Origin: Bacillota bacterium
GTDB taxonomy: Bacteria > Bacillota > Sulfobacillia > UBA995 > UBA9673
Reading direction: 5' to 3'
Assembly: GCA_003599345.1 (NCBI GenBank)
Contig: QZJP01000049.1
Span: forward strand, 1 to 57,611
Length of the DNA stretch: 57,611 nt
Numbering within the stretch: the stretch's first letter is position 1; each line of letters begins with the position of its first letter. Position numbers and translations under genes: made by a program. Positions 1-57,611 of the stretch are shown in pieces. The notes under the pieces were generated by a model. It had not been told where the DNA came from. It saw only the letters and a list, made by a program, of their open reading frames with translations, and did no database searches.

Positions 1-1
1 C

Positions 2-2310
2 GACCCGCACACCGGGACCATAACGCACAGCGCCACGGGCGGCGGCTATACGGGCGCCGCCATCGGCAGCGTCACGGCGTCCATCGCCGAGGACGACTTC
101 CCGGGAGTCTCGGTCGCCGAGAGCGACGGGTTCACCGCCGTCACCGAGGCGGCGCTGCCGGGGGCGGGGGAAACCGACACCTACACGGTGGTCCTCACCC
201 ACGTGCCTAACGGCGACGTGACCATCGCCGTGACCGCAGACTCCGACGTGCGCGTCGAAACGGTCGCCGGTGGAGGTCCGCAGGCGACGGCCTCGCTGAC
301 CTTCACGACGGCCGACTGGTCAACCCCTCAGACCATCACTGTCTATGCCTTCGACGACGACGAGGTGGAAGGGGCGCACGCCGGGAATATCACCCACTCC
401 GCCGCCGGCGGCGGCTACGACGGAGTGCCCATTGCCGGCGTGACGGTCGCGGTGACCGACAACGACGTCCCGGGAATAACCATCATTGAAAGCGACTCCT
501 CCACCATTGTGGGCGAGGGGGCCGGCGGAGCCACAGACACCTATGAGGTCAGGCTGGCGGCCAAGCCGTCGGGCACGGTCACCGTGACCGTCACCCCGGA
601 CTCCCAGGTGACCGTGGCCGCGGGAACGACGGGTCCGGGAAGTCCCGGGGTCTCAGCGGTGCTCACCTTCACCGTCGCCGACTGGAATGTCCCACAGACC
701 CTCACGGTCGGGGCGGCCGAGGACCTGGTGGTCGAGGGGGTCCATTCCGGCCTTCTCCAGCACTCGGCGGCGGGCGGCGGCTACGACGGGATTACCGCGG
801 ACCTCACCGTGACCGTCGGCGACGACGACTTGCCCGGGGTGACAGTAACGGAGACCGGCGGCTCGACGGCGGTCACGGAGGGCGTCACTTCCGGCGAGGG
901 GGCCGGCGACACCTATGACGTGGTTCTGAATCTCGAGCCTTGCGCGACGGTCACTATCACCGTGACGGCGTCGCCCGAGAATCAGGTGACCCTGAGTTCC
1001 GGGGGCGGAGTGCCGTCCCCGAGCCTGGCCCTGACCTTCACCCCACAGGACTGGAACGTCCCGCAGACCGTGACGGTGAGGGCGGTGGACGACGGTGTCG
1101 TCGAGGGTTCGTCGAGCCCGCAGGCCTCCGTCTCCCTGGCTCACGCGGCGAGCGGAGGGGGGTACGACGGCGCCGCCGTCGACGCTGTCTCGGTGGCCGT
1201 TACCGACAATGATCTCCCGCAGGTAGTCGTGGCGGAGTCGGGGAACTCGACCGCGGTCGACGAGGCTTCGACCGCCTACGACACCTACACGATCCACCTC
1301 GGGCGGGAACCCTTCGACGACGTCACCGTGACGGTAACCGTAGGTGACGGGCAGACTCTCGTGGAGGTCGAAGCGGGCGGGGCCGGCACGGGGGTCGGCT
1401 CGAGCGCCATCCTCGTCTTCACCCCGTCCGACTGGGACGTGGCCCAGACCATCCGCGTCCACCCGGTCAACGACGACGTGGTCGAAGGTCAGCACACGGG
1501 GTTGATTTCCCACGCGGCCACCGGCGGCGGCTATGACGGCTGCGCCATCGACGACGTCACGGTCGCCGTCGCCGACAACGACGCGGGCGGGGTGACCATC
1601 GTCGAATCGGAGGACCGCACCCAGGTTGCCGAGGGCGGCGCCGGGGGCCCGGCTCTAGATACCTACCAGGTGCTCTTGACCATGCAGCCATCCGGGGACG
1701 TGACCATCACGGCCGCGCCCTCCGCCGATCTCACCGTGGACAACGGCTCCGCCGGGAACACTCTCGTCTTCACGCCCGTGAACTGGAACCTGCCACAGAC
1801 CATCACCGTCGCCGCGGTGGATGACGGCGAGGCCGAGGGTCTCCACACCGGAACCGTCAGCCACACCGCCGCCGGCGGGGGCTACACGGGAGCTTCGGTG
1901 GGCACCGTGACGGTTTTCATAACGGACAACGACCCGGGCGTGGTGGTGACGGAAAGTGGTGGGGCGACGGCCGTCAGGGAGGGCGGTCTGACCGACACTT
2001 ACATCATTGCGCTGAGCACCCAGCCGGCCGGCACGGTCACGGTGACGGTGACGCCGGACGGCCAGTTGACCGTTGATTGCGGGACCGGCCCGGGGTCGCC
2101 GGGCGTCGCGGGCCAGGTGACCTTCACGACCTCCGACTGGAGCGACCCGCGCACCATCACCGTCGCCGCGGCCGACGACCTGACCGTCGAGGGCGTACAC
2201 GCCGGCGTGGTGACTCACTCGGCGTCAAGCGGCGACCCGGACTACGATGCAATAGCCGCCCCGCCCGTCAACGTCACCATCACCGACAACGACTCGGAGG
2301 CCCCGCCCTA
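2..2310 (+). repeat. Tandem protein-coding repeat array, about 6 copies of a ~400-450 bp unit
   Basis: Recurring DNA/protein blocks (GGCGGCGGCTAYGACGG / AGGGYDG; GTSACCGACAACGAC / VTDND; GACTGGAAYGTCCCRCAGAC / DWNVPQT). Confidence 0.8.
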
Positions 2311-3634
2311 CGAGCCGCCTCCGCCCGCGCCGGAACCCGGACCGGAACCGGCGACGGGCGTCCGGGTGGTCGACCCGGCGCGGGATACGACCCTCCGGTT
2401 CGCGGAACTCGGTTTGACGATACACTTCCCGGCAGGATTCGTGGCGGTAGAGCCGGGGGACGAGATCCGGGTCTCCGCCAGGGCCGCGGGACCGCCCGAC
2501 CCAGTCACCCTGGAAGGCACGCACCGCACAGCCGGGGGCAACTTCGAGCTCACTGTCGTCCGCTACAGGGCCGGCACCACGACCTCCGTCTATGAGTTCG
2601 CGAGGACCGTCACGGCCGTCGTCGACCTTCGCGCGACGGCCCCGCGCGGGGTCGTCGCCGACAAGATCGGCCTTTACGTCTGGGAGGCCGGGTCGCTCGG
2701 CCCGCCCTCCTGGGTCTACGTCCACTCGGGTTACGACTCAGGCTCGGGCCGGCTCATTGCCAGACTCGCCCACGCCAGCCGCTTCGCGGCCCTGGTCGCC
2801 ACCCGCACGTTCGACGACATCCAGACCCACTGGGCCAGGCAGGAGATCGAGGTCCTGACAGGCAGGAAGGTCATCCAGGGAGTGGCGCCGTGGGCCTTCG
2901 CCCCCGGCGACCTGGTGACGCGGGCTCAATTCTGCGCCCTCTTGGTCCGGGCGCTCGGGCTGGAGGTGTCCACATCCGGGACGACCCCGTTCGCCGACGT
3001 CCCGGCCACGGCCTGGTATGCCCCCGAAGTGCGGACGGCGTGGGAGGCCGGCCTGGCCACGGGGTCGACGGGCGCGTCCTTCGCTCCCAACCGGGCGATA
3101 ACCAGGCAAGAGATCGCCGTCTTCCTATCGCGAGCTCTGGAGGTGACCGGGTTCGCGGTGAACCTCACGTCCGGCGACGTCGCGGAGCTACTCGCCCCGT
3201 TCTCCGACGCGGGCCTCGTCCCGGGATGGGCTCGGGGTCCCTTCGCGCAAGTGCTCGCGCAGGGCATCGTCCGGGGCCGCACCTCCACTACCCTGGCGCC
3301 GGGAGGCACCGCCACGCGCGCCGAGGCGGCCGTGATGCTCAAGCGGCTCATGGCCAGGACCATGGACGTCGCCGCCACGGCGACGGGTGTTCTCCAGGTG
3401 AGCGACGTCGGGGGCCGGCACTTCGAGTTGATCGTCGCCGGGCAGGTCGCCGGCGACAGGGTCCTCGGCGGGCAGGTCTACACCCTCCTGGTCGACCCGG
3501 GCAATACCGCCCTGCTGGCGGACCTGGAGGCCCGCGTCGGGGCCACCGTCACCCTCGCCGGCACCGTCCGTCCTGAGGCCATCACAATCTACCAGCGAGG
3601 GGTTCCGTTCGTGGTCTACGCCGTGATTGGTTGA
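2..3634 (+). CDS. Large cell-surface protein (5' truncated by window): tandem Calx-beta-like repeats followed by SLH domains
   Basis: Frame is open from base 2 through the listed ORF (188..3634). Repeats of about 130-150 aa carry 'DTYxVxLxxxPxGxVTVTVTP...LTFTxxDWNxPQTxTVxAxDDxVEGxHxGxxxHSAAGGGYDG...VTVxVTDND'. C-terminal SLH motifs: 'FDDIQTHWARQEIEVLTGRKVIQG', 'FADVPATAWYAPEVRTAWEAGLATG', 'FSDAGLVPGWARGPFAQVLAQGIVRG'. Confidence 0.9.
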   Translation, partial: DPHTGTITHSATGGGYTGAAIGSVTASIAEDDFPGVSVAESDGFTAVTEAALPGAGETDTYTVVLTHVPNGDVTIAVTADSDVRVETVAGGGPQATASLTFTTADWSTPQTITVYAFDDDEVEGAHAGNITHSAAGGGYDGVPIAGVTVAVTDNDVPGITIIESDSSTIVGEGAGGATDTYEVRLAAKPSGTVTVTVTPDSQVTVAAGTTGPGSPGVSAVLTFTVADWNVPQTLTVGAAEDLVVEGVHSGLLQHSAAGGGYDGITADLTVTVGDDDLPGVTVTETGGSTAVTEGVTSGEGAGDTYDVVLNLEPCATVTITVTASPENQVTLSSGGGVPSPSLALTFTPQDWNVPQTVTVRAVDDGVVEGSSSPQASVSLAHAASGGGYDGAAVDAVSVAVTDNDLPQVVVAESGNSTAVDEASTAYDTYTIHLGREPFDDVTVTVTVGDGQTLVEVEAGGAGTGVGSSAILVFTPSDWDVAQTIRVHPVNDDVVEGQHTGLISHAATGGGYDGCAIDDVTVAVADNDAGGVTIVESEDRTQVAEGGAGGPALDTYQVLLTMQPSGDVTITAAPSADLTVDNGSAGNTLVFTPVNWNLPQTITVAAVDDGEAEGLHTGTVSHTAAGGGYTGASVGTVTVFITDNDPGVVVTESGGATAVREGGLTDTYIIALSTQPAGTVTVTVTPDGQLTVDCGTGPGSPGVAGQVTFTTSDWSDPRTITVAAADDLTVEGVHAGVVTHSASSGDPDYDAIAAPPVNVTITDNDSEAPPYEPPPPAPEPGPEPATGVRVVDPARDTTLRFAELGLTIHFPAGFVAVEPGDEIRVSARAAGPPDPVTLEGTHRTAGGNFELTVVRYRAGTTTSVYEFARTVTAVVDLRATAPRGVVADKIGLYVWEAGSLGPPSWVYVHSGYDSGSGRLIARLAHASRFAALVATRTFDDIQTHWARQEIEVLTGRKVIQGVAPWAFAPGDLVTRAQFCALLVRALGLEVSTSGTTPFADVPATAWYAPEVRTAWEAGLATGSTGASFAPNRAITRQEIAVFLSRALEVTGFAVNLTSGDVAELLAPFSDAGLVPGWARGPFAQVLAQGIVRGRTSTTLAPGGTATRAEAAVMLKRLMARTMDVAATATGVLQVSDVGGRHFELIVAGQVAGDRVLGGQVYTLLVDPGNTALLADLEARVGATVTLAGTVRPEAITIYQRGVPFVVYAVIG

Positions 3635-3744
3635 CGCGGTTCCTGTCGGACAGGGCGCCACCAGCCAGGAGGCGTGCGATTGGTGTCGAACCAGCGGCTA
3701 GCTGAGACCCTGGCCGCGACACCAGACCTGACTGGGGGGCTACA

Positions 3745-4743
3745 TTGGCAACGCGCGGGACCGCCGGTTTCTCGCCCTACATCCTGTTCACCCGTGCCGA
3801 GTGGGCCCGTTTGCGGGCCTCGACCCCGCTCACCCTGACCCTGGAGGACCTCGAGCGTCTTCGCGGCATCAACGAGCGTATCTCCCTGGACGAGGTAGCC
3901 GAGGTCTACCTGCCTCTTTCGCGCCTTCTCAACCTGCACGTCGTCGCCGCCCAGGAGCTCCGCCGCGTGACCGAGGTCTTCCTGGGGGAGCCCGCGACGC
4001 AGGCCGGAGCGGCGTCAGCGGAGACTATCGAGGGCGGGGCCATCCCCGGGACCGCGGCGAAAGTCCCCTACGTGATAGGCCTCGCCGGCAGCGTGGCCGT
4101 CGGGAAGAGCACGACCGCTCGCATCCTGCAGGCGCTCCTCTCGCGGTGGCCGGGCCATCGCCGCGTCGACCTAGTCACCACGGACGGGTTCCTCTTCCCG
4201 AACCGGGTTCTCGAGGAACGCGGCCTGATGGGTCGTAAAGGCTTCCCCGAGAGCTATGATATCCGGCGCTTCATCCGGTTCCTCGCCGAGTTGAAGTCCG
4301 GGGTGCCCGAGCTGCGGGTTCCCCTCTACTCGCACTTCACCTACGACATCCTCCCGGATGAGTTCCAGGTCCTGAGGCAGCCGGACATCGTCATCATCGA
4401 GGGGCTGAACGTGCTCCAGACCCCGCCCGGCGCGTCCGTCTTCGTCTCCGACTTCTTCGATTTCTCCATCTACGTGGACGCCGAGGAAGCCCACATCATC
4501 CGCTGGTACGTGGAGCGCTTCCTGACCTTCGTCGGGACGGCGTTCCGCGACCCTCGCTCCTACTTCCACCGCTACGCCAGCTTGTCAACAGCGGACGCCG
4601 TCATGGCGGCGGAGCGCATCTGGCGGGACATCAACTCCGTCAACTTGAGGGAGAACATCCTTCCCACGAGAGACCGGGCGCGGCTCATCCTCACCAAGGG
4701 TCCGGACCACAGCGTCAACGAGGTCAGGCTCCGGAGGATGTGA
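3745..4743 (+). CDS. coaA: Type I pantothenate kinase
   Basis: N-term '[15 protein letters not shown]'; P-loop '[17 protein letters not shown]'; '[29 protein letters not shown]'; '[10 protein letters not shown]'. TTG start. Confidence 0.93.
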
Positions 4744-4753
4744 TCTGCCCGAC

Positions 4754-5770
4754 CTACGCGCGGCGGCGCGACGGGTTGCGGCCGGCGACCGGTCCTCGCC
4801 CGGGTTCCCGCCCGCGTCGCCCGTTCCGCTCACGCTCGGCGCGGGGGAGGGTCAAGGCGAAAAGGCCGGCCGCGACGGCCCCTGAGCCAGTCGCCAGGAG
4901 ATGGCTTCTCACGCCGCTGAGCGCGGCGAGAGCAAGGGAACGCAGGGAGAGAGACTCCAGTTCGGGAACGGTCGCGGGGAGGTAGGACGCGGTCACGTCC
5001 ATGGCCAGGAGGCCGAGGGTTACCGATATCCCGATGACGGCAAGCCCTCCGGCCGCCCAAACCCCGCCCCCGGCCGCTACGCCCCGGGCCCCGCGCCCGC
5101 CGAACGTCCACAGGAGGATGGACAGCCCGAGACCGTAGATGCCGGCAACGACCGGCGCCATGGTCGCCGCCCGCCAGACAGGCCGCGCTCTGGCCAGGGT
5201 CGGCTCGTCCAGCGTGGCGCCGATATCGACGTAGTCGGGTAAGTCTTGAAGACCCCGGGCGGCGTTCAGGTAGAACTCCTCTCCCAGGTGACGCCGGATG
5301 GAGTCGAGCAGCACGACCTTGAGTTCAACCACGGGGATCTCTATGGAGAGGCAGTCGTCGTCCGAGCCGAGGTAGGCGACCACGCCGGTCAGGAAAGTTT
5401 CAAGCTGAATCTCGAGCCACCCGACGGGGATACCTTCCTCCAGGGCCAGGCGGAGCGCCCGGCGGCGGGTGTCGTCCAGGCCCGAGTTCGACACCAGGCT
5501 GTCGAGGAGCTCCGACTTGGCGGAGGCCAGGACCCCCGCCTGGCGGGCCACTTCGACGATGTAGACGGGGTTGGCCGCCGTAGCCCTGAGGCTTGTGCCC
5601 ACGCACAGCCCTACCACGCAGGGGAAGAGACCCAGGACGAAGACTATTGCCGCGAGTATCCGGGCGGCCGTGAGGACGAGCCGGCCCGAGCCCCGGTGAC
5701 GGGCGTTCCCGGAACGACCGCGACTCCGGTCGGAGAGGCGAGGCCCCCGGGCCTGGCGGGTACGCGACAA
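4754..5770 (-). CDS. Integral membrane protein of unknown function
   Basis: 338 aa with hydrophobic segments near the N-terminus and in the C-terminal half; no family recognised. Confidence 0.7.
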   Translation of the reverse strand: MSRTRQARGPRLSDRSRGRSGNARHRGSGRLVLTAARILAAIVFVLGLFPCVVGLCVGTSLRATAANPVYIVEVARQAGVLASAKSELLDSLVSNSGLDDTRRRALRLALEEGIPVGWLEIQLETFLTGVVAYLGSDDDCLSIEIPVVELKVVLLDSIRRHLGEEFYLNAARGLQDLPDYVDIGATLDEPTLARARPVWRAATMAPVVAGIYGLGLSILLWTFGGRGARGVAAGGGVWAAGGLAVIGISVTLGLLAMDVTASYLPATVPELESLSLRSLALAALSGVRSHLLATGSGAVAAGLFALTLPRAERERNGRRGREPGRGPVAGRNPSRRRA

Positions 5771-5915
5771 GGGGCGGTCTCCTTTCCTCGGCCGCCCCTT
5801 AGGATACCCTGGCTAGAAAGTCCGACCCCGCGGACCACTCGCGCAACGTCCAGCCCCGCGGACAGCTGTTTGCGACCGCCGCATTTGCCCAGGCACTAGG
5901 CCACGGCGGCCAAGC

Positions 5916-6548
5916 TCACGCGCGCTTCGGCCCGAGAAGCGACGCGACCAGGACGTCCGCCGCGGACACCCCGATGCGCGCCAGCTCCTCCTCGTACTCC
6001 TGGTTCACCCGCCAGCGCCCTCCGGAGTAGATGACGGCGTCCCAGGGCTGGACGACCAGATCGTCCGTTTCGAGACCGACCCAGTCGGGAGTTATGCTGG
6101 AAGAGTGCCGGTAGAGCGTGGCCGTCTTCACTTCGGTCGCCCCTTGGGCCCAGCACTCGTCGACCGCAACCCGGAGAGTCTCACCGGTCCCCGCCATGTC
6201 ATCGACCACCAGAACACGGCGGCCCTTGACAACCTCCGACGGGATGCGGCCGATGAGAGCCGGGTGCCGCCGGGTCACGATGTCGTCCTGGCGGCGCGTG
6301 ATGCGTATGGGGAAGAAATCGCGCCGGAGCATCGAGGCGATGATGGCCCCGGGAATGGCGCCACCCTTGGCGATGCCCACGATGACCTCCGGGTGGAGGG
6401 TCTTCTCGACCTCCTCGGCCAGCCGGCGGCATATCCTACCGACGTCCTCCCAGTCGATGGCCAGGACGCCGGTGTGCTCGTGATCCATGGACTTCAGGTG
6501 CTTCTTCACGGGCCCCACCCCTATGGTCGAGGCATCTTCCGGCGACAC
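5916..6548 (-). CDS. Phosphoribosyltransferase (purine PRT-like)
   Basis: PRPP loop 'RVLVVDDMAGTGETL'; 'VIVGIAKGGAIPGAIIASML'. Confidence 0.88.
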   Translation of the reverse strand: MSPEDASTIGVGPVKKHLKSMDHEHTGVLAIDWEDVGRICRRLAEEVEKTLHPEVIVGIAKGGAIPGAIIASMLRRDFFPIRITRRQDDIVTRRHPALIGRIPSEVVKGRRVLVVDDMAGTGETLRVAVDECWAQGATEVKTATLYRHSSSITPDWVGLETDDLVVQPWDAVIYSGGRWRVNQEYEEELARIGVSAADVLVASLLGPKRA

Positions 6549-6576
6549 GTGCAGGAATCGACCCTACCGCAGGGCG

Positions 6577-6594
6577 ATTATAACACGTCGTGTT
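6577..6594. promoter_or_regulatory. Minus-strand TATAAT -10 (6577-6582) abutting the palindrome AACACG-T-CGTGTT (6582-6594)
   Basis: Read directly: attataacacgtcgtgtt in the divergent PRT/Nif3 intergenic region. Confidence 0.45.
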
Positions 6595-6642
6595 GGTCAC
6601 AATGCGCCTGCGAGGGAACAGAGGGGAGAGGGGGAAGCACCG

Positions 6643-7896
6643 GTGAGCGAGGTTTCCACCCCAGGTCAAACCGGGGGCGGCGGCCCGACCGTCGCCGAAC
6701 TGGCGGCCGTGCTGGACCGTATCGCCCCACCCGCGCTGGCCGAACCGTGGGACAACGTGGGGGTGCTGGTCGGGGACCCGGAGTCCCGGCCCCGATGGGT
6801 CGCCGTGACCCTGGACCCCGCGTTCGCGCTCATTCCGGCTGTGGGCCGAGCCCTGGGCCGGGCCGCGGATCCCAGCACCACAGGTCTTGTCCCCAATCCC
6901 GGTGGAGGACCTCTGCCGGAGGGCCACGGCCTGCTTGTCGCCCACCACCCCGTGCCGTGGAGGCCCCTCTCCCGGGTGCTGGCGACCGACCCGGCCGGCC
7001 AGGTCGTATCGGAGTGTCTCCGCCGGGGCATCTCCCTCTACGCGGCCCATACAAGTTTCGATTCGGCCCCTGGGGGCCTCTCGCACGTGCTGGCCTCGCT
7101 CGTGGGTATGGCGAGCGAGGGGCGGATGCCCATCGTACCGCGAGGCCGGCACCTCAAGCTTGTCGTTTTCGTGCCCCCCGACCAGAGCGCGGCCGTCAGG
7201 CAGGCTTTGGCCGGGGCCGGCGCCGGCTGGATAGGGAACTACAGCGACACGGCCTTCGCGTCCCCCGGCCGAGGCTACTTCCTGCCCCGTGAGGGAGCCG
7301 ATCCTTTCACCGGCTCACCCGGAGTGCTCGAGGAGACGGCCGAGGAACGGGTCGAGACCATCGTCCCGGCCCACCTCCTGGACGAGGCGGTGCGTCGGAT
7401 GCTGGAGGTCCATCCCTACGACGAAGTCGCCTACGACGTCTACCCGCTTGAGAGCCACCCGTCCGTGACCAGACCCGAGCTGCTCGCCGGGATAGGCCGG
7501 ATTGGGGATCTGCCCGGGGACGGCTTGCCCCTCGACGAGTTCACCCGGCACGTGGAGCGGGCTCTCGGGCTCGCCCCGGGCGAAGCAAGACTCCTTGGCG
7601 GCCCGGCGACCCGGACCGGTCTCGTGGGGCGCGTCGCCGTCTGCCCGGGAGCCGGTGGCGCCCACGTCCGGGCGGTCGCGGCGGCGGGCGCCCACGTCTA
7701 CGTCACCGGCGACGTGGGCTACCACGATGCGGTGGGGGCGGCCGGGCTCCGGCTGGCCGTCATCGACGCCGGCCACCTGGCGACCGAGAGGCCGTTCGTG
7801 GGAGTCATGGCCACCCTGCTCAGGAAAGAATTCAGAGCCCAAGGGATTCCACTGGACATCATCGAAGTTCCGACTCCGCCAGCCGGGCTGCGCTGA
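6643..7896 (+). CDS. Nif3-like dinuclear metal centre hexameric protein (DUF34)
   Basis: 'VAELAAVLDRIAPPALAEPWDNVGVLVGDP', 'LLVAHHPVPW', 'LYAAHTSFDSAPGG', 'YVTGDVGYHDAVGAAGLRLAVIDAGHLATE'. GTG start with upstream gaggggagaggggg; the longer listed ORF (6487) is probably over-extended. Confidence 0.92.
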   Translation: MSEVSTPGQTGGGGPTVAELAAVLDRIAPPALAEPWDNVGVLVGDPESRPRWVAVTLDPAFALIPAVGRALGRAADPSTTGLVPNPGGGPLPEGHGLLVAHHPVPWRPLSRVLATDPAGQVVSECLRRGISLYAAHTSFDSAPGGLSHVLASLVGMASEGRMPIVPRGRHLKLVVFVPPDQSAAVRQALAGAGAGWIGNYSDTAFASPGRGYFLPREGADPFTGSPGVLEETAEERVETIVPAHLLDEAVRRMLEVHPYDEVAYDVYPLESHPSVTRPELLAGIGRIGDLPGDGLPLDEFTRHVERALGLAPGEARLLGGPATRTGLVGRVAVCPGAGGAHVRAVAAAGAHVYVTGDVGYHDAVGAAGLRLAVIDAGHLATERPFVGVMATLLRKEFRAQGIPLDIIEVPTPPAGLR

Positions 7897-7913
7897 AGGG
7901 GAAAGGGGACGCA

Positions 7914-8720
7914 ATGGACTCCGGATACATCCGTGCCGACTTCCGGAACCTTCTCGAGGTACAGGAATTGGACTCCGAGATTGCGAGGCGCCGGGCCGCC
8001 ATCGAGCATAGCCTCAACGACCCCGAGGTGACAAGGCTCCGGGAGCTTGTCAAGCGGGCCGCGGAGGCCGCGTCCGCCGCCAAGGAACGGGTCGCGACCC
8101 TGAAGCGGGCCATCTCGTGGGAAGAGAAGGAAGCCGACGGCATCCGCGAACAGATAACCTCCGCCGAGCGCAAGATGTATGGCGGCCATGTCGCCAACCC
8201 TAAGGAACTCGACCAGATGCAGAAGAAGGTTGAGCAGCAACGAAAGGACCTGGGCCGGCACGAAGAGGCCGCGCTCGAAGCGATGATGGAACTCGAGGAA
8301 GCCGCCCCGGAGCTCGACCAGGCCGATGCGACTCTGGCGCGGGCCGGCGAGGAGCTGGCGAAGGCCGAGGCCGAGAACAAGGCGACCGCGGCCACCCTCG
8401 AGGCCGAGATACGGGAGATAGAGCCGCGCCGCGCGGATGCGGCCGCCCGGGTTCCCGCGGGCCTCATGTCACGCTACGAGCAGATTCGCGACAGGAGGGG
8501 CGGCTTGGGCGTAGCCGCACTCACCCCTGACGGCTTGTGCGGGGCGTGCCTCATCAAGGTCCCCGCGATACTGGCCGAGACGGCCCGCAAGGGCGCTCTG
8601 GAGGTCTGCGAGAGCTGTGGGCGGCTCCTCGTGGGGCCCAAGCAGGCCCTCGACGCGGCCGGCCCCGGCGAGCCCGGCGGGCGGGACGCCACCACCGGCG
8701 GCGCCGGAGGCGGAGCGTGA
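7914..8720 (+). CDS. C4-type zinc ribbon, coiled-coil protein (DUF164-like)
   Basis: Long helical N-terminal region, then 'CGACLIKVPAILAETARKGALEVCESCGRLLV'. Confidence 0.9.
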   Translation: MDSGYIRADFRNLLEVQELDSEIARRRAAIEHSLNDPEVTRLRELVKRAAEAASAAKERVATLKRAISWEEKEADGIREQITSAERKMYGGHVANPKELDQMQKKVEQQRKDLGRHEEAALEAMMELEEAAPELDQADATLARAGEELAKAEAENKATAATLEAEIREIEPRRADAAARVPAGLMSRYEQIRDRRGGLGVAALTPDGLCGACLIKVPAILAETARKGALEVCESCGRLLVGPKQALDAAGPGEPGGRDATTGGAGGGA

Positions 8721-10444
8721 ACCCGGGGGAGGGTGCAGTCCTCACCTGCCACATCGACGGTGCGAGCCGGGGGAATCCAGGGCCGGCCGGCGCCGGAGTC
8801 GTCGTCTACGACGGGTCCGGTCGCGAGCGGCGAGCCGCCGGCATCTACCTCGGAGAGACCACGAACAATGTGGCTGAGTACCTGGCCCTGATAGAGGCCT
8901 TGCGGGCCGCGTCCGACATCTGCCGCGAGGACGGGCTCGAACGGGACCGGACCTCCGTCGTCATCCGGACGGACAGCCAGCTCGTGGCGAGGCAGGTGTC
9001 CGGCGAATACCGGGTCAAGAGCCAAGCTCTGGCGCCGCTGCTCGGCGACTTCCGCCGGGAGGCGGGGGGCTTCTACCGCGTGAGCGTTCTCCACGTGCCC
9101 CGCGAGCAGAACCGCCGGGCCGACGAGCTGGCCAACCAGGCCATCGACGACGCCTTCGGGCGGGGGAAGAGCGGGGCCAGCCCGCGGTATTCCCGGCTGA
9201 GCCACCTCGAGTGCTCCCGTTGCGAGCGGCGCCTGGACCCCGCCGAACCGCACGGCCCTTGCCCGGCCTGTGGCGCCCCGCTCCTCGCCCGCTACGACCT
9301 CGCCGGCCTCGTCTGGCCTCCCCGAGGGAACGACTGTAGCCTGGGTAACCCGGGGCAGTGCCCGGAACACAACTCCATGTGGCGCTACCACGAACTCCTA
9401 CCCGTCACCGCGCCGCAGTACGTGGTCAGCCTCGGCGAGGGTCTGACGCCCTTGGTGGCGATGGGCGGGCTCGAGCGGGAGTTGGGGCTAGGCCGGGTCC
9501 TGGTCAAGGACGACCGCCTCAACCCGACGGGGACTTTCAAGAGCCGAGGGGCTTCGGCCGCCGTCTCCCGGCTCGTCGAGCTGGGCATAGAGAAGTGCGC
9601 CATCCCCACCCAGGGCAACGCCGGTTCGGCCTTCGCCGCCTACTCGGCCCGGGCGGGCCTGAGATTCCTCACCGCCATGCCTGAGGACACCCCGGCTGCC
9701 ATCCGCGCCGAGTGCGAGGCCTACGGGGCCGAGGTCGTCACCGTGAAGGGACTCCTCCCCGACGCGGGGCGTTACGTGCGTGAGCGGGCGGCGGCCGAGG
9801 GCTGGTACGTGGCCTCCACCTTTGACGAACCCTACCGGGCCGAGGGCAAGAAGACGATCGCCCTGGAGCTTTTCGAGGCCTTTGGCTCCCGCTGGCCTGA
9901 CGCCATCGTTTTCCCCGTGGGGGGCGGGGTGGGTCTCGTCGGCGCCTGGAAGGCGGCCCAAGAGCTCGCGACGGCGGGTGTGGCCGGCGCGGCCGAGCCG
10001 CGTTCCGGCGCCACCGGCGCGGCTGGACCGGGTTCCGGCGCCTCGGGGACCACTGATGGGCGGCCCAGGCTACCCCGGCTGTTCGCCGTCCAGGCCGCGG
10101 GCTGCGCCCCGGTGGTCAAAGCCTATGGCGAGGGCCGCGACGAGACCGAGCCTTTCGCCAACGCCGAAACGGTGGCGGCCGGGCTCCGGGTGCCGTCGCC
10201 CAAAGCGGGGTTCCTCATCCTGCGGGCGTTGCGGGCCTCCGGCGGGGCGGCCGTCGCCGTGCCGGACGAAGTCATCCTCCGGACGGTGGTCAAACTCCGG
10301 CGCGAGGAGGGTCTCAACTTCTGCCCGGAGGGCGCCGCGGCCGTGGCCGCCCTGCCCGAATTGGCTCGCCGCGGCTGGCTCGACGGCTGCCGCGAGGTCG
10401 TGGTCGTCAGCACCGGCACGGGGTTGAAATACCCCTCGGGCTAG
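8717..10444 (+). CDS. RNase HI domain fused in frame to threonine synthase (fold type II PLP enzyme)
   Basis: GTGA overlap with the upstream stop. RNase H: 'HIDGASRGNPGPAGAGVVVYD', 'TTNNVAEYLALIEAL', 'RTDSQLVARQVSGEYRVKS', 'PREQNRRADELANQAID'. Threonine synthase: 'LECSRCERRL..CPACGAPLLARYDL', 'GEGLTPLV', 'KDDRLNPTGTFKSRGAS', 'PVGGGVGLVG'. One uninterrupted frame. Confidence 0.88.
   Translation: MNPGEGAVLTCHIDGASRGNPGPAGAGVVVYDGSGRERRAAGIYLGETTNNVAEYLALIEALRAASDICREDGLERDRTSVVIRTDSQLVARQVSGEYRVKSQALAPLLGDFRREAGGFYRVSVLHVPREQNRRADELANQAIDDAFGRGKSGASPRYSRLSHLECSRCERRLDPAEPHGPCPACGAPLLARYDLAGLVWPPRGNDCSLGNPGQCPEHNSMWRYHELLPVTAPQYVVSLGEGLTPLVAMGGLERELGLGRVLVKDDRLNPTGTFKSRGASAAVSRLVELGIEKCAIPTQGNAGSAFAAYSARAGLRFLTAMPEDTPAAIRAECEAYGAEVVTVKGLLPDAGRYVRERAAAEGWYVASTFDEPYRAEGKKTIALELFEAFGSRWPDAIVFPVGGGVGLVGAWKAAQELATAGVAGAAEPRSGATGAAGPGSGASGTTDGRPRLPRLFAVQAAGCAPVVKAYGEGRDETEPFANAETVAAGLRVPSPKAGFLILRALRASGGAAVAVPDEVILRTVVKLRREEGLNFCPEGAAAVAALPELARRGWLDGCREVVVVSTGTGLKYPSG
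9986..10045 (+). repeat. 30-bp imperfect tandem duplication inside the threonine synthase part
   Basis: ggcgcggccgagccgcgttccggcgccacc / ggcgcggctggaccgggttccggcgcctcg, encoding GAAEPRSGAT / GAAGPGSGAS. Confidence 0.8.
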
Positions 10445-10516
10445 CACCCGACGCGGAACCGGCGGGAGCAATGGGCGTTGTCGCGCTAGTTTGGGCTCGC
10501 GCGCCGCTTAACCGTT

Positions 10517-10536
10517 GACGTCTAGACGTCTATAAT
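10517..10536 (+). promoter_or_regulatory. 14-bp perfect palindrome GACGTCTAGACGTC directly upstream of TATAAT
   Basis: gacgtctagacgtc (10517-10530) followed by tataat (10531-10536). Confidence 0.5.
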
Positions 10537-11266
10537 GCCGCAAAGCGGTGTCCACCCCCGGCGTTCGACGGCCATCAGAGATCACCCCTGCCGCGCTTCA
10601 CGACGCCTAACCGACGAGCAGCACGAGCAACTCAAGACGTATTTCTTCGTGTGGGCGCGGCTGCTTTTGCCGAAGCTCGTGCCTGGGGCGAATGTCGTTG
10701 TCGCTTCGAACCCACTTCTTTCGTTCATTGTGGCAGGAGCGCTGGCTGAGGCTGGTCTCGAAAACCGAGGGACTATCGTAAGGCTGGTAATGACCATGCG
10801 CGGTGGGGACAGGCCCAGAGGGGCGCACACGGAGTTTGATAACGTTAGCGTAATGCCAAGGTCTATGTGGGAGCCATGGATAGTGTTCAAGAAACCGATT
10901 GAGGGGAGAGTGCAGGACAGCCTTCGTAAATGGAAGACCGGGGGCTTTCGTCGGCCGTCCGGTGAAAGGCCCTTTGGTGATGTCATACATTCTGCGCCCA
11001 CCCAAAAGAAAGAACGCACCGTTGCGCCTCATCCGAGCCTGAAGCCTCAGGCCTTCCTGAGGCAACTGGTCAGGGGTGTGCTTCCGCTGGGTGAGGGCCT
11101 AGTTCTTGACCCCTTTGCCGGAGCGGGCTCAACGCTCGCTGCGGCCGAAGCAGTTGGGTACAGAAGCATTGGAATTGAGAAAGACCGCCACTACTTTGAA
11201 ATCGCAAGGAACGCCATCCCTAAGCTGACCAGGTTAGCCGCAAATGGAGAGGTTCAAAGCCGGTAA
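10535..11266 (+). pseudogene. N-terminally truncated DNA methyltransferase (C-terminal SAM-binding part retained)
   Basis: 'HPSLKPQAFLRQLVRGVLPLGEGLVLDPFAGAGSTLAAAEAVGYRSIGIEKDRHYFEIA' is the SAM-binding motif region of DNA methylases. No DPPY-type catalytic motif precedes it. GC is visibly lower than the neighbours. Confidence 0.6.
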
Positions 11267-11331
11267 ACCCAATTCTGGCGTAGCTTATTGGCCCAGGGTC
11301 CCTGCAAGCCCTCCCCTGACGCTGGTATTGT

Positions 11332-11371
11332 CGCAAGCCAGCCGCCACCCTGCTAACCCCTCTGGCTTGCG
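11332..11371. repeat. Inverted repeat CGCAAGCCAG...CTGGCTTGCG
   Basis: 10-bp perfect arms at 11332-11341 and 11362-11371, in non-coding DNA downstream of the methylase remnant. Confidence 0.7.
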
Positions 11372-11613
11372 GTAACGAACCACATTAAGTGGGAGGTGGA
11401 TCGTCGCGCTACAAGAGCCGGTAGCTGGGTACTCAACCGGCGTCGAACCAATGCTTCGCCTCGTAGGGCCAACCAGCCGTTCTCGCGTCCCCCCGAGGCG
11501 CACTCCCGCGCGGGCTCAGAGGGGCCTAAGAACGCCGGCGGGCGCCCGGCGCTCCGGCTGCGGTCTTGGCGGGATTAGTCTTCTTTCGATCCGGCGACCA
11601 GTCTTCCTCGGCT

Positions 11614-12825
11614 TCACGCCACTTGCCGCTTGATTAGCCGGCTGGCCAGTAGGGTGAAGAGAACCAGGAACCCGCCCAGAACGGCCAGTTCCTTGCCCAC
11701 GCTTCCCAGGCTCCAGCCGCGGACCATGACGGCCCGCAGGCCGTCGTTGGCGTAGGTCATCGGCATGGCGTAGGCCAGCCAGCGAAGCGGTTCCCACATC
11801 GTGTCGATCGGCGTCAGGAGTCCCGAGAGCATTGCCTGCGGCAGGACCACGACGGGGATGAACTGGATGACCTGCAGCTCGTTGCGGGCGTAGAAGGAGA
11901 AGAAAATCCCCATCACCACGGCCACCGCCACCAGGGCCGCCTCAACCGTGAAAGCGGCCCCGAGGCTTCCCGCCAGCTTCACCCCCAGGGCGTAGACGCT
12001 GAAGAGCAGGATGACCAGCGACTGTGCCAGCGCGAAGATGCCGAACCCAAGGAGATAGCCGACAACGATCTCGCCCCGTTGCACAGGCGAGGCCAACAGG
12101 CGCTCCATCGTGCCCGACGACCGCTCCCGCAGGAACGACACGCTGGTCAACAGGAAGGTCAGGAAGAAGGCGATGAAGGCTACGAGGCTCGGGGCGAAGT
12201 AGCTGAGGGTCCCCAGTTCCGGGCCGCCGTAGGTGAACTCCACTGCGGGCGCCCGCGGCGTGGTCGGCGGGGCGGGGACATTCACGCCGGGCGGGACGAC
12301 GCGCTCGTGCTCCTGGGCCAGCTTCTCGGGTAAGGACTGGAGCGCCTGGGCGTAGCGGCGGGAGATGTCCCCGGCGAGCATCGCGTCGCTGCCTTCCACG
12401 ATGAGGCGCAGGTCGCCGAATCCCCTTCCGGCGAGGATGCCCGACGTGAAGTCGGGGGGGATGACCACGCCACCGTAGAGCTTGCCGTCGCGGACATCCG
12501 CCAGCATGTCCTCGGCCGAGGCGTAGCTTCTGAGCTCCAGCGACCGGTCGGTGAGGGCCGTCTCCAGGAGCGAGCCCGCTTCGATATCGAGGGTTAGTGG
12601 CCCGGCGCTCAATGTCGCGCCCTGGTCGAAGTCGACCAGGCCTACGCTCACGGGGGTCGTCTTCTCGGCGATGACGTAGCCGACCAGAGTCAGGATGATG
12701 ATCGGCGCGATGAAAAGAAGCGCGATGGTCCGCGGGTCGCGCCGGAACTGGGTGATGATACGCCGGGCAATGGCCCCGGTCCTAGTGAACGACTCACGCA
12801 CGGCCTTGGTCTCCCTTCCGCGCAT
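11614..12825 (-). CDS. ABC-2 type transporter permease
   Basis: N-terminal TM, large extracellular region, then several TMs; 'FLTFLLTSVSFLRERSSGTMERLLASPVQRGEIVVGYLLGFG'; 'PQAMLSGLLTPIDTMWEPLRWLAYAMPMTYANDGLRAVM'. Confidence 0.92.
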   Translation of the reverse strand: MRGRETKAVRESFTRTGAIARRIITQFRRDPRTIALLFIAPIIILTLVGYVIAEKTTPVSVGLVDFDQGATLSAGPLTLDIEAGSLLETALTDRSLELRSYASAEDMLADVRDGKLYGGVVIPPDFTSGILAGRGFGDLRLIVEGSDAMLAGDISRRYAQALQSLPEKLAQEHERVVPPGVNVPAPPTTPRAPAVEFTYGGPELGTLSYFAPSLVAFIAFFLTFLLTSVSFLRERSSGTMERLLASPVQRGEIVVGYLLGFGIFALAQSLVILLFSVYALGVKLAGSLGAAFTVEAALVAVAVVMGIFFSFYARNELQVIQFIPVVVLPQAMLSGLLTPIDTMWEPLRWLAYAMPMTYANDGLRAVMVRGWSLGSVGKELAVLGGFLVLFTLLASRLIKRQVA

Positions 12826-13573
12826 ACCAGAGGTAAGCTTCTTCGAGCGACCCGGTCCCCGTCTGTTCCTTGAGCTCCCGCGGGCTGCCCTCGGCCAGGA
12901 GGCGCCCCGCGCGCATGAACGCGACCCGGGTGCACCGCTCGGCCTCGTCCATGACGTGAGTGGAGATAACGAACGTCCGCCCCTCCCGGTTGAGCCGGTC
13001 GAAGTGGTCCCAGAGCCCCAGGCGGAGCTCCGGGTCGACTCCTACGGAAGGTTCGTCGAGGAGCATAAGCTCCGGCTTGTGGACGAGGGCGGCGGCCAGG
13101 CTGGCCCGCTGTCGCATGCCGCCGCTCAGGGTCCTCACGGGGCTCGAGCCGCGGTCGGCCAGACCGACCAGGGTGAGGACTTCCTCGACCCGGTCGGCAA
13201 CGTCGCGGGCGCCGAACAGGCGGGCGAAGAACCGGAGGTTCTCACGCACGGTCAGGTCCTCGTAGAGGGCGGCGGCCTGGGTCATGTAGCCGACGCGGCG
13301 CGAGACGAAGGGTGAGGGGACCTTCTCCCCCAGCACCTCAATCTGGCCGTGGTCCGGCTGCACCAGCCCCACCATGCTCCGGATGAGTGTGGTCTTACCC
13401 GAGCCGTTCGGGCCGAGGAGCCCGTATTTCTCGCCCCGTTTCACACTAAGGCTGAGGCCATCGAGGGCACGGGTGCGCCCGAAAACCTTGACGAGGTCGC
13501 GGGTGTTGACGACGGTCTCGTCTCCCGCGCCGGCGACGGCTCGTGGGGCCCTTGCCTCATTAGTGCGTCTCAT
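12794..13573 (-). CDS. ABC transporter ATP-binding protein
   Basis: Walker A 'GLLGPNGSGKTTLIRSM', signature 'LSGGMRQRASLAAALVHKPELMLLDEPSVGVDP'. Confidence 0.95.
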   Translation of the reverse strand: MRRTNEARAPRAVAGAGDETVVNTRDLVKVFGRTRALDGLSLSVKRGEKYGLLGPNGSGKTTLIRSMVGLVQPDHGQIEVLGEKVPSPFVSRRVGYMTQAAALYEDLTVRENLRFFARLFGARDVADRVEEVLTLVGLADRGSSPVRTLSGGMRQRASLAAALVHKPELMLLDEPSVGVDPELRLGLWDHFDRLNREGRTFVISTHVMDEAERCTRVAFMRAGRLLAEGSPRELKEQTGTGSLEEAYLWYARKGDQGRA

Positions 13574-14259
13574 ACCCCGTCTCCCCTTTCTAATGCTCCG
13601 TAGAGGAAGGCTTCACAGGCACGGTCAAGAGCTTCCTCGGGGTCCCCTTCGCTCTCGAAAGTCACGCCCTGACCGGCCACGAACTGGGGCAGCCCGACGA
13701 AGCGCTCCCTGAGCAGGACCACGAAGACGGTGGCCATCATGGACATGACGAACGCCCCCGGACTCATCCAGGATCTGAGCGGCAGCCGCGAGAGCAGGCG
13801 GGCCATTGACTGGGCGGGGGCCGCTCCGAGTCTTTGGATATGTTCGGCCAGTTGGACCCGGAGGTTGGCCCCGCCAAACTCGCGGACATCTATGAGAATA
13901 AGGTAGTAGGAAGGAAGCCTGTCCTTCACGGTGTGATAGACGGTGCCCATGAGGTGCCTGACCGCCCGCGCGGGAGGGTCGTCCAGGGGAGGGGGGTCTC
14001 TTTCGATGGCCTCGGCCACCGCGGTGACGGGGGAGTGGGCGGTCAGGACGGCCCTAAAGAGGTTTTCCTTCGACCCGAAGTGGTAGTAGACCGAGGCCAC
14101 GTTGCAGGAGCAGGTGTCCGCGAGGCGGCGGATGCTGGTGCCGCGGTAGCCTAGATCCGTAAACAGCCTATACGCGGAATGAAGGAGAACGGTCTTGAGG
14201 TCAGTGGTGTTGAGATCGGTCACCGCCGGCGCTCCCTCCAGGGTCGGCAGACGCCGCAA
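13570..14259 (-). CDS. TetR/AcrR family transcriptional regulator
   Basis: 'TVLLHSAYRLFTDLGYRGTSIRRLADTCSCNVASVYYHFGSKENLFRAVL' HTH; ATGA overlap with the downstream ATPase. Confidence 0.93.
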   Translation of the reverse strand: MRRLPTLEGAPAVTDLNTTDLKTVLLHSAYRLFTDLGYRGTSIRRLADTCSCNVASVYYHFGSKENLFRAVLTAHSPVTAVAEAIERDPPPLDDPPARAVRHLMGTVYHTVKDRLPSYYLILIDVREFGGANLRVQLAEHIQRLGAAPAQSMARLLSRLPLRSWMSPGAFVMSMMATVFVVLLRERFVGLPQFVAGQGVTFESEGDPEEALDRACEAFLYGALERGDGV

Positions 14260-14295
14260 CAGGCAGGGTCGAAGTCGCTACCCCCACAATTCTAA

Positions 14296-14311
14296 TTAAA
14301 CGCTTGTTTAA
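14296..14311. promoter_or_regulatory. Candidate TetR operator: TTAAAC-GCTT-GTTTAA
   Basis: Perfect inverted repeat immediately upstream of the minus-strand tetR gene. Confidence 0.65.
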
Positions 14312-14359
14312 AGTCAAACCCTACCGGCTCACGCCACGTGCGGGGGCGGTCCGTCGTGG

Positions 14360-15139
14360 TCAGGCGCAGCGTAGCGGCCGCCGGCCGTAGGCCACCAGCC
14401 TGGAGACGCACACGAAAGACTGGGGGTTCTTGAGGAGTTCCTGGACGGCGCGACCGTAGCGGGCCGCTTCCTCGGGGGTCGCGGCGTTCTCGTCCACTAA
14501 GTCCCGTACGACCTTCGAAAGTTCAGCCAGCCAGCCCGCGGGGTCCCGGGTCTGTGACCACTCCGGGTCAGTGCTGTTCGCCGTGCTGACCACGACCCTG
14601 ACCCCTTCCAATCCGGCGCCGAACAGGAGCCGGAACAGAGAGCGCCCTGCCGCCTTACTGCCTCCCATCGCCAGGCGCCTCCTGGCGAGGAGCGCCCGCA
14701 GCTCGGCGAGGGCGTGCGGCTCGGGGTCATAGACCGCCAGACCTTCATCGTCGTCGGCGACGGCGACGATGCCGCCGGGACTGGCGACCCTGACCATCTC
14801 CTTCACGACCTCTTCGGGTGCGTCGATGCGACCGAGAACCTGACGGGCGACGCACGCGTGCGCGAGGTCCGGCGCCAGGCGGGATCGGCACAGGCTGCCG
14901 ACCTCGAACGTGAGGTTCTCCAGCCCTTCCTGGGAGGCCAGTTCTCTCGCCCTTGTGATCGCGAAGGCCGAAGTATCCACCCCGATGACCCGGCCCTCGG
15001 GGCCCACGAATCGGGACAGGAGGCGGGCGAACTCGCCCACCCCGCATCCCCATTCGACAACAGTAGCCCTCCGTCCGAGTCCGGCTTCGACTAGGACACG
15101 GAGGTCAACCTGTTGGGCCCAGGTGTTCGCGGTCACCAT
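14360..15139 (-). CDS. Class I SAM-dependent methyltransferase
   Basis: 'TVVEWGCGVGEFARLLSRFVGPEGRVIGVDTSAFAITRAREL', 'VVKEMVRVASPGGIVAVADDD'. ATG at 15139 is favoured over the listed 489-aa ORF, which would run through the MarR gene and its promoter. Confidence 0.82.
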   Translation of the reverse strand: MVTANTWAQQVDLRVLVEAGLGRRATVVEWGCGVGEFARLLSRFVGPEGRVIGVDTSAFAITRARELASQEGLENLTFEVGSLCRSRLAPDLAHACVARQVLGRIDAPEEVVKEMVRVASPGGIVAVADDDEGLAVYDPEPHALAELRALLARRRLAMGGSKAAGRSLFRLLFGAGLEGVRVVVSTANSTDPEWSQTRDPAGWLAELSKVVRDLVDENAATPEEAARYGRAVQELLKNPQSFVCVSRLVAYGRRPLRCA

Positions 15140-15231
15140 AGAGTCAGAACATTCCTCTTCCGGGCCGAATTCCCTTGCCGCGCGCGGTTGCGGGCGGCAG
15201 GGCATCCGGGACCGCTCGGCTCCTGCCGCTC

Positions 15232-15261
15232 TTGACAATTGATTTGCGTCACCAATATATT
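15232..15261 (+). promoter_or_regulatory. Sigma-A-like promoter TTGACA-18 bp-TATATT
   Basis: TTGACA at 15232-15237, TATATT at 15256-15261, upstream of the marR-type gene. Confidence 0.7.
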
Positions 15262-15268
15262 TAGTGCC

Positions 15269-15778
15269 ATGCAAAGTAAAGACGTGGACAATGAACGCCT
15301 GGACCTCAAGCTTGTTGAAGCCTTTCACGGGCTCTTTCAGGCTCTTCACGCCAGGCGGACCGATGAGTGGTCTCCCGGGAAGCTGACCATGCCCCAGTTC
15401 AAGGTGCTCATGCTCCTGTCGGGGCCGAGATGCCCGGCGGGGTCCGCTCCCGCGGGTGACCTCACCATCGGCAGACTCGCCAGGCACTTGGGGCTGTCCG
15501 CTCCCACCGTCACCGGCATCGTCGACCGCCTGGCCGCCGCGGGTCTCGTCACCCGTTCGCGGCGCCGGGATGACCGGCGCGTCGTAGAAGTGGCCGCGAC
15601 AGCCGGCGGGAGGGAGCTTATCAGTGGCCTCCTGGCTGGTCGAGAGGAGCGCCTGCGGCGTTTCTTCGCCCGTCTTCCTGAGGACGATGCTCGTTGCCTC
15701 CTCAAGGGGCTGGACGCCCTGCGCAAGGCCATCGAGAGCGACGAGGGAGGAAGGGTTGAGAGCGATGAACGCAGCTGA
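15269..15778 (+). CDS. MarR family transcriptional regulator
   Basis: 'LTIGRLARHLGLSAPTVTGIVDRLAAAGLVTRSRRRDDRRVVEVAATAGGREL' winged HTH. Start at ATG 15269 or an internal GTG. Confidence 0.92.
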   Translation: MQSKDVDNERLDLKLVEAFHGLFQALHARRTDEWSPGKLTMPQFKVLMLLSGPRCPAGSAPAGDLTIGRLARHLGLSAPTVTGIVDRLAAAGLVTRSRRRDDRRVVEVAATAGGRELISGLLAGREERLRRFFARLPEDDARCLLKGLDALRKAIESDEGGRVESDERS

Positions 15779-16832
15779 GATCCGCGCGGCCCTGGCCGAA
15801 CCCATTATCTCGGTCGAGGACCTGGTCAAGGTCTACCGGGGCGGGGTTCGAGCGGTAGACGGCGTTTCGTTCGAGGTCAAGAGGGGTGAGATATTCGGCT
15901 TCCTCGGACCTAACGGGGCCGGCAAGACGACCACCATCATGATGCTCATCACGCTCCTCCGGCCCACGGCGGGACGCGGCCGAGTCTGCGGGCGCGACAT
16001 CACGGTCGAACCCGACGAGGTCCGAGCGCGCATCGGCTACGTGTCGCAGGACATCGCTGTCGACGACACGCTGACCGGCCGGGAGAACCTTTTCCTGCAA
16101 GGCCATCTCTACCATCTCACCAAGGACCTCATAGCCGAGAGGTGCCGAGAGGTGCTCGAGATGGTCGACCTCACCGACCGGGCGGGCAGCCGCGTGTCCA
16201 CCTACTCCGGAGGCATGCGGAAGCGGCTCGACATCGCCGGGGGGCTGATCCACCGCCCGGAGCTGCTTTTCCTCGACGAGCCCACGCTCGGCCTGGACAT
16301 CCAGACCCGCAGGCGCATCTGGGACTACATCCGTCTGCTCCGCGACCGGGAGAACGTCACGATTTTCATGACCACCCACTACATGGAGGAGGCCGACCAG
16401 CTCTGTGACCGGGTCGCCATCATCGACCACGGCAAGGTGGCGGCCATAGGATCACCGTCTGAGCTCAAAGCCGGCATCGGCGGAGACCTCCTGTTCGTTG
16501 AGGTCGAGGAGAGGCCCGTGGGTCCCGCGCCCTCGCCGGACGTGTCTACGGAGGGCGCCGAGTTCTCCTCGTTCCTGGCGGGCATCGAGGGCGTCAGCCG
16601 GGTCACGGTCCAGGACGGTCGTTGGGTACTGGTTGTCAGCTCGGGTGAACTGGCGGCGCCGAGAGTGCTGTCGGCTGTCGCCGGCCGGGGCCACACCGTC
16701 CGGTCGCTGGCCATGAAGAAACCGACGTTGGACGACGTGTTCCTGCATTACACCGGGCGGGCCCTTAGAGAAGACGAGGGTTCAAGCGATTTCCTGCGCC
16801 GGAGAATCGGGCTGAGGAGGGCCAGGGCGTGA
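15765..16832 (+). CDS. ABC transporter ATP-binding protein (DrrA-like)
   Basis: 'GFLGPNGAGKTTTIMMLITLLRPTAGRGRVCGRDI', 'YSGGMRKRLDIAGGLIHRPELLFLDEPTLGLDIQTRRRIWDYI', C-term 'KPTLDDVFLHYTGRALRE'. Confidence 0.95.
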   Translation: MNAAEIRAALAEPIISVEDLVKVYRGGVRAVDGVSFEVKRGEIFGFLGPNGAGKTTTIMMLITLLRPTAGRGRVCGRDITVEPDEVRARIGYVSQDIAVDDTLTGRENLFLQGHLYHLTKDLIAERCREVLEMVDLTDRAGSRVSTYSGGMRKRLDIAGGLIHRPELLFLDEPTLGLDIQTRRRIWDYIRLLRDRENVTIFMTTHYMEEADQLCDRVAIIDHGKVAAIGSPSELKAGIGGDLLFVEVEERPVGPAPSPDVSTEGAEFSSFLAGIEGVSRVTVQDGRWVLVVSSGELAAPRVLSAVAGRGHTVRSLAMKKPTLDDVFLHYTGRALREDEGSSDFLRRRIGLRRARA

Positions 16833-17647
16833 GTACAGCCGCTAGACCGGTTGTCAAGAGAGGCTCGACCGTGATGTCCCGGACGTTTCTTGTCGACACG
16901 TGGTGGGTCGCCTGGCGAGAGATGAAGCACTTCGTGGGGGAGCGCGTACGCGTCATCATGATCCTCGTCCAACCGTTCATCTGGCTCGTCCTCATGGGGA
17001 ACCTGTTCCAAAGGATGGCCATGCTCCCGGGCTTCCCGGCCAGGAGCTATCTCGACTACATGGCGCCCGGCGTCGTCACCATGGTCACGCTCTTCGGAGG
17101 TATCTTCGGCGGAATGACTATCGTCTGGGACCGCCGGCTGGGATACCTCAACAAACTCCTGGCGGCGCCGATAGCCCGGTCGGCCGTGGTCAGCGGCAAG
17201 ATGCTGGCTATAGGTATCCAGACCTCGGTGCAGGCGGCTATCATCTTCGGCATAGCCATGTTCATGGGCGTCACGTTCAAGACGGGAGTCCTGGGCGCGG
17301 TTATGGTCATTGCTCTGGCGGCCATTCTGAGCACGGTGTTCGCCGGCATCTCCCTATCGTTCGGCGCCGTGATAACATCCCATGAAGCCCTCATGGCCGT
17401 CATGAACTTCTTCACGATGCCGCTCATGTTCACGTCGAACGCGATGATGCCGCTTTCATTCATGCCGGGTTGGCTTCAAACGTTGGCAAAGATAAACCCG
17501 TTGAGCTACGCGATAAACCCGATGCGCTCGTTGTTCTTGACGGGCTGGCGGCCCGGGGAACTCATTCAAGGAGTGATCATCCTGAGTCTCGTCAGCCTGG
17601 CGCTGGGCGTCCTGGCGACTCGCCTTTTCAAGCGGTCGCTCGCCTGA
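16829..17647 (+). CDS. ABC-2 type transporter permease (DrrB-like)
   Basis: 'WVAWREMKHFVGERVRVIMILVQPFIWLVLMGNLF', 'MPLMFTSNAMMPLSFMPGWLQTLAKINPLSYAINPMRSL'. Confidence 0.94.
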   Translation: MSTAARPVVKRGSTVMSRTFLVDTWWVAWREMKHFVGERVRVIMILVQPFIWLVLMGNLFQRMAMLPGFPARSYLDYMAPGVVTMVTLFGGIFGGMTIVWDRRLGYLNKLLAAPIARSAVVSGKMLAIGIQTSVQAAIIFGIAMFMGVTFKTGVLGAVMVIALAAILSTVFAGISLSFGAVITSHEALMAVMNFFTMPLMFTSNAMMPLSFMPGWLQTLAKINPLSYAINPMRSLFLTGWRPGELIQGVIILSLVSLALGVLATRLFKRSLA

Positions 17648-17878
17648 GGGCGGATGCGCTCGCCTGCTGAAGGCGGATGCCCTCGTTCGGCTGAGCGCGT
17701 CATGTCGCGCGGCGCCGCGGCCGGACTTCGCCCGCCACCGAGATGGGTAGAATAGTCGGGTGGACGAGGGCCTCGGAAAGGTATAGCATTGATGTGCGCT
17801 CATCCGGGATTTCGGGTTCGATGTCTACATCTTCCCACCTTGACAAAGCGCGACGTTGACAAAATCGGCGTTCATATT

Positions 17879-18303
17879 GGGGCCGGGCACCAGGCCGGGC
17901 AATCGCGGGCGCAACGGCCGCAAGGTCTCGCTCGAGGAAAGTCCGGACTCCAAAGGGCAGGGTGCTGGGCAACTCCCAGTCGGGGCGACCCGAAGGAAAG
18001 TGCCACAGAAACATACCGCCGGCCGGGTCTACAGGCTTGATGACCGGACGCCAGGCAAACGTCTGGCAAGGTCAATGGATCCCTTGGCCCGTTCGGCAAG
18101 GGTGAAAAGGTGGTGTAAGAGACCACCGGCGGGCGGGCGACCGTCCGGCCAGGCAAACCCCACCCGGAGCAAGGCCAAATAGGAGGGGGATGACGCGGCC
18201 CGCGTACCCCTCGGGTTGGCTGCTTGAAACGACGGGTAACCGTCGTTCGAGACAGATGATTGCCCAAGACAGAATCCGGCTTACAGGTCCGGTATCCGGC
18301 CCC
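17879..18303 (+). ncRNA. rnpB: RNase P RNA component (bacterial type A-like)
   Basis: Conserved core: 'gctcgaggaaagtccggactccaaagggcagggtgctgggcaactcccag', 'gaaggaaagtgccacagaaacataccgcc', 'gggtgaaaaggtggtgtaagagaccacc', 'aaaccccacccggagcaaggccaaatagg', 'ttggctgcttgaa', 'cgttcgagacagatgattgcccaagacagaatccggcttacag'. P1 arms ggggccgg / ccggcccc. Confidence 0.96.
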
Positions 18304-18318
18304 CGTCTTCCTAGAAAC

Positions 18319-18362
18319 GGGCCACGTCTCGACGCGAACCGCGGCGTCGGATGTGGCCCTTT
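18319..18362 (+). terminator. Probable rnpB terminator hairpin
   Basis: gggccacgtctcgacgc gaacc gcggcgtcggatgtggccc followed by ttt; long, mostly paired GC stem. Confidence 0.6.
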
Positions 18363-18462
18363 AGCATGTCCGCCGGGTGGAGGCGTGCCTAGCGGTCTCT
18401 CAGCGGGCTCCGGCCCGGACTCCGGGCGAGTGGCGGGTGCTTCCGGCCCGACCCGCGGGCCT

Positions 18463-19113
18463 TCAGCGGGCACCGGCGACGACCTCGAGGGCGACGCGTA
18501 CGGCCCGTTCCATCTCGCCGCGAGCCAGGCTCGGCGGGATGGGCTTCTTGCCTATCGCCTGCTCCGGCAGGTAGGGGACGTGGATGAACCCGGCCGCGGG
18601 CGGCGCCGGGCTAGGCCACGCCGTAGCCAGATGATGCATGAGCGCGTAGAATGCGAAGTTGCAGAGATAGGTCCCGGCCGAGTTGGAGATGAACGCCGGG
18701 AGTCCCTCGCTCTCGAGACTCGCCAGTATCGCCTGCAGCGGAAGCGTGGAGAAGTAGGCGGGAGGGCCGCCGGCCAAGACTGGGGCCTCAACCAGCTCCT
18801 GACCTGAGTTGTCCCGGCCGTTGGCCGCGTTGATGGCGACCCGCTCGAGACCGAAGGCCGGGTACCCCCCGGCTTGGCCGAGCATGACCACGGCCCCGAG
18901 GCCGGGCGTCCGCCCGACCTCGGCGATGAGTGTCTTGACGGCTCCGGCCCAGGTCACCGGAAGGACACAAGCCCGGACCTTGACGGCAGCCCTCGACGGC
19001 AGACCTCCTCGAGGCCTTATCGCGGCGCCGTCATGGCTCATCGCTATCTCGGCGGCGGGATTCAGTCTCTCTCCCCCGAAGGGCTCGAACCCTGTGACCA
19101 GTATGTGGCCCAC
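18463..19113 (-). CDS. pcp: Pyroglutamyl-peptidase I
   Basis: 'ILVTGFEPFGGERLNPA', 'ERVAINAANGRDNSG', 'FISNSAGTYLCNFAFYALMHHL', 'GFIHVPYLPEQA'. Confidence 0.95.
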   Translation of the reverse strand: MGHILVTGFEPFGGERLNPAAEIAMSHDGAAIRPRGGLPSRAAVKVRACVLPVTWAGAVKTLIAEVGRTPGLGAVVMLGQAGGYPAFGLERVAINAANGRDNSGQELVEAPVLAGGPPAYFSTLPLQAILASLESEGLPAFISNSAGTYLCNFAFYALMHHLATAWPSPAPPAAGFIHVPYLPEQAIGKKPIPPSLARGEMERAVRVALEVVAGAR

Positions 19114-19133
19114 GTCTCACGACTCCCGGGTCC

Positions 19134-19736
19134 CTACTTCCGGCGTCGCCTAGCTTCGTCGATGGGCCATTTGTCCCCTTCATGCCTGCGGGCTGCCCTG
19201 TGCGCGACGGACCGGCGACCTCGAACACGGGCGGCAAGCCCACGGTCCACGGCCGTCGCCGACTCCGCCAGGGCCCGTTCGACACCGTAGGAAGGCGAAC
19301 CCTGGGGGCCGAAAGCCACGTCGAGCAGGTGCTGCGCGCGAACCAGCTGCCCGATTGTGGTTCCGAACAGCGTGTCTGTGACCAGCCGGTGGGTCCGGTC
19401 CCAGAGCTTCCCGAGGGCGCACGCTCCCACCCGGAAGCAGGGCTGACCGCCGGTCCGGCAGGGCGAGGGTCTGAGCGGCCCTTCCACCGCCTCGAGCACC
19501 TGTCCCACGGCTATGGTTTCGGGGTCGGCCATGAGACTCACGCCGCCGTGGAGGCCGCTGGCGGTCGCAAGCCAGCCCTTTTTGCCCAAGGCCGCCACGA
19601 GCTGGGGAGCTAGTTTCGGCGGCAGGCCCTGGTTTTCGATGATCTGGCGGGTCGTTATCTGCGAGCGTGGGGGACGGGACGCGAGTTCCAGCAGGATGAG
19701 AACGGCGTACTCACCCTTTCTCGTGATAATCGGCAT
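19134..19736 (-). CDS. Rrf2 family transcriptional regulator
   Basis: 'MPIITRKGEYAVLILLELASRPPRSQITTRQIIENQGLPPKLAPQLVAALGKKGWLATASGLHGGVSLMADPETIAVGQVLEAVEGPL', Cys-containing segment. Confidence 0.92.
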   Translation of the reverse strand: MPIITRKGEYAVLILLELASRPPRSQITTRQIIENQGLPPKLAPQLVAALGKKGWLATASGLHGGVSLMADPETIAVGQVLEAVEGPLRPSPCRTGGQPCFRVGACALGKLWDRTHRLVTDTLFGTTIGQLVRAQHLLDVAFGPQGSPSYGVERALAESATAVDRGLAARVRGRRSVAHRAARRHEGDKWPIDEARRRRK

Positions 19737-19879
19737 CGGGCAACCCTCCCGTGGAAACCAACAAACTTGGTGAGTGATAGGCCGTCACGAGAACACTACC
19801 ACGGTGGGGTTGTCCGGAAGTGGCGGTATGTGTCCAGGCCGACCGACAGCCGTCTCGGCTGGCGCGAACGCTGTCGACT

Positions 19880-20587
19880 CTACTCGGGGCAGGCCAGGCT
19901 CGACACCAGGTTCCAGTCGGGGTCGTAGAGCTGAACGGTCTCGAGGTGCCGCGACGCTAGAGCAAGGTCGGGCCACAGGAACACGCGGGCGACGTAGGGC
20001 GACGCCGCCGCGTAGGACCGGCAGACTTCCAGGGCGTTCGTCTCAATCATGAGGATACGTATCCCCCCGGCCGCCTCGCCGGCCGAGGCGGCCTGGTCTT
20101 GAGCGGCGGTCCCGGCCTCCAGCACCGTGCCTTCCGGGAACGTGAATTCGCGCCGGGCCGATGCGATGTAGAGGTGCCACCCCGCGAGGGAGAACCGTTC
20201 GGGGCTTGCCGGGTTTCCAAGGGCCTCCGCGCCCGGGCTTCCCCCCAGAAGCTCGACCCTGATGACGCCCGCTCCGAGGTCGGCTCGGGCCAGGAAGGGG
20301 ACGGAGTCGCCTGGGGTGAGAGGTTGCCCCTTTGTCACTAAGGCGCTGTCTTCCCTAGCCTCCGGCCCGGGCACGTCAACTCCGGACCCCGGTTCGGGGG
20401 CACCCGACCGCGGGTCACCCGACCGCGGGTCACCCTCCGCGGCGTCGGACGCCGCGTCTCCCGGCTCGAACCCCGTGGTCACGAACCCGGGCCCTAGCCG
20501 CGCCAGAAACGCCGCTGCCGAGCCTACGGTGAGAATGAGGACAACCGCCAGAACCCGGACCCTCACTCGACGTTCTTCGAACTCCAC
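19880..20587 (-). CDS. Secreted/membrane-anchored protein of unknown function
   Basis: N-terminal TM 'VLAVVLILTVGSAAAFLARLG'; low-complexity linker; no family recognised. Confidence 0.6.
   Translation of the reverse strand: MEFEERRVRVRVLAVVLILTVGSAAAFLARLGPGFVTTGFEPGDAASDAAEGDPRSGDPRSGAPEPGSGVDVPGPEAREDSALVTKGQPLTPGDSVPFLARADLGAGVIRVELLGGSPGAEALGNPASPERFSLAGWHLYIASARREFTFPEGTVLEAGTAAQDQAASAGEAAGGIRILMIETNALEVCRSYAAASPYVARVFLWPDLALASRHLETVQLYDPDWNLVSSLACPE
20401..20435. repeat. 15-bp tandem repeat cacccgaccgcgggt x2
   Basis: Exact duplication encoding GDPRS GDPRS on the minus strand. Confidence 0.85.
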
Positions 20588-20749
20588 CGGCCGTGCGGCT
20601 CCTCTCAGGTACGGCTCTCTAAGATTGGCCGGTGGAATGAGGTTTTACTCCAAGCGGAAGGCGTGCCCCAGAAAGAGGAAGAATAGGCCCGCGTCCGGCC
20701 GACCCCAGAGGGTATGTGGGGGGTGCCTGGTCGTTGGGAGGGGAGCCAT

Positions 20750-21589
20750 GTGGCTCGGAAGCGAATCGGCTTGGCCCTCGGCGGCGGCGTGGCCAAGGGC
20801 CTGGCCCACATAGGGGTCATCAAAGCCCTCATGGAGCTGAACGTTCCAGTAGACTGCGTGGCGGGGACCTCGAGCGGCAGTATCGTCGGGGCCTTCCTGG
20901 CCGCGGGAATGGGACCCGACGAGATGCGGGCCATCGGCAGGAGAACCCGGTGGCGCGATGTCGTGAGACCGGTCGTGCCCAGGAACGGTCTTCTCGACTC
21001 GTCCCGGCTGGAGAAGCAGCTCATAGCGATCATGGGTGACCGCTTGATTGAGGATTTGGTCCTCCCTTTCGCCGCCATAGCCACCGACATCCAGGCCGCC
21101 AGGGAGGTCGTCATCACCAGCGGTCCCGTGGCCCGCGCCGTCAGGGCCAGCTGCTCCATACCCGGGTTCTTCACCCCCGTCGAGATCGACGGGCGGCTGC
21201 TCGTCGACGGTGGGGTCATAGACAACGTACCCGTGGGGGTTGCCCGTTCCCTAGGGGCCGACCTGGTCATAGCGGTCGACCTGACCACGCGGCCCGACGC
21301 GACTTCTTTCAGCCCCGGTATCTTCGGCATCATGCTGAGGGCTTATGAGATCCTGCTCCACGAGAAACGGCTCCAAGAGGTGCGCGGGGCCGACGTTCTC
21401 GTGCGCCCGCGAGTCGAACATCTGGGACCGGTGAAAATAGAAGCCGCGGATGAGTACATTAAGGCCGGCTGGGAAGCGACGATGGGGCAGCGGGATCTCC
21501 TGGCCGACCTGATGGAGAAGGCCAGGATTCGCCCGCTTCTCCGGTATCTCGACCCTCGGACTTGGGGATGGAGCCAGGCGCGGAGGTGA
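20750..21589 (+). CDS. Patatin-like phospholipase family protein (RssA-like)
   Basis: 'KRIGLALGGGVAKGLAHIGVIKALMELNVPVDCVAGTSSGSIVGAFLAAG' (oxyanion GGG and GTSSG), 'DGGVIDNVPV'. GTG start after gggaggggag. Confidence 0.94.
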   Translation: MARKRIGLALGGGVAKGLAHIGVIKALMELNVPVDCVAGTSSGSIVGAFLAAGMGPDEMRAIGRRTRWRDVVRPVVPRNGLLDSSRLEKQLIAIMGDRLIEDLVLPFAAIATDIQAAREVVITSGPVARAVRASCSIPGFFTPVEIDGRLLVDGGVIDNVPVGVARSLGADLVIAVDLTTRPDATSFSPGIFGIMLRAYEILLHEKRLQEVRGADVLVRPRVEHLGPVKIEAADEYIKAGWEATMGQRDLLADLMEKARIRPLLRYLDPRTWGWSQARR

Positions 21590-21595
21590 CTTTTC

Positions 21596-22165
21596 ATGGG
21601 CGGCGCGAGGCCGAGCGAGCCCGGCGGGCCCGGGCGGCGGAGAAGCATCGGCCCCTGGCTCTGGGCCGTCTTTGTCGCCGCGATGATGCTGGCCCTCATC
21701 AACTCCTACGGAAGGGCCATGGCCACCTTCGCCCAGGACCTCTGGGGGCCGGACCTGACCTACTACGACAACGGGACGCCGGTGCTGGCGAAACTCCACC
21801 GTCTCCCGGGGCCCGGTGATCCCGGGCAGGCCCCTGCCGGCACCGGCTGGCCCGAGACCGTACTACGCCCGGCTTGTTTCTACACCCTCAATCTCATGGG
21901 GCTGTCCGGGCCCGAGGGCGGGTTGTGGACGGCGTCTGTCGAGGGTGAGGGACTCGGGCAACGCCTGGTTGTACGGGCCACCGCCGGGGGGAACGTGGTC
22001 GGCCGGTACCGGGTGGTGGGAGGCCTTGAGGACACGGGGTTGGCGGTGGTGGAACTCGACGCCGGCCCGAACGGGCTGCACCTCATGGACGTCTTCCAGC
22101 CCCGAGAGGGTGCGGGTTGGTTCGTCATCCAGCCGTACCGCGTGGTCGATAAGGTGGGAGGCTAG
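21596..22165 (+). CDS. Hypothetical protein with one N-terminal TM helix
   Basis: 'IGPWLWAVFVAAMMLALINSYGRAM'; 7 bp downstream of the patatin-like gene. Confidence 0.65.
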   Translation: MGGARPSEPGGPGRRRSIGPWLWAVFVAAMMLALINSYGRAMATFAQDLWGPDLTYYDNGTPVLAKLHRLPGPGDPGQAPAGTGWPETVLRPACFYTLNLMGLSGPEGGLWTASVEGEGLGQRLVVRATAGGNVVGRYRVVGGLEDTGLAVVELDAGPNGLHLMDVFQPREGAGWFVIQPYRVVDKVGG

Positions 22166-22172
22166 CCGGGGG

Positions 22173-23072
22173 TCATCCCTTTGGCCTCCACCCGCCGGCC
22201 AGAACCGTCGCGGCCCCTACTTCGGCCCCGTAGATGACTATGAGGGCCACCACGTAGAACCACGCCAGCATCACTATCGGCGTGGTGACCGAACCGTAGA
22301 CCCAGGCGTAGGTCTCGAGACGGTCCGCGTACCACGCGAAGCAGACCTTGGCTCCCTCGAAGAGAGCGGTCGACACCAGCGCTCCCGGCCAGAGCCCGCG
22401 CCATGGAGGCCGGTCGCTCGGGACGAGCGCGTAGACGGCCAGGAAGACCGTCGCCGTCGCCAACGCCCCTCCGGTCCACAGGACCAGCCGCGCCGCTTCC
22501 GGTCCAAGCGGACCGAGAGTCGGGAGCGACCGCACCCGTTCCGTCAGGTGTAGGTATGTGGTGGCGAAGACCGAGGCCAGGAAGAGGATGCCCACCACGA
22601 GAACGACCGCCAGAGCTCTGAGCCGGCGCCAGACTCCGGCCAGGGACGCCGGTGCCGGCCCGCCCGCCGCACGCGGCGAGTCGCCCGTCGACCACACCGT
22701 GTCCAGCATCCGGCTGAGCGCCGCGAACACACCCGAAGCCGACCAGTAGAGAGTGACGGCCGCTGTCAGGCCGAGGGTCCCCCGGCTCGCCACCAACTGC
22801 ACCACTGTGTCCCGGAAGAGGTCCGCCGCGCCGGGCAGGAGCGCCGCGCCCGACGCTATCAGCCTCTGCGCCAGAGCCGAGACCGGCACGATGAAACCCA
22901 ATGCGGAAAGGAGGAGTAGGACGAGCGGGAACAGGGAGACGAGAGCGTAGAAGGCGAGGGCCGCGGCCCAGACCTGGCCGCCGCCCCGGACCAGTCTTCT
23001 GCCGGCTAGGGCCAGGATGCCGGCGGCCCGCACAACGGCCGCGGCCGGCCGGCGTGTCACGTGCTCGGTCAT
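22173..23072 (-). CDS. YihY/BrkB family inner membrane protein
   Basis: 'LAFYALVSLFPLVLLLLSALGF', 'TLYWSASGVFAALSRMLDTVW', 'YAWVYGSVTTPIVMLAWFYVVALIVIYGAEVGA'. Confidence 0.93.
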   Translation of the reverse strand: MTEHVTRRPAAAVVRAAGILALAGRRLVRGGGQVWAAALAFYALVSLFPLVLLLLSALGFIVPVSALAQRLIASGAALLPGAADLFRDTVVQLVASRGTLGLTAAVTLYWSASGVFAALSRMLDTVWSTGDSPRAAGGPAPASLAGVWRRLRALAVVLVVGILFLASVFATTYLHLTERVRSLPTLGPLGPEAARLVLWTGGALATATVFLAVYALVPSDRPPWRGLWPGALVSTALFEGAKVCFAWYADRLETYAWVYGSVTTPIVMLAWFYVVALIVIYGAEVGAATVLAGGWRPKG

Positions 23073-23153
23073 GGACCGCTCTCCCCCCGAAGAGGGATGC
23101 TTCGAGTCCCGTAGAATGCCCCAGTCTGAGTCTGAGGGCGAGGCGATACGCGC

Positions 23154-24479
23154 TTGCTCCGAGCCATAAGCGAGTACCCCGGGATGATAAGGGCCTTCAG
23201 TCCCAACGCCCGGAGGTTCCTCCTTTTCACGGCCCTCAACTCCATCAGCTGGAGCGCCTTCAACCTGACGTTCAACCTATACATCCACAGCCTCGGCTAC
23301 AATCAGGACTTCATCGGCCTCCTGAACGGCCTGCCGTCAATCATCATCCTCGTCTGCGGCCTGCCCGTCGGCATGGCCGCGGACCGCTACGGCTATCTCC
23401 GCTTCCTCGTCATCGGCTCCGTCCTCACGGCCGCCTCGGCGTTCGGCTTGGGTCTCAGTTCGGCCCGGATGGCCCTCCTCGGGTTCTCGCTGGTCGGGGG
23501 ACTTGGGGGCACACTCTCCTGGGTCATCGGAGCCCCCATGATGATGGCCATTTCGACCAAAGAGGAGAGAGTCTTCCTCTTCTCGGTGCAATTCGCCTTG
23601 ATGATGGGGTCAGGCTTCCTCGGAAGCATGATGGCGGGGGCCCTGCCGGAGGTGGCCGGCCCCCTCATGGGTGTGGCCCCGACGGCCACGGCGCCGCTGC
23701 GCTTGACCTACCTCGTCGGCGCGTCCTTCAACCTCTTCGCCGTCATCCCCATCCTCCGCATGACCCAGGTTGCCGGCAACGGCCAGGCGGCGGCCGCGGG
23801 CGGTGACGGGCACCGCCCGCGCGCCCGGCCACTCCCCCAGTCGTGGCAAGAGTTCGGCCTGTTCATGAAGCTCCTCGGCCCGTCGGCTCTCATCTCGTTC
23901 GGGGCCGGGGCCATGGTCGTGTTCTTTCAGCTCTTCTTCAAACTGCGGTTCGGGCTCAACCCCGGCAGCATCGGGGTCCTCTTCGCGTTTTCGTCCGTGG
24001 TCACCGCAGCCGCCACCCTCGTCTCGCCGCTCCTGGCCAGGCGGCTCGGCCGGGTCCGGACCATCGTTCTCACCCAGATGACTTCGATTCCGTTTCTCCT
24101 GCTCTTGGCCTACTCGTTCAGCCTCCCGGCCGTCGTGGTGGCCTACTACATCCGGTCGGCCCTCATGAACATGTCCGGGCCGCTTCAGACGACGTTCGGC
24201 CTCGAGCAGGTGAGGGAGGAGCAGAGGGCGACGCTGACGAGTCTCTCGGCGATGCTGGGGAGCCTGGGACGGGGTGGGCTCGGGCCGATCGTCTCGGGCT
24301 ACTTGCAGGTGAAATCCGGGTTCTCGCTGGCCTTCACCATGACGACGGTGTGCTACGTCATAGGAACCCTATTGTTCTACCTCTTCTTCCGGAAGACCGA
24401 ACCCCTGCCGGCCCGCGGCGCCGGTGTCGGTGGCGCCCGTGCCGGCGGCGACCAGTCTACCTCGTACGGCCGATCTTAG
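23154..24479 (+). CDS. MFS transporter
   Basis: Multi-TM; 'NLYIHSLGYNQDFIGLLNGLPSIIILVCGLPVGMAADRYGYLRFLVIGSVLTAAS'. Start may be ATG at 23184. Confidence 0.9.
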   Translation: MLRAISEYPGMIRAFSPNARRFLLFTALNSISWSAFNLTFNLYIHSLGYNQDFIGLLNGLPSIIILVCGLPVGMAADRYGYLRFLVIGSVLTAASAFGLGLSSARMALLGFSLVGGLGGTLSWVIGAPMMMAISTKEERVFLFSVQFALMMGSGFLGSMMAGALPEVAGPLMGVAPTATAPLRLTYLVGASFNLFAVIPILRMTQVAGNGQAAAAGGDGHRPRARPLPQSWQEFGLFMKLLGPSALISFGAGAMVVFFQLFFKLRFGLNPGSIGVLFAFSSVVTAAATLVSPLLARRLGRVRTIVLTQMTSIPFLLLLAYSFSLPAVVVAYYIRSALMNMSGPLQTTFGLEQVREEQRATLTSLSAMLGSLGRGGLGPIVSGYLQVKSGFSLAFTMTTVCYVIGTLLFYLFFRKTEPLPARGAGVGGARAGGDQSTSYGRS

Positions 24480-24782
24480 TGCGGAGACGAGCTCCGCGAG
24501 ACGCGGAGCCAAGGCGTCGTCGGTGACTGCGAGGAGCCCCCTGATTCGTTTGAGGTTCACCTCGCGGTCCCGGACGACGATGATGGCCACCGGGTCGAGG
24601 CTCAGGCCGGCGCCGATACCCGAGCGCGGGCCGGTCTCAAGACCCAGGAGGCCCGCCGATAGCCTAGCGACCGGGATGATGGTGACCCCCCCGGCTTCGA
24701 TGGGCGTCCCGAAGATGGCCTCGGTGGCGTGAGGCCCGGCAAGCCCGGGCCACAGGCTTTGTATGGTGTCGACCAGCGTCAG
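24369..24782 (-). CDS. GerW/YtfJ-like sporulation protein (start codon non-canonical or gene degraded)
   Basis: Extending the listed ORF (24369..24590) upstream gives 'LTLVDTIQSLWPGLAGPHATEAIFGTPIEAGGVTIIPVARLSAGLLGLETGPRSGIGAGLSLDPVAIIVVRDREVNLKRI...', resembling Spore_YtfJ (xxGxPIExGxxxIIPVxxxxxG...G.GxGxxxxPVAxxVV). AGGAGGG sits 7 nt before CTG at 24782. Confidence 0.6.
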   Translation of the reverse strand: MTLVDTIQSLWPGLAGPHATEAIFGTPIEAGGVTIIPVARLSAGLLGLETGPRSGIGAGLSLDPVAIIVVRDREVNLKRIRGLLAVTDDALAPRLAELVSALRSAVRGRLVAAGTGATDTGAAGRQGFGLPEEEVEQ

Positions 24783-24965
24783 GAGGCATCCCTCCTGGTG
24801 CCCGAGAAGTCCGGGCCGGTTGAGCGGTGGCCCGGTCGCGCATCGGTGCTAGGATGCCCCGGGCGCGGCAGGCATACCCTTGCCTTCCAGGTCCGCCCAC
24901 GTGGGTGCCCTGGAGGCGCGGGCGAGCGTCTGGCGTGAACGGAGTACGTGAGCGGAGAGTGAACC

Positions 24966-26219
24966 ATGGCACCTGTTCCCCGCCCCGAAAGCGTCTTCCG
25001 GGGCAACGTGGCCGTCCTGTCCGTGTCGGTCGCCTGCGCCGTCATGGCCGGCATGATCTGGTATCCGGTCCTGCCCCTTTACTATCGCGACCTCCAGGCT
25101 ACGGACTATCAGGTCAGCGTCGCCTACGGGCTTCTTGTCATCGTCGGGTCCTTCGTCCAACTGGCCGGTGGCTATCTCTCCGACAGGTTCGGACGTAAGC
25201 CGCTCATCGTCGTCCCCACCTTCATCAACGCGGCCGTCGTCCTTGCCGCCGGTTTCTCATCGTCGTGGGCGGCACTGACCGCGTTCGTCGTGACTCAGAA
25301 CGCGGCCGGGGCGCTCCAGATGCCGAGCTTCCTCACCATTATTGCTGAGACCGTGCCGCCTGAGAGGCAAGGGGACGCCTACGCCCTCCTGGAGCTCTTC
25401 GTCTCCCTGGGCCTGGGTCTGGGCCCCGCCCTGGGGGCCGTCCTCCTACCCCGCCTGCCCTTCCGGGGCCTGTTCGCGGTTTCGGCCGCCATCTACCTGG
25501 CGGTAGCGGTGGTGCGGGCCGTCGCCCTCAGAGAGACGAGGCCGAGGATGAGAACCCAGGCCCGTCGGGCCGCCGCCCCCGACCCCCTACCCCTGCCGCT
25601 GGGCGCGAGGCCGGCCTTCTCCCCCGGGGCGCTCTTCCGGGGCCGGCTCCTGTGGTTGGCGGTCACCGCAGTCGCCGTTGCCGTCGGCGTGAATGTCACC
25701 GTCTACGGGCCGTTCATCCCTCTCTTGCTGCACGATGCCCTGAGTCTATCCAAACGACAGATAGACGTGCTATACTCTGTCGGCCCGCTTGTCGCGGCGG
25801 CACTAGGGCTGGCCATGGGACGGTTCGTGGCCCGGCGAGGACCTGGTCCGGCGGTGGCCTGGGGGCTCGGCGGCGCCGGTGTCTGTCTCATAGCCCTTCT
25901 CGTCGCACCGACGTTCGGTTGGGCTCTCGCCCTGATGACGGGGGCCGGCGTTTTCCTACAGTTGAACTTCATCGGGTACGATACTCTAAGGGCCGTGGCC
26001 ACCACCCCGGAGATGCGCGGTAGGGTGGTGGGGGCCTTGGGCGCTTTGGGTGGCGTTGTTGGCGCGCTCTCCGTGCCTCTGGTCGGGAAGTGGGCCGAAA
26101 CCGCGGGACCGGGGCTGGCTTGTTGGGTCGGCGCGGTGTTCTGCGCTGCGGGGGCCGGTTCGGCCATAGTAGCGGAAAGGTGGGGGTCCCGGGATGAGCC
26201 CGCCCTGGGTGAGCGTTGA
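24966..26219 (+). CDS. MFS transporter
   Basis: 'DYQVSVAYGLLVIVGSFVQLAGGYLSDRFGRKPLIVVPTF', 12-TM pattern. Confidence 0.93.
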   Translation: MAPVPRPESVFRGNVAVLSVSVACAVMAGMIWYPVLPLYYRDLQATDYQVSVAYGLLVIVGSFVQLAGGYLSDRFGRKPLIVVPTFINAAVVLAAGFSSSWAALTAFVVTQNAAGALQMPSFLTIIAETVPPERQGDAYALLELFVSLGLGLGPALGAVLLPRLPFRGLFAVSAAIYLAVAVVRAVALRETRPRMRTQARRAAAPDPLPLPLGARPAFSPGALFRGRLLWLAVTAVAVAVGVNVTVYGPFIPLLLHDALSLSKRQIDVLYSVGPLVAAALGLAMGRFVARRGPGPAVAWGLGGAGVCLIALLVAPTFGWALALMTGAGVFLQLNFIGYDTLRAVATTPEMRGRVVGALGALGGVVGALSVPLVGKWAETAGPGLACWVGAVFCAAGAGSAIVAERWGSRDEPALGER

Positions 26220-27741
26220 CAGGGCCGGCTTGACTCCGGATAGGCCGGGCGCCGGCTGGTCGCGACGTCCCCGCGCCGGTGGGGCCCGGAACGGCGGCTC
26301 CGGCAGGACCCGGAACCACGCCTGGCGTTCCGGGCTGCTCAACCCGGCCCGCGCTCTGGCCATCGCCTTCGGCCTAGCCATCGCCGGCGGCACGGTCTTG
26401 CTCGCCCTGCCTATCGCCACCGCCGACGGCCGCGGCCTGGGCCTGATAGACGCCTTCTTCACCGCCACGTCGGCCACTTGTGTGACGGGCCTCACGGTCA
26501 TCAACATCGGGGCGACCCTGACGACCTTCGGCGAGCTCGTCGTCCTGACTCTCATACAGATAGGCGGCCTCGGGGTCATGACCGTCACGACCATATTCGC
26601 CTTCGCCCTCCGCCGCCGGATCTCGCTGCGAGACTCCCTGACCGTGGGAGAAGCGCTGGGCGAGAGCCATCTCTCGGCCGTAGGGTCGCTCACCCGGAGC
26701 GTCATCGAAGTCACCATGGCCGTCGAATTCGCGGGGGCGTTGCTATTGGGCCTGCTCTTCTGCCGCTTCTACCCGCCCGGCACGGCCTTCTACTACGGCC
26801 TCTTCCATTCCGTCTCGGCCTTCTGCAACGCCGGCTTCGACCTGTTCGGGGACAGCTTGGTCCGCTTCGTCACCGACGTGCCGGTCAATCTCGTCATGAT
26901 GACCCTCATCGTCCTCGGGGGCCTGGGCTTCATCGTCATGTCCGAGTTCCTGGCCACACGCTACGGTAGGATGTTCTCCCGCAGGCCGAGGGACCGGGAG
27001 GACGCGGATGGAGTGGTGGAGCATACGGCAGCTCCCGCTGCGGCCCGGCGCTTCCTGCCGGCCCGCCTTTCGCTCCACACCCGGGTGGTCGTGACCACGA
27101 CCGTCGTCCTCATCGGCGTCGGGACTTTGCTGGTCCTGGCCTTCGAGTGGTCGAACCCGGTGACCCTGGGTCCGCTCTCCCCGGGTCACAAGGTCATGGC
27201 CGCCCTCTTCCAGGCCATCACGCCCCGGACCGCCGGCTTCAACACCATCCCGACCGGCGGTCTCCTACGGCCGGTTCTCCTCATCCTGATGGTGCTGATG
27301 TTCATAGGGGCGGCTCCCGGTTCGACCGGAGGAGGGGTCAAGGTCACGACGTTCGCGGTGGCTCTGGCGTCAGTCCGCTCTGCCCTCCGTCGCCGTGACG
27401 ACGTGGAGTTGGGCGGGCGGAGATTGCCGCCCGAGGTTCCCGCAAAGGCCTGGGTCATCATCGCCCTGGCCGTCGTCTCCATCCTGGTGGTCATGACCCT
27501 GCTCCTGGCCACTGAGAAGGAGCCTTTCCTGGACGTTGCGTTCGAGACCTTCTCGGCCTTCGGCACCGTGGGACTCTCGACGGGTCTTACGCCGAGATTG
27601 AGCACGATCGGCCGCGTAGTCCTCCCAGTGCTGATGTACGCCGGGAGACTCGGACCGCTCACCCTCGCGGTGGCCCTCGCCCGGCGCAAACCGGGGGGCG
27701 CAGACTGGCGCCTGCCCGAGGAACGAGTGGTCGTGGGGTAG
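26194..27741 (+). CDS. TrkH/KtrB family potassium uptake protein
   Basis: 'FTATSATCVTGLTVINIG', 'FHSVSAFCNAGFDLFG', 'FQAITPRTAGFNTI', 'FETFSAFGTVGLSTGLTP' filter repeats. Confidence 0.94.
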   Translation: MSPPWVSVDRAGLTPDRPGAGWSRRPRAGGARNGGSGRTRNHAWRSGLLNPARALAIAFGLAIAGGTVLLALPIATADGRGLGLIDAFFTATSATCVTGLTVINIGATLTTFGELVVLTLIQIGGLGVMTVTTIFAFALRRRISLRDSLTVGEALGESHLSAVGSLTRSVIEVTMAVEFAGALLLGLLFCRFYPPGTAFYYGLFHSVSAFCNAGFDLFGDSLVRFVTDVPVNLVMMTLIVLGGLGFIVMSEFLATRYGRMFSRRPRDREDADGVVEHTAAPAAARRFLPARLSLHTRVVVTTTVVLIGVGTLLVLAFEWSNPVTLGPLSPGHKVMAALFQAITPRTAGFNTIPTGGLLRPVLLILMVLMFIGAAPGSTGGGVKVTTFAVALASVRSALRRRDDVELGGRRLPPEVPAKAWVIIALAVVSILVVMTLLLATEKEPFLDVAFETFSAFGTVGLSTGLTPRLSTIGRVVLPVLMYAGRLGPLTLAVALARRKPGGADWRLPEERVVVG

Positions 27742-27805
27742 AAAGACGTGGAGTCAGGACAGTCACTCATCGTCAGAGCGGTAGCGCCTGTGGGGGGAGA
27801 CAGCA

Positions 27806-28453
27806 TTGCGCCAGTTCGCAGTCATCGGACTCGGGCGGTTCGGCCAGGCGGTTGGCACGGCCCTCCGTGAGCTGGGCCAGGAGGTTCTGGGCATCGACAA
27901 GGACGAGACGAGGACTCAAGCCCTCGCCGACGTCTTGACCCACGTCATCCAGGCCGACGCGACTCAGGAGGGCGTCCTGGCCGGCCTGGGCCTCGACCGC
28001 CTGGATGCCGCGGTCGTAGCCATGGGGGCGGATATCGAGGCCAGCACCCTCGTGACCATGATGCTCAAGGAGCTCGGGGTCAGGCACGTCGTCGCCCGGG
28101 CTTCGACGGTGACCCACGGCAAGGTCCTGGCCAAGGTGGGGGCCGACCGCGTGGTCTTCCCCGAGCAGGATATGGGGGTCCGTATCGCCCACGGCCTTTC
28201 CAACCCCAACGTCCTCGACTTCATCGAGCTCCTGCCGCACTACAGTGTCGTCGAAATGACGGCCCCCAAATGGATGCACGGCAAGACCCTCGGAGAGCTG
28301 CATCTCAGGCAGCGCTACGGGGCCAATGTCATCCTCATCCGCCGAGGCGACCGGATAAACGCCACCCCGGGCGGAGGCGACGTCATCGAAGAGGGTGACC
28401 TCCTCGTCCTGTCCGGCACCACCGAGGACCTGCAGGAGTTAGGGGAGGACTAG
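27806..28453 (+). CDS. TrkA/KtrA family potassium regulatory protein (RCK_N + RCK_C)
   Basis: 'RQFAVIGLGRFGQAVGTALRELGQEVLGIDKDE', 'HVVARASTVTHGKVLAKVGADRVVFPEQDMGVRIA'. TTG start. Confidence 0.94.
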   Translation: MRQFAVIGLGRFGQAVGTALRELGQEVLGIDKDETRTQALADVLTHVIQADATQEGVLAGLGLDRLDAAVVAMGADIEASTLVTMMLKELGVRHVVARASTVTHGKVLAKVGADRVVFPEQDMGVRIAHGLSNPNVLDFIELLPHYSVVEMTAPKWMHGKTLGELHLRQRYGANVILIRRGDRINATPGGGDVIEEGDLLVLSGTTEDLQELGED

Positions 28454-28471
28454 ACCCGCTGCGACTTCCAG

Positions 28472-28495
28472 GGGAGAAGTAAGCCCGCTTCTCCC
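28472..28495 (+). terminator. Hairpin between trkA-like and gerAA-like genes
   Basis: gggagaag taagcccg cttctccc; perfect 8-bp arms, no U tract. Confidence 0.45.
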
Positions 28496-28549
28496 TCCGG
28501 GCACACTATCCAGCTGATAATGCCGGTCCGGATGGAGGCCTAGCGGTTC

Positions 28550-30427
28550 TTGCCCTTACTCGACATCTGGCACCGCATCCGCTCCATCTTCACCCACCCT
28601 GACCGCGACCTTGAAGCCATGCAGTTCAGCCTGGGTGACCGCGACGGGGGAGGCAAGAGCGGCCAGGGCTCGTCGGGCCCTGGCGAGAGCGACCGGGGTT
28701 CGTCGCCCGCACCCCAGAAGGCGCGGAAACGCCGGGGGACGAGAGGGCGGCCCCCGCGTCAAGGAGCGGCTCCTGTACCCCATGGGCCGGGAGAGGCCAC
28801 CACCGGGGCGGGTGCTCCGCCCAAGCAGCTTGGCGGGACGTGGCCGGGGCAGAGACGACCCCCGGGGCCGAAGGGCAAGCGGGCCGAACCGATTCCCGCC
28901 AAGATCGAGGAGGCGATGCACCGCATCGCCGAGTTGTTCAACGTCCCTACCAGCCAGGACGTCGTAATCAGGAAGTTCGCGATATCATCGCGCCCGCCGG
29001 CCAGGGCCTTCATCGTCTACATCGAGGGCCTGGCCGAAGCGAAGGAGATCCAGCGTCAGGTCCTAGACCCCCTCATGACTCTCGCCAGGACCAGCCACGT
29101 TGGTAAGAAAGGCCTTGATGTGACCGTCCTGAACGAGCTCATAAGCGCTCCGGGGGCCGAGCGTAAGGAAACGATGGAGGAGGTCGTGGCCGGAGTCCTC
29201 CTGGGTGAAACAGCGCTTTTCGTCGGCATCGCACAGACGGCAGCGTTCCTCATCGACGTCAAGAACCCGCCTGGCCGCAACCCGACCGAGCCTGTTCTCG
29301 AGCGGACCCTCCGAGGCCCCCAACTGGGCTTCGTCGAGAGACACCGTGTCAGCACGGCGATGATCAGAGCCTACCTGAGAGACCCCGACCTCATAGTGGA
29401 GGACTTCGTCGTCGGCCGGCGGTCGAGGACCCTCACAAGCATGGTTTACGTCCGGGACATAGCCAACCCCAAGGTCGTGGCCGAGATGCGGAGGCGTCTC
29501 ACGAGCCTCGATGTCGACGTCATAGTCGATGCGGGCGTGCTCGAGGGGCTGCTCCGCGATCACGCCATGTCGCCTATACCTACCGTCCTGGCGACGGAGA
29601 GGCCCGACCGGGCGGCGTTACAGATTTCCCAGGGAGCGGTCGCCCTGCTCGTGGACGGCTCCACGCAGGCGCTCGTTGTTCCCGTGACCTACTCCACTTT
29701 CATCCACTCGGTGGAGGACACCTACCTACACTTCTCCTTCGCCGTCTTCCTCCGGGTGCTGCGCCTGGCAGGTCTGACGGTATCGACCCTTCTGCCGGGC
29801 ATATACATAGCCATCACCAACTTCCATAACGAGATGCTCCCGGCGCCCCTGCTTCTGACCATCTCGGCCGCCCGCGAGGGGCTCCCGCTCCCGCTGGTGT
29901 TCGAGGTCCTGTTCATGGAGTTGTCGTTCGAGTTGATTCGTGAGGCCGGCGTACGGATTCCCAGCCCTCTCGGTCCGACAATCGGCATCGTGGGGGCCCT
30001 GCTCATCGGCGATGCCGCCGTCAGCGCGTCCCTGATCAGCCCCATTATCGTCATCATCACCGCGCTTGGGGCCCTGGCCAACTTTGTCTTGCCGGAACAG
30101 AGCACCGCCTCCGTTGCCCGGGTCGGTCGCTTCGTGTTCGTCGGGTTGGCGAGCTCCTTCGGCCTATACGGGATAGCCCTCGGGCTATTCGCCGCGGGCA
30201 TCCACCTGGCGTCAATCAGGAGCTTCGGCGTCCCGTTCCTCTCGCCTATCGGGGCGTGGCGACCCGGGTCCCTGGACGTCATCCTCCGCGGCCCCATATG
30301 GGACCAGGAGAAAAGACCGGTGTTCCTGCGGCCGCTCGACCTCATCCGCCAGGCACGCTACGCCCGTGGGTGGGACCCTGGTGTCCCGCGTGACGACGAC
30401 GCAAGGGCGGGGGACAGCGGCCAGTGA
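28550..30427 (+). CDS. Spore germination protein, GerAA/GerABA family
   Basis: 'DVVIRKFAIS..RAFIVYIEGLAE', 'LLGETALFVG', 'ERTLRGPQLGFVERHRVSTAMIRAYLRDPDLIVEDFVVGRRSRT', 'LPLVFEVLFMELSFELIREAGVRIPSPLGPTIGIVGALLIGDAAV'. TTG start. Confidence 0.95.
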   Translation: MPLLDIWHRIRSIFTHPDRDLEAMQFSLGDRDGGGKSGQGSSGPGESDRGSSPAPQKARKRRGTRGRPPRQGAAPVPHGPGEATTGAGAPPKQLGGTWPGQRRPPGPKGKRAEPIPAKIEEAMHRIAELFNVPTSQDVVIRKFAISSRPPARAFIVYIEGLAEAKEIQRQVLDPLMTLARTSHVGKKGLDVTVLNELISAPGAERKETMEEVVAGVLLGETALFVGIAQTAAFLIDVKNPPGRNPTEPVLERTLRGPQLGFVERHRVSTAMIRAYLRDPDLIVEDFVVGRRSRTLTSMVYVRDIANPKVVAEMRRRLTSLDVDVIVDAGVLEGLLRDHAMSPIPTVLATERPDRAALQISQGAVALLVDGSTQALVVPVTYSTFIHSVEDTYLHFSFAVFLRVLRLAGLTVSTLLPGIYIAITNFHNEMLPAPLLLTISAAREGLPLPLVFEVLFMELSFELIREAGVRIPSPLGPTIGIVGALLIGDAAVSASLISPIIVIITALGALANFVLPEQSTASVARVGRFVFVGLASSFGLYGIALGLFAAGIHLASIRSFGVPFLSPIGAWRPGSLDVILRGPIWDQEKRPVFLRPLDLIRQARYARGWDPGVPRDDDARAGDSGQ

Positions 30428-31542
30428 TACGGCAGGGGCACATCGGCCGGTCCCAGGCGATCCTGCTGGTCTGGTACGTTCTTGCCACCAAGGTCTTCTT
30501 GAATGTCCCGTCGTCCTTGCTTTCCGAGGCTTTCAGCGCGGCATGGCTCGTGACACTGGGTGGGGGGGTCGTCGCCTTCCTAGGCCTGGTTCCCGCCGTG
30601 ACGCTTATGAGGAGGTTCGAGGACATGCCCTTGGCTAGAGTTCTCGACGAAGCGGGGGGTCTGGTGCTGGGTAAGATTGCATCCCTCGGGGCTTCGGTGA
30701 CTCTCCTGGCCATTCTGGGGGTGGCACTCAGGGAGTTCGGCGAGTCGGTCACTATAAGTACTCTCTCCCGGACCCCCATGAACATCATTATGGTTACCTT
30801 TGTTGCCCTAGTAGGCTATTCGGCCTACAGCGGCATCGAGAGCAGTGGGCGCCTTACCACGTTCCTGACACCGTTCCTCCTCATCCTTTTCGGGTTAATC
30901 CTCTTCAGCGACATCTCCGACCTCAACCTCAGGCAGATCTTCCCGCTCTTGGGTCCCGGCCCGGGTAGGCTCGCTGTATCGATGCTCACCCGCAGCTCGA
31001 TCTACGCGGAGGTCATGGTTATGCTCATTCTCTACCCGTACTTGCGTGAACGTCGGGACGCCCTGGCCGTCGCCACATGGGCCCTTGCTCTCGGGGTAGC
31101 GGTGCTGACCACGACGGAGGTGATAATAAGCAGCGCCTTTGGTATCGAAGGCAGCGAGCGCCTCCTCTTCCCGTTTCTTCAGTTGGCCAGGCTGAGCACC
31201 CTTGGGCGGTTTGTCACCAGGCTGGATCCATTGTTTGTCTTCCTGTCGTTTTTTGCGGCGGCCCTCTCGTTCAGCACCGTCCTGTGGGCCGCGGTAACCC
31301 ACTTGGCGGAGGCATTGAGGCTCAAAGACCACAGGCCCCTCATCGCCCCCATCAGCGCTGTCGTCGTCGCGGGCGGGCTACTTCCACGCTGCCTGTTGAA
31401 CGTAATCGACATATCGTTCGGGGTCATCTACATGTGGGCCTGGATACCGTTGGTGCTCCTACCGGGCCTGTTCCTGCCCCTTGCGGTCTTGCGCGGAAAG
31501 AAGGGGACGGCCACGGCAGGGCCGGGAGGCGGGCGGCGTTGA
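30424..31542 (+). CDS. Spore germination permease, GerAB family
   Basis: 'IGRSQAILLVWYVLATKVFLNVPS', 'YSAYSGIESSGRLTTFLTPFLLILFGLILFSDISDLNLRQIFPLLGPGP', overlaps gerAA by 4 bp. Confidence 0.92.
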   Translation: MIRQGHIGRSQAILLVWYVLATKVFLNVPSSLLSEAFSAAWLVTLGGGVVAFLGLVPAVTLMRRFEDMPLARVLDEAGGLVLGKIASLGASVTLLAILGVALREFGESVTISTLSRTPMNIIMVTFVALVGYSAYSGIESSGRLTTFLTPFLLILFGLILFSDISDLNLRQIFPLLGPGPGRLAVSMLTRSSIYAEVMVMLILYPYLRERRDALAVATWALALGVAVLTTTEVIISSAFGIEGSERLLFPFLQLARLSTLGRFVTRLDPLFVFLSFFAAALSFSTVLWAAVTHLAEALRLKDHRPLIAPISAVVVAGGLLPRCLLNVIDISFGVIYMWAWIPLVLLPGLFLPLAVLRGKKGTATAGPGGGRR

Positions 31543-32921
31543 GGAGGGCATCCCGCCCGCTCCCGCGTCTTCGCCGGCTCCGGGCAATCGCCGGCGCCGT
31601 CCTCATCGCGTCAACCTGCGGGTCTATGGCCTTGGGCGTCTCCGGGTGCTATGACCTCACCGAACTGGAGGACTTCGTCTTCGTATCCGCCATAGGGCTG
31701 GACGTCGCGAGTCATCCGGAATGGGTCAAAGTCACGATACTTGTCCCGGTGCCCCGAGCCCAACAGCCCGGCATTGGGCCGATGCGGGGCGGCGGGGGAG
31801 GCGGCGGAGGCGCCTCGTCCGTGATAACCGCCACGGCGGAAGGCCCCAGCGTCTTCGCGGCCACCAGACAGCTAAACGCACAGACAAACCGCGTCATCAC
31901 GTACGGCAACGCCCAGGTGCTCGTCATCGGGGAGGAACTGGCCCGTCGCAGCCTGGCTCCGGTGATCGATGCCCTCGACCGGTCCCGCGAGTTCCGGCAC
32001 AGCCTGCCCATTGCCGTAGCCGACGATACCACGGCAGAAGAGCTTCTCACGCTGGTGCGGCCCGACCTCGAGGCGTCCGTGGGAAGCTACTTGGCGGAAC
32101 TCGTCGAGACTGGCGCGCGCGACTTCAGCCGGACGGTCCTGGCGCGGGTTCACGACCTCCTCGAATGGTACAATGCCCGGGGCCAGGAGATTGTCCTACC
32201 TCTCATCAGGCTCGAGGATAAGTCTGTGCCGCCCGCCCTCCCGAAGGCGGGTGACGGGGGCGGGGGAGGCCAGGACGGAGGCGGTGGTGGTGGCGGGCGG
32301 GCCCAGGGCGGAGGCGGTGGTGGTGGCGGGCAGGCCCAGGGCGGAGGCCAGGGGATGGAATCAATGACCGAGAAGCGCGCCGCCTCGCTCGGGGCCGCCC
32401 TGTTCAGAGACGACAGGATGGTGGCCGAGATGCCCGACGCGCAAGTCATCGCCTGGCAGCTCTTGACCGGGCAATTCGAGAGGGGCGTGATGACCATCCG
32501 GGGACCGGCGACCCTCGGGGCCAACGTGGTGATGATTCTGCCGCGGGGTTCGAGCCGGATATCCGTCAAGCGCCAAGGCGACCACTTCAGCTTCAAGGTG
32601 GACGTCGAGGTGCAGGGGAAAATCACCGAGGTGAGCGGCCCGGCCCAAGTCGTGGAGAAGTCGCACATACCCGTCATCAAGGCCTTCCTGGCCGCGAACA
32701 TCCGGGAGCGGTTGTCCGAGGCCATCAACCTAGCCAAGACCGAGGTCGGCGGAGACATCTTCGACCTCGCCCTGATGGCCCGGCGCACCTTCGCCACATG
32801 GCAGGATTGGGTCTCCTTCGACTGGAACCAGGCTTTCGTCTCGGCCGACTTCTCCCTGAAGGTCGAGATAACGGACCTGCGAACGGTTTTCGTCTTACAG
32901 CCTGTCGTTCCGCGAGACTAG
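31539..32921 (+). CDS. Spore germination lipoprotein, Ger(x)C family, with poly-Gly insertion
   Basis: Lipobox-like 'ALGVSGCYDLTELEDFVFVSAIGLD'; 'EGPSVFAATRQLNAQTNRVITYGNAQVLVIGEELARR'; 'FDWNQAFVSADFSLKVEITDLRTVF'. TTG start overlapping the gerAB stop; the listed start at 31077 is over-extended. Confidence 0.9.
   Translation: MRRASRPLPRLRRLRAIAGAVLIASTCGSMALGVSGCYDLTELEDFVFVSAIGLDVASHPEWVKVTILVPVPRAQQPGIGPMRGGGGGGGGASSVITATAEGPSVFAATRQLNAQTNRVITYGNAQVLVIGEELARRSLAPVIDALDRSREFRHSLPIAVADDTTAEELLTLVRPDLEASVGSYLAELVETGARDFSRTVLARVHDLLEWYNARGQEIVLPLIRLEDKSVPPALPKAGDGGGGGQDGGGGGGGRAQGGGGGGGGQAQGGGQGMESMTEKRAASLGAALFRDDRMVAEMPDAQVIAWQLLTGQFERGVMTIRGPATLGANVVMILPRGSSRISVKRQGDHFSFKVDVEVQGKITEVSGPAQVVEKSHIPVIKAFLAANIRERLSEAINLAKTEVGGDIFDLALMARRTFATWQDWVSFDWNQAFVSADFSLKVEITDLRTVFVLQPVVPRD
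32277..32350 (+). repeat. About 33-bp tandem repeat, ~2.3 copies, encoding GGGGGGGRAQ / GGGGGGGGQAQ
   Basis: ggaggcggtggtggtggcgggcgggcccagggc / ggaggcggtggtggtggcgggcaggcccagggc / ggaggccagggg. Confidence 0.85.
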
Positions 32922-32971
32922 ACGCTTGCCCGGCAGGCGGCGGCCCGTCGTGTGCAATTCTCCTTGCAGTC

Positions 32972-33205
32972 CTAAAGACTCGTGAACGCCCAAGCCGGCA
33001 GGGCAAAGGACGCGAGGGCCAGGATGAAGAGAACCACCCCGCCGAACCTGTTGCCGGACCTCCACGTTTCCAGGGCGTAATTCCCGGTGTAGACGGCGAT
33101 TCCAAGAGCGACGATGGCGTAGAGCAAGCTTCTGCGGACCCCCTCCGTCATCGTCTCTAGCCTTGCCTGGAACGGAACACCGCTACTCACAAGGAACGGA
33201 ACCAC
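32972..33205 (-). CDS. Small membrane protein
   Basis: 77 aa, two hydrophobic stretches 'SLLYAIVALGIAVYTGNYAL' and 'GGVVLFILALASFALPAWAF'. Confidence 0.6.
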   Translation of the reverse strand: MVPFLVSSGVPFQARLETMTEGVRRSLLYAIVALGIAVYTGNYALETWRSGNRFGGVVLFILALASFALPAWAFTSL

Positions 33206-33217
33206 CGTTACTCAAAG

Positions 33218-33256
33218 GGGGGCGGCGAAAAGGGGCATACCCTCCTCGCCGCCCCC
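33218..33256 (-). terminator. Probable terminator downstream of the penicillin acylase gene
   Basis: Perfect 11-bp arms gggggcggcga / tcgccgccccc separated by 17 nt; minus strand then reads CTTTGAG. Confidence 0.55.
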
Positions 33257-33336
33257 GGGGCAATCGCCGCCCTTCCACGGGCGGTCGCCTCTTCCACGGG
33301 CAGGCCCAGACGAGCGGCCGTCCGCCTCCAGGACCG

Positions 33337-35931
33337 TTACTGGCCCGGCCTGAGCACTGTCACCTGCACTTCCTCCAGGGCCTCTATCTCCGCCCTGTCG
33401 TAGCGCATGACCTTGTAGCCCCCGGTGAGCCACAGCTCCATTTGGTCGGCGTAGTGGGGGCTGAAGGGTTGGCCGGAGATGCCGACGGCCACGACGTCGT
33501 AGCAGTGGTCAAGATCGGCGAGGTCGGCCACGAAGCGCCACGGGGCGCCGGACTGGACCTCGAAGGACCCGGTCCCGAACCCCTTTGCGCAAGCCGTCGT
33601 CCCGCTTCCGTCAGTCGGGAACGGCCCCAAGTTGAAGAACGGTCGTAGGGCCGCGACGCTGCCCATGGGGTGGTCGAAGGTCACGGTGTGGACCTTGCCC
33701 CACTCCCACGAAGCCGGGTCGCCGCCAAGTTGGTCGGTGAGTTTGGCCACGGTGGACTGGAACGCCCGGAGCAGGACGTCGCTCACCGTCTCGACGGTGC
33801 CGGCCGTGGTCACGTCGTCGAACCACGGGGACTCGCCGGCCAGAAGCATGGCGTCCAGCGTGTTGGACGGCGAGCCCGCCCCCATATACCGGTCGTAGAG
33901 CTCTTCACCGAGCTCATCGAGGAAGGTGGCCCTGATGGCCTCCCGGAACAAGGTATGGAAGATGGTGGGGGCCGGGCTCGAGGCCAAGTCCTCCGGGCTG
34001 GACGCCAGCCACTCCGCGAGGATGTCCCATGCGGCTTTCTCGCGGGTTGAGAGCGAGCCGGCGGACCCGCCTATGGCGGCCGTAAGGACCCCGGCGAGAC
34101 GAGCGGCGTGGAGGTTCTTGTTGTCCATCTGGATGGCCTGCATGTCCTGGGCGGTTAGGCCGGTGCGCCCGTAGAGCTCCTGCCAGATGCTCGCGGCGCG
34201 GTACGGCGGGGCCCACGAGGCCGATATGAAGTACGGGTAGTCATCGGCCGGCACCCTGTGGTTGGCAGTGACGACTATACCGGCGGGCGGGTTGAGGAGG
34301 CTCGGCAGCTCGTCCCACGGGATGTAGGAGACCCACTCGTAAGCGCTGGACCAGCCCGGCACGGGCACGAGCCCGCAGCCGGCCCGGACGTGCGCCTCCG
34401 ACCTCACGGGGATGCGGCCGTTGGACCGGTAGGCGATATTGCCGTCCACGTCGGCGAAGACGAAGTTCTGGGCCGGGCACTCGAACCACTCGAGGGCCGC
34501 CCGGAAGTCGTCCCAGTTCCGGGCTGTATCGAAGCCGAACACCGCTCTGAGCTCACACGTGGGGTCCAGGGCGGTCCAGCGGAGGGAGAGCGGCGGTAGT
34601 GACGGGCCTTCGTCCTCACCGTCTTCTTGGCCTTCGCCGTCCGCCTCGTCTTCACCGGCATCCTTGCGGCTGGGGGCCATGACTTCGGTGATGATGGGGC
34701 CGTGCCTGGTTACCAGGACTTCGAACTCGACCGGCACGTCCTGGCCCTTCACGCGGATTTCCTCCCGGTAGACCGCGGCCGGCTCCCACACGCCGTCGTA
34801 TTCGAACTGGTAGGGGTTATCCGGGTTGGGCCTTTCGATGTAGAGGTCCTGCACGTCGGGTCCCGTGTTGGTGACTCCCCAGGCGACCCTCTCGTTGTGC
34901 CCGACGATGACCCCCGGGCAGCCCGGGAACATGACTCCCGTCACGTTCAGGAGCCCCTCCGCCACCAGGTGGTTCTGGTACCAGATGGACGGTTGCTTGA
35001 TTTCAAGGTGCATGTCGTTGGCGAGGAGAGGTTTCCCGGTCGCCGCGTGCCGGCCGGCGACTACCCAGTTGTTCGACCCCAGGCCCAGGCTGTCCGCCGG
35101 GCCGAGGCCCAAAGACGCCTTCTCGACGACGTCGAGGAGCCTGGCGACGACCTCAGGGGCGGCCGTGAAGCGGCCTGCCGCGTCGCGGGCCGGCGCCTCC
35201 GCGACGGCCCGACCCAAGCCCATAGCCCCACGGAGCCCGGCGGTCTCGTCGAACCCGGTGAACGGCACCACCGACATGATGGGGGCGTCTTCGGGATAGA
35301 CGGGGAACAACTCCGAGGTCTTCTCCAGGCCGAGTTTGTCGACCAGGGCCAGGTTCAGTAGTTCGGTCTTCAGGTTGCCCCCGAGCACCCAGCACATGTA
35401 CTTGCCGATGGCCGCCGAGTCGGTCACGGTCCAGGGGTCGGGCCTATAGCCCAGGATGGTGAACTCGAGGGGAAGCTTGTCCGCTTGGGCGATGAAGGCG
35501 TTGACCCCAGCCGCGTAGGCCTCGCCCATGGTCGCGATGTCCGGCGGGTAGATGGGTATGGAGTCCTCGGCGGCCCGGTAGAACCCGACGGTCCTCAAGA
35601 ACTTGTCCGCCTCGAGGTAGCTCTCGCCGAATATCTCCGACAGCCGTCCCTGGACGGCCCGGCGCGAGAGGTCCATCTCCCACAAGCGGTCCTGGGCGTG
35701 CACGTAGCCCTGGGCGAAGAACGCGTCATTCAGGTTCTTGGCGAAAATGTGGGGCACCCCGTATTCGTCCCGGTAGATGGTCACCTCATCCAGGAGACCG
35801 CCCACGGTGAGACTCGCGCCGTAGGTCGGTAGGCTGGAGCGGGCCACGTACCAGGCCGCCCCCGCGGCACCGACGATAAGGACGACGACGAGGACCAGGA
35901 GGGTCCTGACTACTCGCCACACCTTCCCCAT
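33337..35931 (-). CDS. Penicillin acylase family protein (Ntn hydrolase)
   Basis: 'EVTIYRDEYGVPHIFAKNLNDAFFAQGYVHAQDRLWEMDLSRR', autoprocessing site 'LGLGSNNWVVAGRHAATGKPLLANDMHL', 'PGCPGVIVGHNERVAWGVTN'. Confidence 0.95.
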   Translation of the reverse strand: MGKVWRVVRTLLVLVVVLIVGAAGAAWYVARSSLPTYGASLTVGGLLDEVTIYRDEYGVPHIFAKNLNDAFFAQGYVHAQDRLWEMDLSRRAVQGRLSEIFGESYLEADKFLRTVGFYRAAEDSIPIYPPDIATMGEAYAAGVNAFIAQADKLPLEFTILGYRPDPWTVTDSAAIGKYMCWVLGGNLKTELLNLALVDKLGLEKTSELFPVYPEDAPIMSVVPFTGFDETAGLRGAMGLGRAVAEAPARDAAGRFTAAPEVVARLLDVVEKASLGLGPADSLGLGSNNWVVAGRHAATGKPLLANDMHLEIKQPSIWYQNHLVAEGLLNVTGVMFPGCPGVIVGHNERVAWGVTNTGPDVQDLYIERPNPDNPYQFEYDGVWEPAAVYREEIRVKGQDVPVEFEVLVTRHGPIITEVMAPSRKDAGEDEADGEGQEDGEDEGPSLPPLSLRWTALDPTCELRAVFGFDTARNWDDFRAALEWFECPAQNFVFADVDGNIAYRSNGRIPVRSEAHVRAGCGLVPVPGWSSAYEWVSYIPWDELPSLLNPPAGIVVTANHRVPADDYPYFISASWAPPYRAASIWQELYGRTGLTAQDMQAIQMDNKNLHAARLAGVLTAAIGGSAGSLSTREKAAWDILAEWLASSPEDLASSPAPTIFHTLFREAIRATFLDELGEELYDRYMGAGSPSNTLDAMLLAGESPWFDDVTTAGTVETVSDVLLRAFQSTVAKLTDQLGGDPASWEWGKVHTVTFDHPMGSVAALRPFFNLGPFPTDGSGTTACAKGFGTGSFEVQSGAPWRFVADLADLDHCYDVVAVGISGQPFSPHYADQMELWLTGGYKVMRYDRAEIEALEEVQVTVLRPGQ

Positions 35932-35950
35932 TGGCGCACCTCCACTTGTC

Positions 35951-35984
35951 AGACTAGTTGAACAAATGCCTGTTCGACTAGTCT
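35951..35984. promoter_or_regulatory. Long inverted repeat upstream of the penicillin acylase gene (candidate operator)
   Basis: AGACTAGTTGAACA-AATGCC-TGTTCGACTAGTCT; 14-bp arms with one mismatch. Confidence 0.65.
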
Positions 35985-36123
35985 TAGGACTATCCTGCCG
36001 TCCTGGTCCTAGTGGCCGGCCCGCGGCCGCGGAGGGATGCCTCGTATATCGTCGAATACCCCCGAACCGGCTGTGGCAGGTTCTAGCACCGGCCGGGGCA
36101 GTTCGGTCCGGAAGGAGCCCGAC

Positions 36124-37908
36124 ATGACTCTGGATTTCAAGGCCAACCGGCAGGCCCTCAAGGTGTTCCGGATCTTCAGCTGGACCCTCGCCTCGTTCGC
36201 CCGGCTTCTCACGGCCGTGGGACTGTCGGTCCTGGTTCTCTCTCTTGTCAGCCTCTACAGCTCCCGCGCCGACGTCGCGGTCGAGGACGTGGTTCTCGGG
36301 CCGCGGTCAGAGACCCCGGCCCTCCACTTCAGCGCTTTGCCGCGGGAGCCGCTGGACGGGGGCCCTCCCACGGTTTTCGGTACTGTCGTCGTGGTCCACG
36401 GGTTCTCCGCGACCAAGGAGTTCATGAGAAGCCTCGACTACACGTTGGCCCGCGGCGGTTTCGAGGTCTACGGGGTGGACCTTCCGGGCCTCGGCGACTC
36501 ACGGGTCTCGATGGATTCCGCGAGGCTCGTGCCCTGGTTCTCTGAGCTACTGGCGGACATGACCGCCAAGGGCCTCCTCTCCCCGGGGGACATCTATCTG
36601 GTCGGGCACTCCCTGGGGACACTGGTCGTGACAAAGACGGCCGTTGAAAACCCCGACCTCGGCATCCGCGGGGTGGTGGCGCTATCGCCCATCTTTGCCG
36701 GCATAACCGAGACTCAGCCCGCCAACTACCTCGCCCTCACGGGCCAGGGGGAGTTGCCCGGCGTGAAGGAAGTGGCTTTCGAAGCGCTCAAAGCTGGAAC
36801 CGGTCTCGATGAGCCCTCGCTCGAGACGGTCTACGGAGACCATGAGACCGGGACGGCCAGGGCGGCGGGGCCCGTTCAAGGGGCCAGCCACATCTCCATC
36901 GCCGACTCGAGGGAGGCCGTGGGCGCCACGCTGAGGTGGCTTCAGTCCTCGGCCGGTCAGGCCGGCGTCGGGCTTCCCCGCATACAGACCGAGCGCGCCG
37001 AACGAGGTTTCGGCATGTTTGGGGCTCTCCTGTCCCTGATAGGCCTCTTCTACTACCTCGCGGGCTGGCTGGGCCTGCTCGGTCACGCCCCACGCCGGCC
37101 CGAGGCCCACGCGGTGGTGGAAGACGCCCGTGTCGCCGCCGGGCTGCCGGCGCAGCCCAAGCCCCTGGCCCTAGGCGAGAAGGCTCCTCCCCTGCCGGAA
37201 TCTGTCGAGACGGCGAGGCGGCGCGCAACCGAGTTGTTCGCCGGCACACGTCTCATTCCAATCCTGTTCTTCGCCGCCGCCACCATCTCGGCCGTGGTCC
37301 TCGGGCTGTTCGGAGCGCCAGGCTTCCTCAAGCTCTCGGGGGCCGACTACCTGGCTTCCTACCTCCTCATCTTCGGGGTCATCATGATCCCCGCCCTGGC
37401 TTACACCGGCCGCCTCGTCAAGACGGACGCCCTGGTGGCAACGGGGACGCGCCTCGGCGTCCCGCTCTCCGCAGCGCTCGGGGTCGGCCTGTTCTTCCTG
37501 ACAGTGGCCCTGGTCGGCGGCTGGGTGACCTTCTCCTTCACCAGCGTCCTGCCGCCGTCGTTCCGCTACTGGCTCGTCTTGTCGCTCTCCATGGTTTTCG
37601 CGCCATTCGCCGCGGTCGACGAATTGGCCCGCGCCACGATACACGACCGGACGGGTTTCTGGTGGGGTCTCGTCGTCAGCATCATGGGTAAGATGATCTT
37701 CCTCGTGAGCTGGTACGTCGGTTTCATGCTGCCGCACCCGCCGCAACCGTTCATGGTGGTCGGCCCGATGCTTGTCGCCGTCTTGGTCTTCCTCGACGTC
37801 ATCGCGAGCCTCGCCTACAACGAGCACGGGAGCTGGCTGGCCGGCGCGGTGTTCAAGGCTCTGACCCTGGGTTGGATAGTGGGCACGGTGTTCCCAATCA
37901 TCGTGTGA
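36124..37908 (+). CDS. Membrane-embedded alpha/beta hydrolase
   Basis: N-terminal TM; 'TVVVVHGFSATKEFMRSLDYTLARGGFEVYGVDLPGLGDS', 'YLVGHSLGTLVVTK'; C-terminal half with about 6-7 hydrophobic helices. ATG 36124 preferred to 36037. Confidence 0.85.
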   Translation: MTLDFKANRQALKVFRIFSWTLASFARLLTAVGLSVLVLSLVSLYSSRADVAVEDVVLGPRSETPALHFSALPREPLDGGPPTVFGTVVVVHGFSATKEFMRSLDYTLARGGFEVYGVDLPGLGDSRVSMDSARLVPWFSELLADMTAKGLLSPGDIYLVGHSLGTLVVTKTAVENPDLGIRGVVALSPIFAGITETQPANYLALTGQGELPGVKEVAFEALKAGTGLDEPSLETVYGDHETGTARAAGPVQGASHISIADSREAVGATLRWLQSSAGQAGVGLPRIQTERAERGFGMFGALLSLIGLFYYLAGWLGLLGHAPRRPEAHAVVEDARVAAGLPAQPKPLALGEKAPPLPESVETARRRATELFAGTRLIPILFFAAATISAVVLGLFGAPGFLKLSGADYLASYLLIFGVIMIPALAYTGRLVKTDALVATGTRLGVPLSAALGVGLFFLTVALVGGWVTFSFTSVLPPSFRYWLVLSLSMVFAPFAAVDELARATIHDRTGFWWGLVVSIMGKMIFLVSWYVGFMLPHPPQPFMVVGPMLVAVLVFLDVIASLAYNEHGSWLAGAVFKALTLGWIVGTVFPIIV

Positions 37909-38047
37909 GGACCCTTGGCCGAGGTAAGCTCGCCGATGGCTCCGGTGCCGCTATCTGCCTCGGGCCTTCCGGCGGCCGCGCTCCGCCCGGCGGCTCGATT
38001 CGTGATAAGCTTGGCCCGACAACTTCGCCGGAACGGAGGATTGACAC

Positions 38048-38941
38048 TTGTACCCCGTACTTTTCCGCCTGGGACCGGTCAGCGTCTACTCCTTCGGCTT
38101 GCTGCTCGCCCTCGGCTTTCTCCTCGCCGTCGCCGTGGCGTTTTTCAACGCGAAGCGTCATGGGATCGATAAGTGGCTGGTCCTCGACATGGCCTTGTTC
38201 GCCTTCATCGCCGGTCTTGTCGGTTCGCGTCTTCTTTTTGTTCTGTTGAACTGGCAGCTCTATGCTGACGAACCACTCAAGGTCTTCGCCACTTGGGAAG
38301 GCGGCGTCTCTTTCTACGGCGCGATTGCCGGCGGGTTCGTGGTCGTCGTGATCTTCGCCAGGCGCTTCAAGATTCGCGTAGGACGTTTGGCCGACACGGT
38401 CGCCCCGGGGTTGGCCCTGGCCGCGTCCGTGGGGCGCCTGGGCTGCCTGTTGAACGGCTGCTGCTACGGAGTGCCGACGTCGGGGTTCTGGGGCGTCTTC
38501 ACGAGGTTCGCTCCGGGACTGCGCCACCCGACGCAGCTCTACGAGTCGGTCGCCTACCTTCTCGTGTTCGTCTTCCTCCTGTGGTGGCAGAAGCGCCACG
38601 CCCGCGCGCCCGGGCAGGTGTTCCTGGCTTTCGTCGGGGCGTACATAGTCGCCCGGTTCGGGGTCGAGTTCTTCCGCGAGGGCGAGCGGGTCTATCCCTG
38701 GCTCAGTCTTACCCAGGCGGCAAGCATCGTGATATTCCTCGCGACGGTCGTCATCTACATCTACCTCGGCTACCGGGCGCAGGCCCCGGTTGGGCTCGGT
38801 CACGAGCAGCTCTTGCCGGCGCCCGCTGGCGAGCAGGCTCCGCCGGCGCCCGGGGCGCCGCCCACCGGCCCGGCCGACGCGCCGGACGTCGGGGCTCCCG
38901 GCGGCGCGGGTGCGCCAGGAGCGGAATCGGGAGCGGAATGA
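38048..38941 (+). CDS. lgt: Prolipoprotein diacylglyceryl transferase
   Basis: 'YPVLFRLGPVSVYSFGLLLALGFLLAV', 'GGVSFYGAIAGGF', 'LAASVGRLGCLLNGCCYGVPT', 'HPTQLYES', 'RFGVEFFREGE'. TTG start. Confidence 0.95.
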   Translation: MYPVLFRLGPVSVYSFGLLLALGFLLAVAVAFFNAKRHGIDKWLVLDMALFAFIAGLVGSRLLFVLLNWQLYADEPLKVFATWEGGVSFYGAIAGGFVVVVIFARRFKIRVGRLADTVAPGLALAASVGRLGCLLNGCCYGVPTSGFWGVFTRFAPGLRHPTQLYESVAYLLVFVFLLWWQKRHARAPGQVFLAFVGAYIVARFGVEFFREGERVYPWLSLTQAASIVIFLATVVIYIYLGYRAQAPVGLGHEQLLPAPAGEQAPPAPGAPPTGPADAPDVGAPGGAGAPGAESGAE

Positions 38942-38961
38942 GCGGAATGAGGTAAAGAAAG

Positions 38962-38988
38962 GGCCGGCCAGGGAGTCCCCGGCCGGCC
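38962..38988. terminator. Bidirectional hairpin between convergent genes
   Basis: ggccggcc a ggg agt ccc c ggccggcc. Confidence 0.6.
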
Positions 38989-39013
38989 TTCGGTTTCTCC
39001 GAGACCTTGCCGC

Positions 39014-40879
39014 CTATCCGGCGTCGACCGGCGGCGTGGTCGCCTGGCCTCGTGTCAGCGTCGCGGCTAGCTTCGCGCCGACCAGAGCTGTAATCACGAC
39101 GACCGCCGACGCCAGCCCCGTCGGTATCATCTGCAGGCAATCGGCGTAGAACTTGAACCCCCAGACGAGGTTCGGGATGTACCAGCCGAAGTCGAGGCCC
39201 CAGAGGTAGTAGAAGAGGATGGCCTGGAGCCCGATGCCGTAGGCCACGAGATAGGAAAGGGTGGCCGCGCCCGCGGCCAGTTCAGGCCCGCTGTAGCGCT
39301 TCCGCCAGCCGGCCACGGCCCCCGCCACGAGGCCCAACACGACGACTACGGCTGCGGCCTCTATCATCCTGGAGTTGAAGAACTGCTGGATGAGATCCTC
39401 CTCGTTGAAGATGGACAGTGAGAAGTTGTAGCCGTGGACGACGAAGAACAGGGTCAGGTAACTGATGAAGTAGAGGGCTGCCCCGCCGACGGCCAGCCCG
39501 AACCAGCGATTGCGAGACAGGAAGAAGAGCGGGACCAGAGGGAGCAGGGCCAGAAGCAGGGCCGGTATCATCCGAGAACCGCGCTCTTCCCCGATGCGGA
39601 GTTCCCTTAGGGATGCCCTGACCTCGTCCATGTTCCAGATAGCTTCCTTGGCGGTCTGGAGGGCCAAATCAGGGTTGCCGGCCACCACGTGGACCCACGC
39701 CTGGTCTATGAGACCGCCCGCCGCGTCGAGCTCGTCCGCGGCCTCCGCCAGGGCTTCCGCCGGGCCTCCCCCGCCCTCCACGTCGAGCAGGGACTCGTTC
39801 ATGCCGGCGAGGTACTCCCGCGTGAAGGCGTGGCGCGCCTGCCCCAGGTCGACGAAGGCCTTGGCCATGTCCTCGGCCCCGAGGTCGATGACGCCGTCGA
39901 GGACCGCGCCGATGCTGTGAGACGGCATGCTCATGCCGAGAAGGGCGCAGATGGTCGGGGCGATGTCACACTGGCTCGCGGCCGGGTAGCTTCCCGGCTT
40001 CACGGCCCTGCCCGCCATCACCAGAGGCGTGGTGATGACCTCCGGCTCCCAGCCCCCGTGACCGCCCGTGGCGATGTGCCCGTGGTCGGAAGCCAGGATG
40101 GCCGTCCGCTCGTCGAGGTCCCAGGCCGCGAGGAGCTGAGCGATGTAGCCGTCTATGACCTTCGCCGTCGCCAGGGCCTCGGGCGACGAGCCCCCGTACT
40201 CGTGCGAGTCCTTGTCGACGCCACCGAAGTGCACGACCATGAAATCAGGCAGGGGGTCGCCCCCGGTTAGAACCTCCAGGGCCTGCTCAAACACCATGTG
40301 GTCGTAGGCGTCCTCGGAATCGTCGAACTGGTACATCCGGTCGATGCTGTCACCGTAAAGATCGACCCAGCCCTTGCCCGCGACCACCGCCGTGCTCTTA
40401 CCGGACCGGCGCGCGCTCTCGAAGACATTGTCGACCTTTAGCAGCCCTTCGTACCAGTTGGTCGTCACGCCGTGGATCTCCTGGCTGGTGCCGCTGGGGA
40501 TGACGGCCGCGGCGGGATCGGACAGCGACGGTTGGCCCGTAATGGCCGTCAGGTCGGCGCCCGCGGGTATCGAGCCTTGGCCAGTCCGGGCGGCGTTCCA
40601 GGCGTCGAGAAGCTTCGAGTTGTCCACCCGGAGGCCGTCGACGATTATCAGCAGGACGCCTCCTGTCCCCGGGTCGCCGGTAGCCGGGACCGGTTCGAGG
40701 TCGAAGAGGTACTGGCTCCGGTACTCGACCACCGCGTTCCAAGCCTTCATGGTGAGTTCCTGGACGTAGAGGGAAAGGCCCGCCAGGCAGACGGGTATCA
40801 GGCAGGCCGCGATGATCCAGGCCCAGCGCCCTCGTCCGCCCGGCGCCGGTTTCCTTGCTGTCTTGCTGGGCATGACCAC
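39014..40879 (-). CDS. Membrane-bound alkaline phosphatase superfamily protein
   Basis: 'GGVLLIIVDGLRVDNSKLLDAWNAAR', 'DFMVVHFGGVDKDSHEYGG', 'ILASDHGHIATGGHGGWEPEVITTPLVMAGRAV'; C-terminal TM bundle. Confidence 0.88.
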   Translation of the reverse strand: MVMPSKTARKPAPGGRGRWAWIIAACLIPVCLAGLSLYVQELTMKAWNAVVEYRSQYLFDLEPVPATGDPGTGGVLLIIVDGLRVDNSKLLDAWNAARTGQGSIPAGADLTAITGQPSLSDPAAAVIPSGTSQEIHGVTTNWYEGLLKVDNVFESARRSGKSTAVVAGKGWVDLYGDSIDRMYQFDDSEDAYDHMVFEQALEVLTGGDPLPDFMVVHFGGVDKDSHEYGGSSPEALATAKVIDGYIAQLLAAWDLDERTAILASDHGHIATGGHGGWEPEVITTPLVMAGRAVKPGSYPAASQCDIAPTICALLGMSMPSHSIGAVLDGVIDLGAEDMAKAFVDLGQARHAFTREYLAGMNESLLDVEGGGGPAEALAEAADELDAAGGLIDQAWVHVVAGNPDLALQTAKEAIWNMDEVRASLRELRIGEERGSRMIPALLLALLPLVPLFFLSRNRWFGLAVGGAALYFISYLTLFFVVHGYNFSLSIFNEEDLIQQFFNSRMIEAAAVVVVLGLVAGAVAGWRKRYSGPELAAGAATLSYLVAYGIGLQAILFYYLWGLDFGWYIPNLVWGFKFYADCLQMIPTGLASAVVVITALVGAKLAATLTRGQATTPPVDAG

Positions 40880-41022
40880 ACCTCCAACGCTCGTTTGCGC
40901 CTACGGTTCGCCGCGCCCGTCGACAGTCCTTTGGCGGGCGCGGCACCCCAGCTGCGGACAGCCGGGACGCCGGAGGAATGATATCGGCTGCGTAGAACAC
41001 GGTCAGACAGGGAGGCTCTCTC

Positions 41023-41814
41023 ATGACGGGGCGGGATAGGCGTGAGCGGGTCGGGCTCACGCTAACCGTGCTGGGGGCTACGTCCCCCTACCCGGGTCCC
41101 GGAACCTCGGGCCCGGGGTATCTCCTGGAAGGCTTCGGTGCGCGCATTCTTCTCGACTGCGGGAGCGGCGTGCTGTCCAGGCTAGCCTACCACTCCGATT
41201 ACGCCGATCTCGACGCGGTCATCATCAGTCATCTTCACTTCGACCACTGCTCCGATATGCTGGTTCTGCGCTACGCGCTCGACGCCGCCGCCCGCGCCGG
41301 GCGCCTGATCGAGCCGGTACCCGTCTGGTGCCCGACCGAACCCGCCGACGTAGCCGGTCTGATGAGCTACAAGGAAGCCCTCCGGGCCGTGCCCATCACT
41401 CCGAACGAGCCAACCGACATCGCCGGCCTCACGGCGACTTTCATCCCTGTGAGGCATCCCATTCCGACCTACGGGGTCATCCTGCGACCGTCCAAGGCGC
41501 CGGCAGTCGGTTCGCTCCTGTTCTACACCGCGGACACCGAATGGATGGACGAGCTTCCCGGCCTCGTAGGCGACTGCGAGATTCTTGTCGCGGAGGCCAG
41601 TCTCACCGCCAAGCAGGGCGTGCTCGGACCCAAGGTCGGCCACATGACGGCTGGGGAGGCTGCCCGCCTAGGCGGCATGACCAACGCGAGGACCATCGTC
41701 CTCACCCACTATCCACCCGGTCGCCGTGAAGAAGACATACTCCACGAGGCAAAGCGGGTCCTGGCCCGCCCGGTCCTCGTCGCCACGGAAGGCCTGCGGG
41801 TCGAGTGGCCGTGA
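41023..41814 (+). CDS. MBL-fold metallo-hydrolase (RNase Z-like)
   Basis: 'LLEGFGARILLDCGSGVLSRLAYHSDYADLDAVIISHLHFDHCSDMLVLRYAL', 'VGHMTAGEAARLGGMTNARTIVLTHYPP'. Confidence 0.93.
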   Translation: MTGRDRRERVGLTLTVLGATSPYPGPGTSGPGYLLEGFGARILLDCGSGVLSRLAYHSDYADLDAVIISHLHFDHCSDMLVLRYALDAAARAGRLIEPVPVWCPTEPADVAGLMSYKEALRAVPITPNEPTDIAGLTATFIPVRHPIPTYGVILRPSKAPAVGSLLFYTADTEWMDELPGLVGDCEILVAEASLTAKQGVLGPKVGHMTAGEAARLGGMTNARTIVLTHYPPGRREEDILHEAKRVLARPVLVATEGLRVEWP

Positions 41815-41863
41815 GTGGCTGTGGCAACTTAAGCACTCGGTGACTTCGGAGACGGAACGCAGC

Positions 41864-42483
41864 ATGACAGTCGTTGTCGAAGAAGCGACGACCCCCCGCC
41901 ACATCAGGACCTTCATCCGCCTGGAAGCTCTACCGGGGGGTCTCGTGGCTGAAGGCGCGCGGGGCGACGTGGGTCGGGGGTCCGGTGTCGCCGATCGTCG
42001 ACATCAAGCGGATCGCCGACTGGGCCATGCCCGCTAAGTGGTCGGACGTCGTTCCCCCGACCATCGCGGAACTGCGGGAAATGGGGCGAAAGCTGCGCCC
42101 GCCGGCCGACCCCGGCCTCTGCTACATAGCCCGCGCCAACGACGGCGACGAGCTCATCGGCGTCATCATCGCCTTGCCGGACTACAACCAGGTCCTGGCC
42201 AAGCTCAACGGCCGGCTGTTCCCGTCAGGCTTTCTCAAGTTCCTCTGGTACAGGCGGAGCATAGACGGCACCCGGTTCTTTGTGGGGTTCGTCGTTCCGG
42301 AGTGGAGGAAAAGGGGTGACCGGGGCCATCTTCCTCCACTCCGCCCGTGCCGCCCTTCGCCGTGGCTACAAGTGGGCCGAGGGGTCGACTATCGGTGAGA
42401 CCAATCTTCCGATGCGCCGCGACGCCGAACGCGCGGGCGGCCGCCACTACAGGACCTACCGCATCTACCGGAAGCCGATCTAG
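41864..42483 (+). pseudogene. Decayed GNAT-family N-acetyltransferase (frameshifts and internal deletion)
   Basis: Three frames must be stitched together: 'MTVVVEEATTPRHIRTFIRL' / 'AWKLYRGVSWLKARGATWVGGPVSP...LCYIARANDGDELIGVIIALPDYNQVLAKLNGRLFPSGFLKFLWYRRSIDGTRFFVGFVVPEWRKRG' / 'VTGAIFLHSARAALRRGYKWAEGSTIGETNLPMRRDAERAGGRHYRTYRIYRKPI'. Confidence 0.72.
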
Positions 42484-42514
42484 GACTCTCGCCGAAGCCG
42501 ATCCAGGACTCCCG
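42471..42514 (+). repeat. 21-bp direct repeat (period 23) at the end of the GNAT pseudogene
   Basis: gaagccgatctaggactctcg / gaagccgatccaggactcccg, 2 mismatches. Confidence 0.75.
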
Positions 42515-42711
42515 GCCCCTCTTCCCCCGCCCCAGTTATGGGGTGGACTGCCTCTTCCGACCTAAGGCGACATAATTCTTCCGCTTTCGAGAAGGAAACC
42601 CAGGGGTGTCAGCGAAACGGTTGCAGGTTACGTGTCTCTAGGTGTGCTTTCTCTGAACCGAGCCGCGGGTGGACTCGCAGCGTGCGGAATCGGGTGTAGG
42701 GAGGAGCCGGC

Positions 42712-44619
42712 GTGAAGATACCCAAGAAGCGCCTTGGGGAGGCCCTGGTCAGCGCTGGCCTGCTAACCCCTGAGCAGCTCGAACGCGCCATAGAGCTCCA
42801 GAGGTCGTCGGGAAAGCGCATAGGCGAGGTCATCATCAGCATGGGACTCATCGACGAGGACCGGCTGGGGCGTGTCCTCGCCCAGGAACTCGGTATCCCG
42901 TTCATCCCCGAACGCGAGGTGGAGGTTAAGCCCGAGGCGGCTCAACTCATCAACGAGCAGGCCGCTCGGCGCTACCGCGCGGTCCCCATCGACCGCCGGG
43001 GCCAGACCATCATCCTGGCCATGGCCGACCCCCAGAACGTCTTCGCCTTGGACGATGTGGCCTTCATCACGGGCTGCGAGGTCCAGCCGGTAGTCACCAC
43101 CGAGAAGGGCATCGACCGCGCGATTTACATGGCCTACCGCCGCGGCACCGGCCCCGACGCGGACGTCCGGACGGGTCCCGGAGTCCAGCGCCGGTCGGGT
43201 GCTCCACCAATCGCCACCACGAGGGCCCCCTCCCGGCCCGGGCGCGTCTCAGGACCAGCCGGGACCGTGGTACCCCTCCCGCAGGCGCCGACATCTCTCG
43301 GCGTGGGCGGCGCCCTCGGCGCCGGGGCGGCCGCGTTGGCCGGGACCGACCAATCGAAGCAGTCGTTCGCGGATATCGAGGCCGAGCTCAGCGGCGCCGC
43401 GTTCAAGGCGGCGGCGGTCAAGACCGAGGTCGAGGCCGCCGACGAGGCCCCGATAGTCCGGCTCGTCAACCAGATTATCGACCAGGCCATCGAACAGGGC
43501 GCGACCGACATCCACATAGAGCCCGATGAAACCTTCTTTCGCGTGCGCTACCGTATCGACGGCATGCTGCGCGACGTGATGAACAGGCCCATCGAGCTCC
43601 ACGCCCCCACGTCCTCGCGCATCAAGATCATGGCCAGTATGGACATCTCTGAACGCCGCCTGCCGCAGGACGGGCGCATCCAGCTCCGGGACCAGAAGCG
43701 AGACGTGGACCTTCGCGTGTCCAGCATCCCGACCATCTACGGCGAGAAGCTGGCCCTGCGCATCCTCGACAAGCGCCGGACGATAGCCAAGCTCGACAAT
43801 ATCGGCTTCCATCCGGACGACCTCGGCAAGTTCCGGGACGGCATCTCCAGGCCCCACGGGATGATTCTCGTGACGGGTCCGACCGGGAGCGGCAAGACCA
43901 CCACGCTCATGGCGGCCCTGCGCGAGCTGAACACGCCCGACAAGAACATCGTGACCCTCGAGGACCCCGTCGAGTACCAGATTCAGGGCATCAACCAGGT
44001 CATGATCAACGAGAAGGCCGGCCTGACGTTCGCGCGCGGTCTCAGGGCCTTCGTCCGCCAAGACCCGAACATCATCATGGTCGGCGAGATACGCGATTCC
44101 GAGACGGCCGAGATTGCCGTCCGCTCCGCCCTCACCGGCCATCTCGTCCTATCAACCATCCACACGAACGACGCCATCGGCGCTGTCTCGCGGCTCCTGG
44201 ACATGGGAGTCGAACCCTTCCTTATCGCGTCGACGCTCCTGTGTGTCGTGTCGCAACGCCTGGCGAGGATGCTCTGCCCCAAGTGCAAGATCCCCATAGA
44301 TCTGCCGGACGGCGACCCGGTCCGCGTCAGCTTGGGCCTCGACGACAGCGGGCCTGTCACGGTCTACGAGGCCCCGGGTTGCTCCCATTGCGGCGGCACC
44401 GGCTATCGCGGCCGTGTCGCCATCTTCGAGTTGTTCCACATCACCTCCAGAATCAGGCAGCTCATCGCAAGTCGGGCGCCCATCCAGGAAATAACTAAGG
44501 AGGCAAACCGGTCCGGCATGAGATCCCTCCAGAAGGACGGGGTCGAAAAAGCCGTCCAGGGAGTCACCAGCCTGACCGAAGTGCAGCGGGTCACCTATTC
44601 CGAGGAGTTGCCCACGTGA
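42712..44619 (+). CDS. pilB: Type IV pilus assembly ATPase PilB/GspE
   Basis: MshE-N-like N-term 'LGEALVSAGLLTPEQLERAIELQ'; 'GMILVTGPTGSGKTTTLMAALRELN'; 'EIRDSETAEIAVRSALTGHLVLSTIHTNDA'; 'CPKC..CSHCGGTGYRGRVAIFEL'. Confidence 0.96.
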   Translation: MKIPKKRLGEALVSAGLLTPEQLERAIELQRSSGKRIGEVIISMGLIDEDRLGRVLAQELGIPFIPEREVEVKPEAAQLINEQAARRYRAVPIDRRGQTIILAMADPQNVFALDDVAFITGCEVQPVVTTEKGIDRAIYMAYRRGTGPDADVRTGPGVQRRSGAPPIATTRAPSRPGRVSGPAGTVVPLPQAPTSLGVGGALGAGAAALAGTDQSKQSFADIEAELSGAAFKAAAVKTEVEAADEAPIVRLVNQIIDQAIEQGATDIHIEPDETFFRVRYRIDGMLRDVMNRPIELHAPTSSRIKIMASMDISERRLPQDGRIQLRDQKRDVDLRVSSIPTIYGEKLALRILDKRRTIAKLDNIGFHPDDLGKFRDGISRPHGMILVTGPTGSGKTTTLMAALRELNTPDKNIVTLEDPVEYQIQGINQVMINEKAGLTFARGLRAFVRQDPNIIMVGEIRDSETAEIAVRSALTGHLVLSTIHTNDAIGAVSRLLDMGVEPFLIASTLLCVVSQRLARMLCPKCKIPIDLPDGDPVRVSLGLDDSGPVTVYEAPGCSHCGGTGYRGRVAIFELFHITSRIRQLIASRAPIQEITKEANRSGMRSLQKDGVEKAVQGVTSLTEVQRVTYSEELPT

Positions 44620-45929
44620 CAGAAACCGAGGGAACCCTGTACCACGTGACGTCGCGGTCCGAGGCCGCGGCCAGCACCGAGTTCGACGCCAACAACCTAC
44701 TGGAGGTATCTTCGAGGCATGAGGCCTCCGACCTCATCCTCACGGTCGGGGCCCCCCCGACCATGCGGGTCAACGACGACCTGGTCGCCATCGGCGGGAC
44801 CAAACTGGAGCAGAACGATTGCGAGGCCCTCCTCTACCAGATGCTCCATCCCGACCTCGCGGCCAAGTTCGAGCGTAGAGGCGAGATCGACTTCGCCTAC
44901 AGCATCCCCGGGGTGGGCCGCTACCGTGTCAACGGTTTCCGGCAACGGGGTTCGGTGGCCATTGTCGCCCGCGTCATTCCCCCGCGGATAAAGACCATCT
45001 CGGAACTCGGGCTCCCGGACGTGGTCACGAGCCTCGCCCGGCGCCCCAACGGCATCATCCTGGTCACGGGACCTACCGGGAGCGGTAAGACGACGACCCT
45101 GGCGGCCATGATCGACCTCATCAACACCGAGCGGGCCTGCCACATCGTGACCCTGGAGGACCCCATCGAGTATCTTCATCGCCACAAGAGGAGCATCATC
45201 AACCAGCGTGAGATAGGGAAGGACACCCGGACGTTCACGAGCGGGTTACGGTCGGCCCTGCGTGAGAACCCGGACGTCATCCTTGTCGGCGAAATGCGCG
45301 ACCTTGAGACCATCGCCATCGCCATGACCGCTGCCGAGACAGGCCACCTGGTCCTGGCGACCTTGCACACGAGCGACGCCGCGCAGACCGTCGACCGCGT
45401 CATCGACGTCTTCCCGCCCCACCAGCAAGACCAAATCCGCATCCAGCTCGCGGCCACTCTCCAGGGCATCCTGGCTCAGACCCTGGTGCTCAAGCGGGAC
45501 GGCACGGCCAGGGTGGCGGCCTTCGAGATTCTCATCGCCACGCCGGCCATCCGCAACCTCATCCGGGAGGGCAAGACCTACCAGATACCCACCCAGATAC
45601 AGACCGGCGGCCGCTTCGGGATGAGGACGATGGAGGCCTCGTTGAGGGAGCTCGTCTCGTCCGGCGCCATCTCCGAGGACCAGTACAGGAGCCGCCTGGC
45701 CCACCTGGCTGCGACCGGGGTCTTCGTGCCTCCCGCCGCTCTTGGCGCCAGCGCCGGTACGGGTCCTTACGGGGCCGCGGCCGGTGGGACGACCGGTGCC
45801 GTGGGGGCGGCAGCCGGGACGGGCGGGCCGGCGTACGGACTGGTGGGGGGTAACCCGTCAGGGGCCAGCCCCTCCGGAAGAGCGGGAGGCGTCGCGCCGC
45901 GCGGAGCCTACAGGCCCCGCTCCGGCTGA
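44616..45929 (+). CDS. pilT: Type IV pilus twitching motility ATPase PilT
   Basis: 'ASDLILTVGAPPTMRVNDDL', 'ILVTGPTGSGKTTTLAAMIDLIN', 'GEMRDLETIAIAMTAAETGHLVLATLHTSDAAQTVDRVIDVFPPHQQDQIRIQLA'. Confidence 0.95.
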   Translation: MTETEGTLYHVTSRSEAAASTEFDANNLLEVSSRHEASDLILTVGAPPTMRVNDDLVAIGGTKLEQNDCEALLYQMLHPDLAAKFERRGEIDFAYSIPGVGRYRVNGFRQRGSVAIVARVIPPRIKTISELGLPDVVTSLARRPNGIILVTGPTGSGKTTTLAAMIDLINTERACHIVTLEDPIEYLHRHKRSIINQREIGKDTRTFTSGLRSALRENPDVILVGEMRDLETIAIAMTAAETGHLVLATLHTSDAAQTVDRVIDVFPPHQQDQIRIQLAATLQGILAQTLVLKRDGTARVAAFEILIATPAIRNLIREGKTYQIPTQIQTGGRFGMRTMEASLRELVSSGAISEDQYRSRLAHLAATGVFVPPAALGASAGTGPYGAAAGGTTGAVGAAAGTGGPAYGLVGGNPSGASPSGRAGGVAPRGAYRPRSG

Positions 45930-45955
45930 GCACACGCGTGGGAAGGGTCTAGGCC

Positions 45956-47245
45956 ATGCCCGTATACCGCTACCGCGCCAAGACCTCACAGGGCCGGACC
46001 ATGGAGGGGACGGTCGAGGCTCCCGACCAGCGGGAAGCCGCCCGCACCCTCAGGGGCCGCGGCCTCTATGTGACGTCCATTGCCGACAGCCGCGAGGCGG
46101 CGGTGAACGTCCTGGCCCGGCCGCCCGCGCGCGCGTCCCGGGCGCGGCTCGCGGCGGTAGCCATGGAAGATCCGGCCCGGCGGCAGGGGCTCGGCTTCGC
46201 CCGGCCCCGCGTGAGCCTCAAGGACCTCGCTCTCTTCTGCCGCCAGTTCGCGACGATGATCAACGCCGGCGTGGCCATCCTCACGACCCTCAACATCCTC
46301 GCGCGCCAGGCGGCGTCGAGGCGGCTCCGAACGGCGCTGAACGAAGTGGCCCTGTCCATCGAACGCGGGCAGTCGCTCAGCGACTCGTTCCGCGCGCGCC
46401 CGGATGTCTTCCCGCCCCTCATCGTGAACATGTCCGCGGCCGGTGAGGCGGGCGGCATCCTGGAGGAATGCTTCGACCGCCTGGCCGACCACTTCGAGAA
46501 GGAGCACGCTGTCACCCAGAAGGTGCGTTCGGCCATGGTCTACCCCACCGTGGTCAGCCTCGTGGCCATCGGCGTGGTGACCTTCATGGTCGTCTTCGTC
46601 CTGCCCAACTTCATCTCCATCTTCGCCCAGATCGGCGCGGAGTTGCCCGGGCCGACCAGGGTAGTGATGGCCATCAGCGACTTCATCCGGGGCTACTGGT
46701 ACGCGCTCCTGGCCGCCATCGTGGTCCTCGTCATCGGGCTCCGCGTCTACGCGAGCACGGGCCGGGGAGCCTACATGGTCGACTCGTTCCTGCTCCACCT
46801 GCCGGCCTTCGGCGACGTGCTCCTCAAGCGGGCCGTCTCCCGGTTCGCCCGGACTCTGGGCACCCTCCTGAGGAGCGGTGTTCCGCTTCTCGTGTCCATG
46901 GCCGTCGTCCGGAGGACCGTAGGGAGCCGCCCGCTCGCGGTAGCCATCCTGGCCGCCGAGGACGAGATACGGGCGGGGCACGGCATCGTGGAGCCGCTGA
47001 GGGCTTCGGGGCTTTTCCCGCAGATGGTGCTCGAAATGGTGACTGTCGGCGAAGAGACCGGCGCGATAGACGCGATGCTCTCCAAGGTGGCCGACTTCTA
47101 CGACAAGGAGATAGACGTCACCCTCGAGCGCCTGGCGAACATGATCGAACCCGTGGTCATGCTGTTCGTCGGCGCCATAGTCGGGTTCATCCTTGTCTCG
47201 CTCATCATGCCGATGTTCGACATGTACAGCCAGCTGGACCTGTAA
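45956..47245 (+). CDS. pilC: Type IV pilus inner membrane platform protein PilC/GspF
   Basis: 'MPVYRYRAKTSQGRTMEGTVEA', 'LKDLALFCRQFATMINAGVAILTTLNILARQ', 'MIEPVVMLFVGAIVGFILVSLIMPMFDMYSQL'. Confidence 0.95.
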   Translation: MPVYRYRAKTSQGRTMEGTVEAPDQREAARTLRGRGLYVTSIADSREAAVNVLARPPARASRARLAAVAMEDPARRQGLGFARPRVSLKDLALFCRQFATMINAGVAILTTLNILARQAASRRLRTALNEVALSIERGQSLSDSFRARPDVFPPLIVNMSAAGEAGGILEECFDRLADHFEKEHAVTQKVRSAMVYPTVVSLVAIGVVTFMVVFVLPNFISIFAQIGAELPGPTRVVMAISDFIRGYWYALLAAIVVLVIGLRVYASTGRGAYMVDSFLLHLPAFGDVLLKRAVSRFARTLGTLLRSGVPLLVSMAVVRRTVGSRPLAVAILAAEDEIRAGHGIVEPLRASGLFPQMVLEMVTVGEETGAIDAMLSKVADFYDKEIDVTLERLANMIEPVVMLFVGAIVGFILVSLIMPMFDMYSQLDL

Positions 47246-47322
47246 ATGGTTCCGATAAGGACTTAGTGACTGATAAGCATAGCAGGTGGATGCACATTTG
47301 TGGCGAAACCCGTAAATAGTGG

Positions 47323-47351
47323 TTGACACGGTAGACCTGTCCTGCTAGATT
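47323..47351 (+). promoter_or_regulatory. Sigma-A-like promoter for the pilin gene: TTGACA-17 bp-TAGATT
   Basis: ttgaca 47323-47328, tagatt 47346-47351, about 75 bp upstream of the pilin ATG. Confidence 0.65.
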
Positions 47352-47426
47352 GGATGGGTTCTCTAGCACCAGCTACCAGGGGTCTCAAGCGGGCTACCGT
47401 TAATCCGATAGGGAGGTGAACAAGAG

Positions 47427-48041
47427 ATGGCAATCCGCAAGCACCTGTCTGGCCAGAAGGGCTTCACCCTCATCGAACTACTCGTTGTCGTGGCCATCCT
47501 TGGCATCCTGGTTGGGCTGGCGGCGCCCCGCGTTCTCAGTGCCATCGACAACGCTAGGGCCCGTCGAGCCGAGGCCGACATGGTGGTCATCAGGGATGCG
47601 CTCGAGAGGTTCTACTTGGACTGGGGTATCTTCTCCCCTGACCTCTACTACCTGATCAGCGAAGACTACATCGACCCGAACTTCTCGTTCAAGAACAGCT
47701 ACGGCAACTACTACTTCTACGCCGTGCGGGTGAACGAGACTAACGACCCGAACAGCCCCAACTACGCCGACTACGTCCTGGGGGACCCGGGGCAGACGCC
47801 GTTGGCTGCCGGGACCTACGACGCCGATGAAGTCTGCCAAGGCCTCTACACTACCGACCACGACGTGTGGATCTGGGGAACCTGGGCTACTGCACCTTCG
47901 GGATTGGCGACTTCGGTGACCGCGAACAACTCCCAGACGGGGCAGAACAAGACCTTCAACTTGGAGGTAACCTTGCTGACGATAACGCCGGCAACGAAGC
48001 CCTCAAGCACGGCCATCAAGTACAGCGGTCAGCAGCCCTAG
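47427..48041 (+). CDS. Type IV pilin / GspG-like major pilin
   Basis: Prepilin site 'GQKGFTLIELLVVVAILGILVGLAAPRVLSAIDNAR'; upstream gggaggtgaac. Confidence 0.94.
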   Translation: MAIRKHLSGQKGFTLIELLVVVAILGILVGLAAPRVLSAIDNARARRAEADMVVIRDALERFYLDWGIFSPDLYYLISEDYIDPNFSFKNSYGNYYFYAVRVNETNDPNSPNYADYVLGDPGQTPLAAGTYDADEVCQGLYTTDHDVWIWGTWATAPSGLATSVTANNSQTGQNKTFNLEVTLLTITPATKPSSTAIKYSGQQP

Positions 48042-48087
48042 GGAGCTTCTAGAGTCGTATCAGAACCGGATATCCGGAAGCAGGAGT

Positions 48088-48118
48088 TCGGGGCGGGTCG
48101 GAAAGCGGCCCGCCCCGA
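48088..48118 (+). terminator. GC hairpin downstream of the pilin gene
   Basis: tcggggcggg ... cccgccccga; 10-bp arms, no U tract. Confidence 0.5.
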
Positions 48119-48311
48119 GTTCACAGAGTGGGACGTTTAGGGAGCGCAAGCTCCCCGCGGCCGCAACCGTCGCCCGTGTTGCCGTCGCCCGTGATGCCCG
48201 GCCTCAAGCGACGTGGAGCAGGACCGTTCCCTACTGGAATAGTAGGAAGTAACAGGTTCGGCCGCGAAGTTTGTTACATAAGGGGAGATTAAGGGGGAGG
48301 GGGAGGGCGGC

Positions 48312-51300
48312 ATGTCGCCTTCTCGCCGGCCGTACCGCGAGGAGATCGCGCCCAGGCGACGCAGTTCCCTCCGTGGTCTCCTCACTTTCCTTGGGATTCT
48401 GCTCCTCCTGGGTGGCGTGGCCCTCGGTGTCCTCGTCCTGAGCCCCGGCCTGGCGAGTCTCATCCCCGGCCCGGTCGGTGAACGGCTCAACGTGATAGCC
48501 ACGAGCGGCCGGGGTTGGCTCGAAGGCCTCATCTCCGATGAAGGGGCCCTCGGAGCCGTTCGGCAATTCGTCGAGCCCTACCTCTCCAAGCTGGGACTCA
48601 ACCTCACCACCGTCCTCTTGGGTATGGGCCTTCTTCTCCTGGCGGTCATCTGCATCCGAATTCTCGCCGTCACCTCGAGGGTTGAGAGACCGGAGAGCGA
48701 GGACGAGGTCTTCGGCGAGGACGGTAAGGGTCCCGGCGAGGGTGGGCGCAGCCCGTATTGGCCGTATGAGAAGCGGCCCGCGGCCCGCAAGTCGGGAGCC
48801 CTCATGTCGGGTACACGGCTCACACCTGACCGGCCCGTAGGGGCCGCGTTCGACACGAGCGCGGCCCGGGGGTCCGGACCCGGAGCGATGGGGCCGGATT
48901 TCGGGACGGGCAACGAGCAGGCCTACGCGACGGGCGGCGAACCGGCCTACGGGGCTGGCGAAGCGGATTTCGCGACCGGCCCCACACCGGGGTTTGAGAC
49001 CGTACCCGCGGCGGAGGCCTTCGACGCCGGGCCTCCTTCCGAGGCCGTGCCTCACAGAGACGCCGCTCTAGACTTCTCCCTCCCGGATACGGCGACCGGT
49101 GACGCGTGGCCCCTGGTTCGTCCCCGGTCGATTCCGAGTCCCGAGCCCGTCGCTCATGGCGTTGAGCGCGGCGAGGGCATCGAGCCCGGTCGAGACGCCA
49201 CTACACATTCCCCGCCCGCCGAAGTGACCATGGGCGACCACGCCGCCGGTGAGGCCTTGCCTGCGCCCGGCCCCGAAGAGATGGGACCCGGCCTTGGGGA
49301 CCTTGGTGAGGAGCCGGAGTCGCGTGCGGCCGGGGGTCTCTCGTTCGATGCCGAGTTCGCCCCGGAGGAGGCCTTCGGCGGTGAAGAGGAGGCCCTTCCG
49401 CCGCGCCACGCGGTCGCACCGGCAGGCCCGGGGACAGCTCTGACTGGTGAGCCGGCTTCCGGCGAGCGACCAGGCCCGGGGCCCTTCGCGCCACCGGCCC
49501 CGGAGCCGGGTCTTCCGGGCGTGGGCCAGCCCGCACCCACGGCCGGGGCGGGCGAGGCCGCCTACTATCCGCCTGCCGGCTATCCTCAGCCACCGGTGGC
49601 GCGGTCGCGCACGGAGCCTGGGGTGGGGCAGCCCGTCCCTTCACTGTCCCATGAGGGGGAATACCCCTCAGAGGACTACCTGGCGGACATGCCGGCCCCG
49701 GCGTTCCCGCCGCCCACTTTCCCGAGGCCGGGTGTCGAGCCGTTCGGCCCGCCCCCCACCCCACAGCGCGCACGGGAGGCGTGGGTGGAAGGCAGGCCTA
49801 GCCTCGGCGCGGGGCTCCGGAAGTTCGCCTTCCCGGGCTTCGTCCTCATGGCTCTGGGAGCCGGGGGGGCCTACGGTCTTCAGACCCCGTTGGCGGCCTA
49901 CATCACGGGCGGGCCCTACGGCCAGTACCTCCTCGCCAGCGCCGCGGCCGTTCTCAGCATGGGTGTTGGGCTATGGTTCATGAACGGGCCGATGCGTCCC
50001 GTGGTGAGCCGGATGGCCCCCGGCTTCCCCGGCGTCGGAGGCCGGGCCGCGGCGGAGGCCGCAGCCGCGATGGCCCCCGGGCGCGGGTTCCCGGCGCAGG
50101 GGCCTCCGGTGAGCGCGAGGCCGCCGAGGCCCGCGTTCCGGTCCGTGGGCCCGGCGCCGATTCCCGGGCGGGCCGCTCTCGAGAGCGGTCTAGAGGCTCC
50201 CGACGCCATTGACTGGGGTAGGCTACCCAAACCTTCCGTGTTCATCCCCTGGAGCCAGGCCGGGACCACCATCGGTCTTGACATCGGCGCCGCCTGGATG
50301 AAGGCGGTGCAGGTCGGTCCCGGTCGTCACGGCCTGGAAATCGTGAACCTAGGCCTCTGCCCCACCCCCGAGGGCGTCGTCGGCGAGGACGGCATAAGTG
50401 ACCCGGACCTACTCGGCGAGGCCGTCAAGGACTTGCTTCAAAGCAGGAATATCATCCAGCGGGAAGTTGTGACCGCCCTCGGCGGGCAGGGGGTCATCAT
50501 CCGCCACGTCCAGTTCCCGGTGATGAGCCCGGACGAGTTGCGCGAGGTCCTGCGGTGGGAGGCGGAGCACCACATCCCGATTCCGCCGCCCGAGGCCGTG
50601 GTCGACTTCACGGTCATGCCCGGCCAGGGAGACTCGGACGAGCGGGGCAACCGCCAGATGCGGGTCATGCTCGTCGGCGCTCAGAAGAAGGTCGTCGAAG
50701 ACCAGATAGCCGCCTTGAGGCGGGCCAAGCTGGTGCCGAGGGGTGTCGACGCGGAAGCCCTGGCGTGTTTCCGTGTCGTCCAGGCGGCCGGGCACTTCGT
50801 CGAGGACCCTCTGCGCTACGCGCAGGCCGTCATCGATCTCGGTCACTCCTCGACGAAGCTCGGCATCTATCTCAGGGGCGCTCTCGAGATGAGCCGCACC
50901 CTGGGCATCGGCGGCCGCGCCCTCACGCAGGTGCTGGTCGAGAAGTTGCGGGTTCCGGAGGTCGAGGCCGAGACGCTCAAGCGGCAGTACGGCGTCCTTC
51001 CGGAAGGCGGGAGAGTCACCGCCGCCCTGAGCCCGACCCTTCAGGACCTCATGTTCGAGATCAGGCGATCGTTCGAGTTCTTCTCCTCGCGTCACTTCGG
51101 GCAGTCCGTGAGGCACGTCTACCTGATAGGCGGAGGGGCCCGCATGCCCGGGATAGTCCAAGCCCTCGGCCGTTACCTCAACCCGTCCCTCGGCGAGAGG
51201 ATCCCGGAGGGGGCGGCTATCGGGGTGGAACTCGTCGACCCGCTGTCAGCCGTGGGCCTCCACCCGCGGCTCTACGACCAGGCCGACCTCATCGGGACCG

Positions 51301-51365
51301 AGTTCGTGACGGCCCTAGGCCTCGCCTTGTCCGAAGAGGAGGAGGGCCCCGCGCATGAAGGTTAA
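48312..51365 (+). CDS. pilM: PilM-like actin-fold protein with a long N-terminal membrane/low-complexity extension
   Basis: C-terminal 'TTIGLDIGAAWMKAVQVGPGRHGLEIVNLGLCPTPEG...VVTALGGQGVIIRHVQFPVMSPDELREVLRWEAEHHIPIPPPEAVVDFTVM...YLIGGGARMPGIVQALGRYL'. Residues ~1-650 carry about 4 TM segments and a Pro/Gly/Ala/Glu-rich linker. Confidence 0.88.
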   Translation: MSPSRRPYREEIAPRRRSSLRGLLTFLGILLLLGGVALGVLVLSPGLASLIPGPVGERLNVIATSGRGWLEGLISDEGALGAVRQFVEPYLSKLGLNLTTVLLGMGLLLLAVICIRILAVTSRVERPESEDEVFGEDGKGPGEGGRSPYWPYEKRPAARKSGALMSGTRLTPDRPVGAAFDTSAARGSGPGAMGPDFGTGNEQAYATGGEPAYGAGEADFATGPTPGFETVPAAEAFDAGPPSEAVPHRDAALDFSLPDTATGDAWPLVRPRSIPSPEPVAHGVERGEGIEPGRDATTHSPPAEVTMGDHAAGEALPAPGPEEMGPGLGDLGEEPESRAAGGLSFDAEFAPEEAFGGEEEALPPRHAVAPAGPGTALTGEPASGERPGPGPFAPPAPEPGLPGVGQPAPTAGAGEAAYYPPAGYPQPPVARSRTEPGVGQPVPSLSHEGEYPSEDYLADMPAPAFPPPTFPRPGVEPFGPPPTPQRAREAWVEGRPSLGAGLRKFAFPGFVLMALGAGGAYGLQTPLAAYITGGPYGQYLLASAAAVLSMGVGLWFMNGPMRPVVSRMAPGFPGVGGRAAAEAAAAMAPGRGFPAQGPPVSARPPRPAFRSVGPAPIPGRAALESGLEAPDAIDWGRLPKPSVFIPWSQAGTTIGLDIGAAWMKAVQVGPGRHGLEIVNLGLCPTPEGVVGEDGISDPDLLGEAVKDLLQSRNIIQREVVTALGGQGVIIRHVQFPVMSPDELREVLRWEAEHHIPIPPPEAVVDFTVMPGQGDSDERGNRQMRVMLVGAQKKVVEDQIAALRRAKLVPRGVDAEALACFRVVQAAGHFVEDPLRYAQAVIDLGHSSTKLGIYLRGALEMSRTLGIGGRALTQVLVEKLRVPEVEAETLKRQYGVLPEGGRVTAALSPTLQDLMFEIRRSFEFFSSRHFGQSVRHVYLIGGGARMPGIVQALGRYLNPSLGERIPEGAAIGVELVDPLSAVGLHPRLYDQADLIGTEFVTALGLALSEEEEGPAHEG

Positions 51366-51903
51366 CCTCCTCCCCTACCAGCTCGCTCAGAAGGCGGGTC
51401 CCAACTGGCGCACCATTTTCCTGCTCGGCGGGATGGTCCTCCTCGCGGGCGTGACCCTCATCTTCTACGTGGCCCTACAGGGACAGGTCAACAAGTTCAT
51501 GGCCGACATCGCCGCCGTGAAGCGGGACTACGAGCAGTACACCGCGGCCCTGGAGCGAAAGGCCACCCTGGACCAACTCCAGGCCTCCTACACGGAGAAG
51601 CAGGGCTTCATCATGCAGTTGTCCGGGGAAGGCGTCAAGTGGAACGACATCATGGACGAGCTGCGGAGCATCATCCCCAAGACGGTCGTCCTCGACACGG
51701 TGTCCAGTGACGAAACCGGGCACATGGTGCTGGAAGGGCGGGCCGGCGGGCTGATAGCCCTATCGCAGTTCCACAATAACATCCAAGACTCGGCGACCAT
51801 GGCCGCGCCGGACGTGAAGAGTGTGCTCTGGGACATAGAGGGCGCGTTCTTCAAGTTCGTTCTCGAGTGCGACGCGAAACAGGCGGTGGGCGACGGTGGC
51901 TAG
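51355..51903 (+). CDS. pilN: PilN-like type IV pilus assembly protein
   Basis: 'MKVNLLPYQLAQ' N-terminal PilM-binding-type motif, single TM, coiled coil. Confidence 0.85.
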   Translation: MKVNLLPYQLAQKAGPNWRTIFLLGGMVLLAGVTLIFYVALQGQVNKFMADIAAVKRDYEQYTAALERKATLDQLQASYTEKQGFIMQLSGEGVKWNDIMDELRSIIPKTVVLDTVSSDETGHMVLEGRAGGLIALSQFHNNIQDSATMAAPDVKSVLWDIEGAFFKFVLECDAKQAVGDGG

Positions 51904-52618
51904 CCCCGAACCGCGCTCCGGCTTCATGAGGTTTCGCCCACTGACAGGGCGCGAGCAGGTCGTCCTGGTCGTGCTCTTCCTCATCCTCTACGCCGTGGCC
52001 TTCGGTCTTTGGGTCTACCGGCCCTTCACCGAGACCATATCCGACCTCAGAGACAGGCTCACGGTCGAGCGTGAGAAACTCATGGCAGCCCAAGCCATCT
52101 TCCACCGTCTCGACGACATCAACGCCAGGATAGCCGAGCTCAACGCGGCCGTGGCCGAACTCGACCTCCTGGTGCCCGGCAATAGCCGGCAGGCGCACTT
52201 CCTCTACGCCTGCGGGCAGTGGGAGCGCCTGACCGGCGCTCGGGTCCGGGAAATGGTCTTCACGGCCCCGTCCGACATCGGCGGCTACGAGGAGTACATG
52301 GTGACGTTCACGGTAGTCGGGAGCTACACGGCCCAGGTCAAGTTCCTCGCAGAGCTCGAGGGGATGGACAGGCTGGTCAGGGTGGACAACGTCTCTCTCC
52401 TGCCGACCGACGCCACCCAGGCCGGCACGGGTGGCGGCGAGGACGGGGGCGGCGCGGGCGGGGGGCAGCAGTATGCCACCGCCGACGTGGTAACCGCCCG
52501 CTACGTGGTTCACCTCTTCGTCGACCCGAGTAAGGCCGCGCAGGCCGCCGCCGAGAGCCCCGGCGAAGGCTTGACCTTCACGCTCTCGGAGGGCCGCTCG
52601 ACGCCCTTCATCCCCTAG
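51896..52618 (+). CDS. pilO: PilO-like type IV pilus assembly protein
   Basis: Position after pilN; N-terminal TM 'VVLVVLFLILYAVAFGLWVYRPF', coiled coil, 'LVPGNSRQAHFLYACGQWERLTGARVREMVF..YTAQVKFLAELEGMDRLVRVDNVSL'. Confidence 0.82.
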   Translation: MASPEPRSGFMRFRPLTGREQVVLVVLFLILYAVAFGLWVYRPFTETISDLRDRLTVEREKLMAAQAIFHRLDDINARIAELNAAVAELDLLVPGNSRQAHFLYACGQWERLTGARVREMVFTAPSDIGGYEEYMVTFTVVGSYTAQVKFLAELEGMDRLVRVDNVSLLPTDATQAGTGGGEDGGGAGGGQQYATADVVTARYVVHLFVDPSKAAQAAAESPGEGLTFTLSEGRSTPFIP

Positions 52619-52842
52619 CCCGGTCTCGCCCGCCCGCCCAGGCCGTCCGCCTGCCAGGTCCCGGCCGCGCATCGTTAGACCCCGGAAAGCCCTGTCGCTT
52701 CTCGCGGTCCCTGTCGCGCCTCCTCGATAAAAGCTGTGCCCGCCGACGGTTTTCACTGAAGGACGCAAGCCCATCGCCTCCGAATCGCCCCGCCTCGTCG
52801 GGAGAAGCCCCACGGGGCAAGGGTAGGGCGGAGGGGGGTGAG

Positions 52843-53562
52843 GTGTTGGTCCTTCACGCCTCGGGTCACGGCTCCGTCCGGACCGGCCCGGCCGCGCGCC
52901 GTCTAGGCCCACGGATGACCGCGCTGCTTGCGGCGGCGGCGGTGGGAGGTGTCGTACTGGTCGGAGCCCGGGCCATCGTGGCCACCGGGCCCCGAACCGT
53001 CCACTTCATCTACGTCCGCGAGGAGAACTCACTCGGCCTTGACAACCTGCCGCCGCCGGGGGGCGCCGCCGGCTCGTACCTCGACTCCTCGCGCGGGGTG
53101 GTTACCCTGCCGCCGGGCTCGGACCCGGTTTCCCGAGGGACGGGCGTGCTCGTCCTCAGAGAGACCTTCGCCGGTGGGGCGCTCGTCGAAGTCAAGGTTC
53201 TCTGCCTCGACGGGCTCAGCGGGGTTGTCGCCGGCCGGCAGGGGCCGGGCGCTCCGCCGGAGTGCGCTCTCCTAGCGGTGGATTTGTCCCTCTCACCGGC
53301 CGGCTCCGCGGGAAGCGGCAAGTGGTCCATCCGGGTGGAAACGCCGGTCGCGCCGGCGGCCGTGCTCGACCCCGGAAAGGAGTGGCGGCTGGCGGCCGTC
53401 CGCCGGGACGGCGAGGTCGTCCTCTTCGACGGAGGCGACCCGGGCTTCGCGGCGGAGGCCGTGGCGGCCTTTGCCGACGGCCGGCCGGTGAGCCTTCTGA
53501 GTGTCGTCAACTACGGGGCATGGGAAGCCGACAGGATAGAACTCTCGAGCTATGGGGGATAG
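52843..53562 (+). CDS. Secreted/anchored protein of unknown function downstream of the pilus operon
   Basis: N-terminal TM/signal 'MTALLAAAAVGGVVLVGARAIVA'; beta-rich remainder; no family recognised. Confidence 0.65.
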   Translation: MLVLHASGHGSVRTGPAARRLGPRMTALLAAAAVGGVVLVGARAIVATGPRTVHFIYVREENSLGLDNLPPPGGAAGSYLDSSRGVVTLPPGSDPVSRGTGVLVLRETFAGGALVEVKVLCLDGLSGVVAGRQGPGAPPECALLAVDLSLSPAGSAGSGKWSIRVETPVAPAAVLDPGKEWRLAAVRRDGEVVLFDGGDPGFAAEAVAAFADGRPVSLLSVVNYGAWEADRIELSSYGG

Positions 53563-53565
53563 GCG

Positions 53566-56382
53566 ATGCGCGGCGGGAATTACCTGCCCACTAAGGTCCG
53601 GTTTCGCTTGCGTCTAGTCTCCGCGGTAATCATCTGGGCCGTCGTCTTCTGCGCGGCGTCGCCCGGCGCGGCCGGCACGGGGTCCGACCCCACCGGAGGG
53701 AGGACTCCCGTCGTCCTCGTCCACGGGCTGACCTGTGGCGGCTCAAGGGTGTGGGGCGAGAGGTCGGGTTCAGGGAGGGGCCTGTACGCCGCCCTTCTCG
53801 GCGCGGGCTACGTCCCCGGACAGACCCTTTTCTGCTACGACTATGACAACCTGCCGGCCGCCGACTACGAAGCCCTAGCGAGGGTGGGGCTCGCGGCGAC
53901 GGTGGACCGGGTCCTCGCGGGCGGGGCGGCCTCCGGCACGCCGGGAGCCGGCGGCTTGGGGCGGTTCGACATGATAGCTTTCGGGACGGGGGCCCTGGTC
54001 GCCAGGTGCTGGGCGGCCACCGACCCCGCGGCCGGGAGCCTGAGGAACCTGGTTCTCATCGCCCCGCCCAACCACGGGATGTTCCAGGCCGACCTCCTCA
54101 AGGTGCTGTACCACACCGACCGCCTGGTGAAGCAGCCTGGGGCCGGCCCGGGTGGCGGCGCCGCCCCTGACGGCGGGTTCCCACCCAGGCCCCTTTTCGC
54201 GGGCGAGAACCAGTACGTGGCTGTGCGCGCCGGGCACTACCGCCTCCTCTACGGGGAATACGTCCTTCACGGCCGGATACTTGGCCAGGCGCCGGACGGG
54301 GCGCCACCGCCCACCTGGGAGGAATGGGTGGTCTCCGAGAGGCCGGAACTGGCCCGAGATCTTGTCTACGACTCCCAGGTCGAGCCCGACCCGCCGGGGG
54401 GCGGGCTGACCCTGGCCTACTACGAGATGCTCTCCCTGGAAGTAGGGCGCCAACTGTACCTGGCCGGGCTCGTCAGAAAGGAGAACAGGCCGGAGAGCGG
54501 GGCGGAGCCGCCCTCCCTCGATGGGCTCCTCGACGGTGACTGGGCGACCAGGCTGAAGGACTACCTCCTGCGTCTCGTCGTCGACTGGGGGACCCGGAAG
54601 GCCCGAGAGCTGTGGGCCAGGCACCGGTCGGGTATCGCCCTCACCATCGGCGAGCTCCTGACCGGGCTCGAACCCGGCGGCGCGGCCCTATCGAGATTGG
54701 TGCCGGAATACCTGGCTTTCCCCGGGGGGTCGGCCGCCCCGGTAGCGCCGCCGCCTGGAGTTGGACTGGTCCTCTGCAACGCGTTCCTCCACCGCCTCGG
54801 GTCGCGCGAGGCCGGGGCGCGCGGGAGCGATTCCCGCTACGTGACCGTGGCGGCCTCCTTCCCGGGGCTTCTGACCCTGCTCGGGCTCGACGTGGGGCCG
54901 AACGACCTCGTCATCGAGGCCGCGTCGGCGGTGGCCGAACCCCGACCGGCTGACGAGTTCCTCCTCGAAAGGGGGCTTCTCTGGGCCCACGGGCAGCTTC
55001 CGGGCAACGCCCGCCTCTTCGGTGACGTCCTCCGGGTCCTGGATAGGCCGGGGGCACGAGGCCCTGAAGGAAGTCCCGGAGGGGACGCTGAGGCCGGCCT
55101 GTCAGGCGGCGGCGCCGCGGCGCTGTGGAGTCCCGAGTACCGCGCGCTGGGGCTGGAGCCCGGACCCGTCGTGGTCCGGGTCGCAATCGGAGACCCCGCG
55201 GCGAGCGGCCTCGACGGGCTGAGACCGCTGGCCTGGCTCGCTGAAGACGGGGGCGCCCGGGAGGACCCGAGGCGGACGGGGCTAGAACCGGGCGCGGTGC
55301 CCGGCGTTGTTGACTGCATCGACCTTGCCCCCCAGGGGCGGGCCCTTGTGGGGACGCGCAGCCTGAATCTCTATGACGGGCTGGTCCTTGGTGTCCGGCT
55401 CGTGCCGGACCCTTCGGCGGGGCCCGGCTACCTCGTCATGGCCAGGTACCTCGGCCGTGATACCAGGGTGCCCTTCAACTACTCAGTGAGCCCGGCGGGA
55501 ACGGAAGGTTCGGCGAACCCGGAGGCAAGCCCAACGGACGACGCTGGCGACAGCGGCGACGCCGTCGACACCAGCGATGCCGGCGATACCGGCGGGCCGG
55601 GGGACACGGATGACACAGGCGACATGGGCGAGACAGGGGAATCGGGCGACGGGAGCTGCTCGCCTCCGGCAGGGACCGGCGACGGCCCGCGGACTCCTGG
55701 GGTGGAACCGCAAGCGGGTGCCGGCGGCCCGGACGGTTCTAGCGGGGAAGCGGTCCCAGGCCGGGCTGAGATAGTCCCGACGCTCGAACCGCCGCTCATC
55801 AATGTCATCAGGGTGACCAAGCTCACGACCGGCAAGCGGGAGGACCGCACGTATCATGCCGTATGGGAATGGGACTTCGGTGACGGGGAGCGGCTGACGG
55901 ATACGGACCCGACGCACACTCTGGTCACGGTCGAGCATACCTTTGCCGGCCCCGGGACCTACACCGTCCGGGCCAGGTCGATAGCCAACGACGGCCGTGT
56001 CCTCCGGGACCTCGAGTGGACGGTGGAGGCGACGGGGGGCTCGGGGCCGGGCGAGTCGGCGTTCACCTTCGAGGCCGAGACGATTGTCGAGCCCGTCGTG
56101 GTCCTCACGGTTGAAGGCCCGAAGAAGTGGGTGACCGGGAAGCCGGCCCGGTTCAAGGTGGTGGCCGAGGTCAGCTGGCCGCCGCGGACGCGCCGGCAGG
56201 TCATCCGGGCCTATCCGGGTTGGGAGTTCGATGTCGTGTGGGAGAAGCCCGGGACGTTCGAGGTCAGGGGAGCGGTGACCGTCAAGCAGAGCTACGAGTT
56301 CCCCGACCAGCGCATCACCGTCTACAACACCTACGTCACCGTGGTCACTGTTGAGGTGTTCACTCCCGGGCTGACCGAATAG
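53566..56382 (+). CDS. Secreted alpha/beta-hydrolase-like protein with Asp/Gly/Thr-rich linker and PKD-type domain
   Basis: Signal-like N-term 'LVSAVIIWAVVFCAASPGAAG'; 'PVVLVHGLTCGGSRVWG', 'FDMIAFGTGALVARCW'; linker 'DDAGDSGDAVDTSDAGDTGGPGDTDDTGDMGETGESGDG'; PKD 'AVWEWDFGDGERLTDTDPTHTLVTVEHTFAGPGTYTVRARS'. Confidence 0.8.
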   Translation: MRGGNYLPTKVRFRLRLVSAVIIWAVVFCAASPGAAGTGSDPTGGRTPVVLVHGLTCGGSRVWGERSGSGRGLYAALLGAGYVPGQTLFCYDYDNLPAADYEALARVGLAATVDRVLAGGAASGTPGAGGLGRFDMIAFGTGALVARCWAATDPAAGSLRNLVLIAPPNHGMFQADLLKVLYHTDRLVKQPGAGPGGGAAPDGGFPPRPLFAGENQYVAVRAGHYRLLYGEYVLHGRILGQAPDGAPPPTWEEWVVSERPELARDLVYDSQVEPDPPGGGLTLAYYEMLSLEVGRQLYLAGLVRKENRPESGAEPPSLDGLLDGDWATRLKDYLLRLVVDWGTRKARELWARHRSGIALTIGELLTGLEPGGAALSRLVPEYLAFPGGSAAPVAPPPGVGLVLCNAFLHRLGSREAGARGSDSRYVTVAASFPGLLTLLGLDVGPNDLVIEAASAVAEPRPADEFLLERGLLWAHGQLPGNARLFGDVLRVLDRPGARGPEGSPGGDAEAGLSGGGAAALWSPEYRALGLEPGPVVVRVAIGDPAASGLDGLRPLAWLAEDGGAREDPRRTGLEPGAVPGVVDCIDLAPQGRALVGTRSLNLYDGLVLGVRLVPDPSAGPGYLVMARYLGRDTRVPFNYSVSPAGTEGSANPEASPTDDAGDSGDAVDTSDAGDTGGPGDTDDTGDMGETGESGDGSCSPPAGTGDGPRTPGVEPQAGAGGPDGSSGEAVPGRAEIVPTLEPPLINVIRVTKLTTGKREDRTYHAVWEWDFGDGERLTDTDPTHTLVTVEHTFAGPGTYTVRARSIANDGRVLRDLEWTVEATGGSGPGESAFTFEAETIVEPVVVLTVEGPKKWVTGKPARFKVVAEVSWPPRTRRQVIRAYPGWEFDVVWEKPGTFEVRGAVTVKQSYEFPDQRITVYNTYVTVVTVEVFTPGLTE

Positions 56383-56404
56383 CCTCCGGTCCGCCGAGCG
56401 TGGG

Positions 56405-56441
56405 CGAGGACGGGACCCTTCCCGGTCGGGGCCCGTCCTCG
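56405..56441 (+). terminator. GC hairpin between the PKD protein and the P-ATPase
   Basis: cgaggacggg ... cccgtcctcg perfect 10-bp arms, followed by tcccttcct. Confidence 0.6.
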
Positions 56442-56526
56442 TCCCTTCCTCAAGAGGGAACCGCAACCGGCATGGGTAATCTAGTCGCGATGAATACGGC
56501 TGCCGGACGGCGACAGGAGGCCTGGC

Positions 56527-57611
56527 GTGGGACAACGCCTCGATGACGGAACGCGCGAGGCCTGCGAGACCATCGACATCCCCGTGAGGGGGATGACGTG
56601 CGCGGCCTGTGTGAGGCGTCTTGAGAAAGGGCTCAGCGCGGCCGAGGGCGTGATCGAAGCCAACGTCAACTTCGCGTCCGAGCGCGCTCGAGTCTCCTAC
56701 GACCCCGCCAGAACCGATTCCGAGCGGCTGGCCGGGGTCATCCGGTCCATCGGCTACGAGCCGGTGATGCTCAGGAGCCGGGCCGCGGGTGAGGCTCCGG
56801 GCGCCGACCTCACGGATGGGGACCCCGAGACGCGCGCCCGGGCGCGGGACATCCGCGATCTCCGTACCGTGCTCATCCTCAGTGGAGTCCTCTCGCTCCT
56901 CATCTTCGTCGGGTCTATGGCCATGATGGTGCCCGGGGTCCCGCACTTTCTGACGAAGCCCCTCGTGCTCCTGGCCCTGGCCACACCCGTCCAGTTCGGG
57001 GCCGGGTGGCGCTTCTACCGCGGCGCCGTCGCGGCCCTCAGGCATGGGGCCGCGGACATGAACGTCCTCATCGCCACGGGAACGTCGGCCGCCTACGGTT
57101 ACTCGGCGGTCGCCGCGCTGGCCCCCGGGGTGTTCCGGTCCGCCGGGCTGGAGCCTGCCACATACTTCGACTCCGCGGCGATGATAATCACCCTCATCCT
57201 GCTCGGCCGTTATCTCGAGGCCGTGGCCAAGGGGCGGGCCTCAGCGGCGGTCCGGCGCCTGCTCGAGCTCAGGCCTCTGACCGCCAAGTTGGTCCATGAG
57301 GACGGTCGGGAGGAAGAGATCCCCGCCGAGCGGGTCCAGCCCGGAAACAAGCTGGCCGTCCGGCCTGGTGAGAGGGTCCCCGTGGACGGGACAGTCCTGG
57401 AGGGGCGGTCCGCCGTCGATGAGTCGATGCTGACCGGTGAGAGCATACCCGTGGAGAAGTCACCCGGGGACGAACTCATCGGAGCCACCATCAACCTCAC
57501 GGGGTTTATGGTCATGCGGGCCGAGAAGGTCGGCCGGGACACCGCGCTGGCGCAGATCGTCGAGCTGGTGCGCCAGGCTCAAGGCCGAAAGGCGCCGGTC
57601 CAGCGGCTGGC
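56527..57611 (+). CDS. copA: Copper-type P1B-ATPase, 5' part (runs off the window)
   Basis: GTG start after ggagg; '[43 protein letters not shown]' HMA domain; '[19 protein letters not shown]'; '[41 protein letters not shown]'. Absent from the ORF track because no stop lies in the window. Confidence 0.92.

Follow-up and report, generated by a model that had tools for sequence, protein, structure and literature searches.

A reading frame joining RNase HI to a PRK08197-family PLP enzyme in three genera of one Bacillota family

A single gene of a Bacillota bacterium encodes an RNase HI domain joined in frame to a zinc-ribbon PLP enzyme of the PRK08197 family. The gene lies in the window, by which we mean the whole stretch of 57,611 nucleotides analysed (contig QZJP01000049.1 of assembly GCA_003599345.1). 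We consider it probable that its product is a genuine bifunctional polypeptide, in which a predicted handle-less RNase HI and a PRK08197 PLP lyase form largely independent halves and the PLP half probably acts on a substrate other than O-phosphohomoserine. The joining of RNase HI to a metabolic enzyme is already known; a PLP-enzyme partner was not found in the literature searched, which yielded no paper on an RNase H-threonine synthase fusion.

One reading frame in three genera

A preliminary description of the window had proposed one stop-free frame carrying an RNase H domain with all four carboxylates, followed by a zinc ribbon and a PLP lysine, and our analysis bore out each of these elements (Table 1). 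Pfam matched residues 9-142 to RVT_3 (7.7e-16) and RNase_H (5.4e-12), and residues 237-567 to PALP (1.8e-66). The RNase H carboxylates D14, E54, D86 and D136, the PLP lysine K275 and the ribbon cysteines C166, C169, C182 and C185 were all present, and all were invariant across the three fusions described below. The gene overlaps the preceding one by 4 bases, its GTG running into the TGA stop of that gene (GTGA), and a purine-rich stretch lies ahead of the start codon. The operon has the order Nif3-CdsZ-RnhA, and translation from this GTG would be coupled to the end of the preceding CdsZ-like gene. The CdsZ-like gene also matched the NCBIfam CdsZ profile, under its cut-off (5.4e-9), and the true start of the Nif3 gene is probably downstream of 6487. 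A DNA methylase gene (N6_N4_Mtase, a partial profile match) lies directly downstream of the fusion at 10535-11266 (+), and is absent from this place in one of the other two fusion genomes (G001).

Table 1. Positions of the fusion gene, its neighbours and related loci. Positions without a prefix are those of the window; L-numbers are our handles for loci.
Feature	Position	Strand	Details
RNase HI::PLP-enzyme fusion gene	8717..10444	+	575 aa, GTG start, TAG stop; Pfam, NCBIfam, orthologous fusions
RNase HI domain, residues 1-144	8717..9148	+	Pfam RVT_3/RNase_H; PDB matches; handle-less Rv2228c/LC11 type
Linker, residues 145-158	9149..9190	+	variable in length and sequence; no ATG/GTG/TTG
Zinc ribbon and fold-type II PLP enzyme domain, PRK08197 family	9191..10441	+	Pfam PALP, NCBIfam; labelled threonine synthase
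CT398/CdsZ-like coiled coil with zinc ribbon, upstream operon gene	7914..8720	+	Pfam CT398_CC 1.7e-16
Nif3/DUF34, upstream operon gene	6487..7896	+	Pfam DUF34_NIF3 6e-52
Orthologous fusion	L007:1132-2772	-	71% identity to window protein
Orthologous fusion	L008:1123-2838	-	67% identity to window protein
Molybdopterin oxidoreductase genes before standalone PRK08197 genes	L178:7522-9522(-), L179:4682-6727, L184:4681-6675, L187:7099-9144(-), L189:7297-9444(-)
RNase HI-PurN loci	L072, L083, L085, L086, L091, L098, L103, L105, L122, L123		RNase H at about 4001-4400 in most
RNase HI + MaoC-type dehydratase	L079:4001-4915		acidobacterium, single case
RNase HI + PhzF-type protein	L204:1528-2943; L205:1478-3082		two genomes of the window's class, low-complexity linkers
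RNase HI + UPF0047	L075:2310-3161		Armatimonadetes bacterium, single case
RNase HI + 4HBT thioesterase	L144:916-1887	-	G148, single case

The same fusion was found in two further genomes, G002 (contig 41, 71% identity) and G001 (contig 32, 67% identity), in each case over the whole protein. Together with the window genome (G000) they represent three of the four genera in the family, in separate assemblies. In both, the fusion gene again follows CdsZ-like and Nif3 genes, and the 4-base overlap of start and stop recurs. Recurrence of the whole frame, including the join, in two other genera is far beyond chance. The window derives from one draft assembly (101 contigs) of a genome of metagenome type, and a frameshift, a stop lost through sequencing error or a chimeric contig had been raised as explanations of the join; the same join in the two separate assemblies rules this out, and we give an artefact practically no probability. 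The three independent genomes instead support a true in-frame fusion. Estimated by NG86, both halves gave dN of 0.22-0.24 and dS of 0.6-1.0, and purifying selection acts on both. The linker, at 21-64% identity among the fusions and of varying length, is short and presumably flexible.

Internal initiation had also been proposed. In the window fusion, codon 127 is the last in-frame ATG, GTG or TTG before the junction and codon 221 is the next, so that codons 128-220 are start-free, as the preliminary description had noticed; the start-free run across the junction spans 93 codons in G000, 121 in G002 and 121 in G001. An internal start at the junction was therefore rejected, since no standard start codon lies near it in any of the three genomes. 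The chance of such a stretch is 0.7-3% per genome, which is weak evidence of selection because the stretch was examined after the fact. The codon at the old start site is CTG in G000 and G001 and CTC in G002; initiation at CTG or proteolytic cleavage of the fusion protein may occur.

The fusion is the sole RNase HI-type match in the genomes G000 and G002. A second RNase HI of G001 is standalone (L193:2460-2918(+)) and adjoins a second Nif3; its contig, 3 kb long, may be a stray from another organism. The fourth genus (G003, 450 contigs) gave no Nif3, RNase H or close PLP-enzyme match and is thus uninformative on the fusion.

The RNase HI half and the history of its locus

The best-matching structures for the RNase HI half were 3u3g (9.9e-28), 4e19 (2.4e-23) and 3hst, which is Rv2228c (9e-19). 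With its D-E-D-D carboxylates and its similarity to solved members, this half belongs to RNase HI of type 1, Rv2228c/LC11 subtype; it should cut RNA in RNA/DNA hybrids. In the alignment, all 23 fused RNase H proteins retained the E, D and D carboxylates, and 157 of 159 rows had the first D. The profile of the actinomycete RNase HI-CobC fusion, PRK07238, matched the RNase H half alone (121.9 bits against a cut-off of 326), the C-terminus being PALP and not a histidine-family phosphatase.

The gene order Nif3-(CdsZ)-RnhA is widespread. It is the same in G001, G002 and many other loci, and a CdsZ-like gene stands beside RNase H in many phyla. We take Rv2230c of Mycobacterium tuberculosis to be Nif3 and Rv2229c to be a CdsZ-like protein. 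No relevant paper linking RNase HI to Nif3 and a zinc ribbon turned up in a literature search. The order Rv2230c-Rv2229c-Rv2228c in M. tuberculosis matches that of the window (PMC7466739).

Unfused relatives keep the RNase H and PLP genes at different loci. Two separate genes at this locus in a relative would have spoken against the fusion; no such case was seen, and the PLP gene has probably moved. The place of RNase HI next to Nif3-CdsZ is taken in the sister family by an RNase HII/HIII-family gene (PF01351), encoded on the other strand and convergent with the pair (L282:2637-3305(+); L283:3378-4070(-)), which gives the impression that the locus exchanged one RNase H for another. The PLP enzyme of the sister family is standalone, behind a molybdopterin oxidoreductase. 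We propose that, in the ancestor of one family, the lyase gene was relocated to a position behind rnhA; the two frames would then have been joined when the stop of rnhA and the start of the lyase gene were lost, leaving the linker between them.

The class to which the window belongs is a Bacillota group; three loci were 100% identical to records of Bacillota bacterium TL1-5.bin58, Bacillota bacterium CSSed165cm_82 and Candidatus Fermentithermobacillaceae bacterium Bu31. RNase H of the Rv2228c type was present in 80 of 154 class genomes at E <= 1e-18. Beyond the three fusions, no RNase HI-PLP fusion was found in the 154 class genomes or among 80 RNase H loci from other phyla, and no relative of the PLP half stood beside RNase H in the surveyed loci. 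A junction-only query of 399 phylum genomes, a sample that excluded G001 and G002, gave full coverage in the window alone. No plasmid record covered both halves, and a search for viral relatives of the PLP half found none.

Partner enzymes of the same RNase H type

The preliminary description knew of no reason for an RNA/DNA-hybrid nuclease to be joined to an amino-acid enzyme. Two things lessen this surprise: a precedent in the RNase HI-CobC of mycobacteria and Streptomyces, and the five further partners that we found attached to RNase H of this type. At least seven different, unrelated metabolic enzymes were found as partners, always C-terminal. They include the known CobC-type phosphatase in Nocardia, Gandjariella and Actinoplanes, and PurN at ten loci, most of them labelled Phycisphaerae, Sedimentisphaerales or Planctomycetota; a literature search found no paper on an RNase HI-PurN fusion. 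The RNase HI-PurN proteins share with the window fusion the RNase H type and the C-terminal position of a metabolic enzyme, which in their case is GAR formyltransferase. The fused copy was the sole PurN above the curated cut-off in all eight PurN-fusion genomes checked, which argues that fused partners work. Long frames beside RNase H genes in GC-rich genomes (L071, L100, L216, L245) were partly extensions lacking a Pfam domain and were rejected as fusions.

The Rv2228c/MSMEG_4305/SCO2299 proteins (RNase HI-CobC acid phosphatase of actinomycetes, PRK07238) resemble the window fusion in the N-terminal RNase HI type, the operon, and a C-terminal metabolic enzyme behind a variable linker. They differ in lineage and in the partner, which in the window is a PLP lyase rather than a histidine-family phosphatase, and the window fusion falls on a separate branch of the RNase H tree. 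In this tree of 159 domains, which has few columns and many open forks, the partner labels need at least eight changes; PurN, CobC and PALP are each set apart by a single branch (SH-aLRT 99), and the PhzF fusions may represent two events. The fusion of Rv2228c and MSMEG_4305 had been reported only from actinomycetes and put down to drift. The window fusion is a second clear case, its partner being unrelated, and the survey brings in a further five partner enzymes from other lineages.

By analogy with the mycobacterial RNase HI-CobC protein, the two activities of the window fusion are most likely largely independent. Removal of CobC from MSMEG_4305 of M. smegmatis hardly changed growth or hybrid levels, and the authors concluded that the fusion reflects drift (PMC7466739). 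Compatible with independent halves is a neutral merger, in which rnhA and a downstream gene were joined by chance and fixed by drift with no gain; we give it slightly less than an even chance. Independent origins with unrelated partners, the variable linkers and the conclusion drawn for CobC favour such a merger. Its weak points are long retention of the fusion with no splitting (67-71% identity between genera), persistence of the PurN fusion in ten diverged loci, with no other PurN over the cut-off in the eight genomes, and the finding of no unfused-neighbour intermediate for the PLP partner in the loci surveyed.

The alternative is that the fusion was selected because an oligomeric C-terminal enzyme gives the handle-less RNase HI dimerisation or extra hybrid contacts, whether or not its metabolic activity matters. 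Several of the partner enzymes are obligate oligomers. The RNase H of Rv2228c, which lacks a basic protrusion, is faster with its CobC half attached (reviewed in PMC7466739), and this makes a helper role of the partner a live rival; the always C-terminal position of the many unrelated partners also speaks for it. Nevertheless, loss of CobC barely affected M. smegmatis, and 136 of the 159 surveyed RNase H proteins of this type have no partner. We regard selection for a helper as unlikely, although sequence alone fits both drift and a helper role. A broader and still more tentative idea treats RNase HI in the Nif3-CdsZ operon as a fusion hub that repeatedly acquires oligomeric enzymes at its C-terminus, either for oligomerisation or hybrid grip or because hybrid processing is tied to metabolite state; the RNase H-PLP enzyme would be one instance. 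The testable question is whether a handle-less RNase HI gains from its C-terminal partner or whether this operon position is prone to harmless mergers.

Substrate of the PLP half

The C-terminal half, with its zinc ribbon, is predicted to be a PLP lyase of fold type II from the PRK08197 group. It matched PRK08197 (NF006050) over the full length, ribbon included, with 454.8 bits against a cut-off of 303. In the tree, it grouped within the standalone orthologs (support 100/100), apart from the branch of thrB-linked ThrC (100/99). In five relatives the standalone PRK08197 gene comes immediately after one for a molybdopterin oxidoreductase; the window copy, in contrast, lies away from such a gene and is fused to RNase HI. 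A homolog in Azospirillum is found in an ABC-transporter/Ldh_2 cluster (malate/lactate-type dehydrogenase), an arrangement that suggests import and degradation of some compound more than the making of threonine.

The preliminary description had called this half a threonine synthase. The database label agrees, since NCBIfam names the PRK08197 group threonine synthase, and this counts against a changed substrate; genome context and motifs speak against the canonical enzyme. The fused domain shares the PALP fold and the PLP lysine motif with canonical ThrC (PDB 1uim/1v7c, 2d1f, 2zsj, 6cgq, 1e5x; TIGR00260), but it reached only 133.7 bits with TIGR00260, under the cut-off of 167.1. It carries STFDEPYRAEGKKT (ATFxEPYRxEGKKT) where ThrC have NSxN..RxxGQKT, a motif that, in this or a close form, is common to five solved threonine synthases and the thrB-linked ThrC. 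The changed motif presumably alters the phosphate site, as judged from threonine synthase structures. GNTxAS and PVGNAGNI are likewise missing, with GGGVGLVG at the position where most solved or thrB-linked ThrC have GNAGNI.

Homoserine dehydrogenase (PF00742) was absent in G000, G001, G002 and the sister family, in a search whose control match was obtained in 14 of 14 genomes, and homoserine kinase (TIGR00191) gave nothing above the cut-off in the same genomes. G000 is only 82% complete, so a gene missing there alone means little. Two genomes with close standalone orthologs (G004 and G005) also lack hom, which shows that its loss does not track the fusion. Relatives with hom-thrB have a different, short, canonical ThrC beside thrB.

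A true threonine synthase fused to RNase HI, in a cell that takes up or otherwise makes (phospho)homoserine, would agree with the PRK08197 equivalog score, with the solved threonine synthases as best PDB matches and with the retained PLP lysine motif NPTGTFK. Against it stand the missing hom and thrB in all three fusion genomes, the failed TIGR00260 match, the loss of motifs kept by solved and thrB-linked enzymes and the separate canonical ThrC of the hom-thrB relatives, and we consider it rather unlikely. From the motifs and the genome context, a canonical threonine synthase is doubtful; the PLP half would probably make no threonine from O-phosphohomoserine and is predicted to use another amino-acid substrate. 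We therefore mark the threonine synthase label of PRK08197 as doubtful; a literature search found no paper naming this family.

A second PRK08197/TIGR00260-type paralog, above the TIGR00260 cut-off, is present in G000 and G001 (L194:6698-8026(+); L195:5867-7138(-)), and that of G001 lies near an aldehyde ferredoxin oxidoreductase gene.
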